Origin: Anaerovibrio sp. JC8
Lineage (GTDB): Bacteria > Bacillota > Negativicutes > Selenomonadales > Selenomonadaceae
NCBI RefSeq assembly: GCF_002100115.1
Contig: NZ_ANBM01000004.1
Location: 1-64,000 of the forward strand
DNA length: 64,000 nt
Direction: 5' to 3'
Position numbers and translations under genes: made by a program. Each line of letters starts with the position of its first letter. The first letter of the stretch is position 1. A model generated the notes under the pieces. The model made no database searches. It saw only the letters and a list, made by a program, of their open reading frames with translations, and was not told the DNA's origin. Of the stretch, positions 1 to 64,000 are shown one piece after another.

Positions 1-215
1 TTCGAAGAACCTGAATGGCTCTAAAAGTTTCTAGAATTACCTTTGTAATAAAGGAATTTCAGTTTGTTGCACAAACTTGTATGTTTACTACTTTATGAAA
101 AGTAGTACCATCATCTGGCTTGAATCATGTGTGCATGATTCCTTATTGCATTGTTTAGTTTTCAAAGAACACTATGCTTTTCTCAGAAGCTTTTACTTCG
201 TGAGTCAGCTTTTAT
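1..215 (-). other. rRNA operon leader region (5' of 16S, runs off left edge)
   Basis: Read on the minus strand this stretch follows two tandem promoters and contains TGTTCTTTGAAAAC (158-171), the boxA-like antitermination or processing element found in Firmicutes rRNA leaders and spacers. It is rich in hairpins: 122-141 (GAATCATG/CATGATTC), 86-107 (TACTACTTT/AAAGTAGTA) and 62-76 (GTTTGT/ACAAAC). No 16S sequence itself is visible, so the rRNA gene would start beyond position 1. That this leads into 16S rather than another stable RNA is inference. Confidence 0.65.
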
Positions 216-244
216 AATATAACTCTTTTCCAAAGCCTTGTCAA
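216..244 (-). promoter_or_regulatory. rrn-type promoter P2
   Basis: Minus-strand -35 TTGACA (239-244) and -10 TATATT (216-221) are separated by exactly 17 bp. Such a near-consensus pair about 45 bp ahead of a boxA-like element is typical of Firmicutes rRNA promoters. It fires leftward, out of the window. Confidence 0.75.
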
Positions 245-339
245 CAACTTTTTAAAATTATTTCAGACTTCGCTATGAAGTTATTCATTCGTCTTCACCT
301 TTGCTGTCCATCTCTGCGCATCGGGTGACGACTTGTCCT

Positions 340-368
340 ATATTACACGTTTATTACCTCATTGTCAA
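340..368 (-). promoter_or_regulatory. rrn-type promoter P1
   Basis: Minus-strand -35 TTGACA (363-368) and -10 TAATAT (340-345) have a 17-bp spacer. It lies 124 bp upstream of a second near-identical promoter, the tandem P1/P2 arrangement usual for rRNA operons. Confidence 0.7.
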
Positions 369-465
369 CATTATTATTGCTTATTTTTAGTTTTTCAGTT
401 ACAAATTCTTCCATCAATAGCTATGTTTTAACAAAAACAGCTACCATATGTAAGCCTTTTAATAG

Positions 466-471
466 TATAAT
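466..471 (+). promoter_or_regulatory. possible -10 of the murQ operon
   Basis: TATAAT at 466-471 lies 53 bp before the murQ start. No good -35 hexamer is present 16-18 bp upstream, so the promoter may need an activator. I found no clear operator palindrome. Confidence 0.35.
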
Positions 472-524
472 TGAAGGTATCTTTGTGGCCTTAATGCAGG
501 CCCAAAACGGAGGACTATTACTTA

Positions 525-1439
525 ATGATTAATTTATCACAAATTGCTACTGAGCAGGCCAATCCATCTACTGCTCATATTGATGAGCTTTCCACATTGG
601 AAATGCTGAAAACAATTAATGAGGAGGATCATAAGGTGGCCAGCTCCATTGAGCCGGCCCTGCCTGTTATAGCCCAGGTGGTTGATATCATTGCCCAGAG
701 GCTGAAAAACGGTGGCCGTCTTTTCTATATAGGTGCCGGAACCTCAGGACGTCTTGGCATTCTTGATGCAGTGGAATGTCCCCCTACCTTCGGCACAAAT
801 CCGGAGCTGGTACAGGGCATTATCGCCGGCGGTACTCCAGCTATTTTCAAGGCTGTTGAAGGTGCTGAGGATTCCCTGGAGCTGTCCCGTGGTGATTTAA
901 ACGAATACTGCTTCAACGACAAGGATGTCTTGGTGGGCATTGCTGCTTCCGGCCGCACTCCATACACCTTGTCTGCCATTAATTATGCAAAAGAAATCGG
1001 GGCCACTGCCGTATCTCTTACCTGCAGCCCAGATTCTCCTATGGAAAAAGCGGCTGATTATGCTATTGTAGTACAGCCGGGACCGGAGGTTATTACCGGC
1101 TCCACCCGCCTTAAGGCAGGCACCGCCCAAAAGCTTGTGCTCAATATGTTATCCACCGGCACCATGATTAAGCTGGGCAAGGTGTACGGCCATTTAATGG
1201 TGGATGTAAAGGCTTCCAACAATAAACTGACTGAACGGGCCACCAGAATTGTCATGGAGGTTACGGACTGCGACCGTGAAACTGCAGTTGAAGCCTTAAA
1301 AGAGGCAAAGGGCAAGGCTAAGCTGGCTATTTTCCATATTATTTCCGGCGAATCAATTGAAACATCCAAAAAACTGCTGGATGAATCTGAAGGCTATATC
1401 GGCATGGCCTTAAAGAAGCTGCCAAAATCTGATAATTAA
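525..1439 (+). CDS. murQ: N-acetylmuramic acid 6-phosphate etherase MurQ
   Basis: This cytoplasmic enzyme cleaves the D-lactyl ether of MurNAc-6-phosphate to give GlcNAc-6-phosphate and D-lactate, a step of cell-wall sugar recycling. The 304-residue protein has the expected family length and a SIS sugar-phosphate domain. The family motif [11 protein letters not shown] is at about 68-78 and is followed by [10 protein letters not shown] with the conserved Glu84; a second conserved acidic region, AVEGAEDS, lies near 115. The start at 525 has GGAGGA ten bases upstream. It is the first gene of a three-gene set with a MurP-type PTS permease 16 bp downstream and a MupG-type hydrolase, which fits uptake and use of muropeptide-derived sugars. 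No MurR-type regulator is next to it. Confidence 0.95.
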
Positions 1440-1455
1440 CATAGAGAGGTACCAC

Positions 1456-2850
1456 ATGGATTACAAGGAAATTGCTGAACAAATATACACTAAAGTAGGC
1501 AAGAAGAATAACATTACCGATGTTACCCACTGCATGACCAGACTCCGTTTAAAGCTAATGGATTATGACAAGGCTGATACGGATGCCATAAAAAAAATAC
1601 AGGGTGTTATGGGCATCAATATTAATGAGGCAGAGCTGCAAATTGTTCTGGGCCCTGGCAGAGTGGATAACGTATTCAGCGAATTTACTGCTCTGATGGA
1701 TAATGAAGCTTCCAGTAATAATATTGAGGCATTCTCCTCCAAGAGTGGAGATATTAAAAAACCTTCCATTGGTGACGGCAAGGAGCTTCATGCACAAATC
1801 CGGGCAAAGAATGCCACTCCATTTAAGTTGCTGACCAAGCGTATTGCAAATATTTTTATCCCTATGATTCCCGGTTTTATTGCCTGTGGCTTGCTGACCG
1901 GAATTTTGGGAATATCCTTCAAGATTAATCCGGAACTGACCAGCTGGCCTATTATTCAGCTGCTGACAGTTATGAGTAATGCTATTTTCTTTGGCTTAAA
2001 TATCCTGGTGGGCTACAATGCAGCCAAGGAATTTGGCGGATCTCCCACCATGGGTGCCATTTTGGCCATTGTTCTAAGCCATCCAAATCTTGCCAATATT
2101 AATCTTATGGGAAATAATCTGGTGCCGGGCCGTGGTGGTATAATTGCAGTCCTTATGGTGGCTATTCTGGGAGCTCTTCTGGAACGTTATTTGAAAAAAA
2201 TCATTCCTGAAATGTTTAGCCTGTTTCTCACGCCATTGCTTGTTCTGCTTATTGGTGGTCTGACTGCCATATTTATATTGCAGCCTGTAGGACAGATCAT
2301 TGCAGAAGGCATCGGAATGGCAGCTACTACTGCCATTCAACAGGGTGGCGTTATTACCGGCTTTATACTTGGCGGAATATGGTTGCCCCTGGTCATGCTT
2401 GGGATTCATCAGACCATGACTCCTATTCATGCCCAGCTTTTGTCTGAATATGGTGTTACTATTCTCCTGCCTATTCTGGCTATGGCCGGCTGTGGCCAAA
2501 TTGGTGCCTCCATTGCTGTCTATGTAAAAACAAAAAATAAATTTCTCAAAAAAACCATTCTCTCTGCCCTGCCTGTTGGTATAATGGGAGTAGGCGAACC
2601 ACTTATTTACGGTGTTACCCTGCCCCTGGGCAAGCCTTTTATCGGAGCCTGCATTGGCGGTGCCTTCGGCGGTGCCGTACAGGCGGCATTTATGGTAGGA
2701 GCCTCTGCCATGGGTATTTCCGGGTTGCCTCTGGCTGCCACCACTAACAATATCCCTGTTTATCTTGTTGGTCTTGTAGTGGCATATATAGGTGGTTTCA
2801 TTGCCACATGGATTATAGGCTTTGATGACCCTGAGGAGGAAGAAGAGTAA
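1456..2850 (+). CDS. murP: PTS EIIBC permease, MurNAc (MurP) type
   Basis: This 464-residue membrane transporter would phosphorylate its sugar on import. The N-terminal EIIB domain (about 1-85) carries the phosphorylatable Cys26 in THCMTRLRL. The EIIC domain (about 115-455) has many hydrophobic segments and the conserved GIHQTMTPIHAQL stretch. No EIIA domain is present, as in Escherichia coli MurP, so a glucose-type EIIA from elsewhere must supply phosphate. Its position between murQ and mupG points to MurNAc or a MurNAc-GlcNAc disaccharide as substrate; the sucrose/trehalose family of EIIBC proteins is the alternative by sequence alone. The C-terminus is a run of Asp/Glu whose codons also form the Shine-Dalgarno sequence of the next gene. 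Confidence 0.85.
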   Translation: MDYKEIAEQIYTKVGKKNNITDVTHCMTRLRLKLMDYDKADTDAIKKIQGVMGININEAELQIVLGPGRVDNVFSEFTALMDNEASSNNIEAFSSKSGDIKKPSIGDGKELHAQIRAKNATPFKLLTKRIANIFIPMIPGFIACGLLTGILGISFKINPELTSWPIIQLLTVMSNAIFFGLNILVGYNAAKEFGGSPTMGAILAIVLSHPNLANINLMGNNLVPGRGGIIAVLMVAILGALLERYLKKIIPEMFSLFLTPLLVLLIGGLTAIFILQPVGQIIAEGIGMAATTAIQQGGVITGFILGGIWLPLVMLGIHQTMTPIHAQLLSEYGVTILLPILAMAGCGQIGASIAVYVKTKNKFLKKTILSALPVGIMGVGEPLIYGVTLPLGKPFIGACIGGAFGGAVQAAFMVGASAMGISGLPLAATTNNIPVYLVGLVVAYIGGFIATWIIGFDDPEEEEE

Positions 2851-2851
2851 T

Positions 2852-3931
2852 ATGAGTAATGGAATTTCAGTTTATCTCGGTCTTGATAACCATTTTGATG
2901 AAAACATTGCACTTATAAAAAAAGCATCCCAGTCCGGGATTAAGCGGATTTTTACCTCCCTGCACATTCCTGAGACTAATGCTGAAGTTTTAAAGGCTGA
3001 ACTTAAAGAGATTCTTGATACAGCCAAAGAATGCAATATGGACGTTATCTCCGACGTATCTCCGCGTGCCATGAAGACTTTGGGCATTGCTGGATTCTCC
3101 CTCAATAATTTTGCTGAGCTGGGAATCTACACTCTGCGACTCGATGACGGTTTCACTACCGACGACATTATTACTATGAGCCAGAATGACCTTGGCATAA
3201 GGCTGCAGCTTAACGCCTCCACCGTCACCGGAGAATTTCTGGATAAGCTGAAATCTTCCGGTACAGACATGACAAAGCTGGAAGCCATGCACAATTTCTT
3301 CCCCCGGGAAAATACGGGGCTTTCTGAAGAATTCGTTTATAATAAGACCTGTCTCTTACATCAATATGGCATTAAGGTGAGTGCGTTTATTCCGAGCCTT
3401 CATCGTCCACGTTCACCAATCTTTGCCGGGCTTCCTACTCTGGAAATGCACCGCAAAACCAGCTTTGATTTTTCTCTGCGTCATCTGTTGGCTATAGGCA
3501 TTGACTCCGTATTTGTGGGTGATTCCCTGCCAAGTGACAGGGAGCTGGAATTATTGGGGGCCTATTCCGATACTGATGCCATCCTGCTTCGTCCTGAGCC
3601 TTGGACAACAGATGAGGACATTATAGATATCCTGAAAAAATCCTTTACCACCCGTCCTGACGAGGCACGTGACGTAATCCGTACCCAGGAAAGCCGAAGA
3701 TATGTGCAGGAGGCCAATATAACCATAAAAGCGGACAACTGCGGTCCACGAAATGTTGGCTATGTTACCCTTGATAATGAAAACTACGGCCGTTATCAGG
3801 GGGAGCTGCAGATCATAAAGAGCTTCCTCCAGGCCGATCACCGAGTCAACATTGTGGCCTCCCTGTCCAATGATGAAAAACAGCTTATCAAATATCTTAC
3901 TCCAGGCAAAGCCTTCAAATTCGTATTTTAA
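2852..3931 (+). CDS. mupG: DUF871/MupG-family protein, probable 6-phospho-N-acetylmuramidase
   Basis: This 359-residue protein belongs to the DUF871 family: an N-terminal TIM barrel (about 1-235, starting NGISVYLGLDNH) and a small C-terminal beta-barrel domain (about 245-359, with the RYVQEANITIKADNCGPRN region). A characterised Staphylococcus aureus member, MupG, hydrolyses MurNAc-6-phosphate-GlcNAc to MurNAc-6-phosphate and GlcNAc. Directly following murQ and murP, it would cleave the phosphorylated disaccharide before MurQ acts. I chose the ATG at 2852, one base after the murP stop, because GAGGAGG lies just upstream inside the end of murP; an upstream in-frame start at 2822 would overlap murP and adds non-conserved residues. 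The specific function is inferred from family and context. Confidence 0.85.
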   Translation: MSNGISVYLGLDNHFDENIALIKKASQSGIKRIFTSLHIPETNAEVLKAELKEILDTAKECNMDVISDVSPRAMKTLGIAGFSLNNFAELGIYTLRLDDGFTTDDIITMSQNDLGIRLQLNASTVTGEFLDKLKSSGTDMTKLEAMHNFFPRENTGLSEEFVYNKTCLLHQYGIKVSAFIPSLHRPRSPIFAGLPTLEMHRKTSFDFSLRHLLAIGIDSVFVGDSLPSDRELELLGAYSDTDAILLRPEPWTTDEDIIDILKKSFTTRPDEARDVIRTQESRRYVQEANITIKADNCGPRNVGYVTLDNENYGRYQGELQIIKSFLQADHRVNIVASLSNDEKQLIKYLTPGKAFKFVF

Positions 3932-3945
3932 GTATTTGTTATAAC

Positions 3946-3994
3946 AAAAAAGGGATAAAACCTAACCGCCAGGCGGATTGGTTTTATCCCTTTT
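3946..3994. terminator. bidirectional terminator between mupG and the convergent MCP gene
   Basis: A long perfect hairpin pairs AAAAAGGGATAAAACC (3946-3962 region) with GGTTTTATCCCTTTT (3980-3994), with an inner CCGCC/GGCGG stem. A-runs on one side and T-runs on the other allow termination from both directions. Confidence 0.9.
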
Positions 3995-4014
3995 AAATTG
4001 CTCAAATCAATGGA

Positions 4015-5940
4015 TTAGCTATGAGCTGCAGCCTTTCTGACTACATCATAGTCTCCATCCTTGGCCTTTACGAAGCCGTTAATCTTAACGCCCTTCATGA
4101 TGCTGCCGACAGCTGCATCGCTGTCATTCATGCGCTCAAAGGCCTGAGTCAGCTGCTTAACAATCTCCGGATCTACACCAGGACCTGCTGCAATAGCATC
4201 CTTTGGAATAGGGTCAGTCATGAAGATAATATCCAGATTGTTGGCTGCATTGGCACCAGCCTGCTCAAATGCCTCGGAATATGTAGCACCGGCCTCAATT
4301 ACACCGTTCAATACGGCCTCAATAACCTTGTTGTGGCTGCCCAGGAATCTGGTAGAGCCAAAGAAGGTATCAGGGTTCTTGCCGTTTTCAATAAGAGCTG
4401 CCTTTGGATATACATAGCCGGAAGCAGACTTCTTGTCAACAAAACCGAAGGACTTGCCCTGCAAATCGTTGAGGGTCTTTATGCCGCTGCCCTTCTTGGT
4501 AATGATGTAACCAGTATAATTAGTTGCATTGTTTACCTTTGGAGTTACCAAAGGAGTAATATTGGTAGTACTCTTGGCAGATACATAAGCCGCCGGGGAG
4601 AACCAGCCCACATCAGCAAGATTATTTTTCAGGGCGCTGCCCAATGCTTCATAATCATTTACAATAATGGTTCTTGCCTTCAGGCCAATCTTCTTGGCTA
4701 CCTCAGCAAGAATTGGCATATGGCTTGCCCGAATCTTTTCCGGAGCAGTGAACGGATTTACTGCGAAGATAATCTCATCCTTGCTCTTGAACTGTACAGC
4801 CACCTTCTGGAGGTTATCACTAACATTCAGGAGAGACTTGGCATATTCACCGATTTCATCCAGACTTGCCAGCTGATGGCTAACCGCAGAGCTGGTCTCC
4901 TGGGTATTGCCGGCAATATCAACAGTAGCCTGTCCGATGCTCTCAATAACCTTGGCCATTTCATCAGTAGTTGCACACTGTCTGTTGGACATGTCACTAA
5001 GGGAGCTTACCACACTTTCAATGGTACGGATATTGTTAACCATTTCACCCATAGCTGCGGAAGATTCAGCTGCCATGGTTTCAACAGAAGTAAGGCGCTG
5101 GGAACCCTCGCGCATGCTCTTGGTAACACCGGAGGTAGTACCGGTGATTTCTTTTACGATTTCCTCAATTTCCTTGGTGGTCTCTTCACTTTCAGCAGCC
5201 AGCTTTCTAACTTCCTCTGCTACTACGGCGAAGCCCTTACCATGCTCGCCGGCACGGGCAGCCTCAATAGCCGCATTCAGCGCCAGCAGATTTGTCTGGC
5301 TGGCAATACCACGAATCTTTTCAACGAAGTTTTCAATTTTCTCAGAGGCCACATTCAGCTCATCAATATCAGCTACCGCAGACTGTACCACTTCACCAAC
5401 ATTATTGATAGCCCGACTTACCTCATTAATGGAATCACGATACTGTTCAGCCAAGGAAGAAGATTCCTTGCACTGCTCCAAGCTGGAGATAGCAGTATCA
5501 GACACATTATGGGCAGAACCGGCAATTTCCATAACACTGGCGGAAGCCTCCTCCAGGCTGCTGGCATTTCCCTGGCTCTTGGAGCTAATGGACAATGCCA
5601 ATTTATCCAGCTTGTCCAAAGTATTTCTAAACTGGCCAATACCCCATAACAGTTGCTGAGACGCATAGGCCATTTCCTCTGAAATACCCAGCATGTCTAC
5701 ATTTGGCTTGTCTGCCCGTACAACAGCGCTGCTTTCCTTGGCAATTCTTGCTGCTGGTCTGCTGACAGGCTTTGAAACGACCTGTTCATCACCCTTCACG
5801 ATGGCATTAACACCGGCTGCACCAATGCCTCCCGCAACCACAATGCCAACTATTACGCCAAGGCCACCGCCTATCAGTGAACCGATGACGCAACCAACAG
5901 CTGCACTAAGCACCTGGCATAAAATAAGTTTTGATTTCAT
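4015..5940 (-). CDS. methyl-accepting chemotaxis protein with C-terminal PhnD-like substrate-binding domain
   Basis: This 641-residue receptor has an unusual domain order. Residues 4-48 are a Gly-rich hydrophobic stretch, enough for one long or two short membrane segments. The MCP signalling coiled coil spans about 100-385, with the highly conserved hairpin tip [20 protein letters not shown] at about 209-228 and [18 protein letters not shown] after it. From about 389 to 635 there is a phosphate/phosphonate-type (PhnD-like) solute-binding fold, with [20 protein letters not shown] at its start and [14 protein letters not shown] inside. There is no periplasmic ligand domain between membrane segments and no HAMP domain seen. 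If the signalling part is cytoplasmic, as it must be to contact CheA, the binding domain would also be cytoplasmic. It is preceded by AAGGGA directly before ATG and is separated from the DUF445 genes by 54 bp. Confidence 0.9.
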
Positions 5941-5994
5941 TCCCTTACTCGCCCCTTTTTATCCTTTTAAAATGCTAATAATTAGCAAGACTCA

Positions 5995-7233
5995 CTATAT
6001 AAAAATACATGATATTGAAAAAATACACAAGCCTATTATTGCACCGACTATGGAACCATTCATCCTGATCCACAGCAAATCAGGCTCTGCCTTGTCGTAA
6101 ATCAGATGGTTCATCTGGTCGTCCGTTAGGCTTCCAAGCACATCCCTTGAAATATCACCCAGCATCTCCTGTGCCTGAAGGGCACCACGCCCGGTAATAC
6201 CATACACTGTATCATTGACAAAGTCATTGATACCCGTCTTGTTTTCAAGTAGCTTCCAAAAGGTATCAATCAATAATCTCGCCAGCCAATACATGATTTT
6301 GCCTTCTTCACTGCCCCCAACAAAATCAATTTTGGCCACAGAATTCCTTACATAAAAAGTCTCTTCCTTAGTTTTCGACCAAGTGGTGGAGAATTCCTGC
6401 TTTAATTCAAAATTATTTAGGGTCTTTTTTACTACTTCTGTTAATGAAGCTAAAACCGCCTGTCGCTCATGACTACCATTGGTTGCCAGCTGTTCCAAAA
6501 GCTTGACGGCCTGTTGCTGAGTAAGCTCTGCCGCCTCCTCTACATTAACAAGATTGGAGCTTTGCGCCCCTGCCATCATCATCTTGGCCATGGGGTTGTC
6601 AAGCTTTCCTTCTATATAATTGTCCAAATAATCACCCAGGACCTGTTTAAAACCGTCCTGAGATACATAACGGCCTGCGCCCTTAATAAATTCATCAGCC
6701 AGACGCTCCACAACATCGCTGTTTTCAGTGCCACGGCCCAGCTCCTCCATAAGCTTTTCACCCATAGCGGGGCTGTTCAGCCACTCATCCAGCTTATTGG
6801 CCGCCAGTATCTTTATGCCATTTATATTTTCCGCCAGAAGGGTCTGAAGCCATTTGGCCGCCTTGTCACGGTTTTCCTCCAGGGTAAGCCATTCCATAAT
6901 CCTTGCGGAATAATCAATGGATTTGGCCTTGTTCAAGAGCTTCTTCTTGGAAAAAAATTCCTTCTGCAGCATTTTTCCTGTAGCTTCCACAAAGGCCTCC
7001 CGCCGTCTCGGCAGAATAGCTGTATGATATGGGAACCCCAAAGGCTTTTTGAAAAGGGCCGTTACTGCAAACCAGTCGGCAATACCACCCACCAGTGCAG
7101 CCTCCGCACAAAAAAGCAACCCCTTGGCAAAAAGATTATCAGGATATTCAATGTGGAGGCACAGGGTAAAGAAGAATATCGCCGCCGCCCCAAGCAGGGT
7201 TTTATCGGCCTTGTTCCAGTTCTTCCAAATCAT
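5995..7233 (-). CDS. DUF445 family membrane-anchored protein (second of a pair)
   Basis: This 412-residue protein has a hydrophobic N-terminus (about 10-45) followed by the DUF445 signature GGIADWFAVTALFKKPLG, a long helical middle region, and a C-terminal membrane segment after IRMNGSIVGAIIG, where the family repeats its ends. Family members such as YtxB/YheB are of unknown biochemical function; some are linked to the cell envelope. Its start overlaps the end of the upstream DUF445 gene by four bases (ATGA), so the two are translationally coupled and probably act together, perhaps as a heteromer. No catalytic motif is seen. Confidence 0.85.
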   Translation of the reverse strand: MIWKNWNKADKTLLGAAAIFFFTLCLHIEYPDNLFAKGLLFCAEAALVGGIADWFAVTALFKKPLGFPYHTAILPRRREAFVEATGKMLQKEFFSKKKLLNKAKSIDYSARIMEWLTLEENRDKAAKWLQTLLAENINGIKILAANKLDEWLNSPAMGEKLMEELGRGTENSDVVERLADEFIKGAGRYVSQDGFKQVLGDYLDNYIEGKLDNPMAKMMMAGAQSSNLVNVEEAAELTQQQAVKLLEQLATNGSHERQAVLASLTEVVKKTLNNFELKQEFSTTWSKTKEETFYVRNSVAKIDFVGGSEEGKIMYWLARLLIDTFWKLLENKTGINDFVNDTVYGITGRGALQAQEMLGDISRDVLGSLTDDQMNHLIYDKAEPDLLWIRMNGSIVGAIIGLCIFSISCIFI

Positions 7234-8459
7234 GGATGAATCACCTGCCCTGCCAAATAAACTACAATATACAAAGCCATGCCGGCCAGGGAGCCAACCA
7301 CAGAGCCATTGATACGAATCATCTGCAGATCATCAGCCACCTTCTCCTCGGTAAACTCCACCAATTCCTCATCGGAAAGCCCCTTAAGGCGTTCCTCAAT
7401 CATATTGGTAATGGTGTGATGATTGTTCTCCAGCTCCTTTGCCATCCACGCCTTGATAACCGTGTCCATTTTCTGCTTCCATTCATGGTTTTCCACAAAT
7501 TTTTCCAGAAAATCCTGAGCCGCCTTATGGACCTTGTCACCGATTTCACGGCTGGAAATAACACCCGCAAGATAGTTATTTACCATAGCCTCTATCCTTT
7601 CCTCCGAGGATAATCCACAAAGCTTCTCCTCAAGATTATCCCTGAGTCTTTGATTTTGGCATAGCAGCTGCATCCGTTCCAGCATCCACTGAGAAAGCTT
7701 TTGCCACTTTTCCTCATCATTTCGCACAGAGTCAATCCAGTTCCCAGCTTTATTAAGCAGCAGTCCCGTAACCTTTTCCCTGTCAATGCCCATGAGCCCC
7801 ATTACGAAACCGCGGCCCATACCGTCTCCCTCGTATTTTTTTAGAAATTCTCCCACATTTTCCCTCAAAATAGAGGCAAGGGCTTCTTCCTTAAGGATAT
7901 CCTCGCCAGCATCCAGCAGGCACCTAAGTATAACATCAGATATTTCCCTGTTGGAAAGGCGCTCCATTATATCATTGGAAACGGCAGGAATAATTTTTCC
8001 ATCCACTGTTTCCTTAATAAACGGAGTCACCCTTTTTGCCATGGTTAGGGTATCAATATCCCTGATTATTACCCTTGCAGTTTCCTCTGCCAGCACAGAC
8101 AGGCGTTCCTTGCCCTGGGCATCGATGTAACGGGCCAACAGCTCTGCCACATCCTGCTTGTTGACAAACTGCATGACATTTTCTGTGCTTAAAAGATCAT
8201 GGCCTACGAACTCCACTATTGCGTCCATAATCCGCTGCCGGTTTCTTATGATTATTTCCGTTTTATAAGAAATGCCCAGTGGCTTTCTAAAAATAGCGGT
8301 AACAGCAAACCAGTCCGCCATGCCGCCGATGGTGGCGGCCAAAAAACCGTTGTGCAGCATACCGCCCCAAAAGCCATAAGCTGATGGCCAGGACATGGTT
8401 GCCCCCGCCCCGAGAACACTTATGGCCAGTGCCACTGTTGCTTTATATTTCTTCTTCAT
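7230..8459 (-). CDS. DUF445 family membrane-anchored protein (first of a pair)
   Basis: This 409-residue paralogue of the next gene has an N-terminal hydrophobic region (about 5-45), then GGMADWFAVTAIFRKPLG, a long charged helical region, and the C-terminal IRINGSVVGSLAG followed by a hydrophobic tail. A GAGG Shine-Dalgarno lies six bases before the ATG. The tandem arrangement with a four-base overlap suggests duplication and joint function. The function is not known; the shared ends suggest both termini are in or near the membrane with the helical middle on one side. Confidence 0.85.
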   Translation of the reverse strand: MKKKYKATVALAISVLGAGATMSWPSAYGFWGGMLHNGFLAATIGGMADWFAVTAIFRKPLGISYKTEIIIRNRQRIMDAIVEFVGHDLLSTENVMQFVNKQDVAELLARYIDAQGKERLSVLAEETARVIIRDIDTLTMAKRVTPFIKETVDGKIIPAVSNDIMERLSNREISDVILRCLLDAGEDILKEEALASILRENVGEFLKKYEGDGMGRGFVMGLMGIDREKVTGLLLNKAGNWIDSVRNDEEKWQKLSQWMLERMQLLCQNQRLRDNLEEKLCGLSSEERIEAMVNNYLAGVISSREIGDKVHKAAQDFLEKFVENHEWKQKMDTVIKAWMAKELENNHHTITNMIEERLKGLSDEELVEFTEEKVADDLQMIRINGSVVGSLAGMALYIVVYLAGQVIHP

Positions 8460-8481
8460 TGATTACCTCGACAATTCAAAA

Positions 8482-8526
8482 TGCTGTCCGGGGAAGATGT
8501 CCATTTTCACCTGCCCCTGGACAGCA
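8482..8526 (-). terminator. candidate terminator of the activase gene
   Basis: Downstream of the activase stop on the minus strand, TGCTGTCC-GGGG pairs with CCCC-GGACAGCA around a 20-base loop and is followed by TTTTG. The T-tract is short, so termination may be partial and some reading into the DUF445 pair is possible. Confidence 0.5.
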
Positions 8527-8533
8527 CTTAAAT

Positions 8534-11500
8534 CTATGCTTTTTTCGACAAGCCATCAGCCTCGGCCCGTGGTCCTCTTTCCTTGGCTACCGACAGCATC
8601 AGCTTGATGCGGTTCATCTGATTAACCTCACTGGCCCCGGCATCACAGTCAATGGCCAGAATATTGGCTCCCTTATAGTGACGGCGCAGCTCATGAATAA
8701 CCCCCTTGCCGGTAATATGGTTTGGCAGACAGCCAAATGGCTGCAGACATACCACGTTCGGCACGTTGTTCTTTATCAGCTTAACCATTTCACCGGTCAG
8801 GAACCATCCCTCGCCGGCCATATTGCCCAAGGACACGTGTTCCTTGGCCATCTGGGCAATTTCCTTAATTGTATGAGGCGGTGTAAACCGCTTGCTGTGC
8901 TTCATGGCCTTCCGCACCGGGCGACGATAAAACTCCATAAGCTGGATAAACATCTGGGATATCAGCTTGCTCTTCAGCTTACCATCCAGCAATTCCCGTT
9001 TCACAACCGCATCATAAGCGGAATACATAAAGAAGTCCACAAAGTCAGGCATAACCACCTCAGCCCCCTCCTCGTAAAGGAGACGTTCAATGTGGTTGTT
9101 GGCCACCGGATGGTACTTGGCCAGAATCTCACCTACAATGCCAACCTTTGGCTTCCACATATTTTCATCTATTGGAACAGCCTCAAAATCCTCCACAATA
9201 GCCTTGATGTTATTGGAGAACCGCTTGTAGCTGCCCTTCTTTTCGTTCAGGTCCGCCTTGCAGCGTTCCATCCACTGGGCATACAGCCTATCACTGTCAC
9301 CAATGTGCAGCTCATAAGGCTTGGTGCGGTTCTTCACATTCATGAGAACATCACCATATACCGCCGCTTTAATGGCGTCCGTCAGGCTATCCCTATCAAA
9401 ATGGAAGGCATCTGTTTCCAGGCCCCAGCAGGCAAATACAGGAACCTGAGGATAACCCGCATCCTTCAATGCCTGGCGCAACACATTGATATAATTGGTG
9501 GCCCGGCAGGCACCACAGGTCTGGAACAGCATAATGGATGTATTGTTCGGGTCACACTTGCCCTGCTGAATGGCATTTATCAGCTGGCCAATGACAACGA
9601 TGGCCGGATAGCACATATCGTTATGAACAAACTTCAGCCCAACATCCACCGCACTCCGTGGCATTTCAGGAATGATGACATTGTAGCCATGCTTGTTCAG
9701 CACCGACTCAAACAGCTCAAACTGAATTGGAGCCATCTGCGGTGCCAGAATGGTATGGGTACCCTTGCACTCCTCCGTAAACCGTGGACGCTCGGAAATT
9801 TCCAGCTGCTGATATTCCACCGGCTTGCGACGGGCCAAGGCCGCAATAAGGGAACGCAGGCGAATACGGGCTGCCCCCAAATTGCTTACATCATCCAGCT
9901 TAATCATGGTATAGATACGCTCATGGTCCTCCAGAATGGACTTCACCTGGCCGGTGGTCAGGGCATCCAGTCCACATCCAAAGGAGCTGAACTGAATAAG
10001 TGTTACGTTGTCATGCTCTGCCACATAGTGTGCCGCATGATAAAGCCGGGCATGATAGCTCCACTGGTTGACAATTTTCAGTGGCTCCGACTTAACCGGC
10101 ATATGATAAACTGCGTCCTCGGAAATAATCGGCAAATCATAGCTCTGAATCATCTCCGGAATGCCGTGATTTATCTCCGGATCCACATGATAAGGACGGC
10201 CCGCCAGCAAAATAACGTGCTGACCCTTGGCCTCTGCTTCCTTCAGAATTTCGGCACCCTTCTGGCGCACCTCCTCCCGATAGGAGTCCAGCTCTGCGTA
10301 AGCCATTTCTGCCGCCTTGGCAATGGCCGACTTCTTTAGGCCCTCACCATGCCCCAGCTCCTCATAAAGGCGCTTGACCATCTTTTTCTTGTCATTGATT
10401 GGCAGGAATGGTTCCAGAAATTCTACATTCTTTTCCTGTAAAATATCCATGTTGCCACGGATATTTTCCGCATAAGAGGCCACCACAGGGCAATTGAAAT
10501 GATTATCAGATGGATGCTGGTCATCGGTCATATTATATGGCAGGCATGGATAGAATATCTTATCAATTCCCCGCTCCACCAAATCCATTACGTGGCCGTG
10601 AACAAGCTTGGCAGGATAGCACAGGGAATCCGACGGTACTGTAGCCATACCGCTATAGTACAGCTGAGCCGAGGATTCACTGGACAATACCACCTCATAC
10701 CCCAATTCCGTAAAGAAGGTAAACCAGAACGGATAATCCTCGTACATGTTGAGAACCCGCGGAATACCAATTTTACCCCGTGGAGCTTCCTTTAGCGGCT
10801 TATAGTGATTAAACAGCCTGTCATATTTAAATTGATAAATATTGGCTGCCTTTCGTTCTTTTCGTTCCTTGCCAGCTCCCCGCTCACAGCGGTTTCCGGT
10901 GAAGTAACGTCCCCCATCCGGGAATATCTGCACTGTAACCTGGCAGGAGTTGCCACAGCCCTGACAGCGGAAGGAATTGCTCTTTACAGTAAAGCTCTCC
11001 AGCTCCTCCAGTGGCAAAATACTGGACTGCTGACTGCCGGATTCCAGAGACAAGATCGCTGCCCCATAGGCCCCCATAAGGCCCGCAATATCCGGTCTGA
11101 TAACATTACGCTCCAGCAGGAGCTCCATGGAACGCAGAACTGCATCATTGTAGAAGGTACCGCCCTGAACCACAATATGCTCCCCCAAGGAGCTGACATC
11201 CTTCAGCTGCATTACCTTAAACAATGCATTTTTTATGACTGACAAGGCAATGCCGGCGGAAATATCCCCTACTGCAGCCCCATCCTTCTGGGCCTGCTTT
11301 ACCTTGGAATTCATAAATACTGTACAACGGGTGCCCAAATCAACCGGAGCCTTGGACTCCAGTGCCTTGGCCGCGAATTCTCCCGCTGTCATATTAAGGC
11401 TCTGGGCAAAGTTTTCTATAAAGGAGCCGCAACCGGCAGAGCATGCCTCATTAAGGGTGATGCTGCCAATGTTGCCCTTATTGACATAGAAACACTTCAT

Positions 11501-12775
11501 ATCCTGACCACCGATGTCCAATACAAAGGACACTTCCGGACAAAATTCCTGGGCCGCCCGAAGGTGGGCAAAAGTCTCTACCTCGCCATTATCTGCATGC
11601 AGGGCCGCCTTGACAATAGCTTCACCATAGCCCGTAGTGGTAACAGAGGCGATATAGGAGTCCTGGTTCATGGCCCCATAAAGCTCTTTCATTTCCTGCA
11701 CCACTGTATTCAGCGGTGAACCGTGATTGCTGCCATAAGAGGTATACAGCAGCTCCTTATTTTGGCCAATAGCCGTCAGCTTGGTAGTAGTAGAGCCTGC
11801 ATCTATACCCACATATATAGGCCCCTTATAGCTGGCCATATCAGCCTTTGGTACCCTGTCCCTATCGTGACGGACCTTAAATTCCTCATAATCCGCATCA
11901 TTTTCAAAAAGGACAAAATCGGCCTGACGGCTTTCCGATGCCAAAACCTCCTCAGCCTTTTTAATACTATCCGTGAGCTCACTGAATTCTACCGGCCGAG
12001 CCTCCTCGCTCATGGCCGCACCCACAGCTACAAAGTAATTTCCCTCTACAACCTTCACCACATTTTCCTCGGCCAGCTTCAAGGTTTCAATAAACCGTTT
12101 CTTCAGCTCCGGCAAAAAATGCAGCGGACCACCCAAAAAGGCCACATTGCCATCAATAGGCCGTCCCTGGGCCAGATTGCTGATGGTCTGATTCACCACT
12201 GCCTGGAAAATGGACAGGGCAATATCGGCCTTGGAAGCGCCATCATTCATCAAAGCCTGAATATCTGTCTTGGCAAATACGCCACAGCGGGAGGCAATGG
12301 TATAAATCTGCTTGCCCTTTTCCGCTAAAGCATTAAGGCCCTGAGCATCCGTGGACAGCAGAGAAGCCATCTGGTCGATAAAGGAACCTGTACCACCGGC
12401 ACATACCCCATTCATACGCTGCTCCGGTGCCTCGCCAAAATAAGTAACCTTGGCATCCTCTCCCCCCAGCTCCACTACTGTATCAGTGCACGGAATCAGA
12501 GACTTTACAGCAGAAGCACAGGCAATAACCTCCTGAACAAAAGGCAGACCAATCCGCTCCGCTATACCCATACCGGCCGAACCAGTAAGGGCCAGTGAAA
12601 ACGTCTTGTCTTCGATGACCTTACTTAATGCATGAAGGTTTTCTTTTAAAACAGAATTGATTTCAGAAAAATGCCGGGCATATTTCTTGTAAATCAACTC
12701 CCGTTCCTTGTTGAGAACTACTACTTTAATCGTGGTTGAACCAACATCAATTCCAACCCGTAAAAGAGTATTCAT
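8534..12775 (-). CDS. 2-hydroxyacyl-CoA dehydratase activase-related protein (two BadF/BcrA ATPase domains plus DUF2229/HgdB-like region)
   Basis: This is a 1413-residue protein. Two ASKHA ATPase modules of the BadF/BadG/BcrA/HgdC family come first: GIDVGSTTIKV near residue 8 with CAGGTGSFIDQMA near 120, and GIDAGSTTTKL near 325 with CSAGCGSFIENFA near 455. The Cys in each such motif is a ligand of the inter-subunit [4Fe-4S] cluster in characterised activases. A small Cys cluster CQGCGNSCQ lies near 635, then a long region like DUF2229 and the dehydratase D component, with conserved Cys in YPCLPYNM and FQTCGACRATNY. Activases use ATP to donate an electron to 2-hydroxyacyl-CoA dehydratases; whether this fused form does that is unproven, and no dehydratase gene is adjacent. 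I chose ATG 12775, preceded by GGTGGTGAAAG; seven extra codons upstream are less likely. Confidence 0.9.
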   Translation of the reverse strand: MNTLLRVGIDVGSTTIKVVVLNKERELIYKKYARHFSEINSVLKENLHALSKVIEDKTFSLALTGSAGMGIAERIGLPFVQEVIACASAVKSLIPCTDTVVELGGEDAKVTYFGEAPEQRMNGVCAGGTGSFIDQMASLLSTDAQGLNALAEKGKQIYTIASRCGVFAKTDIQALMNDGASKADIALSIFQAVVNQTISNLAQGRPIDGNVAFLGGPLHFLPELKKRFIETLKLAEENVVKVVEGNYFVAVGAAMSEEARPVEFSELTDSIKKAEEVLASESRQADFVLFENDADYEEFKVRHDRDRVPKADMASYKGPIYVGIDAGSTTTKLTAIGQNKELLYTSYGSNHGSPLNTVVQEMKELYGAMNQDSYIASVTTTGYGEAIVKAALHADNGEVETFAHLRAAQEFCPEVSFVLDIGGQDMKCFYVNKGNIGSITLNEACSAGCGSFIENFAQSLNMTAGEFAAKALESKAPVDLGTRCTVFMNSKVKQAQKDGAAVGDISAGIALSVIKNALFKVMQLKDVSSLGEHIVVQGGTFYNDAVLRSMELLLERNVIRPDIAGLMGAYGAAILSLESGSQQSSILPLEELESFTVKSNSFRCQGCGNSCQVTVQIFPDGGRYFTGNRCERGAGKERKERKAANIYQFKYDRLFNHYKPLKEAPRGKIGIPRVLNMYEDYPFWFTFFTELGYEVVLSSESSAQLYYSGMATVPSDSLCYPAKLVHGHVMDLVERGIDKIFYPCLPYNMTDDQHPSDNHFNCPVVASYAENIRGNMDILQEKNVEFLEPFLPINDKKKMVKRLYEELGHGEGLKKSAIAKAAEMAYAELDSYREEVRQKGAEILKEAEAKGQHVILLAGRPYHVDPEINHGIPEMIQSYDLPIISEDAVYHMPVKSEPLKIVNQWSYHARLYHAAHYVAEHDNVTLIQFSSFGCGLDALTTGQVKSILEDHERIYTMIKLDDVSNLGAARIRLRSLIAALARRKPVEYQQLEISERPRFTEECKGTHTILAPQMAPIQFELFESVLNKHGYNVIIPEMPRSAVDVGLKFVHNDMCYPAIVVIGQLINAIQQGKCDPNNTSIMLFQTCGACRATNYINVLRQALKDAGYPQVPVFACWGLETDAFHFDRDSLTDAIKAAVYGDVLMNVKNRTKPYELHIGDSDRLYAQWMERCKADLNEKKGSYKRFSNNIKAIVEDFEAVPIDENMWKPKVGIVGEILAKYHPVANNHIERLLYEEGAEVVMPDFVDFFMYSAYDAVVKRELLDGKLKSKLISQMFIQLMEFYRRPVRKAMKHSKRFTPPHTIKEIAQMAKEHVSLGNMAGEGWFLTGEMVKLIKNNVPNVVCLQPFGCLPNHITGKGVIHELRRHYKGANILAIDCDAGASEVNQMNRIKLMLSVAKERGPRAEADGLSKKA

Positions 12776-12846
12776 TCTTTCACCACCTGAGAACACAAAA
12801 CTATCTAAAAGCCTGCCTAAAAACAGGCCTACTTACCCTAATGTAT

Positions 12847-12875
12847 ATTATAACTCAGTTGTTCTAATTTTTCCA
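12847..12875 (-). promoter_or_regulatory. promoter-like element upstream of the activase gene
   Basis: Minus-strand -10 TATAAT (12847-12852) lies 17 bp from TGGAAA (12870-12875), a 4/6 match to the -35 consensus. The -35 sits inside the palindrome TTTTTCC-N7-GGAAAAA (12868-12888), so a regulator binding there would block or assist RNA polymerase. It is about 70 bp before the activase start. Confidence 0.5.
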
Positions 12876-12890
12876 TTCTATGGAAAAATC
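12848..12890. repeat. 43-bp direct repeat, copy 1
   Basis: This 43-bp unit is repeated at 12937-12979 with a single mismatch (T12881 versus A12970). It contains a 7-bp inverted repeat, TTTTTCC/GGAAAAA, and on the minus strand a promoter-like -35/-10 pair. Nothing suggests a mobile element. Confidence 0.9.
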
Positions 12891-12936
12891 TACCTATTTA
12901 GAGTTTCAACAAGACCCACTTAAACATCATGTCTTG

Positions 12937-12979
12937 TTATAACTCAGTTGTTCTAATTTTTCCATTCTAAGGAAAAATC
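12937..12979. repeat. 43-bp direct repeat, copy 2
   Basis: It is 42/43 identical to 12848-12890, with the start points 89 bp apart. The same TTTTTCC/GGAAAAA palindrome and TGGAAA -35 are retained, but the -10 reads TATAAC. Between the copies an inverted repeat AACAAGAC (12907-12914)/GTCTTGTT (12931-12938) can form a hairpin. The rest of 12980-13129 is AT-rich with nothing I recognise. Confidence 0.9.
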
Positions 12980-13129
12980 CTTATATTTAATCATACTGTA
13001 TTTTATCAATTTTCTGTTTAAATAAAGTACTATATGACATCTGTTTTGTTATATTAGCTTTTTATGGTGTCAGCAAATTTTACTGCCACTATTTTCTTTT
13101 TAGAAAAAATCTTTTTCCACTTATGATAT

Positions 13130-13157
13130 TTGAATAATTTTTCGATTAGTATATAAT
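13130..13157 (+). promoter_or_regulatory. promoter of the 54-residue ORF
   Basis: TTGAAT (13130-13135) and a perfect TATAAT (13152-13157) are separated by 16 bp. Transcription would start about 27 bp before the ATG at 13192. Confidence 0.6.
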
Positions 13158-13191
13158 CAAACCTATAGAGGGATTGTTGGGGGAGGTAAAT

Positions 13192-13356
13192 ATGAACTTC
13201 GAAGATTACTATGCCTTAGGCGAACAGATTCATAGCTGTTTGCTTGATGTCCGGGGAATGAAGGATGAAATGAAGCAGGTTGACAAAATGCTGGACAGTA
13301 TTCAGGAAAAGCTGAATACATCCATTGATTCATTCCCGGGTGCTTGTCGATCGTAA
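13192..13356 (+). CDS. 54-residue hypothetical protein
   Basis: I do not recognise this small acidic/helical protein (starts MNFEDYYALGEQIHSC). The middle, about residues 17-45, reads as a heptad-like helix (RGMKDEMKQVDKMLDSIQEK), so it may be a short coiled coil or a protein-binding helix. It has no membrane segment and no signal peptide. The case for a real gene is good: a strong Shine-Dalgarno (GGGGGAGG) six bases before the ATG, a good promoter upstream and a strong intrinsic terminator just downstream, so it is a self-contained transcription unit. It lies alone on the plus strand between two minus-strand operons. Confidence 0.7.
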   Translation: MNFEDYYALGEQIHSCLLDVRGMKDEMKQVDKMLDSIQEKLNTSIDSFPGACRS

Positions 13357-13375
13357 TATGTAATAGGATATACAC

Positions 13376-13410
13376 AAAAAAGGACAGTCGTTTTGACTGT
13401 CCTTTTATTT
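13376..13410. terminator. terminator of the 54-residue ORF
   Basis: A perfect hairpin pairs AAAAGGACAGTC with GACTGTCCTTTT around GTTTT, followed by ATTTTTAT. It works for the plus-strand gene and, because of the A-run, may also stop transcription from truA. Confidence 0.9.
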
Positions 13411-13440
13411 TTATGGCTTATCCTTGCACGAAAGAGAAAT

Positions 13441-13470
13441 GGAGCCTCTGCATATAACACACAGAAGCTC
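13441..13470 (-). terminator. hairpin downstream of truA
   Basis: GGAGC-TCTG pairs with CAGA-GCTCC just after the truA stop on the minus strand. The following sequence ATTTCTCTTTC is only weakly T-rich, so the main stop is probably the stronger hairpin at 13376-13410. Confidence 0.4.
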
Positions 13471-13477
13471 CAAAAAA

Positions 13478-14260
13478 TTACTCATAAAAAACCTGCTCCA
13501 GATAAAGGCCCTGGGCCGGAGCGGTAGCTCCCGCCTGAGTTCTATCCAAGGAGGCCATTATCCTCTTAAAATCCTCCACGGATTTCCAGCCTAATCCCAC
13601 ATTACCCAGAGTACCTACAATATTTCTTACCATGTGGTAAAGAAAACCATTGGCATGGAAGGTCAGCTCCACTATGCGGCCTCCCTGCTGAACAGCCAGG
13701 GATGCTTCATAGATATTGCGGACAGGACTTACCGGTGGCCCGCCAGCCGCCCGAAATGCACTGAAGTCATGCTCACCCCTGATAAGCTCAAGACAGGCCT
13801 TCATGGACTCTATATCCAGTTCCTTGCGGATATTCCAGCTGTAATTACGCTCAAAGGGGTCGGGAATATCCCCCTGCAGAATACGATATTTATAAATCTT
13901 GCTGACAGCACTGTGGCGGGCACTGAATTCCCGGTCAGCCTCCGCCGCCTCCAGTACCACAATATCCGGTGGCAATATGCTGTTCACCGCCCGTGGTACC
14001 CTGTCCACAGGAATGGAACCATCGGTAAAGAAGTTCACCACCTGCCCCCGGGCATGAACCCCGGCATCAGTACGGCCGGATGCGGCCAGCTCCACTGTGT
14101 CCCCAAAGACCTTCTGAAGTCTGTCCTCCAAAATATTCTGCACCGCAATGGCAGGCGGATTTTGCCGCTGAAAGCCATTGTAATTAGTGCCGTCATAGGC
14201 CACCGTAAGCCTTATATTGCGCTTGCGCGCCTTCATTATATCCTTATGCTCCGGCTTCAT
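13478..14260 (-). CDS. truA: tRNA pseudouridine(38-40) synthase TruA
   Basis: TruA converts uridines 38-40 in the anticodon arm of many tRNAs to pseudouridine. The 260-residue protein has the usual length and order: RLTVAYDGTNYNGFQRQ near the N-terminus, the catalytic Asp in ASGRTDAGVHARGQV at about 65, and the C-terminal FLYHMVRNIVGTL motif. It ends the ecfA1-ecfA2-ecfT-truA gene set, 24 bp after ecfT, an arrangement common in Firmicutes. Usually rplM-rpsI follow; here they do not. The start at 14260 has GGATG upstream; a second in-frame ATG at 14236 preceded by AAGG is an alternative. Confidence 0.93.
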   Translation of the reverse strand: MKPEHKDIMKARKRNIRLTVAYDGTNYNGFQRQNPPAIAVQNILEDRLQKVFGDTVELAASGRTDAGVHARGQVVNFFTDGSIPVDRVPRAVNSILPPDIVVLEAAEADREFSARHSAVSKIYKYRILQGDIPDPFERNYSWNIRKELDIESMKACLELIRGEHDFSAFRAAGGPPVSPVRNIYEASLAVQQGGRIVELTFHANGFLYHMVRNIVGTLGNVGLGWKSVEDFKRIMASLDRTQAGATAPAQGLYLEQVFYE

Positions 14261-14284
14261 ATTTCATCCTTTATATTATTAGCA

Positions 14285-15085
14285 TCACAATATTATCTGT
14301 ACAGCAATCAAAGACACCAAAAACAGGGCAAAAATTCCCCCGGCCCAAAAATCTATATCATGAAGCCGCTGCTGCTTCATGCGGGTCCGGTCCACACCAC
14401 CCTGATAGCACCGTGCTTCCATGGCAATGGCCAACTCGTCGGCCCGCCTGAAGGCTGAAATAAACAATGGTACCAATATAGGTATCATCCCCTTGGCCCG
14501 CTGGAGAAAGTTTCCATCCCCAATATCCGAGCCCCGGGATTGCTGGGCCTTCATTATCTTGTCCGTTTCCTCCAACAGTGTTGGAATAAACCTCATGGCA
14601 ATGGTCATCATCATGGCCAGCTCATGGGCAGGAAAGCCGATTTTCTTTAATGGTGACATTAACGACTCCAAAGCATCTGTCAGCTTTAAGGGTGACGTGG
14701 TAAACATCAGCAGGGAGGAAACCATAATCATCAATACCAACCGTAGACTGATGATAAAGCCCTGTATTATGCCTTCCCTGGTCATGGCAAAATTCCACAC
14801 CTTGAAAATAGGTTCCCCCGGAGTACTGAAAAGATGAATGCCAAAGGAAAAGAGAATAATCCACCACAAGGGCTTGATGGATTTCAATACCATACCCACC
14901 GGCAGCCTGGACAGTATCACTGCCCCCAGGGCTCCTGCCGTCATAATGCCGTAATTGACATGATTATCAAAGAGAAAAATGGCTACTATGTAAATAAACA
15001 GCAGCACAATTTTCACCCGTGCATCCATGTTGTGAAGGGGCGAGGTTCCGGGGAAATATTGTCCCAGGGTAATATCTGTCAACAT
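14285..15085 (-). CDS. ecfT: energy-coupling factor transporter transmembrane protein EcfT
   Basis: EcfT is the membrane scaffold of group II ECF vitamin transporters, joining the two ATPases to exchangeable S components. The 266-residue protein has about five to six hydrophobic segments (around 27-60, 65-85, 105-130 and 245-265) and the two cytoplasmic coupling motifs near QQSRGSD (about 185) and MEARCYQGG (about 222), which correspond to the conserved Ala-Arg-Gly motifs. Its start overlaps the end of ecfA2 by seven bases. No S component gene is nearby, as expected for a shared energising module. Confidence 0.92.
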   Translation of the reverse strand: MLTDITLGQYFPGTSPLHNMDARVKIVLLFIYIVAIFLFDNHVNYGIMTAGALGAVILSRLPVGMVLKSIKPLWWIILFSFGIHLFSTPGEPIFKVWNFAMTREGIIQGFIISLRLVLMIMVSSLLMFTTSPLKLTDALESLMSPLKKIGFPAHELAMMMTIAMRFIPTLLEETDKIMKAQQSRGSDIGDGNFLQRAKGMIPILVPLFISAFRRADELAIAMEARCYQGGVDRTRMKQQRLHDIDFWAGGIFALFLVSLIAVQIIL

Positions 15086-15942
15086 TTTCCCGCCCTCCTT
15101 AATGCTTCCGTTATCTCCTGTACAGCCTTATCCATGGTAAAGGCATCATTCTCAATAGCCAGACCATTGGCCGCCAGTTCATTCATGATAGACTTGACCT
15201 CAGGCAGCTCAAGACCCGCCTGACGGATTACCTCCGTTTTTGAAAAGGCTTCCGCCGGAGGTGCTTCAAGGGTTACCTTCCCCCGATTAAGAATAATTAC
15301 ATTGTCAGCATAGCTGGCAATATTATCCATATTATGGGATATCAGCACGATAGTGGTTCCCTGCGCCTTGTGCAGCTTCCGAAACTTGTCCATCAAGGAC
15401 TCCCGCCCCTTAGGGTCCAGCCCCGCTGTAGGTTCATCCAATACCAGATACTTTGGTTTCAAGGCCAAAATACCCGCTATGGCGGCCCGACGCTTCTGAC
15501 CGCCACTCAGTTGAAATGGGGAGCGTTTACCGTACTTATCATAGTCCAAATCCACGAATTCCATGGCTTTTTTTACCCGTTCCAATGTCTCTTCCTCAGA
15601 ACAGCCCATGTTGGTTGGGCCAAAAGCAATATCCTTGGCCACGGTTTCCTCAAAAAGCTGATATTCCGGGTACTGAAACACAATACCCACCTTGCGGCGG
15701 GCTGTCTTTGCCTCATTGCTTTTCCTGCTGATATCCACCCCATCCACAAGGACACTGCCCGCGGCCGGCTTCAACAGGCCATTGAAGTGCTGAATGAGAG
15801 TGGACTTTCCGGAGCCAGTATGACCCGCAATGGCGGTTATTACCCCCTCCGGAATGGTCAGGGTTATATCGTCCAGAGCCAGCCGTTCAAAGGGAGTCTT
15901 GGGCATATATACATGGGATACATTCTTTAATTCTATTGACAT
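15079..15942 (-). CDS. ecfA2: energy-coupling factor ATPase EcfA2
   Basis: This 287-residue ABC ATPase powers vitamin uptake together with EcfA1. Visible motifs are Walker A GHTGSGKST (about 40-48), the Q-loop in FQYPEYQLFEETV, the signature LSGGQKRR, Walker B YLVLDEPTAGLDP and the switch His in ISHNM. The EYQLF stretch after the Q-loop is typical of EcfA2 (EcfA'). It overlaps both neighbours, so ecfA1, ecfA2 and ecfT are translationally coupled. Confidence 0.93.
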   Translation of the reverse strand: MSIELKNVSHVYMPKTPFERLALDDITLTIPEGVITAIAGHTGSGKSTLIQHFNGLLKPAAGSVLVDGVDISRKSNEAKTARRKVGIVFQYPEYQLFEETVAKDIAFGPTNMGCSEEETLERVKKAMEFVDLDYDKYGKRSPFQLSGGQKRRAAIAGILALKPKYLVLDEPTAGLDPKGRESLMDKFRKLHKAQGTTIVLISHNMDNIASYADNVIILNRGKVTLEAPPAEAFSKTEVIRQAGLELPEVKSIMNELAANGLAIENDAFTMDKAVQEITEALRRAGKC

Positions 15943-16763
15943 AATGCCTTCACCAAATCCTCTGTATTAATAATGGACTCCGTTATCTTAACGCCCTTTT
16001 GCTGCAGTCTGTAGGCCATCTCCGCGGCCATAGGCACAGCCAGCCCCCGTTTTTTCATACTGCCTATATCCTTGAATATCTCCCGTGGAGTACCATCTGC
16101 CACCAAGTGCTTCTGGTCCATGACAAATATCCGGTCTGCCAGGGCCGCTTCCTCCATAAAATGAGTAATATAAATGGTGGTGATACCCCGCTCCTTATTA
16201 AGGCGGGACACCGTATCCATAACCTCATGGCGTCCTCTGGGATCCAGCATGGCTGTAGGCTCATCCAGAACAAGGCATCTGGTATTCATGGCCAAAGCCC
16301 CCGCAATGGCCACCCGCTGCTTTTGGCCGCCGGAAAGATGATGTGGTGAAAAGCTGCGAAATTCCTCCATATCCACTGCCCTAAGGGCCGCCGTTACATT
16401 ACGGCGTATCTCATGGGGGTCAAGGCCGATGTTTTCCGGCCCAAAGCCAATATCATCCTCCACAATGGCGGCAATAATCTGGTTGTCCGGATTCTGAAAT
16501 ACCATGCCTATCTGCTTGCGTATATCGTAGGTATGGCTCTCATCCGTGGTATCCATACCATCCACTATACACTTGCCCGACGTGGGCAGAAGCAGGCCAT
16601 TAAAATGCTTGGCCAGAGTGGACTTGCCGGACCCGTTTGTGCCCAATATGGCCACAAACTCCCCTTCATTAATCTTTATATTAACATTCTCTACTGCCAA
16701 GTATTCATTTTCCATCCCGGCATTATATATATGGGTTAAATCAATGCATTCAATAAAGCTCAT
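15933..16763 (-). CDS. ecfA1: energy-coupling factor ATPase EcfA1
   Basis: The first ATPase of the ECF module, 276 residues from the chosen start. It has Walker A GTNGSGKST, the Q-loop in VFQNPDNQIIAAIVEDD (typical of EcfA1), signature LSGGQKQR, Walker B CLVLDEPTAMLDP and the switch His in ITHFMEE. I chose ATG 16763 (MSFIECID) because AGAGGTG lies six bases upstream; an ATG three codons earlier lacks that spacing. It overlaps ecfA2 by ten bases. It follows the ribosomal alpha operon but has its own promoter. Confidence 0.93.
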   Translation of the reverse strand: MSFIECIDLTHIYNAGMENEYLAVENVNIKINEGEFVAILGTNGSGKSTLAKHFNGLLLPTSGKCIVDGMDTTDESHTYDIRKQIGMVFQNPDNQIIAAIVEDDIGFGPENIGLDPHEIRRNVTAALRAVDMEEFRSFSPHHLSGGQKQRVAIAGALAMNTRCLVLDEPTAMLDPRGRHEVMDTVSRLNKERGITTIYITHFMEEAALADRIFVMDQKHLVADGTPREIFKDIGSMKKRGLAVPMAAEMAYRLQQKGVKITESIINTEDLVKALCQ

Positions 16764-16784
16764 GCAAAACACCTCTAGTTTTAT

Positions 16785-16813
16785 ATTATACGTTTTTTCA
16801 TTCGTTAACGCAA
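16785..16813 (-). promoter_or_regulatory. promoter of ecfA1-ecfA2-ecfT-truA
   Basis: Minus-strand TTGCGT (16808-16813) and perfect TATAAT (16785-16790) with 17 bp between. It lies between the rplQ terminator and ecfA1, giving the transporter operon its own start. Confidence 0.6.
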
Positions 16814-16855
16814 TTACTACCGGAGGTTGACATTAATATTGCCTTCCAAGGCAAC

Positions 16856-16888
16856 AAAAAAGAGACATTCCATAAGGAATGTCTCTTT
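16856..16888. terminator. terminator of the ribosomal alpha operon after rplQ
   Basis: AAAAAGAGACATTCC pairs with GGAATGTCTCTTT around ATAA, 19 bp after the rplQ stop. On the minus strand the hairpin is followed by a T-run. It separates rplQ from the ECF operon. Confidence 0.85.
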
Positions 16889-16907
16889 CATATGTCTTAG
16901 CTGTAAA

Positions 16908-17249
16908 TTACTTTACGAGCTCAAGGATAACCATTGGAGCTGCGTCACCACGACGTGGGCCCAGCTTCAGGATACGGGTATAACCGCCCTGACGATCCTT
17001 GCACTGCTCAGCGATTTCGCTGAACAGCTTTCTAACAACATCTTCATCAGCAAGCTGAGCAAGAGCCTGACGACGAGCAGCCAAATCACCGCGCTTAGCG
17101 AGAGTGATGAGCTGTTCTGCAAGGCCGCTGATCTCCTTGGCCTTAGCCTCGGTAGTCTCAATGCGCTCATGCTTGAAGAAGGAAGTCAGAATGCTCTTGA
17201 ACAGTGCCTTACGGGCACTGGAGTTACGACCTAATTTTCTGTAAGCCAT
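16908..17249 (-). CDS. rplQ: 50S ribosomal protein L17
   Basis: L17 is a large-subunit protein near the peptide exit tunnel. The 113-residue sequence has the family start [19 protein letters not shown] and the conserved [20 protein letters not shown] region. It is the last gene of the alpha operon, 39 bp after rpoA, and is followed by a strong terminator. Confidence 0.97.
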
Positions 17250-17288
17250 TTATTTCCCTCTTTCCTATATCTAATCTCGAAATGTCAA

Positions 17289-18284
17289 TCAGTCATCTGC
17301 CAAATCATCAGCAGAACCATCATTTTCCTTAAGTGAAAGGCCCAACTCCTGGAGCTTGTTCTTGATTTCCACCAAGGACTTGTTACCAAGATTACGAACC
17401 TTCATGATTTCAGCCTCAGTCTTGTTGATGAGGTCACGAACTGTCTTGATTTCAGCTCTCATCAGACAGTGATAAGAACGAACAGTCAGCTCGAGCTCCT
17501 CAACCTTCTTGTCAAGGATTGGGGCATCATTCATATCAATGCCTTCACCAGCAGCTTCAATCGCATCAGCTACTGCTGCAGGCTTGGTATCAATAATCAG
17601 ATTGCTGAAGAGCTTCAGTCTTGCAATCAGGATACCTGCTGCCTTGCTGACAGCTTCCTCAGGAGTAATGGAGCCATCGGTCCAAACCTCCATGGTCAGC
17701 TTGTCATAATCGACAGTGTCACCCACACGGGTATCTTCAACTCTGTAGTTAACACGGCGTACAGGGGAGAAAATAGAGTCAATAGGAATCTCACCAATAG
17801 CCTGATCAGGTTTCTTATTCTTATCGCCTGGAACATAGCCAAGACCATGCTCTACAGTCATCTCTATATTAAGGGAACCTGTTTCGTTAACAGTTGCGAT
17901 ATGCAGGTCCGGGTTAAGAATCTCAATATCAGCATCATGAATAATATCAGCTGCTGTTACTTCCTTCTCGCCCTTAACCTCGATGCGGATAGTTTTAGGT
18001 TCATCGCTGTGCATCTTAAGGCAGAGCTCCTTAAGGTGAAGGATGATGTTGGAAACATCATCACGCACACCTGGAACTGTGGAGAACTCATGCAACACAC
18101 CATCAATTTTGATGGCGGTAATTGCTGCACCTTGTAAAGAGGACAGGAGTATGCGGCGGAGACTGTTACCAAGGGTAATGCCATAGCCACGCTCCAAAGG
18201 CTCGCAGATAAACTTACCGTAGCGGCCGTCCTCACTGATTTCCTCTATCTGAATCTCAATCTTCTGCTTGTCGATTTCGATCAT
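17289..18284 (-). CDS. rpoA: DNA-directed RNA polymerase subunit alpha
   Basis: The alpha subunit dimerises to start core polymerase assembly. The 331-residue protein shows an N-terminal domain (about 1-230) with the assembly motif [12 protein letters not shown] near 38-49, a short linker, and a C-terminal domain (about 255-320) with [20 protein letters not shown], which binds UP-element DNA and regulators. It lies between rpsD and rplQ, as in most Firmicutes, and ends in an acidic tail. Confidence 0.98.
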
Positions 18285-18349
18285 CTGGAATTGCCCTCCT
18301 CAATAAATCAATGCATATATGTACAAATACGACAATTAATACACAGATA

Positions 18350-18943
18350 TTATTTGGAGTACAACTCGACGATAGCCTGGCTGTCAACAGGGATATCGAA
18401 ATCATCAGCAGCAGGGAATCTGTTGATGGTACCGGTGAAGTTATCGGAACCTACAGTAATCCATGCTGGAACGCTCAGAGCGCTGTTGGACTCAGCCAGC
18501 TCCTTGAAGAAAGCGTTGGAGCGAGCCTTTTCGGAAACTGCTACAACATCATTTACATCAACGAGAGCGGATGGAATGTCCAGACGCTTGCCGTTCAGAG
18601 TGATATGACCATGACGAACGAGCTGACGAGCCTGCTTACGGGTAGAAGCAAGACCAAGACGGAATACTACGTTGTCGATTCTTCTCTCGAGAAGGCTGAT
18701 GAGGTTATCACCAGTGATGCCCTGCATCTTCTTTGCCTTGTTATAGTAAGAACGGAACTGCTTCTCCAGTACACCGTAAATGAACTTTGCCTTCTGCTTT
18801 TCCTTCAGCTGTACACCGTACTCGGAAACCTTGCCGCGGGTACGACGTGGCTGACGGTTGGAACTCTTATTCAGACCAATAACACCTGGCTCGATACCGA
18901 GGGAACGGCATCTCTTCAGTGCTGGTACTCTATCAATTGCCAT
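18350..18943 (-). CDS. rpsD: 30S ribosomal protein S4
   Basis: S4 is a primary 16S rRNA-binding protein that nucleates small-subunit assembly. The 197-residue protein has the C-terminal S4 RNA-binding motif RRIDNVVFRLGLASTRKQAR. Only one Cys is present (Cys12), so it is the zinc-independent form. Here it sits between rpsK and rpoA, inside the alpha operon; in Bacillus subtilis rpsD is elsewhere. Confidence 0.97.
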   Translation of the reverse strand: MAIDRVPALKRCRSLGIEPGVIGLNKSSNRQPRRTRGKVSEYGVQLKEKQKAKFIYGVLEKQFRSYYNKAKKMQGITGDNLISLLERRIDNVVFRLGLASTRKQARQLVRHGHITLNGKRLDIPSALVDVNDVVAVSEKARSNAFFKELAESNSALSVPAWITVGSDNFTGTINRFPAADDFDIPVDSQAIVELYSK

Positions 18944-18960
18944 TTAGTTTGCACCTCCCA

Positions 18961-19353
18961 TTATACTCTTCTACGCTTTGGTGGACGGCAACCATTGTGT
19001 GGGATTGGGGTAACATCCTTAATCATGCTAACCTCAAGACCAGTTGCCTGCAGGGAACGGATTGCTGCCTCACGGCCAGCACCAGGACCCTTAACGTAAA
19101 CATCAACCTGCTTCAAGCCATGCTCCATAGCAGCCTTTGCAGCAACCTCTGCTGCCATCTGAGCTGCGAATGGAGTGCTCTTTCTGGAACCACGGAAACC
19201 GAGGCCGCCAGCGCTTGCCCAGGAAAGTGCATTACCGTTCTTGTCGGTCAAGGTAACGATAGTATTATTAAAGGTGGAGCTGATATGAGCAACACCAAAT
19301 TCGATATTTTTACGGTCCTTTTTCTTAGGACGTACAGACTTCTTAACTGCCAC
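18961..19353 (-). CDS. rpsK: 30S ribosomal protein S11
   Basis: S11 forms part of the small-subunit platform near the E site. The 130-residue protein carries the conserved [15 protein letters not shown] and C-terminal [18 protein letters not shown]. It lies 12 bp after rpsM and 17 bp before rpsD. Confidence 0.97.
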
Positions 19354-19365
19354 TCTAACTCCTCC

Positions 19366-19734
19366 TTACTTCTTCTTACCAGCTACAGCCTTTTTAGGGC
19401 CCTTGCGGGTACGTGCGTTATTCTTTGTGTTCTGTCCGCGTACAGGAAGACCCATACGATGACGACGACCACGATAGCAGCCGATCTCAACGAGTCGCTT
19501 TATATTCAGGGACTGCTCACGACGGAGGTCACCCTCTACTACTACCTGCTTATCGATGATATCACGAAGCTTAATAACCTCGTCTTCGCTCAGATCACGG
19601 GTACGGGTATCTGGGTTAACACCAGTCTCCTTCAACAGTCTCTGAGAAGTGGTAAGACCAATACCATAGATATATGTTAATGCAATCTCAATTCTCTTAT
19701 CACGTGGCAAATCTACACCGGCAATACGTGCCAT
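19366..19734 (-). CDS. rpsM: 30S ribosomal protein S13
   Basis: S13 sits in the small-subunit head and contacts the P-site tRNA and L5. The 122-residue protein begins [20 protein letters not shown] and has [20 protein letters not shown] and a Lys-rich C-terminal tail. It follows rpmJ by 22 bp. Confidence 0.97.
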
Positions 19735-19756
19735 ACATCAAGCACCTCCTTCTTAA

Positions 19757-19870
19757 TTATCCTTGTCTCTGTTTATGTTTTGGGTTCTCGCAAATAACCA
19801 TTACACGACCCTTACGCTTAATAACCTTGCATTTTTCACAAATTGGTTTAACCGATGGTTTAACTTTCAT
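19757..19870 (-). CDS. rpmJ: 50S ribosomal protein L36
   Basis: A 37-residue protein, [18 protein letters not shown] at the start, with the zinc ligands Cys11, Cys14, Cys27 and His32, so the zinc-binding form. It lies between infA and rpsM as in most bacteria. The Shine-Dalgarno AAGGGG is a few bases before the ATG. Confidence 0.96.
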
Positions 19871-19913
19871 TGCGTTATGCCCCTTTCATGTACTATCTTC
19901 GATTGCTCAAAGA

Positions 19914-20132
19914 TTATTTAAAACGATAGGTGATACGGCCACGAGTTAAATCATAAGGTGTCAGCTCAATAGTGACCTTATCCCCTGGCAGAATGCGTAT
20001 AAAATTCATTCGAATCTTACCGGAAACATGCGCCAAGACAACATGACCGTTCTCCAACTCCACCTGGAACATTGCATTTGGCAGTGCTTCCAGGACTTTA
20101 CCTTCAACTTCAATTACATCTTGTTTAGACAT
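19914..20132 (-). CDS. infA: translation initiation factor IF-1
   Basis: IF-1 occupies the ribosomal A site during initiation. The 72-residue single OB-fold protein starts [20 protein letters not shown] and ends [17 protein letters not shown]. It is separated from adk by 140 bp; map, usually between them, is missing here. Confidence 0.97.
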
Positions 20133-20272
20133 AAGTGGTATTGCTCCTTAGTGTCATAACCTAGGAAAGGTGGCCGCAGAGCGGCCCCATTTTCCGGCAT
20201 AGCAGCCGAAGCTGCACGATTCTTCTATAATAATTCGGTAGTACCAGACAAAATCTTGTCTGTCTATGACTC
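20133..20272 (-). other. 140-bp gap between adk and infA with hairpins
   Basis: No gene is visible. On the minus strand it has GGCCGC-TCT-GCGGCC (20172-20186) and CAGACAA-GATT-TTGTCTG near 20246-20263. Neither has a T-tract, so they are more likely processing or structural elements than terminators. In relatives map lies at this point. Confidence 0.5.
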
Positions 20273-20917
<645 letters not shown>

Positions 20918-20929
20918 TTAACTATCCTC

Positions 20930-22186
20930 CTAATTCATAAAACCTTGGTAATGACGCATTACTACCATGGACTCAATCTGCTTCATGGTGTCAAGGCCAA
21001 CGCCTACAACAATCAGCAGTGCTGTACCACCAAAGTTTACACCCTCAAGATGAGTTGCGGATGCAATAAATGTTGGAAGAACAGCTACAAGAGCCAGGAA
21101 CAACGCGCCAGCAAGCGTAATTCGAGTCATGACATAATCTAAATATTCTGCCGTTGGCTCTCCCGGACGAATGCCCGGGATAAAACCACCGTATTTTTTC
21201 AGATTCTCTGCCATATCCGATATCTTTACAGTAACCGCGGTGTAAAAATACGTGAAGAAGATAATCAACAATGCGTACACTGTTGTTTGTAGCGGTGTAC
21301 CCCACGCAAAATACCCGGCAATCTGTTTTACCCAGGGGATATCAATAAACTGGGCAATAGTTACTGGAAACATCAGCACGGATGACGCAAAGATTATTGG
21401 AATAACTCCCGCGGTGTTAACCTTGAGCGGGATGTGACTGGACTGTCCGCCATAAGACTTATGGCCAACAACCCTCTTCGCATAAGATACTGGAACCCTG
21501 CGATAAGCTGTGTGAATTGCAACAACGAACACAATCATCGCTACAGCAATCACTGCGAAGAAGAAAACATTAATATAACTAATGGTTCCTGTCTGTAAGT
21601 AATTATAAATCTTTCCAATGTTGTTTGGCAACGCAGCTACGATACCGGCGAAAATGATCAGTGAGATACCATTTCCAACACCGTTGGCTGTAATCTGCTC
21701 ACCAAGCCACATGAGGAAAACTGTACCAGCGGTCAGTGTAATCGCAATAATCAGGATTGACACCGGACCTGGATTTAAGATAGCCTGCTTCAAACCGATG
21801 GACATACCCATAGCCTGAAGGAAGGCAAGTAATACTGTGAAATATCTTGTAACCTTGGTGGTTTTCTTGTAGCCTTCCTGACCTTCCTTTGACCACTGCT
21901 CCAGGGTTGGAACAACCACATTCAGGAGCTGAATGATAATAGAAGCGTTAATGTAAGGCGTAATACTCATAGCAAATATGGAGAACTTACTAAGAGCACC
22001 ACCGGAAAACATATCCAGTAAACCGAAAAGACTGCCATTGTTGAACAGCGATTCAATTGCTGATGGATCAACACCTGGAACAGGAATATGAGTACCCATT
22101 CTGAAGATGGCGAACATAACCAGCGTAAAAGTGATCTTTGCTCGAAGCTCCGGAATCTTGACGATATTAGAGAGAGCTGATAACAA
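20930..22186 (-). CDS. secY: protein translocase subunit SecY
   Basis: SecY is the channel of the Sec translocon in the cytoplasmic membrane. The 418-residue protein has ten expected hydrophobic segments, the early FALFRMGTHIPVPG-type region (IFRMGTHIPVPGVDP), and the conserved SYAKRVVGHKSYGGQSSHIP cytoplasmic loop. It lies between rplO and adk in the spc operon, one base after rplO. Confidence 0.97.
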   Translation of the reverse strand: MLSALSNIVKIPELRAKITFTLVMFAIFRMGTHIPVPGVDPSAIESLFNNGSLFGLLDMFSGGALSKFSIFAMSITPYINASIIIQLLNVVVPTLEQWSKEGQEGYKKTTKVTRYFTVLLAFLQAMGMSIGLKQAILNPGPVSILIIAITLTAGTVFLMWLGEQITANGVGNGISLIIFAGIVAALPNNIGKIYNYLQTGTISYINVFFFAVIAVAMIVFVVAIHTAYRRVPVSYAKRVVGHKSYGGQSSHIPLKVNTAGVIPIIFASSVLMFPVTIAQFIDIPWVKQIAGYFAWGTPLQTTVYALLIIFFTYFYTAVTVKISDMAENLKKYGGFIPGIRPGEPTAEYLDYVMTRITLAGALFLALVAVLPTFIASATHLEGVNFGGTALLIVVGVGLDTMKQIESMVVMRHYQGFMN

Positions 22187-22187
22187 A

Positions 22188-22628
22188 TCAGATCACCTCG
22201 ACTTTTCCACCTGCTGCAGTAATCTTTTCTTCAGCGGACTTGGTGAAGCCATTGGCAACAACAGTCAGCTTCTTGGTGAGTTCACCGTTGCCGAGGATAC
22301 GAACGCCATCGCGAACGTTCTTCAGGATGCCAGCCTCGATCAATGCAACAGCATCAACAGTAGCACCATCCTCAAAGCGGTTCAGGGTCTCAACATTAAC
22401 CTCTGCATAAACGTTAGCAAAGATGTTCTTGAAACCACGCTTTGGCAATCTACGATACAAAGGCATCTGACCACCCTCGAAACCGGTACGAACGCCGCCG
22501 CCGGAACGGGACTTCTGACCCTTCATACCTCTGCCGGAGGTCTTGCCATTACCGCTGCCCAGACCACGACCAACGCGGAAAGCGTTCTTGCGGGAACCAG
22601 CAGCTGGAGATAATTCATTTAACTTCAT
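22188..22628 (-). CDS. rplO: 50S ribosomal protein L15
   Basis: L15 binds 23S rRNA in late assembly of the large subunit. The 146-residue protein has the Gly/Arg-rich N-terminus with [20 protein letters not shown] and [18 protein letters not shown]. It sits between rpmD and secY. Confidence 0.97.
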
Positions 22629-22651
22629 CTTTTAAGTGCACCTCCTTGATC

Positions 22652-22834
22652 TCAGGCCTGCTCTTCAACAGTTACGAGATGCTCTACCTTGTGGATCTGG
22701 CCACGGAGAGACTCACTGTCTGGAAGCTCTACTGAGGAATTCAACTTCTTAAGTCCTAATGCTTTGATAGTAGCACGCTGAGTAGCTGGTCTACCGATCA
22801 GACTTCTGGTAAGAGTAATTTTTAAATTTGCCAT
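22652..22834 (-). CDS. rpmD: 50S ribosomal protein L30
   Basis: A 60-residue large-subunit protein with the typical [20 protein letters not shown] start. It lies between rpsE and rplO, 13 and 23 bp from them, with AAGGAGG before its ATG. Confidence 0.95.
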
Positions 22835-22847
22835 TTCAAAACCCTCC

Positions 22848-23348
22848 TTAACCTAAAAGTTCCTGTACGGTCTTACCGCGAAGCTCAGCTACCTTCTCAG
22901 CCTGCTTCAGCTGCTCAAGACCCTTCAAGGTTGCACGAACCATGTTATTAGGATTGGAAGAACCAAGAGACTTGGTCAAGATATCCTTAATACCAGCGAG
23001 CTCGAGTACGGCACGTGCTGGACCACCAGCGATAACACCAGTACCTTTGGCAGCTGGCTTCATCAGTACACGGCCTGCACCGAAAATACCAATCATCTCA
23101 TGAGGGATAGTAGTACCCTTCAGAGAAACATCAATCAGGTTCTTTTTAGCGTCTTCAACGCCCTTGCGAATTGCTTCCGGAACCTCTGCAGCCTTACCTA
23201 AGCCTGCACCAACCTGACCCTTCTCATTACCAACAACAACAAGTGCGCTGAAGGAGAAGCGACGGCCGCCCTTAACAACCTTAGCAACTCTATTAATGTA
23301 TACAACTTTTTCCTGGAACTCAGGAGTCTCGTTGTCTATTCTAGCCAT
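22848..23348 (-). CDS. rpsE: 30S ribosomal protein S5
   Basis: S5 contributes to decoding fidelity and mRNA unwinding at the entry channel. The 166-residue protein has the double-stranded RNA-binding fold with [18 protein letters not shown] and the [18 protein letters not shown] segment. It is in the usual spc position between rplR and rpmD. Confidence 0.97.
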
Positions 23349-23370
23349 CTATGTACCTCCTTTACAAATA

Positions 23371-23730
23371 TTAGAATTTCAAGCCAGCTTCACGAGCGGC
23401 TTCAGCAAGTGCTGCAACACGGCCATGATATACATAACCACCACGGTCGAAAACTACTTCGGTGATGCCCTTTTCCAGAGCGCGCTTAGCAACTGCCTCG
23501 CCAACTTTCTTAGCAGCCTCTACATTACCACCGTAGTTCTGGAAATCCTTATCCTTTGTGCTGGCAGATACGAGAGTAACACCGTTAACATCGTCGATAA
23601 CCTGAGCATAAATGTTGCTCAAGCTGCGGAATACGTTAAGACGTGGTCTCTCAGCAGTGCCGGAAATATGGTTGCGTACACGAAGGTGACGCTTCTGACG
23701 AGCTTTATTTTTATCTTCCTTAACAAACAC
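23371..23730 (-). CDS. rplR: 50S ribosomal protein L18
   Basis: L18 binds 5S rRNA. The 119-residue protein has the basic N-terminus [20 protein letters not shown] and the C-terminal [20 protein letters not shown]. It lies between rplF and rpsE. Confidence 0.97.
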
Positions 23731-23753
23731 TGTCGGTTACTCCTTTCTGGTTA

Positions 23754-24305
23754 TTATTTCTTACCCTTAGCGCCAGCCTTACCTACCTTGCGGCGGATGT
23801 GTTCGCCTTCATACTTGATACCCTTGCCCTTATATGGCTCTGGTCTTCTGTAATCGCGAACCTTAGCTGCGATAGCGCCAACAATTTCCTTATCAATACC
23901 GTTTACAACGATCTTGGTAGGATTTGGTACCTCGAATACGATACCAGTTGGTGGCTCAACAATAACTGGGTGAGAGAAACCGAGAGACAGGTTCAGGTTC
24001 TTGCCCTGGAGCTGTGCTCTGTAACCAACACCATTGATCTCAAGAGTCTTTGCGTAACCCTCAGTTACACCAACAACCATGTTGTTGATCAGGGTACGGG
24101 TCAGACCATGGAGAGATCTGTGATCTTTATTATCTGAAGGACGCTCTACAGTGAGTACACCGTCCTCAATCTTTATATTCATTTCCTGGCTGAAAGAGCG
24201 AACTAACTCACCCTTTGGGCCCTTTACGGTAACCTTATTGCCATCCTCAACCTTTACGTTTACACCAGCTGGGATAGTAATAGGTGCTCTACCTATTCTA
24301 GACAT
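23754..24305 (-). CDS. rplF: 50S ribosomal protein L6
   Basis: L6 lies near the factor-binding region of the large subunit. The 183-residue protein starts [19 protein letters not shown] and has the C-terminal [20 protein letters not shown] motif. It sits between rpsH and rplR. Confidence 0.97.
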
Positions 24306-24331
24306 CTGTACACCTCCTGACTTCTAAATAA

Positions 24332-24730
24332 TTACCAAATGTAAGCTACAACCTCGCCGCCGAGACCAGCCTTGCGAGCATTCTTATCGCTCATGATTCC
24401 CTTGGAAGTGGAAATGATGGCGATACCCAAACCACCGAGAACTCTAGGGAGCTCAGCAGCCTTTGCATACTGGCGCAGGCCTGGCTTGGAAATACGCTTA
24501 ATACCAGTAATTACCTTCTCACGGTTAGGACCGTACTTCAGGGATACAGTGATTACACCCTGCTTACCATCCTCAGTGAAAGTGAAGTCATTGATGAAAC
24601 CCTCTTCCTTAAGAACGCCAGCGATGGCCTTCTTAATGTTAGAGCCAGGAATCTCAACCTTTTCATGATAAACGGAGTTTGCATTACGCAAACGAGTTAA
24701 CATATCTGCAATAGGATCAGTCATTACCAT
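24332..24730 (-). CDS. rpsH: 30S ribosomal protein S8
   Basis: S8 binds central-domain 16S rRNA and in some bacteria represses its own operon. The 132-residue protein has [14 protein letters not shown] at the start and [20 protein letters not shown] at the end. A second ATG two codons later (24724) matches the usual family start; the first has the better distance from GGAGGA. Confidence 0.97.
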
Positions 24731-24767
24731 TTAAACCGATATCCTCCTTTCATTTTCGCCTTTATAG

Positions 24768-24953
24768 TTACCAGCTAGCCTTGGTTACGCCAGGAATGGC
24801 ACCCTTGTAGCTCTGCTCTCTGAAACAAATACGGCACATATCGAACTTTCTGATATAACCGTGCGGACGACCGCAAATCTTACATCTGTTGTACTTGCGA
24901 ACAGGGAACTTTGGCTCCTTGCTCCACTTTTCAATCATTGCCTTCTTGGCCAC
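24768..24953 (-). CDS. rpsZ: 30S ribosomal protein S14, type Z
   Basis: This 61-residue S14 is the short zinc-binding form, with CKIC (24-27) and CRIC (40-43). It assembles late into the small-subunit head. It lies between rplE and rpsH. Confidence 0.97.
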
Positions 24954-24970
24954 AGTCAGTACCTCCTTCT

Positions 24971-25510
24971 TTACGCTTTAAAAGGCATGCCCATGAGCTT
25001 TAAGAGCTCGCGAGCTTCCTCATCGGTCTTGGCAGTTGTTACTACTACAATGTTCATACCACGGAGCTTGTCGATCTTATCATACTCAATTTCTGGGAAA
25101 ATGAGCTGCTCCTTCAGGCCGATTGCGTAGTTACCACGACCATCGAAAGAATTAGAGCTGATACCGCGGAAGTCACGAACGCGTGGAAGTGCAACATTCA
25201 TGAACTTGTCGAGGAACTGGTACATGCGAACGCCACGAAGGGTAACCTTTGCGCCGATTGGCATGCCCTGACGAAGCTTCCAAGCAGCCAAGGACTTCTT
25301 AGCCTTGGTGAGAATTGGCTTCTGGCCTGCGATAATAGTCAAATCATTTACAGCAGCATCGAGAGCCTTAGGGTTGCCTACAGCCTCGCCAACACCCATG
25401 TTAATGATAATCTTAGAAATCTTTGGGAGCTCCATAACGTTCTTGTAACCGAACTTTTCGGTCAGAGCAGGAACTACCTCTTTAACATACTTTTCCTGTA
25501 ATCTATCCAC
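24971..25510 (-). CDS. rplE: 50S ribosomal protein L5
   Basis: L5 binds 5S rRNA and contacts P-site tRNA and S13. The 179-residue protein has the conserved [11 protein letters not shown] and [20 protein letters not shown] motifs. It follows rplX by 21 bp. Confidence 0.97.
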
Positions 25511-25531
25511 TAGATGGTCCTCCTTTCCTTA

Positions 25532-25864
25532 TTATTTGGTCTGATCTACTACTTCGCCGCACTTCTTGCAGGCGCGTACAGACTTACCATTTACATCCTT
25601 ATGAGCAACGCGGGTAGCCTTGCCGCAAGCTGGGCATACGAGCATAACCTTTGCTGCAAACATAGGAGCTTCCTTAACAAGGATGCCACCCTGTGGTGCA
25701 CTCTGATTAGGCTTAGTGTGACGCTTAACCTTGTTAACGCCCTCAACTACTACCTTATTCTTCTTAGGCAGAGCCTGGATAACCTTGCCCTGCTTGCCTT
25801 TATCTTTACCGGACAATACCAGAACGGTATCGCCCTTCTTTACATGCAGTTTTGTAATGGACAA
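25532..25864 (-). CDS. rplX: 50S ribosomal protein L24
   Basis: L24 starts large-subunit assembly. The 110-residue protein has the KOW motif [19 protein letters not shown] near the N-terminus and a C-terminal zinc ribbon with CPAC and CKKC (about 73-99), the longer four-Cys version found in many Firmicutes. Confidence 0.97.
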
Positions 25865-25882
25865 AATAGCACCTCCTAACTA

Positions 25883-26251
25883 TCAAAGAACTTCTGGAGC
25901 CAGGGAGACGATCTTCATGAAGTCTTTATCACGAAGCTCTCTTGCAACTGGTCCAAAAATACGGGTTCCTCTTGGAGTCTTATCCTCCTTGATAATTACG
26001 GCAGCGTTCTCGTCGAAACGGATGTAAGAACCATCGCTACGACGCTGGCCCTTCTTGGAACGAACTACAACGGCCTTAACAACGTCACCCTTCTTTACCA
26101 TACCGCCAGGGGATGCAGATTTTACTGCAGCCACAATAATATCACCAATGTTAGCATACTTGCGATAAGAACCGCCAAGAACACGGATGCACATAATTTC
26201 CTTAGCACCGGTGTTGTCGCCAACATTGAGTAAAGTCTGTTGCTGAATCAT
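25883..26251 (-). CDS. rplN: 50S ribosomal protein L14
   Basis: L14 forms inter-subunit bridges with 16S rRNA. The 122-residue protein has the canonical [20 protein letters not shown] start and [20 protein letters not shown] end. Confidence 0.97.
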
Positions 26252-26290
26252 CAGTTAACCTCCTCAACCAGAATTTCCATCATCAGGAAA

Positions 26291-26548
26291 TTATTTAGCT
26301 TTCTCAACGATCTCTACAAGTCTCCAACGCTTATCCTTGGAAAGTGGACGAGTTTCCATAATGGAAACAGTGTCACCAATGTGAGCCTCGTTATTTTCAT
26401 CATGGGCCTTGAACTTAACAGTCTTCTTAACGGCCTTCTTATATAATGCATGCTGCTCGATGTCAAGAACTGCTACTACAATAGTCTTGTCCATCTTGTC
26501 GCTTACTACTTTACCAACTTTAGTCTTGCGTTCATTTCTTTCGCTCAT
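26291..26548 (-). CDS. rpsQ: 30S ribosomal protein S17
   Basis: S17 is an early-assembling OB-fold protein of the small subunit. I chose ATG 26548 ([14 protein letters not shown], 85 residues) because GGAGG lies seven bases upstream and the family starts here; an in-frame start eight codons earlier contains that Shine-Dalgarno within it. The [12 protein letters not shown] motif is typical. Confidence 0.95.
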
Positions 26549-26586
26549 TAGGGAGCCTCCTTTCATCTGCATATCAATTCGTTCAA

Positions 26587-26778
26587 TTAAGCATTAGCCT
26601 GTTCAGTCTGTACAGTCTTAATACGGGCAATAGTCTTCTTTACTTCCTTGATACGCATTGGGTTCTCCAACTGGCCAGTAGCGAGCTGGAAACGGAGGTT
26701 AAATAACTCCTCTTTGAGAGAAGCAAGTTTCTGGTTAAGTTCCTCAGCGCTCAAATCACGAATTTCATTAACCTTCAT
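26587..26778 (-). CDS. rpmC: 50S ribosomal protein L29
   Basis: A 63-residue helical hairpin protein near the exit tunnel, where it helps bind SRP and trigger factor. It starts [20 protein letters not shown]. Its start overlaps the end of rplP by eleven bases. Confidence 0.96.
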
Positions 26779-27211
26779 TTACTTCACCGCCCTCTGCTTC
26801 TAAATCTTCACGAACTACGAACTTTGTCTTGATTGGGAGCTTGTGGCCTGCAAGACGCATAGCCTCAGCAGCTACCTCACGAGAAACGCCGTCCATTTCG
26901 AACATTACACGGCCTGGCTTAACTACTGCTACCCAGTACTCTGGTGAACCCTTACCGGAACCCATACGAGTCTCAGCAGGCTTTGCAGTTACAGGCTTGT
27001 CAGGGAAAATCTTGATCCAAACCTTACCGCCACGCTTAATGTAACGAGTCATAGCAATACGGGCTGCCTCAATCTGTCTGTTAGTGATCCATGCAGGCTC
27101 CAGAGCTACAAGACCATACTCACCATGAGAAACCTTGTTACCACGCTGAGCCTTACCCTTCATACGACCACGGAACTGTTTACGATATTTTACTCTCTTT
27201 GGTAATAACAT
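26768..27211 (-). CDS. rplP: 50S ribosomal protein L16
   Basis: L16 organises the A-site region of 23S rRNA. The 147-residue protein has the conserved [19 protein letters not shown] start and [19 protein letters not shown] motif. It overlaps rpmC by eleven bases and shares one base with the rpsC stop. Confidence 0.97.
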
Positions 27212-27879
27212 TAAGCTTCGCTCCCTTCAACAGCAGCTACAGACTGCTTTCTCTCAGGAAGAACCTCACCCTTGAAGATCCAAACCTTGATACCGATACG
27301 GCCATAAGTGGTAGCTGCCTCAGCAGTACCATAGTCGATGTCAGCTCTCAGAGTATGAAGAGGAATGGAACCTTCACGATAAGATTCGCTACGTGCGATT
27401 TCAGCGCCGCCGAGACGACCGGAGCACATAATCTTAATACCCTTTGCACCAAGACGCATAGTACGGCCTACAGCCTGCTTCATAGCACGACGGAAAGCAA
27501 TACGACGCTCCAGGGAGCCTGCAATGTTCTCAGCTACCAGAGTTGCATCCATGTCTGGATTCTTGATCTCTTCAATGCTGATGTCTACATTGCTGTTAGT
27601 GAACTTCTTGAGACCAGCCTTGATCTGCTCAATGCCGGAACCACCGCGGCCGATTACCATACCAGGCTTAGCAGTGTGGATAGTCAGCTTCAGACGGTTC
27701 TTAGAACGCTCAGTCTCAATCTTGGAAACGCCGGAGCTCTGAAGAAGGTTCTTCAGGTGACGGCGAATTTTAATATCTTCATGCAGATTAGCTGCATAAT
27801 CTTTGCCAGCATACCACTTAGCATCCCAAGTCTTTACGATGCCAAGTCTTATACCATGTGGATTTACTTTCTGACCCAA
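27211..27879 (-). CDS. rpsC: 30S ribosomal protein S3
   Basis: S3 lines the mRNA entry channel. The 222-residue protein starts [14 protein letters not shown], has the KH domain with [18 protein letters not shown] near 70, and ends in the S3 C-terminal domain with [20 protein letters not shown]. It lies between rplV and rplP. Confidence 0.97.
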
Positions 27880-27897
27880 GTTTATAACCTCCTTTTA

Positions 27898-28230
27898 TTA
27901 CTTTTCGTCTACTGCTACAGTGATGTGGGAAGAACGCTTCAAAATCTTGAAGGCCTGGCCACGGGAACGTGGATGAATACGCTTCATTGTTGGTCCCTGA
28001 TCAACGTATGCAGAAGATACATAGAGGTTATCAACATTCATATCAAAGTTGTTCTCAGCGTTTGCTACTGCAGACTTGAGAACCTTTTCTATAGCTTCAG
28101 CACCAACTTTTGGTGTGAACTTTAAAATCGCAAATGCCTCAGCAACGCTCTTGCCACGGATGAGATCCATAACTACGCGTACCTTGCGAGGTGCAATGCG
28201 AACATATTTAGCAACTGCTTTTGCTTCCAC
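27898..28230 (-). CDS. rplV: 50S ribosomal protein L22
   Basis: L22 extends a beta hairpin into the exit tunnel. The 110-residue protein has [20 protein letters not shown] and the hairpin end [20 protein letters not shown]. It lies between rpsS and rpsC. Confidence 0.97.
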
Positions 28231-28253
28231 AGAGGAATCCTCCTTTCAAAATC

Positions 28254-28535
28254 TTATCTAAGACCGGTCTTTCTCTCTTCACCGGCATGACCCTTGAATG
28301 TACGAGTAGGTGCAAACTCACCCAGCTTGTGGCCAACCATGTCCTCAGTTACATAAACTGGAACGTGCTTGCGGCCATCGTGTACAGCGATAGTGTGACC
28401 AACGAAAGTTGGCAGAATAGTAGAACTTCTGGACCAAGTCTTAACAACCTTCTTGTCGTTAGCTGCATTCAGGGCATCAATCTTCTTAGTTAAGCTTTCA
28501 TGAACATAAGGTCCCTTTTTTACTGATCTTGACAA
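28254..28535 (-). CDS. rpsS: 30S ribosomal protein S19
   Basis: S19 is in the small-subunit head next to S13. The 93-residue protein starts [15 protein letters not shown] and has [20 protein letters not shown]. It lies between rplB and rplV. Confidence 0.97.
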
Positions 28536-28563
28536 TTTATATCCTCCTTCCGGTGATTATCTC

Positions 28564-29391
28564 TTATTTGGTACGGCCTTTAACGATTAACTTATCAGAA
28601 GCCTTCTTACGGCGAGTCTTAGCACCCATAGCGCATTTACCCCATTTAGTAACAGGATGCTTGCGGCCAACTGGGGAACGACCCTCACCACCACCATGTG
28701 GATGGTCATTAGGGTTCATAGCTACACCGCGGTTCTCCGGACGGATACCCATCCAACGGGAACGGCCAGCCTTACCAATAGTGATGTTCATATGCTCGGC
28801 ATTGCCAACTACACCGATAGTTGCACGGCAGTTAACATGTACCTTACGCATTTCACCGGATGGCATACGAAGGGTTGCATAGTCACCCTCAATTGCCATG
28901 AGCTGTGCAGAAGCACCAGCAGAACGAACCAGCTGAGCACCCTTACCAATCTTCAGCTCAACATTGTGAACCTCGGTACCTACTGGAATGTTCTTTAATG
29001 GGAGACAGTTACCTGGCTTGATGTCGGCATTAGGGCCAGACTCAACCATGTCTCCAACCTTAAGACCGTTAGGAGCGATAATGTAACGCTTCTCACCGTC
29101 TACATAATTCAAAAGTGCAATACGGGCACTGCGGTTTGGATCGTACTCGATAGTAGCGACTCTGGCTGGAATACCATCCTTGGTACGCTTGAAATCGATG
29201 ATACGATATAAACGCTTATGGCCGCCGCCCTGATGACGAACGGTCAATCTACCCTGCTGATTACGACCACCGTGCTTCTTCAGACGCTCAACGAGGGACT
29301 TCTCAGGCTTATCAGTAGTAATTTCTTCAAAAGATGCTACAGTCATGAATCTTCTGCCTGCAGAATATGGTTTAAAACTCTTTACTGCCAC
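28564..29391 (-). CDS. rplB: 50S ribosomal protein L2
   Basis: L2 is essential for subunit joining and the peptidyl transferase centre. The 275-residue protein starts [18 protein letters not shown] and has the conserved [20 protein letters not shown] loop with the functionally important His. It follows rplW by 25 bp. Confidence 0.98.
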
Positions 29392-29416
29392 TTAATTAAC
29401 CTCCTTTTCCCTAATC

Positions 29417-29698
29417 TTACGCTTCGAAGAACTCGATGGTTTCGCCAGCTGCAAGTTTAACAATAGCTTTCTTATAATCGGAACGCTTACCAACGAAGCG
29501 ACCCATACGCTTTTTCTTACCTTCAACATTGATGGTGTTTACACCAGCAACCTTTACATTGAAGATAGTGGAAACTGCCTTGGCAATTTCAATCTTGTTG
29601 GCAGCCTTGGCTACCTCAAATACATATTTGCCCTCAGCCATGAGAGTAGTGCTCTTTTCAGTAATGAGAGGGCGAATGATAATATCACGTGCTTCCAT
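29417..29698 (-). CDS. rplW: 50S ribosomal protein L23
   Basis: L23 sits at the tunnel exit and docks trigger factor and SRP. The 93-residue protein has [20 protein letters not shown] and [20 protein letters not shown]. Its start shares one base with the rplD stop. Confidence 0.96.
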
Positions 29699-30321
29699 TA
29701 TGCGTATACCTCCTCAATACGAGCGATGGCATCCTTAGTGATGAACAGCTTGTCAGCGTTCAGGATGTCAAATACATTCAGGCCGATAGTGTTAATGGTC
29801 TTAACACCTGGGATATTACGGGAAGACTTGTCAACGTTCTCTGCATAATCAGCAGTAACGATGAGAGCCTTGTTATCTACACTGAAGCTCTCCAGCATCT
29901 TTACAACTTCCTTAGTCTTAGGAGCGTCAAAGTTAATGCTGTCGAGAACTACGATTTCACCATTAGCAACCTTGTCAGACAGAGCGCACATGATAGCAAG
30001 GCGACGCTGCTTACGAGGCATGCTGAAGGCATAGGAACGTGGGGATGGACCGAATACGGTACCGCCACCTACCCAAATTGGGGAACGGGTGGAACCACTG
30101 CGAGCACGGCCAGTACCCTTCTGCTTCCATGGCTTACGGCCACCGCCGCGAACCATGCTGCGGGTCTTGGTTGCATGATTACCATGACGCTGAGCAGCAA
30201 GCTGCATAACAACAGCCTGATGTACCAGACCTGCGTTCATCTCTACGCCGAAAATATTTTCATTTAATTCGAGATCGCCAACCTTCTTGTTAGCGATGTC
30301 GTAAATTGCTACTGTAGGCAT
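29698..30321 (-). CDS. rplD: 50S ribosomal protein L4
   Basis: L4 lines the exit tunnel; in Escherichia coli it also represses the S10 operon. The 207-residue protein has the tunnel loop with [19 protein letters not shown] and [13 protein letters not shown]. No L4-binding leader of the E. coli type is recognised before rpsJ. Confidence 0.97.
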
Positions 30322-30343
30322 TATTACTTATCCTCCTTCCGAA

Positions 30344-30988
30344 TTAGTTTTTACCCGGTTTAACGGTTGCCTTTACAATTACGAGACCCTTCTTAGGACC
30401 AGGAATTGCGCCCTTAATAAGGAGCAGGTTACGATCTGCATCTACCTTTACAATAGAAAGACGCTGTACAGTAACCTTGTTGCCGCCCATCTGACCTGGC
30501 AGCTTCTTGCCCTTAAGAACACGACCACCGTGACCACTGATCATCGCACCTGTAGAACCAGGCTCACGATGAGACTTGGAACCATGTCCCATTGGTCCAC
30601 GAGCAAAATTATGACGCTTGATACCACCGGCAAAACCCTTACCCTTGGAAGTACCAGTAACGTCAACTAATTCTCCGGCGGAAAATATGTCAACACCGAT
30701 TACATCACCAGTGTTATATTCAGAAGCATCAGTCAAACGCATCTCGCGGATGTACTTAACAGGAGTAACACCAGCCTTTGCGAAATGACCCTTCATAGGC
30801 TTGTTTACCTTGTGTTCCTTGACTACGCCGAAGCCAAGCTGTACTGCATTATAACCATCATTTTCAACAGTCTTGTTCTGTACAACTACATTGTTGCCAG
30901 ACTCAACAACTGTAACTGGAACAACCTGACCCTCTTCAGTGAAGATCTGAGTCATGCCCAGCTTTCTACCTAAAATTGCTTTAGCCAA
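30344..30988 (-). CDS. rplC: 50S ribosomal protein L3
   Basis: L3 reaches the peptidyl transferase centre and is an early assembly protein. The 214-residue protein starts [20 protein letters not shown] and has the loop [18 protein letters not shown]. It lies between rpsJ and rplD. Confidence 0.97.
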
Positions 30989-31004
30989 TTATTCCACCTC
31001 CTAA

Positions 31005-31316
31005 TTATAATTTGAGCTCAATATCAACACCTGCAGGCAGTTCAAGACGGGTTAAAGCGTCAACTGTCTTAGGGGTTGGCTCCAGAACATCAATAAGACG
31101 CTTGTGAGTTCTCATTTCGAACTGCTCGCGGGAATCCTTATTAACGTGTGGAGAACGCAGAATTGTGTAAACCTGCTTCTCAGTAGGGAGCGGAATAGGG
31201 CCAGATACCTGTGCACCGGTTCTCTTTGCAGTTTCAACAATCTTAACTGCACTCTGATCCAATGCCTTGTGATCATAAGCCTTCAAACGAATTCTGATTT
31301 TCTGCTGCTTAGACAA
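31005..31316 (-). CDS. rpsJ: 30S ribosomal protein S10
   Basis: S10 works in the ribosome head and also with NusB in boxA antitermination. The 103-residue protein has [17 protein letters not shown] and [19 protein letters not shown]. It is the first gene of the S10 operon; GGAGGAAAATAAATTG shows that a TTG triplet overlaps the presumed initiation region, with the family start [12 protein letters not shown]. Confidence 0.96.
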
Positions 31317-31450
31317 TTTATTTTCCTCCTTCTCGTCCGGGCTCTGGGCCCAAACATTTCTCCGTAGTAGTTCCCTTACTAACGCCCGAAGCGTTGCAAG
31401 CCATCTACCACGTCATCGCATTGGGGGTACTTAGAAGCACACCGCTTCTT

Positions 31451-31478
31451 ATTATATATACCATACTGAAAATGTCAA
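31451..31478 (-). promoter_or_regulatory. promoter of the S10 operon
   Basis: Minus-strand TTGACA (31473-31478) and TATAAT (31451-31456) with a 16-bp spacer, about 135 bp before rpsJ. The leader between them is long and contains GGGC-CCAGAGCCC near 31358-31370, which could fold, but I recognise no known regulatory RNA. Confidence 0.8.
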
Positions 31479-31504
31479 TATGGAGAGTACCATAAACCTT
31501 ATTA

Positions 31505-31530
31505 TAAGGGCGACCCAGAGGCCGCCCTTA
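31505..31530 (-). terminator. strong hairpin between tuf and rpsJ
   Basis: On the minus strand AAGGGCGGCC pairs with GGTCGCCCTT over ten base pairs around TCTG, about 55 bp after the tuf stop. It is followed by ATAATAAGG rather than a T-tract, so it may be a weak or factor-dependent terminator, or a processing site, and the S10 promoter starts just after it. Confidence 0.45.
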
Positions 31531-31585
31531 CTATATAAGGATTTTTAATGAATCTATTTAGTTACTAAGACTAACTACTTATTAA

Positions 31586-32773
31586 TTAAGCGTCGATCTC
31601 AGTTACTCGACCAGCACCTACAGTGTGGCCACCCTCGCGGATAGCGAAGCGGAGACCAGCCTCGATAGCGATTGGAGTGATGAGCTCTACGGACATCTCT
31701 ACGTTATCGCCAGGCATTACCATTGGTACATCCTCAGGAAGAGTTACAACACCGGTAACGTCAGTAGTTCTGAAGTAGAACTGTGGACGATAGTTGGAAG
31801 TGAAAGCAGTGTGACGGCCGCCCTCTTCCTTGGTCAGTACGTAAACCTGACCCTTGAACTTGGTGTGTGGGTTGATGGAACCTGGCTTAGCAAGTACCTG
31901 ACCACGCTGAATGTCCTTACGGTCAACACCACGGAGCAGAGCACCGATGTTGTCACCAGCCTGTGCGCTAGGGAGCAGCTTGCGGAACATCTCGATACCA
32001 GTTACAACAGTGGAACGGGTCTCTTCTGCGATACCTACGATCTCAACAGTATCGTTCAGGTTCAGCTCACCACGCTCTACACGGCCGGTAGCTACGGTAC
32101 CACGACCAGTGATAGTGAATACGTCCTCTACTGGCATCAGGAAAGGCTTATCGGTATCACGGGTAGGAGTTGGGATGTAAGCATCAACCTCATCCATCAG
32201 CTTGAGGATGTTTGCCTTCTGCTCAGCATCGTCTTCAAGAGCCTTCAGAGCGGAACCAGCAACTACTGGAATGTCATCGCCAGGGAACTCGTAGCTGGAG
32301 AGCAGCTCACGAACTTCCATCTCAACGAGCTCGAGGAGCTCAGGATCGTCAACCTGGTCAACCTTGTTGAGGAATACTACCATTGCAGGTACGCCTACCT
32401 GACGAGCGAGCAGGATGTGCTCACGGGTCTGAGGCATAGGGCCATCAGCAGCGGATACTACGAGGATAGCACCATCCATCTGAGCTGCACCGGTGATCAT
32501 GTTCTTTACATAGTCAGCATGGCCTGGGCAGTCAACGTGTGCATAGTGACGAGCATCAGTCTCATACTCAACGTGTGCAGTGTTAATGGTGATACCACGC
32601 TCTCTCTCCTCTGGAGCCTTATCGATGTTAGCGTAGTCCTCGAACTTTGCCATACCCTTCTCAGAGAGAACCTTGGTGATAGCAGCAGTCAGGGTAGTCT
32701 TACCATGGTCAACGTGACCGATAGTACCAATGTTAACATGTGGTTTTGTTCTTTCAAATGTTTCCTTTGCCAT
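31586..32773 (-). CDS. tuf: translation elongation factor Tu
   Basis: EF-Tu delivers aminoacyl-tRNA to the ribosome. The 395-residue GTPase has G1 GHVDHGKTT (19-27), G3 DCPGH, G4 NKVD and the C-terminal beta-barrel domains ending [19 protein letters not shown]. It follows fusA by 20 bp, the last gene of the str group. Only one copy is in this window. Confidence 0.98.
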
Positions 32774-32793
32774 TTTGGATTATTTCCTCCTTA

Positions 32794-34872
32794 TTATTCG
32801 CCTTTATTCTTGGCAATAATGCCATCTGCGATATTTTTAGGAACTTCCTCATAGTGAGAAACTTCCATTGAGTAGTTACCGCGGCCCTGAGTCTTGGAAC
32901 GCAGATCAGTGGAATAACCGAACATGCCGGAGAGTGGTACGAAGCCATTGATAACCTGGGCACCATTACGTGCTTCCATGCCATCGATGCGACCACGACG
33001 GGAGTTCAGATCACCGATTACATCGCCCATGTACTCTTCTGGAACGATAACCTCAACCTTAACATAAGGCTCGAGAATTACTGGATCAGCCTTGAGAGCA
33101 CCGTTCTTGAATGCCATGGAACCGGCAACCTTGAACGCAGCCTCGGAGGAGTCAACCTCATGGTAAGATCCATCATAAACGATAGCCTTAACATCAACAA
33201 CTGGGTAACCAGCGAGAACGCCGGCTTCCATAGCCTGCTTAATACCAGCCTCGATTGGGTTGATGAATTCCTTAGGAATAGCACCACCGACAACCTTGTT
33301 CTCAAAGCTGAAGCCAGCACCTGGCTCCTGAGGAATGAGCTGGAGTTTGCAGTGACCATACTGACCATGACCACCGGACTGACGAACGAACTTACCTTCG
33401 CAGTCAACTTCCTTGCGGATGGTCTCACGATAAGCAACCTGAGGGTTACCTACTACGCAGTCAACCTTGAACTCACGGAGCATACGGTCAACGATAATCT
33501 CCAGGTGAAGCTCACCCATACCGGAGATAATAACCTGACCAGTCTCTTCGTCAGTACGAACGCGGAAGGTTGGATCCTCCTCTGCCAGCTTCTGAAGGGC
33601 AATACCCATCTTCTCCTGGTCGTTCTTGGTCTTAGGCTCAACTGCTACGGAAATAACTGGATCTGGGAACTCCATGGACTCCAGAATGATTGGTGCATTC
33701 TCATCGCAGAGGGTGTCACCAGTGGTGGTGTCCTTGAGACCTACAGCAGCAGCAATATCACCGCTGTATACAATTTCCAGTTCCTTACGGTTATTTGCAT
33801 GCATCTGGAGGATACGGCCGATACGCTCCTTCTTGCCCTTAGTGGAGTTGTACACATAAGAACCGGAGGAAAGAGTACCGGAGTAAACTCTGAAGAATGC
33901 CAGCTTACCAACAAATGGGTCAGCCATGATCTTGAATGCTAATGCAGAGAATGGCTCCTTATCGCTGGAAGGACGGGAATCCTCCTCGCCAGTCTCAGGG
34001 TTAACACCCTTGATAGCTGCGATATCAGTAGGAGCAGGCATGTAGTCAACAACAGCGTCCAGCATAGGCTGTACACCCTTGTTGCGGTAAGAAGTACCGC
34101 AGGTTACTGGGCACATCTTGCAGGCAATGGTAGCCTTACGGATAACGGACTTGATTTCCTCTTCGGAAATTTCCTCACCCTCAAGATACTTCATTGCAAA
34201 TTCATCATCGAAGTCGGAAAGAGCCTCCATGAGAATCTCATGGTACTCATCTGCCTTGTCCTTCATGTCAGCAGGAATCTCAACTTCGTCAGCTACCTTA
34301 CCGAGGTCATCCTCATAAATGATAGCTTCCATCTTAATCAGGTCAATGATGCCCTGGAAGTCATCCTCAGCACCGATTGGCAGCTGGATTGCAACTGCAT
34401 TGGCCTGGAGACGCTCATGCATCATGTTGATTACATTATAGAAATCCGCACCAGTAATATCCATCTTATTTACATAAGCCATACGTGGTACGCTATACTT
34501 CTCAGCCTGACGCCATACGGTCTCAGTCTGAGGCTCAACGCCGCCGCGGGCAGTCAGAACTGCTACAGCACCGTCCAAAACTCTCAGAGAACGCTCTACC
34601 TCTACAGTGAAGTCAACGTGGCCTGGGGTATCAATAATATTGATACGATGTTCCTTCCAATGGCAAGTGGTTGCAGCGGAAGTGATGGTAATACCACGCT
34701 CCTGCTCCTGCTCCATCCAGTCCATGGTAGCTGCGCCTTCATGAACCTCACCGATCTTGTGGTTGACACCTGTATAGAAGAGGATACGCTCAGTAGTGGT
34801 TGTCTTACCGGCATCGATGTGAGCCATGATACCGATATTACGAGTCTTTTCGAGACTATACTCTCTTGCCAC
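32794..34872 (-). CDS. fusA: translation elongation factor G
   Basis: EF-G catalyses translocation and, with RRF, ribosome recycling. The 692-residue protein has G1 [15 protein letters not shown], switch [14 protein letters not shown]3 DTPGHVDF and G4 NKMD, then domains II-V ending [20 protein letters not shown]. It lies between rpsG and tuf, 37 bp after rpsG. Confidence 0.98.
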
Positions 34873-34909
34873 TTGTATATCGCTCCTTAAACTTAACTAC
34901 TATAGAAGA

Positions 34910-35425
<516 letters not shown>

Positions 35426-35433
35426 TTAGCAGC

Positions 35434-35817
35434 TTATGCTTTCTTAGCCTTAGCGCGCTTAGCACCGTACTTGGATCTGCCCTGAGCACGATCCTGAACA
35501 CCAGCGGTATCCAGGGAACCACGAACAATGTGATAACGTACACCTGGTAAATCCTTAACACGTCCGCCTCTGATCAAAACAACGCTATGTTCCTGCAGAT
35601 TATGGCCAATGCCTGGGATGTATGCGGTTACTTCAATGCTATTTGTCAAACGAACACGGGCAACCTTACGTAATGCGGAGTTTGGCTTCTTAGGAGTTGT
35701 AGTGTAAACTCTTGTGCAAACGCCACGTTTCTGTGGGCAATTCTTTAATGCCGGTGCTGTAGATTTATCCTGCATGCTCTGTCTGCTCTTGCGAACTAAC
35801 TGATTAATTGTAGGCAT
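35434..35817 (-). CDS. rpsL: 30S ribosomal protein S12
   Basis: S12 monitors codon-anticodon pairing at the decoding centre. The protein from ATG 35817 has 127 residues, [12 protein letters not shown] at the start, [18 protein letters not shown] in the decoding loop and the [16 protein letters not shown] end. AAGGAGGTG lies eight bases upstream; an in-frame ATG seven codons earlier covers that Shine-Dalgarno and is unlikely. Confidence 0.97.
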
Positions 35818-35900
35818 ACATGCACCTCCTTCCTTCAAATTGAGTATTTAGTATTTATTCAAATCCCACATCGCCGCCAATGGCAAGTGATATGAAATTT

Positions 35901-36158
35901 TTAACGATGGCCCTGTTTGAGAACCGCCACTGCAGCAGCCTTAACACCAATCAGGCAGGCCTTGCCAAGCTCTTCCATGGTGTAATCTGCTCTCACTGGG
36001 ATCTCTTTATCCTCGCAAAGGCTTTTCAAAGGCTTTGTGACCCTTTCCTCTGCATTGGCACCCAGAAAAACGCACGCAACCTGGTCTTTGTTGATGGCTT
36101 TGGTTACTTGTTTGATACCTGTAACGCGCTCTGCCTTCTTCAATTCATCAAGCTGCAT
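35901..36158 (-). CDS. rplGB: L7Ae-like ribosomal protein (YbxF/RplGB family)
   Basis: This 85-residue protein belongs to the L7Ae/L30e family of kink-turn RNA-binding proteins. It has the GIKQVTKAINKDQVACVFLG and KACLIGVKAAAVAVL regions. In Bacillus the homologue is encoded just before rpsL, as here. ATG 36158 is preferred because GGAG lies eight bases upstream; a GTG three codons earlier overlaps that site. Its ribosomal or regulatory role is not fixed by sequence. Confidence 0.9.
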   Translation of the reverse strand: MQLDELKKAERVTGIKQVTKAINKDQVACVFLGANAEERVTKPLKSLCEDKEIPVRADYTMEELGKACLIGVKAAAVAVLKQGHR

Positions 36159-36206
36159 ACCCTTCACTCCTATTATTGGAAATCCTCATACCTTAGGCAC
36201 AAACGT

Positions 36207-36235
36207 ATTTTAACACCCCCAAAAACCAATGTCAA
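36207..36235 (-). promoter_or_regulatory. promoter of the str group (L7Ae-like, rpsL, rpsG, fusA, tuf)
   Basis: Minus-strand TTGACA (36230-36235) and TAAAAT (36207-36212) with a 17-bp spacer, about 45 bp before the L7Ae-like gene. This is the first promoter of the long translation cluster. Confidence 0.75.
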
Positions 36236-36239
36236 CACT

Positions 36240-36519
36240 TTATTTTCCTATGTTTTTCTTGTACACGCAGTCTGGTGTGTCATAAGTTTCATATTTATCT
36301 TGTCAGTGTACATTTGTATTTTTTTATCATACAAAATCTTTTTTTACAAAAAAAGTTACCCAAGACTTCACTAAAAATAACTTTTGTTCACAAATTTCTG
36401 CACATTATTTCAAAAATATTTACTAAAAATTTTTTGTGCAGTTTTTGTATTTTTTGTGTTAATCTCAGTAAGTTTTGGGTAACTTTTGGAGTTTTTATTT
36501 TATGTTTTTATTTTGAATT
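36240..36519. other. AT-rich intergenic region with a long interrupted inverted repeat
   Basis: No gene is visible between tkt and the str promoter. AAAAGTTACCCAAGACT (36351-36367) pairs with AGTTTTGGGTAACTTTT (36471-36487) with one mismatch, and nested inside CTGCACA (36398-36404) pairs with TGTGCAG (36435-36441). The whole could fold into a 137-base structure downstream of tkt. Many T-runs lie on both sides. Confidence 0.6.
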
Positions 36520-38514
36520 TCAGTTCTGTGCCAAAACCTTGCGCATGGTATCAGCCACATTCTCCTTGGTAAAGCCGAACTTCTCAAAGAGCTGGGCTGC
36601 CGGAGCAGACGCACCGAAGGATTCCATGCAGACAGTGGCACCGTCCAGGCCTACATACTTGCCCCAGCCAAAGTCCTTGGCTGCTTCTACAGCTACACGG
36701 GCACGAACAGACTTAGGCAATACCTTATTTTTGTATTCCTCGCTCTGCTGCTCAAAAAGATCCATGCATGGCATGGATACAACCCGGACATCCTTGCCCT
36801 CGCCCTTAAGAATAGCCTGGGCCTCAACAGCCAGTGCTACCTCGGAGCCGCTGACAATAAAGATACCATCCGGAATCTCCTTGCCGGAGTCAGATACAAC
36901 ATAGCCGCCCTTTAAGGCTTCCTTGCTGCTGCCAGCCAACGGAGTCAGATTCTGACGGGTAAGTACCAAGGCAGTTGGGGTCTTGGTGCTGGTGATGGCA
37001 CTGTACCAGGCCGCAGCAGTTTCCATATCATCTGCCGGACGGAATACATTGATATTTGGCAAGCTTCTCAGCATAGCCAGCTGCTCAATTGGCTCATGGG
37101 TAGGACCATCCTCGCCTACGCCGATGCTGTCATGGGTCAGTACATAGGTAACAGGCAGACCCATAATGGAAGCCAGACGAATCATAGGCTTCAGATAATC
37201 GGAGAATACAAAGAAGGTACCCACATAAGTACGCAGACCACCATGGAGAGTGATACCATTGGCAATAGCCGCCATGGCCAGCTCACGCACACCAAAGTGA
37301 ATATTCTTGCCACTGTAATCTTCCTTGCTGAAGAAGGACTCACCCTTCATTTCAGTCTTGTTGGAAGGAGCCAAATCTGCACTGCCGCCAAAGAGGTTTG
37401 GCAGAATACCATTCAGCTTGTTAATCAAGTTACCGGACAAAGCACGGCTGGCAGTTGGCTTGTCGTTTCTTGCCCAGAAATCAGCATTGTTAAGGAGTGC
37501 CTCAGCATCCACCGGAGCATGGAAATCATCCCAGCGCTTAGCCTCCTCAGGGAACTTGGCCCGATAATCAGCAAAGAGCTTGTTCCACTTTTCCTCTGCT
37601 TCTGCACCCTTGGCAGCCAGATTCTTATAATCGGCATAAACCTCATCAGGAACCTTGAAGGCTTCCTTTTCAGGCCACTGGAGAGTTTCCTTGGCAGCCT
37701 GGAGATTTTCCTCCCCAAGAGGCTCACCATGAGCGCTGGCAGTACCCTGCTTAGCCGGGCAGCCATAACCGATTTCAGTATGTACCCGGATAAAGGATGG
37801 ACGGGTAGTTTCAGCCTTGGCCTTTTCAATAGCCGCACCGATAGCAGCGCAGTCTGTGCCATCTGCCACATCAATAGTCTGGAAGCCAAAGGCCTCCATA
37901 CGCTTCATAACATCCTCAGTGAAGGCAATATCAGTGCTGCCCTCAATGGAAATGCGGTTGCTGTCATAAATAACAATCAGCTTGCTCAGGCCAAGAGTAC
38001 CAGCCAGGGAGAAAGCCTCGGAGGAAATGCCCTCCATCAGACAGCCGTCGCCGCCCAATACAAAGGTATAGTGGTCAACAACCGGGAACTCAGGCTTGTT
38101 GAACTCGGTAGCCAAATGAGCCTCAGCCATAGCCATACCTACTGCCATGGCCATACCGGCCCCCAATGGACCAGTGGTAGCCTCAACACCAACAGTGTGT
38201 CCATACTCAGGATGACCAGGAGTACGGGAATCCAGCTGACGGAAGTTCTTTAAATCATCTACAGTCAGACCATAGCCAAACAGATGCAGAAGAGAATACA
38301 GCATAGCGGAGCCATGACCGCCGGACAGAATAAATCTGTCACGGTTAGCCCACTGAGGGTTCTTTGGATTATGGCTCATGTGCTTGCCCCACAGCTCATA
38401 CGCAATAGGAGCGCAGCCCATAGGCAGGCCAGGATGACCGGACTTTGCCTTCTGAATCATCTCAGCAGCCAGTATACGGATAGCATTTACGCTATTTTTC
38501 TCAACATTACTCAA
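36520..38514 (-). CDS. tkt: transketolase
   Basis: Transketolase moves two-carbon units between sugar phosphates in the non-oxidative pentose phosphate pathway, using thiamine diphosphate. The 664-residue protein has the expected length, the N-terminal KSGHPGLPMGCAPIAYELW motif, the cofactor site VLGGDGCLMEG with its metal-binding region to about 190, and the second-domain FGVRELAMAAIANG. The start is TTG at 38514 (minus strand), with AAGGAG nine bases upstream; no ATG nearby fits better. It is the last gene of aroH-ridA-tkt. Confidence 0.97.
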   Translation of the reverse strand: MSNVEKNSVNAIRILAAEMIQKAKSGHPGLPMGCAPIAYELWGKHMSHNPKNPQWANRDRFILSGGHGSAMLYSLLHLFGYGLTVDDLKNFRQLDSRTPGHPEYGHTVGVEATTGPLGAGMAMAVGMAMAEAHLATEFNKPEFPVVDHYTFVLGGDGCLMEGISSEAFSLAGTLGLSKLIVIYDSNRISIEGSTDIAFTEDVMKRMEAFGFQTIDVADGTDCAAIGAAIEKAKAETTRPSFIRVHTEIGYGCPAKQGTASAHGEPLGEENLQAAKETLQWPEKEAFKVPDEVYADYKNLAAKGAEAEEKWNKLFADYRAKFPEEAKRWDDFHAPVDAEALLNNADFWARNDKPTASRALSGNLINKLNGILPNLFGGSADLAPSNKTEMKGESFFSKEDYSGKNIHFGVRELAMAAIANGITLHGGLRTYVGTFFVFSDYLKPMIRLASIMGLPVTYVLTHDSIGVGEDGPTHEPIEQLAMLRSLPNINVFRPADDMETAAAWYSAITSTKTPTALVLTRQNLTPLAGSSKEALKGGYVVSDSGKEIPDGIFIVSGSEVALAVEAQAILKGEGKDVRVVSMPCMDLFEQQSEEYKNKVLPKSVRARVAVEAAKDFGWGKYVGLDGATVCMESFGASAPAAQLFEKFGFTKENVADTMRKVLAQN

Positions 38515-38553
38515 AAGAATTCACTCCTTAAAATGATAACTTACTTCTATATA

Positions 38554-38934
38554 TTATTTGGAAGCAATAACATCAATCTCAACCAAAACATCCTTTGGCA
38601 GCTTGCTGACCTCAACGCAAACCCGGGCTGGACAATTCTCAGTGAAATACTTTCCATAGATTTCATTTACCTTGCCGAAATCACCCATGTTGGTAATGTA
38701 AACGGTGGTCTTTACTACATCAGACAGGCTGTAGCCAGCCGCAGTAACAATAGCCTTAAGGTTTTCCAGAACCTGGGTAGTCTGCTCCACAATGCCGCCT
38801 TCCACAACAACACCTGTAGCCGGAACCAATGGAATCTGACCAGATACAAACAGCATACCGCCGGCAGTCTTTACCGCCTGGGAATATGGGCCAATGGCAC
38901 CTGGTGCATTATTGGTTGCAATAATCTCGTTCAT
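38554..38934 (-). CDS. ridA: RidA family enamine/imine deaminase
   Basis: RidA hydrolyses reactive 2-aminoacrylate and related enamines released by PLP enzymes such as threonine dehydratase. The 126-residue protein has the family motifs AIGPYSQAV near 15 and the catalytic Arg in [11 protein letters not shown] near 104, with Glu near the end of the fold. It lies 12 bp after aroH and 39 bp before tkt. Its pairing with aromatic biosynthesis and transketolase (a supplier of erythrose-4-phosphate) may be incidental. Confidence 0.93.
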
Positions 38935-38946
38935 AGTAAATCCTCC

Positions 38947-39312
38947 TTATTTTTTACCAGTTAAATCAGGCCGCAAGCTTGCTGCCTTACCTAAAAATAC
39001 ATGCTGAATTTCCCGCTGCTTCAATGGCGTATCCACCAGCAAAAGCACCCGAATACATTTTTCCATGGCCCCATCCACATCCATCTGACGGGCATCAAAC
39101 AGTGGCACCGCATCAAAGCCAGGCAGCTTTCTGGCACCTGAGGCCGGGAAGGCCGCGGTAATATCCTCCGTGGCACTAAATATGGCGGCGCCAATATCCT
39201 CCGGCTCCACATTATTTCGTTTCAGCATTTCACGGACAACCTCCTGGGTTGCCGACCAAATTGCTTCGGCAGTATTTTCCTCCACCGTAGTAGCTCCACG
39301 TAATCCCCGCAA
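38947..39312 (-). CDS. aroH: chorismate mutase, AroH type
   Basis: AroH rearranges chorismate to prephenate for phenylalanine and tyrosine synthesis. The protein is a trimeric-type mutase of about 121 residues, with RGLRGATTVEENT at the start, FSATEDITAAFPASGAR, and the C-terminal CIRVLLLVDTP and HVFLGKAASLRPDL. I chose TTG 39312: GGGAGG ends seven bases upstream and the family begins here. ATGs at 39318 and 39327 are in frame, but the first is one base from that Shine-Dalgarno and the second precedes it. A TATAAT lies at 39333-39338 without a clear -35. Start choice is uncertain, identity is not. Confidence 0.9.
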   Translation of the reverse strand: MRGLRGATTVEENTAEAIWSATQEVVREMLKRNNVEPEDIGAAIFSATEDITAAFPASGARKLPGFDAVPLFDARQMDVDGAMEKCIRVLLLVDTPLKQREIQHVFLGKAASLRPDLTGKK

Positions 39313-39388
39313 TTCCATTCCTCCCATACGATATTATATAGTCGTGTCAGAAGCAGGGATATGTGCCTATAGCACGGTTGCGGTACTA

Positions 39389-39508
39389 AAGTTTTTTCTT
39401 GCCTTCATATAGTGAAAAAAATCATAACTCGCTTCGTCCATATAAGGCCAGCTTCGCTCAAACAGATGATTTTTTACACTAATATTTAGGTAGGGCAACA
39501 AAAAACTT
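39389..39508. repeat. long interrupted inverted repeat between map and aroH
   Basis: Arms 39389-39403 and 39494-39508 (AAGTTTTTTCTTGCC/GGCAACAAAAAACTT, one mismatch) enclose a second pair, 39410-39425 and 39466-39481 (TAGTGAAAAAAATCAT/ATGATTTTTTACACTA, one mismatch). The 120-bp unit would make a very long hairpin. It could be a small MITE-like element, a structured RNA or a complex terminator of map; no target-site duplication is evident. The remaining bases up to 39592 hold no gene. Confidence 0.65.
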
Positions 39509-39592
39509 CTTAACGTCCCGCCCCCTATTGCTCTAGTCACATACCCTCTGCTCCAACTTTGATTCAACTTATTTCCCCTTTTTCTAAAGGTA

Positions 39593-40468
39593 TTAGCTGG
39601 ATAACACTTCTGTGCCGGTTTCAGTAACCAAAATGGTCTTTTCCCACTGAGCGGATAAGGACCCGTCCTTGGTCCGTACGGTCCAGCCATCCTTCTTGTC
39701 AGTAGTAACCTTGTACTTGCCGGCATTAATCATTGGCTCAACAGTAAATACCATACCCGGAACCAACAGCATGCCGGTGCCCGGCTGACCTACATGGGGC
39801 ACAAATGGCTCCACATGGAAATCCTTGCCGACACCATGACCACCCAACTCAGTAACTACTGAGTAGCCGTTGGCCTTGGCATGAGCGTTGACTGCCGCAC
39901 CAATATCACCCAGCCAGCCCCAAGGCTTTACAGCCTCAATACCCAGCTCCATGCATTCCTTGGCCACCCTTACCAGCTTTTCAGCCTCCGGAGTGGTCTT
40001 GCCCCCTACAATAAACATGCGGGAGGCATCTGCATAGTACCCGTCCAAAATGGTGGTAATATCAATATTCACGATATCACCTTCCTTTAAGATAGTCTTC
40101 TTGGAAGGAATACCATGACAAACTACTTCGTTAATGGAGATACAGATACTCTTTGGGAACCCCTCATAATTCAGGCAGGCTGGAATGCCACCATTCTTTT
40201 CGATAAATTCCCTTACAGCTGTATCAATAGCCTCGGTATTCTGTCCCGGCTCCACCATACTGCCGGCCAAATCCAGGGCAGCGTCATTTACCACGCCGCT
40301 CTTTCTGATGCCGTCAATTTCCGCCGGAGTTAAAATTATATTATGAGGTGGCTTGCACTGGGATTTAAATACATCATATTTATAGGAATCAATTCTGTCA
40401 TCAAAATCCAGATGGCATTTCTTGTATTTTAAACCGCTGCCACACCAGCATAAATCATTTCTATTCAT
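39593..40468 (-). CDS. map: type I methionine aminopeptidase with N-terminal SEC-C motif
   Basis: The enzyme removes the initiator Met from new proteins. The 291-residue protein starts with a SEC-C zinc-binding motif (MNRNDLCWCGSGLKYKKCH, residues 1-19), which in other proteins binds SecB or the ribosome; then the aminopeptidase domain (about 45-288) with metal ligands in DGYYADASRMF, GGHGVGKDFHVEP and MVFTVEPMI. In most Firmicutes map lies between adk and infA, which are adjacent here except for a 140-bp gap, so this gene has moved or replaced a lost copy. It forms its own unit, divergent from the deacetylase gene. Confidence 0.93.
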   Translation of the reverse strand: MNRNDLCWCGSGLKYKKCHLDFDDRIDSYKYDVFKSQCKPPHNIILTPAEIDGIRKSGVVNDAALDLAGSMVEPGQNTEAIDTAVREFIEKNGGIPACLNYEGFPKSICISINEVVCHGIPSKKTILKEGDIVNIDITTILDGYYADASRMFIVGGKTTPEAEKLVRVAKECMELGIEAVKPWGWLGDIGAAVNAHAKANGYSVVTELGGHGVGKDFHVEPFVPHVGQPGTGMLLVPGMVFTVEPMINAGKYKVTTDKKDGWTVRTKDGSLSAQWEKTILVTETGTEVLSS

Positions 40469-40556
40469 TATGTAGAATGCTTCCTTTCAAAACTATAGTC
40501 CAAGTTCTATTTAATCATAGTAATTTGGAAGTGGCAAGTATTTTTTATAGGTCCAT

Positions 40557-40585
40557 TTGACAAGGAATATATAGGGTATTACAAT
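40557..40585 (+). promoter_or_regulatory. promoter of the polysaccharide deacetylase operon
   Basis: TTGACA (40557-40562) and TACAAT (40580-40585) with a 17-bp spacer. The transcript would start near 40592, so an upstream GTG at 40593 cannot be a normal start codon. Confidence 0.7.
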
Positions 40586-40622
40586 AAAAATCGTGGCCAA
40601 TCTGTTGGGCTTCATAATTATA

Positions 40623-41483
40623 ATGAAGGGAATGTCGAAGGACTTGAACCATAAAAATAAAATACTTACTATATTATATATCGCCTTTTCATTAATATTG
40701 GTGATTTGCCTCTGGAATATCCGGGAAAGCCAGGATGGCATACCCGTGCTGAACTATCATCAGATTAACCCTACAGAGAAAAATCCCCTGACGGTACCTA
40801 CTGATGATTTTGCCGCCCAGATGGCCTATCTGGAAAGAAACGGCTATAATACCATTTCCCCGGACCAGCTCCACGGTTTTCTGGTGGATGGAACGCCACT
40901 GCCGGAAAAGCCTATCCTCATCACCTTTGATGATGGATATGAGGATAACTACCAGTACGCCTATCCTATTCTCAAGGAGCACAATATGAAGGCTGCTATT
41001 TTCCTGGTATCGGACTTCATGGGCCGCTTTGACAATTATCTGGTCTGGGATCAGGTTTATGAAATGAGTGAAAACAACATTTATATGGGGAGCCATACCC
41101 TGAGCCATTTTGAGCTGACTCCACTGGACCATGGCGAGCTGGTAAATCAGCTGACCGGTGGCAAACTGGCAGTTGAGTGGAAGACCTTTAAATTCTGTGA
41201 ATACATTGCCTATCCGGGAGGCTTCTATAACCAGCTGGTTCTTTCGGAAACCAAAAAAGCCGGTTACAAAGGTGGCTTTACCGTCTACAACGATTATGTC
41301 CGTGCCGGTGATGACCCGTATACCATGAACCGTATTGCCATTTTCGGCAGTCAGCATCTGGTAATGCCAAGATTCTGGATCCGCCTTCATATGGCCCCGG
41401 TAGTAGGACGGCTGGAGCGCTTCCGTTCCAGGCTCATTGAAGCCGGTTATCCTACCCTGGCAGAGTTAGTATTTATTCCATAA
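40623..41483 (+). CDS. membrane-anchored polysaccharide deacetylase family protein
   Basis: This 286-residue protein has one N-terminal membrane segment (about residues 10-30, ILTILYIAFSLILVICLW) and an outward-facing NodB-type carbohydrate esterase 4 domain. Visible motifs are VLNYHQI, ITFDDGYEDN with the catalytic and metal Asp pair, and SHTLSH with the two metal His. YPGGFYN corresponds to motif 3. It would remove N-acetyl groups from an envelope polysaccharide such as peptidoglycan; the substrate is not known. The start is uncertain: ATGs at 40623 and 40632 both have weak Shine-Dalgarno sequences. A small membrane protein follows 15 bp downstream. Confidence 0.85.
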   Translation: MKGMSKDLNHKNKILTILYIAFSLILVICLWNIRESQDGIPVLNYHQINPTEKNPLTVPTDDFAAQMAYLERNGYNTISPDQLHGFLVDGTPLPEKPILITFDDGYEDNYQYAYPILKEHNMKAAIFLVSDFMGRFDNYLVWDQVYEMSENNIYMGSHTLSHFELTPLDHGELVNQLTGGKLAVEWKTFKFCEYIAYPGGFYNQLVLSETKKAGYKGGFTVYNDYVRAGDDPYTMNRIAIFGSQHLVMPRFWIRLHMAPVVGRLERFRSRLIEAGYPTLAELVFIP

Positions 41484-41498
41484 GGAGCAACTGAGCCT

Positions 41499-41900
41499 AT
41501 GCTAGCAAATATCATATCCTATGCCCTTCTCATAGGGCTTATCGTTTTCTTTTTCTTCACCATGCGCCGCATTATGAGGCGGGATAACGTCATCAATGAG
41601 CTGATTATCGGTTTTGTTGACCGTCAGACCATATCCAAGGAAGAACTTATCAGCCGCATGTACCAATACGCCTGCAATGATTTCCGTCTGAAGGGCCTTA
41701 TTAAAAAGTACAACGCCACTGAGGAGGATTACACCATCATCTTCGACAAGCTGATTTACTGGGCCAACTTTAAAAAGCGCAAGCGCTACATTCCAGTCAA
41801 TGCCTTTTTCTTCTATGGCTCACTGAAATATCTGCTGACCCACAAGGATGACGAGGCCAAGCCTATTACCATGAAAATGATGAATTACTTCCATTTCTAA
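41499..41900 (+). CDS. hypothetical small membrane protein
   Basis: I do not recognise this 133-residue protein. It has one N-terminal hydrophobic segment (about 2-21, with FFFF) followed by a basic MRRIMRR stretch, which by the positive-inside rule puts the rest in the cytoplasm. The remaining 105 residues are mixed helical, with FDKLIYWANFKKRKRYIPVN near 85-105. It has AAGGAG ten bases before the ATG and shares the promoter and terminator of the deacetylase gene, so the two likely act in one envelope process. Confidence 0.75.
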   Translation: MLANIISYALLIGLIVFFFFTMRRIMRRDNVINELIIGFVDRQTISKEELISRMYQYACNDFRLKGLIKKYNATEEDYTIIFDKLIYWANFKKRKRYIPVNAFFFYGSLKYLLTHKDDEAKPITMKMMNYFHF

Positions 41901-41915
41901 ATTAAATCCAAACAC

Positions 41916-41945
41916 AAAAAAGGGACTGTTAACACAGTCCCTTTT
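41916..41945. terminator. bidirectional terminator between convergent genes
   Basis: AAAAAGGGACTGT pairs with ACAGTCCCTTTT around TAAC, with A- and T-runs on the two sides. It serves the plus-strand deacetylase operon and the minus-strand coiled-coil gene that ends at 41954. Confidence 0.9.
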
Positions 41946-41953
41946 ATTATGTC

Positions 41954-42553
41954 TTATTTGCCTTCCATCTTGTGCTGATACTTCTTAACGTCGCCCTTAA
42001 GAATATCAATATCAATGTCAAAGCCAGCCGGATTGTCAGGTGCTCCCTTAATGGCCTTGTCATAGTTGTAGCTGCTGTTTACCACAACCTCATCAGCAAG
42101 CTTGTCGCTGTTGCGGATTACAATGTTTCTGAAAACAGTCAGGTATTCACCCTCCATCTTCTCCACATAGAGCTCATCCTTCAGCTTCTGAATCTCCGCC
42201 TCATACTCGGTGGCCGGCTTGAAGTTTTCCAAAGCATGCTGATAGTCATTGTAGGCTTCATCACGCTTTACTACAGTCCCCTCATCCAGGTGCTCCTTTT
42301 CGATGAGGTCACCAATAACCGGATACTTGACCTTTACATAATCAAGTATTTCCTTGTTGCGGTTCAGCTCACGGATTTCCTCCTCCAGGGCCTCAATTTC
42401 CTGAGCCCGCTTCTGCATTTCGCTGTTGAGGGTCTTGATTCCCTCTTCCTTTTCCTGAAGCAACTCCCGGTCAGAAACCTTCACGTAAATAACTCCCATT
42501 ACGCAAAGCAGACCGAAAATACCGGCTACCACCATTGGCATAATGTTTTCCAT
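41954..42553 (-). CDS. hypothetical membrane-anchored coiled-coil protein
   Basis: This 199-residue protein has one N-terminal membrane segment (about 5-24) and then a long charged helix from about 28 to 75 (RELLQEKEEGIKTLNSEMQK and following) with clear heptads, so a coiled coil. The C-terminal part contains YLTVFRNIVIRNSDKLADEV and an Asp-rich stretch (FDIDIDILKGD). I recognise no family. A single-span membrane protein with a coiled coil can act in envelope organisation or as a partner for another protein, but that is inference. AAGGGG lies about 12 bases before the ATG. It lies downstream of the tRNA terminator and may depend on read-through. Confidence 0.75.
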   Translation of the reverse strand: MENIMPMVVAGIFGLLCVMGVIYVKVSDRELLQEKEEGIKTLNSEMQKRAQEIEALEEEIRELNRNKEILDYVKVKYPVIGDLIEKEHLDEGTVVKRDEAYNDYQHALENFKPATEYEAEIQKLKDELYVEKMEGEYLTVFRNIVIRNSDKLADEVVVNSSYNYDKAIKGAPDNPAGFDIDIDILKGDVKKYQHKMEGK

Positions 42554-42591
42554 TTTTAATACCCCTTCCCCTTATGTTTTGTTCCGGCAAC

Positions 42592-42617
42592 AAAAAAACC
42601 TCAGATTTCTCTGAGGC
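42592..42617 (-). terminator. terminator of tRNA-Ala
   Basis: On the minus strand CCTCAGAG pairs with ATCTGAGG around a short loop and is followed by TTTTTTTG. It lies 15 bp after the tRNA 3' end. Confidence 0.9.
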
Positions 42618-42631
42618 CTAGTTTTGCAATA

Positions 42632-42707
42632 TGGTGGAGACGAGGAGAATCGAACTCCTGCCCCCCTGCTTGCAAGGCAGGTGCTCTCCCAGCTGAGCTA
42701 CGCCCCC
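42632..42707 (-). tRNA. tRNA-Ala(UGC)
   Basis: The 76-nt gene folds into a cloverleaf with anticodon TGC. The acceptor stem GGGGGCG/CGTCTCC contains the G3-U70 pair, the main identity element of tRNA-Ala. The T loop GTTCGATTC and D arm AGCTCAGCTGGGAGAGC are canonical, and CCA is encoded. Confidence 0.97.
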
Positions 42708-42808
42708 ATATACTCGTTCTTTCACTGATATGCGTTGTTGCCTTTCAGCGAAATAACTTCGTATCTTACTATCATTGAAGCTAAGCATAATAACTTCACA
42801 CAAAAAGT

Positions 42809-42837
42809 ATTATATGAAACACCGAACTTAATGTCAA
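42809..42837 (-). promoter_or_regulatory. promoter of tRNA-Ala
   Basis: Minus-strand TTGACA (42832-42837) and TATAAT (42809-42814), both perfect, with a 17-bp spacer, about 100 bp before the tRNA. Confidence 0.85.
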
Positions 42838-42861
42838 CAACATTTTCATATAATTTTACTT

Positions 42862-43797
42862 TTAGATTTTGTGGATCTGCTTCAACAAAACTATGGCATT
42901 CATGCCCAATCCCGTAAAGCGTCCCACCTCTTCAGGGGTGTATCCGGCCAGCAGGAGCTTTCTTGCAATTTCAGTAGCATCATCCCCGCCTTCAATCTCA
43001 GGGTCCTCAATATATTGTTCTGCCTCGTGCTCATAATTATCTTCAGCTTTTGGTTCCAGCACGTATTCCTCCGGTTCCATCGCCGGCATTCCATCCGGCT
43101 CGCTGCTTACATCAATATGCAGGCCCATATCATTCTGGGCAGCCTCCAAATTCTTGGAAACCTCACGAAAAGCCTCCAGGGCCAGCTGGGCCTCCTGGGG
43201 CATGCTGCTGTCCATTTCAGCTTCCTCCTGAAATGGAGCAGCTTCCTGATGTGGCTCATCCACAGAGTCATCCACAAGTCTTTCAGGCTTATCAACAGAT
43301 ATATCCAGTTTTTCCACAGATGCTTCCGGCTCCTGTGGAAGATTTTCCGTATATTCCACATGATCCGGTACAGAAAGGTTTGGATTCTGCATATTGGCTT
43401 CCAGCATCTGGGAAAAATCCATCTTCGTCTCCGGCTCCTGGGCAGCCATCAGCCCATCAGGCACCGGGTTCAGCTCAGAAACCGTCTGATGATTAATTTG
43501 CTGGGATTGAACAGGCTGAACCACCGGATTATTCTGCAGCTTCTGCAGCTCATCAATTCTCTGCTGTAAAATCTCAGTTTTATAATCAGCTTCCCGCAGC
43601 AGGCTTTCCAGATGGTCAATATGGCCTGCCATGCGATTAATTATTTCATCAGCAGACTGCTCCAGCTCATAGCGGAGTCTGCCGGCGGATGCTTCCATCA
43701 CATCAGGATCATCCTCCGCCTTCTGAAGCTGTCGGCGGGCCAAAAATACAATAATCGCTCCGACAATAATTATAAAACCTAAAATCTCAGTGGTCAT
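42862..43797 (-). CDS. SwrB-like membrane-anchored protein at the end of the fla/che operon
   Basis: This 311-residue protein has one N-terminal membrane segment (about 4-19), a coiled coil (about 35-92), a very acidic, low-complexity middle (about 95-265) and a C-terminal helix-turn-helix-like motif of about 40 residues (ATEIARKLLLAGYTPEEVGR). The same layout (membrane anchor, coiled coil, short C-terminal helical motif) and the position downstream of the sigma-28 gene match Bacillus subtilis SwrB, which promotes flagellar basal body maturation. The call rests on layout and position; sequence similarity could not be tested. The acidic middle is far longer than in SwrB. Confidence 0.6.
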   Translation of the reverse strand: MTTEILGFIIIVGAIIVFLARRQLQKAEDDPDVMEASAGRLRYELEQSADEIINRMAGHIDHLESLLREADYKTEILQQRIDELQKLQNNPVVQPVQSQQINHQTVSELNPVPDGLMAAQEPETKMDFSQMLEANMQNPNLSVPDHVEYTENLPQEPEASVEKLDISVDKPERLVDDSVDEPHQEAAPFQEEAEMDSSMPQEAQLALEAFREVSKNLEAAQNDMGLHIDVSSEPDGMPAMEPEEYVLEPKAEDNYEHEAEQYIEDPEIEGGDDATEIARKLLLAGYTPEEVGRFTGLGMNAIVLLKQIHKI

Positions 43798-43811
43798 CTA
43801 ACTCTCCCATA

Positions 43812-44153
43812 TTAAAAACTGATATCTATATTGTGACCTCTATACTGGTCAACTGCCATTTTCTCTGGCTCAGCTTCTTGAATCTCATCCTCAACATCCT
43901 GTGAAGCAGCCTTGCGCTTCTTGGCCTGATAGCCGCCCTTGCCCCGCTCCTCATCAGGATTTTCCCTAATCTTCTGGCCTTCAGCCTCTTCCTTGCTGCG
44001 GACCTGCTGCTGCAGATGCTCCTGCTCCTGCTTGTCCTTTACTGCCTGATAATCATGCACCACGGCACCATGCTGATTCATATTGTGCTGAATCTGTCCG
44101 ACATCAGCAGACTGCGGCACAGTCATTCTGATATTCATTGGGCTAAAATCCAT
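43812..44153 (-). CDS. hypothetical protein, fla/che operon
   Basis: This 113-residue protein has no membrane segment and is mostly charged and Gln-rich, with a helical middle (YQAVKDKQEQEHLQQQVRSK near 39-58) and a disordered, basic then acidic tail. It ends NIDISF. I recognise no family. It lies 21 bp after fapA and 14 bp before the SwrB-like gene in the same operon, so it probably serves motility. The N-terminus (MDFSPMNIRMTVPQSADVGQ) could be a docking segment. Confidence 0.7.
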   Translation of the reverse strand: MDFSPMNIRMTVPQSADVGQIQHNMNQHGAVVHDYQAVKDKQEQEHLQQQVRSKEEAEGQKIRENPDEERGKGGYQAKKRKAASQDVEDEIQEAEPEKMAVDQYRGHNIDISF

Positions 44154-44174
44154 AAAAACAGCCCCTTTCGCCTA

Positions 44175-45854
44175 TCAATACGCACCTATCTTAATGAAAT
44201 CATCTTCCACATACTGGGTACAGCATTTCTCCTCCACCTGAACATTCTTCATAATGGAGTTAATACTTAATCTGGCCCCCGGATACAGGGTATCCTTAAC
44301 CCGAATCTTACCCCGCTTCATCTTCTGAAGCTCGGTATCCAGTTCCTTGAGAAGCCGCTCGTTGCGTTCAACAGTACCAGCCAATGGGAACTGGGAACGG
44401 ATAAGGGCATTAAACCGCTCTGCCTTTTCAGGAGGCAGCTGGCTAATATCCAGCTTGCCAAGGGTATTAACCATCTTGGTAACCTGGTCCAGACGTTTCT
44501 TGGCCTCATTGTACTCCTTCAGAACAGTCTGATATTGCTTCTGAAGCATTGGATTAACACCAACTGTCAGCCTGGTAACCACATTGGAGGCATTGCCCAC
44601 AGTGGTGGCCCTAATTTCTTCGCCGGCTGCCAAATAGCCGCCGTTAACAAGGCCCTTTTTCCCCTCTACAATAAGGGTATGACCGGCTCTTATGGTGGAA
44701 TGCATGGCCACATCCGTAATGATAACATTACCACCGGCCTCAATATCCGCATTCTCCGCAAAGGTAGCCTGGAAATCATTCTCTGCCCGGACGGTACCAC
44801 GGCTCATCCCCTGGACACCACCCTTTACAATGATATTGCGTCCAATTACATCGCCGCCGCTGATCATGCCTTTTATTTCAATGTCACCAGTGGCCTTTAG
44901 CTGGAAGCCCAGCTGCACACTGCCGTTTACTGTTACACCACCTACAAAATCAATATTGCCGGTGGCCATACCCACATCTCCCTTGATATCGAGATGCGGA
45001 TCGACGCTTATCTTGTTTCCATTATCGACAATCTGTCCGTCTATTTCAGAAACGACAAAGTTTTCATCCTTGATAACAGTGTTCTTGCCCGCAGGAACAG
45101 GCTTTGGCTTACCCGGCTTCTGACGAATGGTGGCACCATGCACATTGGTTCCCGGCTTCCCCTGGGTATGAGGAATCCGCTCCGCCAATACCTGGCCTTT
45201 TTTTGCCAACAGGAAAATATTCAGGTCCTTATAGTCAACCCGATCATACTCATCCGCCACAGGACGGCCTATAATGCTCAAGTCAAATTTTTTTACAATC
45301 TGTGCATCCAGCCCGTGCTCAGGAGGTATACCAAAAGCAACCTTTGTAATACGGCCGCTTTCCGCTGCTTCTCTCACAGCCTCATCATCAATTCCGAAGA
45401 CGATATTTTTAACGGCCAGAGCTTCCTTTATCATTTCATATGTCGGAACGGCCTGGTTCTCCTTAATATCAAAACGGACTGTAACCTCCAGCTTGTCCTT
45501 GGAAACATCTATAAATACATTTCCATATTCCCTGTTAGCCTGAAGCTCCGCCGTGGTAAGCTGAACGTCGGCATTGCCATGCCGCCCACCTTCCTTGTAA
45601 TTTTGCGGAACTACAAAGCTGTCAGATATCTTTGTTGGAATTCCCGAAGATTCACGGACCAATCTGGATAAAAGCTCCAGATTGTAATCATCAACACTAA
45701 ATTCCTTCAATATCTGACGCATATCTGATAATTCAAACTGAATTCCCGGTTCTGTAGATTCATATACGGTCAAATAGACACCGTCATTGCGGAATTCAAA
45801 TAAATAACCAGAATCACGACTACCCACTTTAGAGACTGAACTTGTATTATCCAT
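44175..45854 (-). CDS. FapA family protein (DUF342)
   Basis: This 559-residue protein has the DUF342/FapA layout: an N-terminal region (about 1-250), a right-handed beta-helix-like repeat region (about 260-430, with GNIDFVGGVTVNGSVQLGF and later GG-rich turns), and a C-terminal coiled coil (about 440-510). FapA members are named flagellar assembly protein A, although their biochemical role is not well defined. Its place directly after sigD supports a link with motility or surface properties. GGGAGGG lies before the ATG. It is 83 bp from sigD, with no clear promoter in between. Confidence 0.85.
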   Translation of the reverse strand: MDNTSSVSKVGSRDSGYLFEFRNDGVYLTVYESTEPGIQFELSDMRQILKEFSVDDYNLELLSRLVRESSGIPTKISDSFVVPQNYKEGGRHGNADVQLTTAELQANREYGNVFIDVSKDKLEVTVRFDIKENQAVPTYEMIKEALAVKNIVFGIDDEAVREAAESGRITKVAFGIPPEHGLDAQIVKKFDLSIIGRPVADEYDRVDYKDLNIFLLAKKGQVLAERIPHTQGKPGTNVHGATIRQKPGKPKPVPAGKNTVIKDENFVVSEIDGQIVDNGNKISVDPHLDIKGDVGMATGNIDFVGGVTVNGSVQLGFQLKATGDIEIKGMISGGDVIGRNIIVKGGVQGMSRGTVRAENDFQATFAENADIEAGGNVIITDVAMHSTIRAGHTLIVEGKKGLVNGGYLAAGEEIRATTVGNASNVVTRLTVGVNPMLQKQYQTVLKEYNEAKKRLDQVTKMVNTLGKLDISQLPPEKAERFNALIRSQFPLAGTVERNERLLKELDTELQKMKRGKIRVKDTLYPGARLSINSIMKNVQVEEKCCTQYVEDDFIKIGAY

Positions 45855-45937
45855 AAACAGCCCTCCCTTGGTTGTTCCACCCTCTCCAGAGAAGCAACCA
45901 ACAAACGCATCCTTGCATTTGTGTAAACTGATTTATA

Positions 45938-46693
45938 TTAAATATCTAAAGCCTCGTTTGCCAAAAAGCCCCTCAGCTTGAACACTGCCTTCGTGTGCAG
46001 CTGACAAATGCGGGCTTCTGATAAATGCAATACCTGGCTGATTTCCTTCATTGTCAATTCTTCGTGATAATATAGGGATATTACCAGACGTTCCTTTTCG
46101 GAAAGCTGGTCTATTGCCTTTGCCAGTGTCTCCTTCATTTCCACTGTTTCCAGGCTCTTTGTCGGGTCATTGACAGCCGAAGTCGCTGTCTCAAATTTTA
46201 TATATTCACCTAAAGGTATGATAGTGGATGCACTCACCTGCTGCTCAAGGGCATGAAGCTGATCCATGGTCACCTCAAGTGCATCTGCCAGCTCCTCATC
46301 CGTAGGGGTGCGTCCCAAATCACCCTCCAGAGTAATAATCGTACTTTCGTATTTCTTTATTTTCTGACGCAAGGAAACAGATATCCAGTCGCGGGCCCGA
46401 AGGTCATCCTTCATGGCTCCGCTGATTCTGATACCTGCATAAGTCTCGAATTTGTTGCCACGACTGTAGTCGTATCGGGAAACTGCGTCCATTAAACCAA
46501 AATACCCGCTGACCTTAAGGTCATCGGTATCTACATGACTTGGCAGACTGATGGCCAGTCTGCCCGCTATGATATTCACCAGTGGGAGATAATGCTCTAC
46601 CAGTTTATTCCTGATCTCTATGTTATCCCTGTCACGGCTGTAATCCATCCAAAGCTGTCTTACCTCCTCAGGATTTAACTCTGTACCCTGCAA
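45938..46693 (-). CDS. fliA: RNA polymerase sigma factor for flagellar genes (sigma-28, FliA/SigD)
   Basis: Sigma-28 directs late flagellar and chemotaxis genes. The 251-residue protein has region 2 (about 25-95, with DDLKVSGYFGLMDAVSRYDY and FETYAGIRISGAMKDDLRARDW, a strong FliA/SigD signature), region 3 (about 115-165) and region 4 (about 200-245) with LTMKEISQVLHLSEARICQLH as its helix-turn-helix. In Bacillus the same gene follows cheD in the fla/che operon. No flgM is in the window. Confidence 0.95.
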   Translation of the reverse strand: MQGTELNPEEVRQLWMDYSRDRDNIEIRNKLVEHYLPLVNIIAGRLAISLPSHVDTDDLKVSGYFGLMDAVSRYDYSRGNKFETYAGIRISGAMKDDLRARDWISVSLRQKIKKYESTIITLEGDLGRTPTDEELADALEVTMDQLHALEQQVSASTIIPLGEYIKFETATSAVNDPTKSLETVEMKETLAKAIDQLSEKERLVISLYYHEELTMKEISQVLHLSEARICQLHTKAVFKLRGFLANEALDI

Positions 46694-46732
46694 CGTCTCT
46701 CACCACCATTATAAAACCATCAAAAAACTACC

Positions 46733-47131
46733 CTATTCCTCCTGATCAGTTGCCACATGACGCAACTCATCAGCCTGAAGCGGAGTAAAGCCCCCGTCTT
46801 CAGGGGAAGCAAATTCATCCTCAGGAGCTTCCTCCCCGGCTTCCTCTGTTTCCGCATCTTCTTCCGGCTTGTCGCTGTCCTCTGCGCCTTCCTCTTCCTC
46901 TATGCCCTCCTTCCAGTTTTCCTCAAACTCGTGAATAATTGAGGCATAACCCAAACGGTCAAAAAGGAAGATTGCTACGTAGACAACTATGCCGGACACT
47001 ATAAAGCTACAAAATGCCCGGCCAAGAACAATCTGCAACCGGGCATCTGATAACAGTCCTGCGACTATAGCAGTCAAAGCTGCTATAGCCCCGCAGACTG
47101 AAGCTGCACCTAGCTTAAACACATTAATCAC
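46733..47131 (-). CDS. hypothetical membrane protein between cheD and sigD
   Basis: This 132-residue protein has two hydrophobic segments (about 8-27 and 38-59), then a strongly acidic tail with many Glu/Asp (about 68-118). Both ends would face the same side, most likely the cytoplasm. I recognise no family. It lies four bases after cheD and 40 bp before sigD, so it is co-transcribed with them; a role in anchoring or regulating chemotaxis proteins is possible but untested. Confidence 0.75.
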   Translation of the reverse strand: MINVFKLGAASVCGAIAALTAIVAGLLSDARLQIVLGRAFCSFIVSGIVVYVAIFLFDRLGYASIIHEFEENWKEGIEEEEGAEDSDKPEEDAETEEAGEEAPEDEFASPEDGGFTPLQADELRHVATDQEE

Positions 47132-47134
47132 CGT

Positions 47135-47620
47135 CTAAATCTCTTTTTCGCCCTTATCAATGGTCTTTACCTTGTAAACACCATTTGACAAATCGATGGA
47201 TACTGTGCGACCATAACTGCCCCCTGTATCTTCACCGATAATAGGAATTCCTAAGCCGGCAAGAATGTCCTTGGCAGCTTGAGCATTTCTTTGCCCCACA
47301 CGCATAATATCTGTAGCGTTGGCAAAGGCAAACATCTGGGCACCACCAGCAATCTTGGCAACCAATCTGCTCTTGGAAGCACCTAACTTGAGCACTTCAT
47401 CCAGCATATCCGGTATACCAGTATCTGCAAACTTTGCCCTGTTTTCGTTAGCTCTGGACTGAGTACTGTCTGGCAACATGATGTGTAGGAGCCCGCCGAC
47501 CTTGGTCTGCGGATCATACAGTGAAATGCCAATACATGAACCAAGTCCATAACTAATTAATGTTGCTGGAGCTGTACCGACTTTTGCATCGGCCATTCCA
47601 ACCTTAACTAATTCTGGCAT
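47135..47620 (-). CDS. cheD: chemoreceptor glutamine deamidase CheD
   Basis: CheD deamidates glutamines in chemoreceptors and in Bacillus also stimulates the phosphatase CheC. The 161-residue protein from ATG 47620 has the catalytic Cys in YGLGSCIGISLYD (about 27-39), the catalytic His in GGLLHIMLPDS and the conserved Thr/Gly-rich IGEDTGGSYGRTV. Frame-compatible sequence upstream lies inside cheC in another frame and is not CheD. The start follows the cheC stop by one base. Confidence 0.95.
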   Translation of the reverse strand: MPELVKVGMADAKVGTAPATLISYGLGSCIGISLYDPQTKVGGLLHIMLPDSTQSRANENRAKFADTGIPDMLDEVLKLGASKSRLVAKIAGGAQMFAFANATDIMRVGQRNAQAAKDILAGLGIPIIGEDTGGSYGRTVSIDLSNGVYKVKTIDKGEKEI

Positions 47621-47621
47621 A

Positions 47622-48239
47622 TCATTCAACTCCCACTGCAGACAGTATAGTTTCCAATGAACCAGGATCAGGTACCAAGAAGAAGTGACCCTTGATACCC
47701 TCATCATCGGTCTTGAACTCAGTCTCAATAACTAATGCGTGGTCACCCATCTGACCAAGCTGAATTAATACTACACTTAAGATAGCACCTGCCATATCCA
47801 TTGCCAATGCCGGAATGGATGGCAACAGTGATATGTTGGTAAAATTGAACAACGCGTTTAAATATGCACCAGAGAGAATATTACCTATTTCCATCAGTGC
47901 CGACTCATCCATGAAGTCAAGCTTCTGGGTATCACCATGTTTCTTGCCCATAAGCATGTCTACAAGATAGAAAGCACTTTCCCGTGGTAACAGGAACAGA
48001 ATATTACTTGGAGCCTTACCATATACTCTAAGGAAAACTCCAACGACCATAACATCAGGTCCACCTACCAGGTCAGGAACATCTCCAAGAGGAACGATTG
48101 ATACTCTTGGAACATTCATATCGATGCGTTTGCTTATAATCTGGGATAAAGCAGTAGCCGAGTTTCCAGCACCAACATTACCAATCTCACGTAGCGCATC
48201 CATCTGGTTAGCAGATAAGCTTGCAACATCATCTGACAT
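47622..48239 (-). CDS. cheC: CheY-phosphate phosphatase CheC
   Basis: CheC removes phosphate from CheY-P and pairs with CheD in Gram-positive adaptation. The 205-residue protein has both phosphatase helices, EIGNVGAGNSATALS near 16-30 and ALMEIGNILSGAYLNAL near 110-126, each with the expected acidic residue and Asn. It lies 20 bp after cheW and next to cheD. Confidence 0.95.
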   Translation of the reverse strand: MSDDVASLSANQMDALREIGNVGAGNSATALSQIISKRIDMNVPRVSIVPLGDVPDLVGGPDVMVVGVFLRVYGKAPSNILFLLPRESAFYLVDMLMGKKHGDTQKLDFMDESALMEIGNILSGAYLNALFNFTNISLLPSIPALAMDMAGAILSVVLIQLGQMGDHALVIETEFKTDDEGIKGHFFLVPDPGSLETILSAVGVE

Positions 48240-48259
48240 ATCTTCACCCCATCCAGAAA

Positions 48260-48727
48260 TTACTCTTCGCCAGTAAGACCAATAATCTCGCTAATGTTAA
48301 GCTGAATAATCAGTCTTCCATCCACCTTGCCAATGCCGGAAATAAATCTGGAATTGGCATCAGTACCGGTTACAGCCCGGGTAGAATCAATATCATCTGC
48401 ATCAATGGTTCTAACCTCGGTTACTGCATCAACCAGCATGCCTACCGAAACCTCGTCCAACTGAACGATAACAATACGTGTATTGGAAGTATATGGTGTA
48501 TCCTCCAGGCCGAGACGACGCTTCAAATCAATTACCGGCAGAACACTACCACGGAGATTAATTACGCCCTTAATAAATTCAGGAGCAAACGGAACTCTGG
48601 TAATATCTGTCAGGCCCTTAATTTCCTGTACATTTAAAATACTGAAACCATATTCTTCATTTCTGAGCTTAAAAGCAACTACCTGAACCTCACCGTCAGA
48701 TACTACCTGTCCTTCTATGTTAGCCAT
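48260..48727 (-). CDS. cheW: chemotaxis adaptor protein CheW
   Basis: CheW couples receptors to CheA. The 155-residue single-domain protein has the conserved FKLRNEEYGFSILNVQEIKG, the receptor-binding APEFIKGVINLRGSVLPVID and a C-terminal ISGIGKVDGRLIIQLNI. It lies 18 bp after cheA. Confidence 0.96.
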   Translation of the reverse strand: MANIEGQVVSDGEVQVVAFKLRNEEYGFSILNVQEIKGLTDITRVPFAPEFIKGVINLRGSVLPVIDLKRRLGLEDTPYTSNTRIVIVQLDEVSVGMLVDAVTEVRTIDADDIDSTRAVTGTDANSRFISGIGKVDGRLIIQLNISEIIGLTGEE

Positions 48728-48745
48728 TTTTCACCCCTCCTATGA

Positions 48746-50821
48746 TTACATCAATGAACTTACGTCCAGGATCATAGCAACATGACCATCACCCAGAACA
48801 GTAGCACCAGCCAGCATCTTCAAACCGGACAGGAGCTTGCCAAGTGTCTTGATAACGATTTCCTGCTGGCCGATGAGGTTATCTACCACGATACCCATCT
48901 TATGATCGCCAACATGTACAACAACTACGAAGATATCCTCTTCGTTGGTGTCCTCACCCTTAGGTACGCTGAGCACCTCACCCAGGCGGGCAATTGGGAT
49001 AATCTCACCACGGAGAACAATAACTTCCTTGTTCTGAACGGTCTTGATATCATCTGGAGTGATGTTAATGGTACTGTCGATAGAACCAAGAGGAATTGCA
49101 TACATCTCGTCCTGAACCTTAACCAGCATTGCCTGGATAATAGCCAGAGTCAATGGCAGCTTGATCTTGAATACAGAACCTTCATCAATCTTGGTCTCAA
49201 CGTCTACGTTACCGCCCAAGGACTCAATCTTGCTGCGAACAACGTCCATACCTACGCCTCGTCCGGATACATCGGTGATAACCTCCGCAGTGGAGAAGCC
49301 TGGCAGGAAGATAAGGCGAACTGCATCTGCATCTGGCAGAGCATCTGCCTCTTCACGGCTGATCATGCCCTTTTCAACGGCCTTGTTACGAATCTTGTCG
49401 GCATTGATACCAGAACCATCATCAGTAACCATAATAACTACGTTGTTACCTTCATGGCGGGCAATGAGGCCAACCTCACCAGTACGAGGCTTACCCTTTG
49501 CTTCACGCTCATCAGGATGCTCAACACCATGGTCAAGGGAGTTACGGAGGAGATGCATCAATGGATCACCGATCTCGTCGATAACGGTACGATCCAGCTC
49601 TGTATCCTCACCCTCGATAGTAAGGTTGATTTCCTTGTTCAGTTCCTTGGTAAGGTCACGGACCATACGAGGGAAGCGGTTGAATACCTGACTAACAGGC
49701 ACCATGCGGACCTTCATAACTACGGACTGGAGATCGGTGGTAACTCTGTCCATCTGCTCCAATGTCTCAGTAAGGTCTGTGAGTCTATGGGTCATACCAA
49801 TCTGCTCGAGGCGAACCTTGTTGGTAACAAGCTCTCCTACCAGATTCATCAGAGTATCAAGCTTTTCAATATCTACACGTACAGACTGACCACCAACATG
49901 AGCCTTCTTGGCATCCTTGGCTGCCGCTTTAGGCTCAGCCTTCTTGGCTGGTGCAGGAGCTGCCTTTGCAGCAGGTGCCGGTGCAGCAGGAGCCGGTGCA
50001 GGAGCTGCCTCAGCGGCTGGTGCAGGAGCAGCTGCCGGAGCTGCTGCCTTTTCAGGATCAAATTCAGTAACATTTGCCACTGTGATCTCAGAGATAGCAG
50101 CAACTGCACTTTCAATAGTCTTGGCATCAGCATCGCTGACGATAATTACCTCGAAGCTGTGGTCGAATTTTTCCTGCTCCAGATCCTCTGCAGGCGGAAC
50201 AGACTTAATCACATCACAGAGCTCATCCAGTGCATTCATAACCATGTAGGAGCGTGCAGACTTCAGAATACAATTCTCGGAAATCTCCACATGTACATGA
50301 TAAGGAACAAGGCCGCTGTTCTTTGCTTCCACGATAACAGTCTTTTCAGTATCGCTGAGTTCAATACCACCCGAAGCCCCGGAGTCAGCCGGTGCCGCTG
50401 CAGGTGCTGCCTCAGCCGGAGCTGCTGCCTCTGCAGATTCACCCTTGGCAATGGCATTAACCTGGCGTACCAAATCAGATACATCCACCAAATCCTCAGA
50501 CTCGCCATTGCTGATGTTCTCTACCATTTCCTGCAAGGTGTCCAGGCACTTGAAAATTACATCTATAATTTCAGGGCTGACCTTCAGCTGTTCCTTGCGG
50601 AGCATATCAAGCAAATTTTCCATATCATGGGTCAACTCAGCTGTCTTTGTGTAACCCATGGTAGCGGACATACCTTTTAAGGTATGTGCATTACGGAAGA
50701 TTTCATTTAAGACGGACAAATCCTCCGGATCATTTTCCAGACTCAGCAGGCCATCATTCAGAGACTGCAAATGTTCCCGCGACTCGTCCAAAAACATTTC
50801 CATGTACTGATTTGTTTCCAT
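48746..50821 (-). CDS. cheA: chemotaxis histidine kinase CheA
   Basis: CheA autophosphorylates in response to receptors and passes phosphate to CheY and CheB. The 691-residue protein has an HPt domain with the phosphorylated His in FRNAHTLKGMSATMGY (about His46), a P2 domain (about 155-255), a long Ala/Pro-rich linker (about 258-305), the P3 dimerisation helices, and the P4 ATPase with N box LLRNSLDHGVEHP, G1 DDGSGIN and G2 SGRGVGMDVV. The P5 CheW-like domain follows (about 555-690). The start at 50821 is 20 bp after the cheB catalytic frame ends. Confidence 0.97.
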   Translation of the reverse strand: METNQYMEMFLDESREHLQSLNDGLLSLENDPEDLSVLNEIFRNAHTLKGMSATMGYTKTAELTHDMENLLDMLRKEQLKVSPEIIDVIFKCLDTLQEMVENISNGESEDLVDVSDLVRQVNAIAKGESAEAAAPAEAAPAAAPADSGASGGIELSDTEKTVIVEAKNSGLVPYHVHVEISENCILKSARSYMVMNALDELCDVIKSVPPAEDLEQEKFDHSFEVIIVSDADAKTIESAVAAISEITVANVTEFDPEKAAAPAAAPAPAAEAAPAPAPAAPAPAAKAAPAPAKKAEPKAAAKDAKKAHVGGQSVRVDIEKLDTLMNLVGELVTNKVRLEQIGMTHRLTDLTETLEQMDRVTTDLQSVVMKVRMVPVSQVFNRFPRMVRDLTKELNKEINLTIEGEDTELDRTVIDEIGDPLMHLLRNSLDHGVEHPDEREAKGKPRTGEVGLIARHEGNNVVIMVTDDGSGINADKIRNKAVEKGMISREEADALPDADAVRLIFLPGFSTAEVITDVSGRGVGMDVVRSKIESLGGNVDVETKIDEGSVFKIKLPLTLAIIQAMLVKVQDEMYAIPLGSIDSTINITPDDIKTVQNKEVIVLRGEIIPIARLGEVLSVPKGEDTNEEDIFVVVVHVGDHKMGIVVDNLIGQQEIVIKTLGKLLSGLKMLAGATVLGDGHVAMILDVSSLM

Positions 50822-50840
50822 TTCTATTCCCCCTGATTAG

Positions 50841-51581
50841 TTATTTTCTAACTGCATTCATAATTGCTTCGGCTATGTTCTGAACAGGCAGGACCTCATC
50901 AGAAATTCCAGCGTCCACAACGGCCTTTGGCATCCCGTACACTACGCAGCTCTCTTGAGCCTCGGCGATAATGTATCCTCCGGCCTTTTTGATTTTCTTC
51001 ATTCCGGCGGTGCCATCACACCCCATGCCGGTCAATATGACGGACACCACGTCACTGCCATACTTAACAACAGAATCAAACATGATGTCTACTGCCGGGC
51101 GGTGGGCCGCCAAAGGTGGGTTCTGATTCAGTGAGATTACTCTTTGTGAACCGTTACCAGTGATCTCCATGTGATAATCGCCTGGAGCTATGTAAACATA
51201 ACCCGGTAAAATTGGCTCATTGTCCTCAGCTTCCTTGACCTTCACCTGAGACATGTCATCCAATCGTTCCGCCAATGATTTGGTGAAACCGGCGGGCATA
51301 TGTTGCACTATTACCATGCCACACGGCATATCTGCCGGCAGCTTGGGAACCACATACTGCAAAGCCTTGGGACCACCTGTAGAGGTGCCTAAAGCAATGA
51401 GCTTGTTGCCTCCGCCGGAGGAACCACTTTTTGCCTGACGCATTTTCAGGTATGGGTTCTCCCTTTTTGCCAGCTTCTCCACAGCGGAGGTATGCTTGGG
51501 CAACATGGAGGCCGTTCTTGAGGTTGCAGTCACGTGAGCCGTTGGCTTTAGGCGACTCGCAACTATTGATGTCGGTGTCAC
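50841..51581 (-). CDS. cheB: CheB, methylesterase (catalytic) part, in a separate frame from its receiver
   Basis: This frame encodes the CheB methylesterase/glutamine deamidase domain: catalytic Ser in ALGTSTGGPKAL, His in IVQHMPAGFT and Asp in LTGMGCDGTAGM. Only a basic linker precedes it; the receiver domain is encoded upstream in another frame (51677-52084). The first in-frame start, GTG 51581, has GGGA directly next to it and no proper Shine-Dalgarno, and ATG 51506 has none either. The same frame is open further up, without a stop, to an A7 run at 51683-51689 inside the receiver gene, so the two parts join by a -1 shift into a protein of 414 residues. See the slippery-site feature. Confidence 0.9.
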   Translation of the reverse strand: MTPTSIVASRLKPTAHVTATSRTASMLPKHTSAVEKLAKRENPYLKMRQAKSGSSGGGNKLIALGTSTGGPKALQYVVPKLPADMPCGMVIVQHMPAGFTKSLAERLDDMSQVKVKEAEDNEPILPGYVYIAPGDYHMEITGNGSQRVISLNQNPPLAAHRPAVDIMFDSVVKYGSDVVSVILTGMGCDGTAGMKKIKKAGGYIIAEAQESCVVYGMPKAVVDAGISDEVLPVQNIAEAIMNAVRK

Positions 51582-51676
51582 TCCCTTTTTAGGTGCAGTA
51601 ACACCTTTTCTTTCAAGTATATTTATTCGCTCTAAATTCGCTGCTTCCTGCTTTTTTCCTAGAATATTATTATTTA

Positions 51677-52084
51677 TTACAATTTTTTTACTTTTGCAGT
51701 AGCCGCGTTTCGACTTTTTTCGAGAATTTCATCTTTTATGGTGTCAATTTTGGAGACTGAACCACCTGCTTTGGTAATGAAATCAACGGCTCCCAGCTGA
51801 AGTGCCCTGATGGTTTCGTCAGCATCCTTTTTGGTAAGGCTGCTGAGCATGACCACAGGCGTTGGGCATCCCTCCATTATCATTTCCAATGCCTCAAGTC
51901 CGTTCATAAGCGGCATGTTTACATCCATGGTCACCAAATCAGGCTTCAGCCTAAAGACCATTTTTACTGCTTCACTGCCGTCCGAGGCAGTCCCCACTAC
52001 CTCAAAATCAGGAGTCTCCGTAAACAAGTCTGATAAAACCTTTCTCATGAAAGAAGAATCATCAGCAATTATTACGCGAATCAT
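51677..52084 (-). CDS. cheB: CheB, receiver domain part
   Basis: This 135-residue receiver has the phosphorylation Asp in VTMDVNMPLMNGLEAL (about Asp54), the acidic pair in IIADDSSFMRKVL and the conserved Lys in DFITKAGGSVSKI. VVMLSSLTKKDADETIRALQ followed by GAVDFITKAGG is the pattern of CheB receivers rather than CheY. It ends after KVKKL, two codons past an A7 run. A separate cheY with normal length lies at 60890-61252. The piece is thus the N-terminal half of CheB and not an independent CheY. Confidence 0.88.
   Translation of the reverse strand: MIRVIIADDSSFMRKVLSDLFTETPDFEVVGTASDGSEAVKMVFRLKPDLVTMDVNMPLMNGLEALEMIMEGCPTPVVMLSSLTKKDADETIRALQLGAVDFITKAGGSVSKIDTIKDEILEKSRNAATAKVKKL
51683..51689 (-). 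other. candidate -1 frameshift site in cheB
   Basis: On the minus strand the receiver frame reads GTA AAA AAA TTG TAA, so the heptamer A AAA AAA is in the X XXY YYZ phase needed for -1 slippage and a stop follows one codon later. After a -1 shift the frame reads ATT GTA ATA AAT and stays open through to the CheB catalytic domain. I see no strong downstream hairpin and no clear internal Shine-Dalgarno, so efficiency is unknown. A one-base indel in a homopolymer is the alternative. Confidence 0.55.
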
Positions 52085-52114
52085 AATGACACCCCCTCAG
52101 TTTTGTAAATTCCC

Positions 52115-52795
52115 TTACACTTTTTCAATCCCCTTGGCCAAACCTCTCCGCTGCAGATCGAAGATAAATTTTACAAGGCGGTTTTGGGTATTTCTGTCAA
52201 TTGACAAAAATTCTGTACCTATATGATAAACTTTTTCGCCATTAACATCAATTTCAGCACAACGGGCCACACGGCACATCAGCTGCAGCAGACCAATGTT
52301 GGGGATATCATCCAGCTCAATGGCCACCTTGCTGTCCACCGGCAGCGGTCGCTTAAACGCTATACAAATACCACCGCCGCTGATATCAACGGTATAGGTA
52401 ATCTCCATGGGTTCAAGGGCTCCCTCAGCGTTGACAGGACGCACCACCACTGGCTGGGATGTCTTAACACGGACAAACTCGCGATGCTGGGCCTTTTCGA
52501 CTTCCGCAGGTCTGCTGATATACCACACTGGAATATTTTCTATGCCTTTATCCATAAAGACGGCACGGAAAATATAAAAACAGCGCTCATCTATAACCTT
52601 GCAAATCACATTGGTACCTGGCTCCGGAATGAGTGGACGATGCTTATCGTCTATGGGCATTGCCAGAACCATGTAATTATCTTTTATGTCTTCAATTCTG
52701 CTGTTGTAAAAACGGGTATCATCCATAAGTGACACCTGTGCTCGCTGTCCAAATTTAAGCACCTTGTCAGCCTTGACAATTTCTGCTCTTTTCAT
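52115..52795 (-). CDS. PilZ domain flagellar brake protein (YcgR/YpfA type)
   Basis: This 226-residue protein has an N-terminal YcgR-like domain (about 1-95, with TNVICKVIDERCFYIFRAVF) and a C-terminal PilZ domain (about 97-215) containing the c-di-GMP-binding motif RRExR-like QHREFVRVKTSQP and VDISGGGICIAFKRPL. On binding c-di-GMP such proteins slow the flagellar motor. It lies between flhG and cheB. ATG 52795 is preferred (AAAGGA seven bases upstream) over an earlier in-frame ATG at 52816. Confidence 0.85.
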   Translation of the reverse strand: MKRAEIVKADKVLKFGQRAQVSLMDDTRFYNSRIEDIKDNYMVLAMPIDDKHRPLIPEPGTNVICKVIDERCFYIFRAVFMDKGIENIPVWYISRPAEVEKAQHREFVRVKTSQPVVVRPVNAEGALEPMEITYTVDISGGGICIAFKRPLPVDSKVAIELDDIPNIGLLQLMCRVARCAEIDVNGEKVYHIGTEFLSIDRNTQNRLVKFIFDLQRRGLAKGIEKV

Positions 52796-52830
52796 AGTAT
52801 GTCCTTTCCGAGGCATCGTATTTAAGAAGC

Positions 52831-53739
52831 TTATTTCTTAAACAGTCTTCTCAGGAATCCGCGCCAGCCAAGCTTCACCTTTTCCTGGCGTCCGTTAACA
52901 AGACCATTGGCAATAGATGCAATGCATCTGGCAGATAAAGCTTCAGGATACCCTGACATTACAGGCACCTGTGACCTTACCGACTTCACCATCATCTTGT
53001 CATCATATATATATCCAAGGCACTCCACGGAAAGCTTCAAAAACTTTTCTGCAGTCCTAGACAAAGTGCCCACCACTTCACGTATCTCAGGCTCATCAAT
53101 TACCCGATTTACGATAAGCTTCAGGTTTGGATTCTCAGTTATTCTGCTGTAGCCCTTCATAACGGCATAAGCATCAGTTAATGATGTAGGCTCCGGTGTG
53201 GTTACAAGAAGCACCTCATCGGCTGAAACAATAAAATCAAGCACGTTCTTGCCAATACCGGCACCGGTATCCACCAATATAATATCTGCCCAATCAGCAC
53301 AGGCCTCCAGCTTGCTGAACAGCATTTCCCGCTCCATCGCGGAAAGCTCCCCCGCATGCTCCATGCCGGAGCCGCCGGAAATATAGCTGACTCCATAAGG
53401 GCCTCTGAGGAGAACATCCTCCAGGGTCACATCCGGATCAAGCAAATTCATAAGAGTCACTCTGGATGAGGTTCCCAGCAGGATATCCACATTGGCCATA
53501 CCCATGTCTGCATCTATTATAATAACCCGCTTGCCCATGTTGCCAAGGGCAATTGCCAAATTAACCGTGAGATTTGTCTTGCCCACACCACCCTTGCCGC
53601 TGGTAATGGCAATAGTCCGTGGGCCAATAGATTCCGCCTGTTGTTTTATATTTACCTCAGTCTCCCTGATGGCAGGCGGTTCAGGATAAGTATTCTTATC
53701 CTCCACAAGGCGACGGAGATTTGCTGCCTGATCATTCAT
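52831..53739 (-). CDS. flhG: flagellar number regulator FlhG (MinD-like ATPase)
   Basis: FlhG (YlxH) is a MinD-type ATPase that, with FlhF, sets flagellar number and position. The 302-residue protein has an N-terminal segment with AANLRRLVEDK, the type seen to activate FlhF (DQAANLRRLV), then the deviant Walker A ITSGKGGVGKTNLTVNLA (about 44-61), IIDADMGMANVDILLG and DTGAGIGKNVLDFI. A basic hydrophobic C-terminal helix (LGWRGFLRRLFKK) resembles the membrane-targeting sequence of MinD proteins. It lies six bases after flhF. Confidence 0.94.
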   Translation of the reverse strand: MNDQAANLRRLVEDKNTYPEPPAIRETEVNIKQQAESIGPRTIAITSGKGGVGKTNLTVNLAIALGNMGKRVIIIDADMGMANVDILLGTSSRVTLMNLLDPDVTLEDVLLRGPYGVSYISGGSGMEHAGELSAMEREMLFSKLEACADWADIILVDTGAGIGKNVLDFIVSADEVLLVTTPEPTSLTDAYAVMKGYSRITENPNLKLIVNRVIDEPEIREVVGTLSRTAEKFLKLSVECLGYIYDDKMMVKSVRSQVPVMSGYPEALSARCIASIANGLVNGRQEKVKLGWRGFLRRLFKK

Positions 53740-53745
53740 AACTTC

Positions 53746-55266
53746 TTACCTCAGCAGCATATCTGCCAGCTTGGTGAAGCTGGCCGGAGTAATATCATCG
53801 GGAACGCTCTGTCCGTTGGTAACATAGGAAAGAGCAATCTTTCTCTTGTAAAGAAGATTCATTACTATCCCCAAAGAACTGGTCTCATCGGTCTTGGTGA
53901 AAATAACCCTGTCCGGTTCACAAGGCATGAAACGGTTCAGGATTTCCTCAGCATCCCTATTTTTGGTAGTGGAGCTGAGTACAAGATGCTTTTCAATATC
54001 CTTGTTTGACTTGAAAAGACCAATAAGCTCTTTCATCTGAAACTCGTTGTACTGGCTTCTGCCAGCTGTATCAATAAGGATAAGCTGCTTGTCTGAATGC
54101 TTTTCTATAGCCTGCTGCAAAGCCTCGGGAGAATAAACAATCTCCAGCGGCAAGCCCAAAATATCCGAATAGGTCTTGAGCTGTTCAACAGCAGAGATAC
54201 GATAGGTATCTGCGGTAATAAGAGCGGCACTTACGCCACCCTCCAAAACAAATTTGGCGGCTATCTTGGCAAGGGTTGTAGTCTTGCCAACACCTGTCGG
54301 GCCAATAAGAGCCACAATTTTGGGTTTATCAGAATAAAGTGTGATGCCCGATGCCACCCTGACTGTCTTTTTAAGGAATTTTTCCAGAGTACGATGGGCT
54401 TTTTCTGAGGTCTTGTCCTCCAGAATCTCCGCACCGGACATTCTGCGGATCATATCCTGAATGATTTTTTCATCAATATCACAGTCCCTCAAGGCCTGCT
54501 GAAGTGTAATTTCCTCATCCTCAGAGGCTCCAGCCTTGCCCATACGGGCCAGCATCTCCTTCATTTCATCCAATTCATTCTGCAGGGACTGGATAGTTTC
54601 CTGGTCATCCTCGACCTGCTTCGCAGCCTTTACAAAGGCTTCTTCCTTGGCAGCAGCCTCTGCCATTGCTGCCATCTCCGCATCGGAAAATTCAGGCTCC
54701 TTGGCCGGCTCCGGCTTCTTTTCCATAGGCCTTATAATGCGTCCTACAGTTATCTGATTATCATCAGCAGGAGCTGCTGCAGCTCCAGTGCCTCCCTCTG
54801 CCGCCTTGATGCGGTCAAGGGAGGATAAAATATCCTCAAATGTGGACTGAATCTGTGGACCCTGGGCATTATGGCCGGTAGTCTGTACAGCATCATACTG
54901 GGCTGCCCTTTGCTGGGCAGCATCCACGCTAAACTGGGTGCCAGCCGTCTGATAGGATGAAACTGCCGCCTTTCGTGGAACGATTGGCGGTATCACCGGC
55001 TCAGGAGCAGGAGGTGCCATAGCAGGAGCAGGAGCTGGAGCTGGTGCTGCCGCAGCCTTTGGTGCAGATGCTCTCTTAACCGGCTTCTGCTGTGGTTCAT
55101 CCTCCACAGCAGCAATTACTTCAACTACTTCCTTGCTGCCAAAGCCAAGAAGGCCACCCTTCTTGGACCTGGTTGTATGTAAAATAACTGCATCTATACC
55201 AAGCTCAGCCTTGACATTGGCCATGGCCTCCTTCAGTGTAGGTGCCTTAAATGTTTTAATCCTCAA
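53746..55266 (-). CDS. flhF: flagellar biosynthesis GTPase FlhF
   Basis: FlhF is the SRP-family GTPase that places the flagellum. The 506-residue protein starts MRIKTFKAPTLKEAMANVKA and has a long Ala/Pro-rich and acidic region (about 70-245), the N domain (about 250-305) and the G domain (about 310-506) with G1 GPTGVGKTTTLAKI, LITADTYRISAVEQL, LIDTAGRSQYNEF and KTDE. It is longer than the Bacillus form because of the linker. It ends six bases before flhG and starts one base after flhA. Confidence 0.96.
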   Translation of the reverse strand: MRIKTFKAPTLKEAMANVKAELGIDAVILHTTRSKKGGLLGFGSKEVVEVIAAVEDEPQQKPVKRASAPKAAAAPAPAPAPAMAPPAPEPVIPPIVPRKAAVSSYQTAGTQFSVDAAQQRAAQYDAVQTTGHNAQGPQIQSTFEDILSSLDRIKAAEGGTGAAAAPADDNQITVGRIIRPMEKKPEPAKEPEFSDAEMAAMAEAAAKEEAFVKAAKQVEDDQETIQSLQNELDEMKEMLARMGKAGASEDEEITLQQALRDCDIDEKIIQDMIRRMSGAEILEDKTSEKAHRTLEKFLKKTVRVASGITLYSDKPKIVALIGPTGVGKTTTLAKIAAKFVLEGGVSAALITADTYRISAVEQLKTYSDILGLPLEIVYSPEALQQAIEKHSDKQLILIDTAGRSQYNEFQMKELIGLFKSNKDIEKHLVLSSTTKNRDAEEILNRFMPCEPDRVIFTKTDETSSLGIVMNLLYKRKIALSYVTNGQSVPDDITPASFTKLADMLLR

Positions 55267-55267
55267 T

Positions 55268-57343
55268 TTAAATCTTCACCACCCCAATAATCTGTATCTC
55301 TACAGTTTGTTCTATCTCAGCATGAGACAGAACGATAATCCCAGGAACGGACCTTTCAACCAACTTTCTGAAATACAAGCGCACAGTCGGGCTTGTAAGA
55401 GCAATTGGCTGATACCCCATGTCCGTCAGCTTCTGCAGCTCTCCTCCCAAGGAAGTCAGAATCTTCTGCATGGTATCAGGATCCAGACTTACATAGGAAC
55501 CACGGTCGGTGCGCTGAACAGCACCGGCAATGCGGTTCTCAATGGTCGGGTCAAGAGTAATGCATGTAAGCTGATTATTCTGGGTATATTGCTGAGTGAT
55601 TTGTCTAGACAATGCATGTCTTACATACTCAGTTAAAATCTCAGTATCCTTGGTGGCACGGGCATAATCCGCCAATACCTCCAAAATAGTGGCCATATCT
55701 CTGATGGACACACGCTCCCGCAGGAGATTTGCCAATACCTTCTGAATTTCACCCACATTCATGAGCTCAGGCACAATCTCGTCCACAAGGGTAGAGTTTG
55801 TCTTTCTGGCATTATCAATAATGTTCTGGGTCTCCTGACGGCCGAGGATTTCATCGGCATGTGCCTTGATAACCTCTGTCAGATGGGTTGCCAGAACGGA
55901 TACGGCATCTACTACAGTATAACCATTCAACTCAGCCTGCTCGCGGGAAGCCTCCGGAATCCAAAGTGCCGGCAAGCCAAAAGCAGGTTCCTGTGTCTCG
56001 ATTCCCTGAATCTCCTCAAACACAGTACCTGAATTCATCGCTAAGAAGTGGTCTAGTAATAATTCGCCCTTTGCTATCTCAATTCCTTTTAACTTTATAA
56101 TATATGCATTAGGTTTTATCTGAATATTATCGCGAATACGGATGGTAGGTACCACCAAACCCAGTTCCAATGCGCACTGACGTCGAATCATAACAATTCG
56201 GTCAAGAAGGTCACCACCCTGTCCTGTATCAACCAAAGGAATCAAGCTGTAACCAATTTCCAGCTCCATAGGGTCAACCTGCAGGAGTGAAACAATATTT
56301 TCCGGCTTGGTAGCCTCGGTTTTGCTCTTTTCCTTCTTCTGAACAGTGGCAGTTTCCTCCACCTGCTTTTTCCCCTGGGTCTTCTGATATCCAATGAAAG
56401 CACATACAGCAGCCAAAATGCTGAATGGCATACCAGGCAGGCCCGGAACCAGCGCCAATGCCAGAAGCACGCCGGCAACTATAAAGAATACGCGATCGTG
56501 ACGGCCCAGCTGGGTTACCAGATCATGACCAAGATTGCTGTCGGAGGCAGCACGGGTAACTATGATACCGGTTGCTGTGGAAATCAGCAGGGCCGGAATC
56601 TGGTTTACCAGACCCTCACCTACTGTCAGCAGGGTGTAGTTGGACAAGGCCTGCTCCACAGTCATATTGCGCTGCACCATACCAATGACAAAGCCGCCGG
56701 TGATGTTTATCAAAATAATGATGATAGCCGCAATGGCATCACCCTTTACGAACTTACTGGCACCATCCATGGCTCCGTAGAAGTCAGCCTCACGCTGAAT
56801 CTTCAAACGCCGCTCACTGGCCTCGGCATCAGTAATGGCACCCTGATTAAGGTCGGCATCGATGGACATCTGCTTACCAGGCATTGCGTCCAGTGTGAAT
56901 CGAGCGGATACCTCGGCAACTCGCTCGGCACCCTTGGTAATAACGATGAACTGAATGATAATCAGAATTATGAAGATAATGAAACCTACTACTGCATTAC
57001 CACCGACTACGAAGTTACCGAAGGACATAATAACCTCTCCGGCGTAGCCTTCCAGCAGAATCAATCGGGTTGAAGATACGTTCAGCGCCAATCGGAACAG
57101 GGTGGTTATGAGCAACAGGGACGGGAACACGGATAAATCCAGTGCCTCCACATTATATATAGCCGCCATAACTACTATCAGGGCCAGGGTTATGTTCATA
57201 CACAACAGCAGGTCCAACAGCATGGTTGGCAGCGGTATAATCATCATTACAACGATGGTAACAATACCTACTGCTACCATTACGTCGCTATATTTAGTTA
57301 AAAAACTGCCCTTTTCCTGGGCAGCCGTTTCGGGAGCTGCCAT
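55268..57343 (-). CDS. flhA: flagellar export gate protein FlhA
   Basis: FlhA forms the nonameric ring of the flagellar type III export gate. The 691-residue protein has about eight membrane segments in the first 330 residues, the conserved FHIPEP-type cytoplasmic loop (AEVSARFTLDAMPGKQMSID at about 140-160, with DADLNQGAITDAEA), and a large soluble C-terminal domain that docks chaperone-substrate complexes. It lies 37 bp after flhB. Confidence 0.97.
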   Translation of the reverse strand: MAAPETAAQEKGSFLTKYSDVMVAVGIVTIVVMMIIPLPTMLLDLLLCMNITLALIVVMAAIYNVEALDLSVFPSLLLITTLFRLALNVSSTRLILLEGYAGEVIMSFGNFVVGGNAVVGFIIFIILIIIQFIVITKGAERVAEVSARFTLDAMPGKQMSIDADLNQGAITDAEASERRLKIQREADFYGAMDGASKFVKGDAIAAIIIILINITGGFVIGMVQRNMTVEQALSNYTLLTVGEGLVNQIPALLISTATGIIVTRAASDSNLGHDLVTQLGRHDRVFFIVAGVLLALALVPGLPGMPFSILAAVCAFIGYQKTQGKKQVEETATVQKKEKSKTEATKPENIVSLLQVDPMELEIGYSLIPLVDTGQGGDLLDRIVMIRRQCALELGLVVPTIRIRDNIQIKPNAYIIKLKGIEIAKGELLLDHFLAMNSGTVFEEIQGIETQEPAFGLPALWIPEASREQAELNGYTVVDAVSVLATHLTEVIKAHADEILGRQETQNIIDNARKTNSTLVDEIVPELMNVGEIQKVLANLLRERVSIRDMATILEVLADYARATKDTEILTEYVRHALSRQITQQYTQNNQLTCITLDPTIENRIAGAVQRTDRGSYVSLDPDTMQKILTSLGGELQKLTDMGYQPIALTSPTVRLYFRKLVERSVPGIIVLSHAEIEQTVEIQIIGVVKI

Positions 57344-57380
57344 GTTGTTCTCCTAAATGTATCAAAAAATAAAACAAAAT

Positions 57381-58517
57381 TTATGCGTAATATCTGGTTT
57401 TTCTCTTCAGCCTGTATACATAAGCCAAAACCTCAGCCACAGCCTTATAAAGCTCCTGAGGAATAGCAGCGCCGATTTCAACGGCGGCAAAGAGGGCCCG
57501 TGCCAAAGGCTTGTTTTCCACAATAGGAACCTTGTTATCCCTGGCAATGGCCTTTATTTTCTGGGCAACCAAATCCTGCCCCTTGGCAATAACAATAGGA
57601 GCAGCCATGCCCGACTGATATTTAAGGGCAACAGCAAAGTGGGTAGGGTTGGTAACGATTACGTCCGCCTGAGGAACCTCCTGCATCATTCTGGCCATGG
57701 CCATCTGACGCTGCTTCTGACGAATCTTGCCCTTAATCTTAGGGTCACCTTCCTGCTGCTTGAATTCTTCCTTGACCTCCTGCTTGGACATTTTCAAATC
57801 CTGCAGGTTCTGCCATTTCTGATAGGCAAAATCCATTACCGCCATGACAATGAACACGCCAATAATCTTGAAGGCCAGAAAAAAAATAGTGTCCGACATC
57901 TTATTTAGGGCCGCAAACAGGTCCATATAAATCAGCTTGGGAATCTGAAATATCTCGTCGGTCAGATAAGTCAGAACAAAATAACCAATTATAATTATTT
58001 TCAGCAATGACTTGATAAGCTCCACCAGGGAACGCTTGGAAAACATTCGCTTGGCTCCGTTAATAGGATTCAGCTTGTTTAGGTCAAAGCCTATGGTTTC
58101 CGTGGAAAAATTAAGTCCCACCTGGGCCAGATTCATGGCCAGGCCGATAATCATAATGAAGACCATCAGTGGTATAGAAGTCTTGGCCAACAGAATTATC
58201 ATGCCTATAAACATCTGCATGATGGATTCCTCATTTATGTCAACATTCAAATTGCCATAAATATAGGTTGAATAATTCATAATCTCAGCCACAGCATTGC
58301 CGCCAAGAACCTTCAGAACCATAAAACCGGCCAACAAAACGAAGGCTGCATTTATTTCCTGACTTTTACCAACCTGACCCTTTTTGCGGGCGTCAGCTTT
58401 ACGCTTGGCAGTAGGCTCCTCGGTTTTCTCACCGGCAAAGAGCTGCAGGTCAAACTGGAAAAGAGGCTGTCTATATTTTTTATTGTATTGCCCGTAAGGC
58501 GATGGTGATGTTTCCAT
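57381..58517 (-). CDS. flhB: flagellar export switch protein FlhB
   Basis: FlhB switches export from rod-hook to filament proteins by self-cleavage at an NPTH motif, seen here in IVTNPTHFAVAL (near 270). The protein has an N-terminal LQLFAGEKTEEPTAKRKADA, four membrane segments (about 60-230) and a cytoplasmic C-terminus. The start is uncertain: ATG 58517 overlaps the end of fliR by 38 bases and gives an extension of about 25 residues before the conserved region, without a good Shine-Dalgarno. Confidence 0.95.
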   Translation of the reverse strand: METSPSPYGQYNKKYRQPLFQFDLQLFAGEKTEEPTAKRKADARKKGQVGKSQEINAAFVLLAGFMVLKVLGGNAVAEIMNYSTYIYGNLNVDINEESIMQMFIGMIILLAKTSIPLMVFIMIIGLAMNLAQVGLNFSTETIGFDLNKLNPINGAKRMFSKRSLVELIKSLLKIIIIGYFVLTYLTDEIFQIPKLIYMDLFAALNKMSDTIFFLAFKIIGVFIVMAVMDFAYQKWQNLQDLKMSKQEVKEEFKQQEGDPKIKGKIRQKQRQMAMARMMQEVPQADVIVTNPTHFAVALKYQSGMAAPIVIAKGQDLVAQKIKAIARDNKVPIVENKPLARALFAAVEIGAAIPQELYKAVAEVLAYVYRLKRKTRYYA

Positions 58518-59262
58518 ACATCTCATTGAACAACACATCCAAAAACAATATATAAAATGGAATCACGATAGCCAGTGTAAAGGAACCAATCATAATCTGC
58601 ATAGGAATACCTACAACGAAGATATTCATCTGAGGCATTGTACGGGCCAGAATACCAAGGGATACGTTGGTAAGAAGTATCGCAAAGGTTATTGGCATGG
58701 CTATCTGCACACCTGTCACAAAAATATTGGCTGTAAAGTCCACAATCAAATTAGTAATGGAGGTATCATAATGAATCCCCACCATTGGAATAACAGCAAA
58801 GCTGTTAATAAGGGCCGTCAACAGCATGTGATGGCCGTTGGTCACCAGGAAAATAATCATGGTGAGATAATAAAGAAATGTACCAATAAGCGGATTCTGT
58901 TGGCCGGAGGTCGGGTCCATTTCATTTACCACTGCAAACCCCACCTGCATATCCATGATCTTACCAGCCATAGTAACACACTGAAGGCACACATAGCTTA
59001 CAAAGCCAATGAGCCAGCCCACAAACATTTCCGAAAGGACGGAAAGGGAGTAGGCGAACAGGGACATGGGAGCCTCGATGGGGTAGTTCTGGTCTATAAC
59101 CGGAAACACCACCAAGGATATGGCAAAGCAGGCTCCAGCCCTGAAATATATTGGTATATTCTGGCTGCCATAAAATGGCGCAATCAGGAACATACCGCTA
59201 ATCCGAGTCATCATTAACAGGAAAACAGCGGCATGATTTTGCAGCAAATCAAAAAAATCCAC
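58480..59262 (-). CDS. fliR: flagellar export gate protein FliR
   Basis: FliR is part of the FliPQR core of the export gate. The 260-residue protein has about six hydrophobic segments and the conserved MTRISGMFLIAPFYGSQNIP start and VNEMDPTSGQQNPLIG loop. It lies 18 bp after fliQ. Confidence 0.96.
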   Translation of the reverse strand: MDFFDLLQNHAAVFLLMMTRISGMFLIAPFYGSQNIPIYFRAGACFAISLVVFPVIDQNYPIEAPMSLFAYSLSVLSEMFVGWLIGFVSYVCLQCVTMAGKIMDMQVGFAVVNEMDPTSGQQNPLIGTFLYYLTMIIFLVTNGHHMLLTALINSFAVIPMVGIHYDTSITNLIVDFTANIFVTGVQIAMPITFAILLTNVSLGILARTMPQMNIFVVGIPMQIMIGSFTLAIVIPFYILFLDVLFNEMYGNITIALRAIQ

Positions 59263-59280
59263 TTTTTTACCTCATTGAAG

Positions 59281-59550
59281 CTAACCTATATAAATTGGCA
59301 GATTTACAAAAACATTTGTAAAATATTCCACCATGATTCTCAGCATCCATGGACCAAAAATCAGTATGGCCACAAATACGGCCACAATCTTTGGAATAAA
59401 GGCCAAGGTCTGCTCCTGTATGGAGGTGGTAGCCTGAAATACGCTGACCATAAGACCAACTGCCAGACCCAGACCCAGCATTGGGGCAGATACCAAAAGT
59501 ACAACCCGCAGGGCCTCCTGGGCCATCTGTATTACCAAATCTCCTGACAC
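59281..59550 (-). CDS. fliQ: flagellar export gate protein FliQ
   Basis: FliQ is an 89-residue protein with two membrane helices (about 15-38 and 50-75), in the FliPQR complex. AMLGLGLAVGLMVSVFQATT-type (PMLGLGLAVGLMVSVFQATT) sequence followed by SIQEQTLAFIPKI is the family signature. It lies 11 bp after fliP. Confidence 0.96.
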   Translation of the reverse strand: MSGDLVIQMAQEALRVVLLVSAPMLGLGLAVGLMVSVFQATTSIQEQTLAFIPKIVAVFVAILIFGPWMLRIMVEYFTNVFVNLPIYIG

Positions 59551-59561
59551 TTAATCATCCC

Positions 59562-60320
59562 CTACTTAAAGCTGACTATCAAGGACTTTATCAGCAAGTG
59601 CCATCCATCCACCAGGACAAACAGCAATATCTTAAATGGCAACGAAATCATTACCGGCGGCAGCATCATCATACCCATGGACATGAGGGTACTTGCCACA
59701 ATCATATCTATTACGATAAATGGAATATATATCATAAAGCCCAGCTGAAACGCTGTCTTTAGCTCACTTACCATAAAGGCCGGAATTAATGTAAAGGTGG
59801 AAACCTCCTCCGGTCCATTAGGCCGGGGAGCATCAGACAGGTTTACGAACATGGCCAGATCTGCTTCCCTGGTCTGCTTGAACATAAACTCCCTTATTGG
59901 CTCCACCACATTGTCAAGGGCCTGTTCCTGGGTTATCTGCCCTGCAAGATAGGGCTGAAGGCCATTTTCATAGCCCTGATTCCAGTAAGGCGCCATTATA
60001 TAGAATGTAAGAAATAAGGATAATCCTATAATTACCATGTTCGGCGGTGTTGTCTGTGTGGACATGGCGTTACGCAAAAATCCAAGTACAACAACAATCC
60101 TGATAAAGGCTGTAGTCATTATCAGAATTGATGGTGCGATGGACAAAATGGTCAATACCGCCATGAGCTGCAGAGTCACTGCAACATCCTGAGGATTATC
60201 CGAAGTTCCAACATCAATATTCACATTAGGAATAAGAGGTGCCGCACTGGCATCTCCTACAAATAAAAAAAAGAAAAGCAGGCTTCCTCCTACTACGAGT
60301 AGCCGCTGCAGCTTTGTCAA
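59562..60320 (-). CDS. fliP: flagellar export gate protein FliP
   Basis: FliP is the main pore subunit of the FliPQR complex. The 252-residue protein has a cleavable-type signal sequence (about 1-27, ending DASAAP), four membrane segments and the conserved AFIRIVVVLGFLRNAMSTQT and MGMMMLPPVMISLPFKILLF regions. It lies 12 bp after fliO. Confidence 0.96.
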   Translation of the reverse strand: MTKLQRLLVVGGSLLFFFLFVGDASAAPLIPNVNIDVGTSDNPQDVAVTLQLMAVLTILSIAPSILIMTTAFIRIVVVLGFLRNAMSTQTTPPNMVIIGLSLFLTFYIMAPYWNQGYENGLQPYLAGQITQEQALDNVVEPIREFMFKQTREADLAMFVNLSDAPRPNGPEEVSTFTLIPAFMVSELKTAFQLGFMIYIPFIVIDMIVASTLMSMGMMMLPPVMISLPFKILLFVLVDGWHLLIKSLIVSFK

Positions 60321-60332
60321 GCCTCACAACCC

Positions 60333-60890
60333 CTATCTTCTGCGATTTATACCATCACGGATAAACGAAGGAACCCTCTTGGTCAGCTCATCCAAGGATG
60401 ACAGCTGGGTGGCAAACAATCCGGTTTCTATTGGCTGAACTACTGACTGTCTCCTGAGCCGTTCGATTTCTTCAGGATCAGTCACTTCACCCAACAGGGT
60501 AACCTGCTGGTCGGTAACGCCCAGCATCAAGGTCTTTCCTGCCAACTCAACAACACATACCGATTTATGTGGCCCCAGGGGTAAATGCTCCAACATTCTG
60601 CCGCCATTATTATTTACACTTTGGCCAAACCTTCCGCCTAAAAATTTAGACGCAAAATATGCCATGACAACCACAAAGGCAAACACAACCACAAGGCTGA
60701 TAACGTATGCCAATGTCGACCACCATGACATTTGAGAAGGTTTTGGATCGGCATTCTCATATCCGGCCAGATAGCCACCGCCGCCTGCCGAATCAGCTGC
60801 CGCCAGACAATCTGGCGACAGCACTGATAACACCAATATAAAAATACATAGGACAGATGCCATGGAGCAGAAACGTCTCCAGTCAATCAT
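60333..60890 (-). CDS. fliO: flagellar biosynthesis protein FliO
   Basis: FliO (FliZ in Bacillus) assists assembly of the FliP ring. The 185-residue protein has an N-terminal signal-like segment (about 10-31), a membrane helix (about 60-83) and a cytoplasmic FliO domain with LEHLPLGPHKSVCVVELAGK and LMLGVTDQQVTLLGEV. Its ATG shares one base with the cheY stop, so it is coupled to cheY. Confidence 0.9.
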   Translation of the reverse strand: MIDWRRFCSMASVLCIFILVLSVLSPDCLAAADSAGGGGYLAGYENADPKPSQMSWWSTLAYVISLVVVFAFVVVMAYFASKFLGGRFGQSVNNNGGRMLEHLPLGPHKSVCVVELAGKTLMLGVTDQQVTLLGEVTDPEEIERLRRQSVVQPIETGLFATQLSSLDELTKRVPSFIRDGINRRR

Positions 60891-61252
60891 CAGCCAACTG
60901 CTTTACGAACAGCTTCGAGAACACGGTCAGCCTGGAAAGGCTTTACGATAAAGTCACGGGCACCAGCCTGAATGGCCTCGATAACCATTGCCTGCTGGCC
61001 CATAGCAGAGCACATAACAATCTTTGCGTTAGGGTCAATCTTTCTGATTTCCTTAACTGCACTGATGCCGTCCATCTCTGGCATGGTAATATCCATAGTG
61101 GTGAGGTCCGGCTTAAGTTCCTGATACTTCTCAAGAGCCTTGGCACCATTCTCTGCCTCGCCTACTACCTCATATCCATTCTTGGATAAAATATCTTTTA
61201 CCATCATTCTCATGAATGCCGCATCATCAACTACTAATACTCTTACTGCCAT
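60890..61252 (-). CDS. cheY: chemotaxis response regulator CheY
   Basis: CheY-P binds the flagellar switch to set rotation direction. The 120-residue receiver has the acidic pair in VVDDAAFMRMM, the phosphorylated Asp in TTMDITMPEMDG (about 54), Ser in VMCSAMGQQ and Lys in DFIVKPFQADR. It starts after a 124-bp gap with its own promoter, and continues into fliO. Confidence 0.96.
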   Translation of the reverse strand: MAVRVLVVDDAAFMRMMVKDILSKNGYEVVGEAENGAKALEKYQELKPDLTTMDITMPEMDGISAVKEIRKIDPNAKIVMCSAMGQQAMVIEAIQAGARDFIVKPFQADRVLEAVRKAVG

Positions 61253-61319
61253 TTGTCATCTCTCCTCATTAAATATTCTCATATTTTGAATTGAAATTAT
61301 TCTTTCCCTTATAACTGTA

Positions 61320-61348
61320 ATTATATCTTAATCACAGGGATTTAACAA
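61320..61348 (-). promoter_or_regulatory. internal promoter upstream of cheY
   Basis: Minus-strand TTGTTA (61343-61348) and perfect TATAAT (61320-61325) with a 17-bp spacer lie in the only gap over 100 bp in the fla/che operon. It is of the housekeeping sigma type. Confidence 0.6.
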
Positions 61349-61376
61349 GTCTTACTATTTTGTATACTACGTGAAC

Positions 61377-62648
61377 TTACAGGGTCTGTACCCTTTCCAT
61401 CGGGCTTACGATTTCTGTAATACGTACACCAAAGTTTTCATCGATAACTACAACTTCGCCCTTGGCTGTCAGCTGACCATTTACATGGATATCAACCGGC
61501 TCGCCGGCCAGCTTGTCCAGCTCGATAATGGAGCCCGTGGAGAATTCCAAAATTTCCTTAATGGACTTCTTGGCACGACCCAGCTCAACAGTAACCTGCA
61601 ATGGAACATCCTGAATGAGGCTGATATTTGCAGTATTGGCCACGGTTGGTTCGTTGGTCAATGGAGCAAACTGTGCGCTCTGTACCGGAACTCCGGAACC
61701 AACCACAGCAGAATTTGCGTACTGTGCCGGTGGAGCGTACATTGGCTGCGCTGCCATCATCTGAGGTGGTGGCGGTGCCATAGGTGCCGCCTGAGGTGGT
61801 GGTGGCGGTGGCGGTGGTGCCGCCGCTGGAGCCGGTGCTGCAGGTGCTGGTGCAGGAGCTGCTGCCGGAGCAGGAGCTGGTGCCGCAGGTGCTGGAGCTG
61901 GCTCTGGTTCTTCTTCTGGCTGAGCTCCGCCATTCATAAGGAAATCTACCATTTCCTTCGCCACATCTACTGGAAGTATCTGCATTATCTCACTATCAAT
62001 GAGACCATCAACCTCCATACGGAAGGAAATCTTTGCCACTGGCTCGCTCTGGCTGAGGAGCTCAGTGATTTCACTGTTTTCCTCCATGCCGAAGTCTACC
62101 AGATTTACCTTTGGTGGTGAAATATCAATCTTCTTGTTGAACATGGTAGACAATGAGGTAGCAACTGTACCCATCATCTGGTTCATGGATTCACCCACCG
62201 CACTCATGTGGATCTCAGTGAGTTCCCCTGGTGGGTTAAGACCATCACCACCCATCATCAAATCAGCAATGATGGAAGCATCCTGAGCCTGAATAGCCAA
62301 GATATTGTTACCGTTAATACCGATAACGTAGCCTACCTCAACTATCAGATAAGGCATTGGATACTCATCTTTGATGATCTGCATGGTAGCCATGGAAACC
62401 GTAGGAGTGGTAATGTTTACCTTGTGGCCAAGAAGAACGGACAACGTGGTTGCCGCACTTCCCATGGAAATATTACCAATTTCTCCTAAAGCATCTTTCT
62501 CTATATCTGAAAGCATGCCATCAACATCTGCTCCAGCATCGGAAGGAGCCGGTGCCGCCTCAGTAGGCTCTGGATTACTGCTTTCAGAAGATCCACCGCC
62601 GCCGTTCATCAGCGCATCGATCTCCTCCTGTGTAAGCATATCACCCAT
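61377..62648 (-). CDS. fliY: flagellar motor switch phosphatase FliY
   Basis: FliY is the Gram-positive switch protein that carries a CheY-P phosphatase domain as well as a FliN domain. From ATG 62648 it has 423 residues: an N-terminal CheY-binding motif MLTQEEIDALMNGG (4-17), a CheC-like middle (about 45-235, with DALGEIGNISMGSAATTL and HMSAVGESMNQMMGTVA), a Pro/Ala-rich linker (about 245-320) and the FliN domain (about 335-423, with VTVELGRAKKSIKEIL). ATG 62648, with AAGG five bases upstream, overlaps the end of fliM by eight bases; ATG 62660 is an alternative. The linker is unusually long. Confidence 0.95.
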   Translation of the reverse strand: MGDMLTQEEIDALMNGGGGSSESSNPEPTEAAPAPSDAGADVDGMLSDIEKDALGEIGNISMGSAATTLSVLLGHKVNITTPTVSMATMQIIKDEYPMPYLIVEVGYVIGINGNNILAIQAQDASIIADLMMGGDGLNPPGELTEIHMSAVGESMNQMMGTVATSLSTMFNKKIDISPPKVNLVDFGMEENSEITELLSQSEPVAKISFRMEVDGLIDSEIMQILPVDVAKEMVDFLMNGGAQPEEEPEPAPAPAAPAPAPAAAPAPAPAAPAPAAAPPPPPPPPQAAPMAPPPPQMMAAQPMYAPPAQYANSAVVGSGVPVQSAQFAPLTNEPTVANTANISLIQDVPLQVTVELGRAKKSIKEILEFSTGSIIELDKLAGEPVDIHVNGQLTAKGEVVVIDENFGVRITEIVSPMERVQTL

Positions 62649-63648
62649 TAGTGCCTTCATCTCCTTCCGTCTTAATCAATTTCGTGATCTGCACCGCAGA
62701 TCGTTTGCCGGATGTACCCGGCCGACACAGGAATTTAGTGTCGTTTCCTATTATACATTTCAGTTCATCGTCGACCCTGGTATCCAGCTGCAGCACATCG
62801 CCGTAGCTCAAGGACAGGAACTCGCGAACCGAAATATCGAATTGTCCCATCTGAACAATTACAGGAACCTTGGTTCTTCTAAGCTTTTCTTTAATAATAT
62901 CAGTATTTTCCGGGTGTTCCTCCCTGCTGACATTGGCAGATACCCAGAAGGTTGTAGTCAACTTGGACATGATAGGCTCAAGCACCAGATAAGGAATACA
63001 GATATTGAGGAATCCTTCTACTGAACCGATCTGTGTCTTAAGTGTTATGATAACAACCATATCGCTAGGTGGAACAATCTGGGCAAACTGAGGGTTTGAC
63101 TCCATTGCCTCCATCTTAGGATTGAACTGAACAACATTAAACCATGCTTCTCTGAGATGTCCCAAGGCCTTATCAAAAATTCTTCTGATAACGGCCTCCT
63201 CTATCTCAGTAAGCACGCGGGCCTTAATAGTGTTCTCTCCCTGACCACCAAATACCCGGTCTATAATGGAAAACGCAATACCAGAGTTCATCTCAAGGAT
63301 GATATTGCCCTTCAGAGGCGGTACTGCCAATATTCCAATAACACTAGGGTTTGAAAGCGATTGGACAAATTCCTGATATGTTAACTGCTCAACGGACACA
63401 ACCTCTACAGATACCAGTGCACGCAAGTACGTGGACAGGTATGTGTTAAACAGTCGTGCAAAGTTGTCATGCAGCATGTTTAATGTTCTAATCTGATCTT
63501 TAGAGAACTTATCTGGACGCTTGAAGTCGTAAGTCTTAACCTTTTTCTGGTTTTCTTCCTTCTTCATTTCCTCAGCGTCGGCTTCACCAGAAGCGAACTG
63601 GGCCAGTAGTTTGTCTATCTCAGATTGTGAGAGTACATCATCTGCCAA
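62641..63648 (-). CDS. fliM: flagellar motor switch protein FliM
   Basis: FliM is the middle C-ring protein that binds CheY-P. The 335-residue protein has the N-terminal CheY-binding helix VLSQSEIDKLLAQF (4-17), a CheC-like core (about 45-225, with FARLFNTYLSTYLRALVSVE) and a C-terminal FliN-like domain (about 245-325). It overlaps fliY and lies 43 bp after fliL. Confidence 0.97.
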   Translation of the reverse strand: MADDVLSQSEIDKLLAQFASGEADAEEMKKEENQKKVKTYDFKRPDKFSKDQIRTLNMLHDNFARLFNTYLSTYLRALVSVEVVSVEQLTYQEFVQSLSNPSVIGILAVPPLKGNIILEMNSGIAFSIIDRVFGGQGENTIKARVLTEIEEAVIRRIFDKALGHLREAWFNVVQFNPKMEAMESNPQFAQIVPPSDMVVIITLKTQIGSVEGFLNICIPYLVLEPIMSKLTTTFWVSANVSREEHPENTDIIKEKLRRTKVPVIVQMGQFDISVREFLSLSYGDVLQLDTRVDDELKCIIGNDTKFLCRPGTSGKRSAVQITKLIKTEGDEGTNG

Positions 63649-63691
63649 GCTTCATCCCCCTTTCCTTCTCAATATTTATGTTAGCCATAGT

Positions 63692-64000
63692 TTACTGAAG
63701 CATAAAGCTGGTGATGTAAACATCATAAACACTGCCCTCGCCGAGAGCCTTGTTTACCTCACTCTTAATCTTGGCCTTTAAATCATCCTGCTTGTTGGCA
63801 TCCAGCTCTTCGATCTTTACAGTACGAAGAATCTGCAAAGTGGAGTCCATAATCTTGGTTTCTGCCATTGGTACCAGCTTGCCTTCCTTAACGACCTCTT
63901 CCTTTTCAGGATTCAGCTCCATAACAATGCCTACCTTCAGGAAGCGGCTGGCCTTGATGCCACCAACATTGACAATCATACCTTCCTTGGGATCGCCAAG
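63692..64000 (-). CDS. fliL: flagellar basal body-associated protein FliL, partial
   Basis: This is the C-terminal part of FliL, 102 codons before the stop; the frame is open to the right edge, so the start and the N-terminal membrane segment are outside the window. It has FLKVGIVMELNPEKEEV and DSTLQILRTVKIEELDA, the family C-terminal domain. FliL stabilises the stator-motor interface. It precedes fliM as in Bacillus. Confidence 0.85.
   Translation of the reverse strand, partial: LGDPKEGMIVNVGGIKASRFLKVGIVMELNPEKEEVVKEGKLVPMAETKIMDSTLQILRTVKIEELDANKQDDLKAKIKSEVNKALGEGSVYDVYITSFMLQ

Follow-up and report, generated by a model that had tools for sequence, protein, structure and literature searches.

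Does the cheB gene of the rumen-type bacterium Anaerovibrio sp. JC8, which is divided between two reading frames at a run of seven As, yield two proteins through programmed slippage, or is it an ordinary gene whose frame has been broken in the organism or in the record? The locus lies in a window of 64 000 nucleotides, the whole stretch of DNA that was analysed, and three features define the problem.

51677..52084, minus strand: cheB receiver half, an ORF of 135 residues with a TAA stop just after the A7 run; Response_reg (PF00072), E = 7.2e-24
51683..51689, minus strand: A7 run (T7 on the plus strand) in the phase GT A AAA AAA TTG; one A short of the A8 of the five closest relative loci
50841..51683, minus strand: second part of cheB (linker and methylesterase), read in the -1 frame through 280 codons to a stop; CheB_methylest (PF01339), E = 1.2e-67 for 50841-51581

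The divided gene

The preliminary description of this DNA placed the end of the receiver ORF two codons beyond the heptamer at 51683-51689, in the exact phase for -1 slippage, and held the -1 frame to be open for 280 codons to the end of the methylesterase domain, with a fused length of 414 residues. The minus-strand frames agree with this. The seven As at 51689-51683 read GTA AAA AAA TTG TAA, which sets A_AAA_AAA in the phase that -1 slippage requires; from 51683 onwards the -1 frame has 280 open codons before the TAA at 50843-50841. The shifted product would comprise 134 + 280 = 414 residues. Among the five closest loci, L005-L007 and L009 have a cheB of this same length, and the fifth (L008) encodes 413 residues. 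According to Pfam the CheB domain set, receiver plus methylesterase, is complete in the focal genome but is spread across two frames. We concur that the methylesterase half lacks a credible start of its own. The first ATG, GTG or TTG start in the ORF list for this half is the GTG at 51581, which is not a good start since a GGGA abuts it with zero spacing; judged by eye it is not kept in L005, the one relative checked, and it was rejected as an independent start.

A mechanical ORF list covering 301 kb holds 49 A7 runs in ORFs of at least 150 residues, 21 of them in the same slippage phase. The heptamer by itself does not exceed chance; a break within a conserved gene does.

Origin of the frame break

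The best cheB match in every one of the other 15 genomes of the genus lies in a single open frame of 404-436 residues without stops, against 295 residues in the focal genome. The five closest loci, L005-L009, carry GTA AAA AAA ATT, that is A8, at the site where the focal record has one A fewer. None of the 11 other aligned loci, ten from the genus and one (L018) from a neighbour genus, has a run of seven or eight there, from which we take the A run not to be a genus-wide feature. Alignment of the site in relatives had been set beforehand as the test that could refute the proposal of a functional split, and it revealed in-frame cheB genes lacking the A7. On this comparison the break is best described as an ordinary one-base contraction from A8 to A7, whether real or technical. 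The alternatives listed in the preliminary description, namely a fixed indel, an A7/A8 switch and an assembly error, all fit such a difference and so stand; its headline proposal of recoding is not supported.

We lean slightly towards a real slipped-strand mutation, a class in which we include the less probable phase-variable form. The methylesterase half still looks constrained, with dN/dS values of 0.11-0.18 between the focal genome and four relatives and of 0.09-0.12 among those relatives, and the break would therefore be recent if it is not technical. In a comparison of six species the focal linker alone has a K to E replacement, and this together with the slightly higher focal dN/dS could mean an older break. 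Contractions of this kind are ordinary events, since a T8 to T7 slip in flhA of Campylobacter coli is given a value of 3e-4 in the available text of one study (PMC2831843).

An error in the record, the organism itself having A8 and an unbroken cheB, is possible, if rather less likely. Matching 480 ORFs from relatives to 694 kb of the focal genome gave candidates that include three apparent homopolymer frameshifts, cheB among them, all at runs of seven in the focal record; the reverse search produced two candidates in 323. The 480 ORFs were drawn from three relatives and some focal genes were counted more than once. The forward scan returned six rows, comprising cheB twice, a gene for a YhgA-like putative transposase, a membrane protein gene, one antisense case and a row at C4:64651 near a gene end, which was not read. 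One of the two reverse rows was read, and the relative's gene there is open from its own start. Four earlier scans had returned 4, 3, 6 and 5 candidate rows, among which one YhgA-like gene and two likely antisense ORFs were read besides cheB. Apparent frameshifts may thus be somewhat commoner in the focal genome than in its relatives, and cheB otherwise looks intact, as a record error would have it. Against such an error, nearly all of the remaining matched ORFs show no frame change, the run-length spectrum on contig C4 is normal, and the YhgA-like gene, one of the three cases, could decay naturally. Of the three cases, the cheB run is one shorter than in relatives, the YhgA-like run is one longer (T7 against T6), and the third was assessed by its frame change alone. 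General under-calling of homopolymers is unsupported on C4, where 22 A or T runs of at least eight in 302 kb compare with 22 in 340 kb and 16 in 220 kb in relatives.

Two of these genes may be noted for themselves. The YhgA-like gene (PF04754, which we take to be the Rpn family), at C4:163157 (L090:19157), is frameshifted at a T7 and has a 98-99% identical open copy in a relative. The membrane protein gene at C5:209993 (L179:9993) has no Pfam match and shows an apparent T7 frameshift with respect to a relative.

A mutator strain was considered as the cause and set aside, as mutS and mutL are both present, open and above curated cut-offs.

Phase variation, in which reversible slips between A8 and A7 would toggle CheB, and hence adaptation, within populations, appears improbable. 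It has precedents in swrA of Bacillus subtilis and flhA of C. coli, where a run of eight or nine A or T lies in a motility gene and a change of one breaks the frame (PMC2831843, in the part available). The tract is A8 in the five close loci and A7 in the focal record, a difference seen between species only, and with mutS and mutL present and open nothing points to a mutator instead. The cheB tract differs from both precedents, however, in that it occupies codons 132-134 of 414, away from the 5' end, is absent from the 11 more distant loci, and is known in its short form from one record sequence. It is also no longer than 11 other A runs of eight or nine in ORFs on the same contig.

Functional -1 recoding at A_AAA_AAA, ribosomal or transcriptional, which would give both a receiver and a fused CheB, is very improbable. 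The heptamer is exactly in phase and the -1 frame is open to the gene end, but neither the site nor the frame break is conserved in relatives, and no stimulator adjoins the site. The earlier remark that no stable structure is visible downstream holds for the 78 nt directly 3' of the run, which fold no better than shuffled sequences (z = -0.01). A stretch of 136 nt does fold better than chance (z = -3.19), mostly owing to a hairpin that lies 78 nt downstream.

51574-51605, focal cheB linker: hairpin GGTGTTACT...AGTGACACC; second arm changed in the closest relative (by eye)

A hairpin at that distance is too far away for the usual -1 stimulator, and by eye there is no Shine-Dalgarno-like stimulator upstream. 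Functional transcriptional slippage is associated with runs of about nine A or T, and this run has seven. The run length prone to slippage varies among bacteria, and in the available text of PMC1088944 a large share of the genomes studied show selection against such runs at a length of nine nucleotides. The dnaX genes of Escherichia coli and Thermus likewise carry an A-rich slippery run inside the coding sequence, and produce two proteins by ribosomal frameshifting or by transcriptional slippage at A9 (PMC1088944 and PMC5009743, both as far as accessible). Focal cheB is unlike dnaX in having no adjacent structure, a run of only seven and relatives that are in frame throughout. The proposal that slippage makes two CheB forms is thus not supported, although slippage at the A7 might still yield some full-length CheB. 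The split gene adds to the homopolymer frameshifts of motility genes and should not be annotated as a recoding site.

A conserved element in the cheB linker

We consider that the linker matters more than the split, because it contains a candidate regulatory DNA signal that is nearly fixed inside a coding region across the genus.

51618..51651, minus strand: conserved element, predicted SigH-type promoter, with AGGA at 51649-51646, a 17-nt spacer and GAAT at 51628-51625; reads towards cheA

The element begins 32 nt downstream of the A run. Its consensus is GCAGGAAGnnnnnnATTTAAAGCGAATwAATAT, from which the focal genome departs by one letter (K to E) and L015 by one (K to R). Comparison of cheB from 14 relatives gave 165 columns with an invariant residue and a choice of codons, and in 14 of these the codon is invariant; L007, 96% identical to L006, was left out, and L016 was missed by the script's motif test (one of 15). 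Ten of those 14 columns fall in the linker at columns 139-155, where ten of 11 are codon-fixed against four of 154 elsewhere (Fisher P = 3e-12, which is only a guide since the sequences are related and the stretch was picked after the data had been seen). The long form occurs in all 16 genomes of the genus, in one of two of the neighbour genus and in none of 171 others of the family, with one copy per genome; the search pattern was modelled on the copies already known and tolerated no mismatch, and many of the searched genomes are incomplete. In other genera the strict form was absent from the cheB linker in all 12 readable loci (L021-L033 without L023), and L030 has one match elsewhere in the gene. 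A dispersed repeat was discounted, as the focal genome contains a single exact copy.

The linker also encodes two conserved protein motifs, NLKRINI..E(R/K) and KRENPxL, at 51438-51655, with looser forms in other genera. One may guess that its AT-rich composition favours slip-prone runs.

Mapped promoters are available from Sporomusa sphaeroides, which we take to be another Negativicute. SigH (Spo0H) motifs at 322 transcription starts in that organism consist of AGGA and GAAT with 17-18 nt between them, as given in the accessible part of PMC12456013, and the cheB linker has in common with these promoters the AGGA, a spacer of exactly 17 nt and the GAAT. The accessible part of a second source, PMC3364868, gives no SigH consensus. 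The cheB element is unlike the Sporomusa promoters in lying inside a coding sequence, in having near-fixed letters, in its position upstream of chemotaxis genes and in being predicted only. The focal genome encodes SigH itself (TIGR02859, 368.5 bits against a cut-off of 294.8).

Genomic counts are consistent with this assignment. When GCAGGA and GAAT were sought in 1.65 Mb, spacers of 17 and 18 nt formed the peak (22 and 26 matches), while every other spacer between 10 and 25 nt gave 2-12, and there was one each at 17 and 18 nt in the reversed control; related contigs were counted repeatedly in these figures. A same-strand ORF start lies within 150 nt downstream of RCAGGA-N14-16-RCGAATA at 20 of 30 loci, compared with three of 30 when the opposite strand is examined and 76 of 600 for positions drawn at random. 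The genes behind such sites include one for a CheW-receiver protein (CheV-type) in L167, sepF in L146 and, in L164, a receptor-like gene with Cache and HAMP domains that is cut at the locus end. A looser form, GCAGGA-N4-24-GCGAATA, was found in 58 of 60 relatives, above the reversed control in most though not all, and on account of this excess the SigH reading was pursued. The 64-kb window itself has two other loose matches, against two in the reversed control.

We infer from the letters, the spacing and these counts an intragenic SigH-type promoter that would feed cheA, cheW, cheC, cheD and the sigma-factor gene behind them. It is unlikely, by comparison, that the element is kept only as a protein motif (KKQEAxNLKRINI) or an RNA element. 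By eye, a similar KR(I/V)xxP can be recognised in the CheB linkers of other genera without the DNA form, and part of the spacer is conserved as well, although a promoter by itself would not require it. Against this stand the fixation of codons as well as residues in the stretch, chosen afterwards as it was, the fit of the letters and their distance to SigH promoters, and the tendency of comparable sites to precede starts on the same strand.

The chemotaxis operon behind the linker

Downstream of cheB the order is cheA, cheW, cheC, cheD, an ORF of 132 residues and a gene of the sigma-70 family.

48746..50821, minus strand: cheA, the first gene downstream of cheB
48260..48727, minus strand: cheW (Pfam and ORF list)
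47622..48239, minus strand: cheC (Pfam and ORF list)
47135..47728, minus strand: cheD, ORF as listed; the true start is probably further in
45938..46693, minus strand: sigma-70 family protein behind the che genes (Sigma70_r2, r3 and r4)

From gene order and recall we presume the last to be the flagellar sigma factor FliA/SigD. Upstream of cheB lie a PilZ/YcgR-like gene and a ParA/MinD-type ATPase gene, taken as flhG.

We think it probable that the locus holds a one-gene cheB whose A8 tract is one A short, the break being young or technical and not programmed, with a SigH-type promoter alongside. In this arrangement cheB would normally be one gene encoding receiver, linker and methylesterase, and with the linker A8 one A short normal reading would halt after the receiver. 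If the break is real, the cell would make mostly the receiver fragment and little or no fused CheB, with two other cheB-type genes presumably remaining. The predicted linker promoter would read into the second half of cheB and then from cheA to the sigma gene, so that cheA, cheW, cheC, cheD and the sigma gene should stay transcribed whatever the fate of cheB. Lying beyond the A run, this promoter would confine the effect of a frameshift to CheB, spare the genes behind it and so limit polarity. A further step, in which a SigH promoter inside cheB uncouples cheA-cheW-cheC-cheD-fliA from CheB and the slip-prone tract upstream serves to switch off CheB, and with it adaptation, without silencing the operon, strikes us as distinctly improbable.

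The fla/che operon of B. subtilis has internal promoters before sigD. The element in cheB resembles this in that it would add a promoter towards the end of a long flagellar operon and could raise the flagellar sigma factor, but it involves another sigma factor and another place, inside cheB. The lineage is not known to sporulate; the assignment would suggest that SigH, best known from sporulation, here feeds chemotaxis genes and a sigma gene. Among the best-listed matches from the open-access literature we found no report, for the Anaerovibrio group, of a split cheB or of a promoter inside cheB.

Within 45938-57343 the receiver half of cheB, pilZ, flhF and, in part, flhG are more diverged at synonymous sites than the genes from cheA to cheD. 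This step sits near the linker element, but flhA is low as well. Slower change of the genes downstream of the promoter through higher expression is a weak explanation, since the upstream flhA is slow too; recombination may account for the higher divergence upstream of the linker.

A second conserved stretch was observed at the junction with cheA.

50762..50837, minus strand: junction of cheB with cheA, including the first 20 codons of cheA; nucleotides almost constant in 17 loci despite differences in the 3' end of cheB

In those first 20 codons, ten of 17 testable columns have an invariant codon, whereas for the part of cheA compared the figure is 29 of 220; the junction is perhaps a conserved translation start or RNA-binding site.

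Elsewhere in the genome there are two other CheB methylesterase matches, two CheR matches and 20 MCP-domain matches. A match to the MCP signalling domain at C14:51946-52359 contains one TAA.
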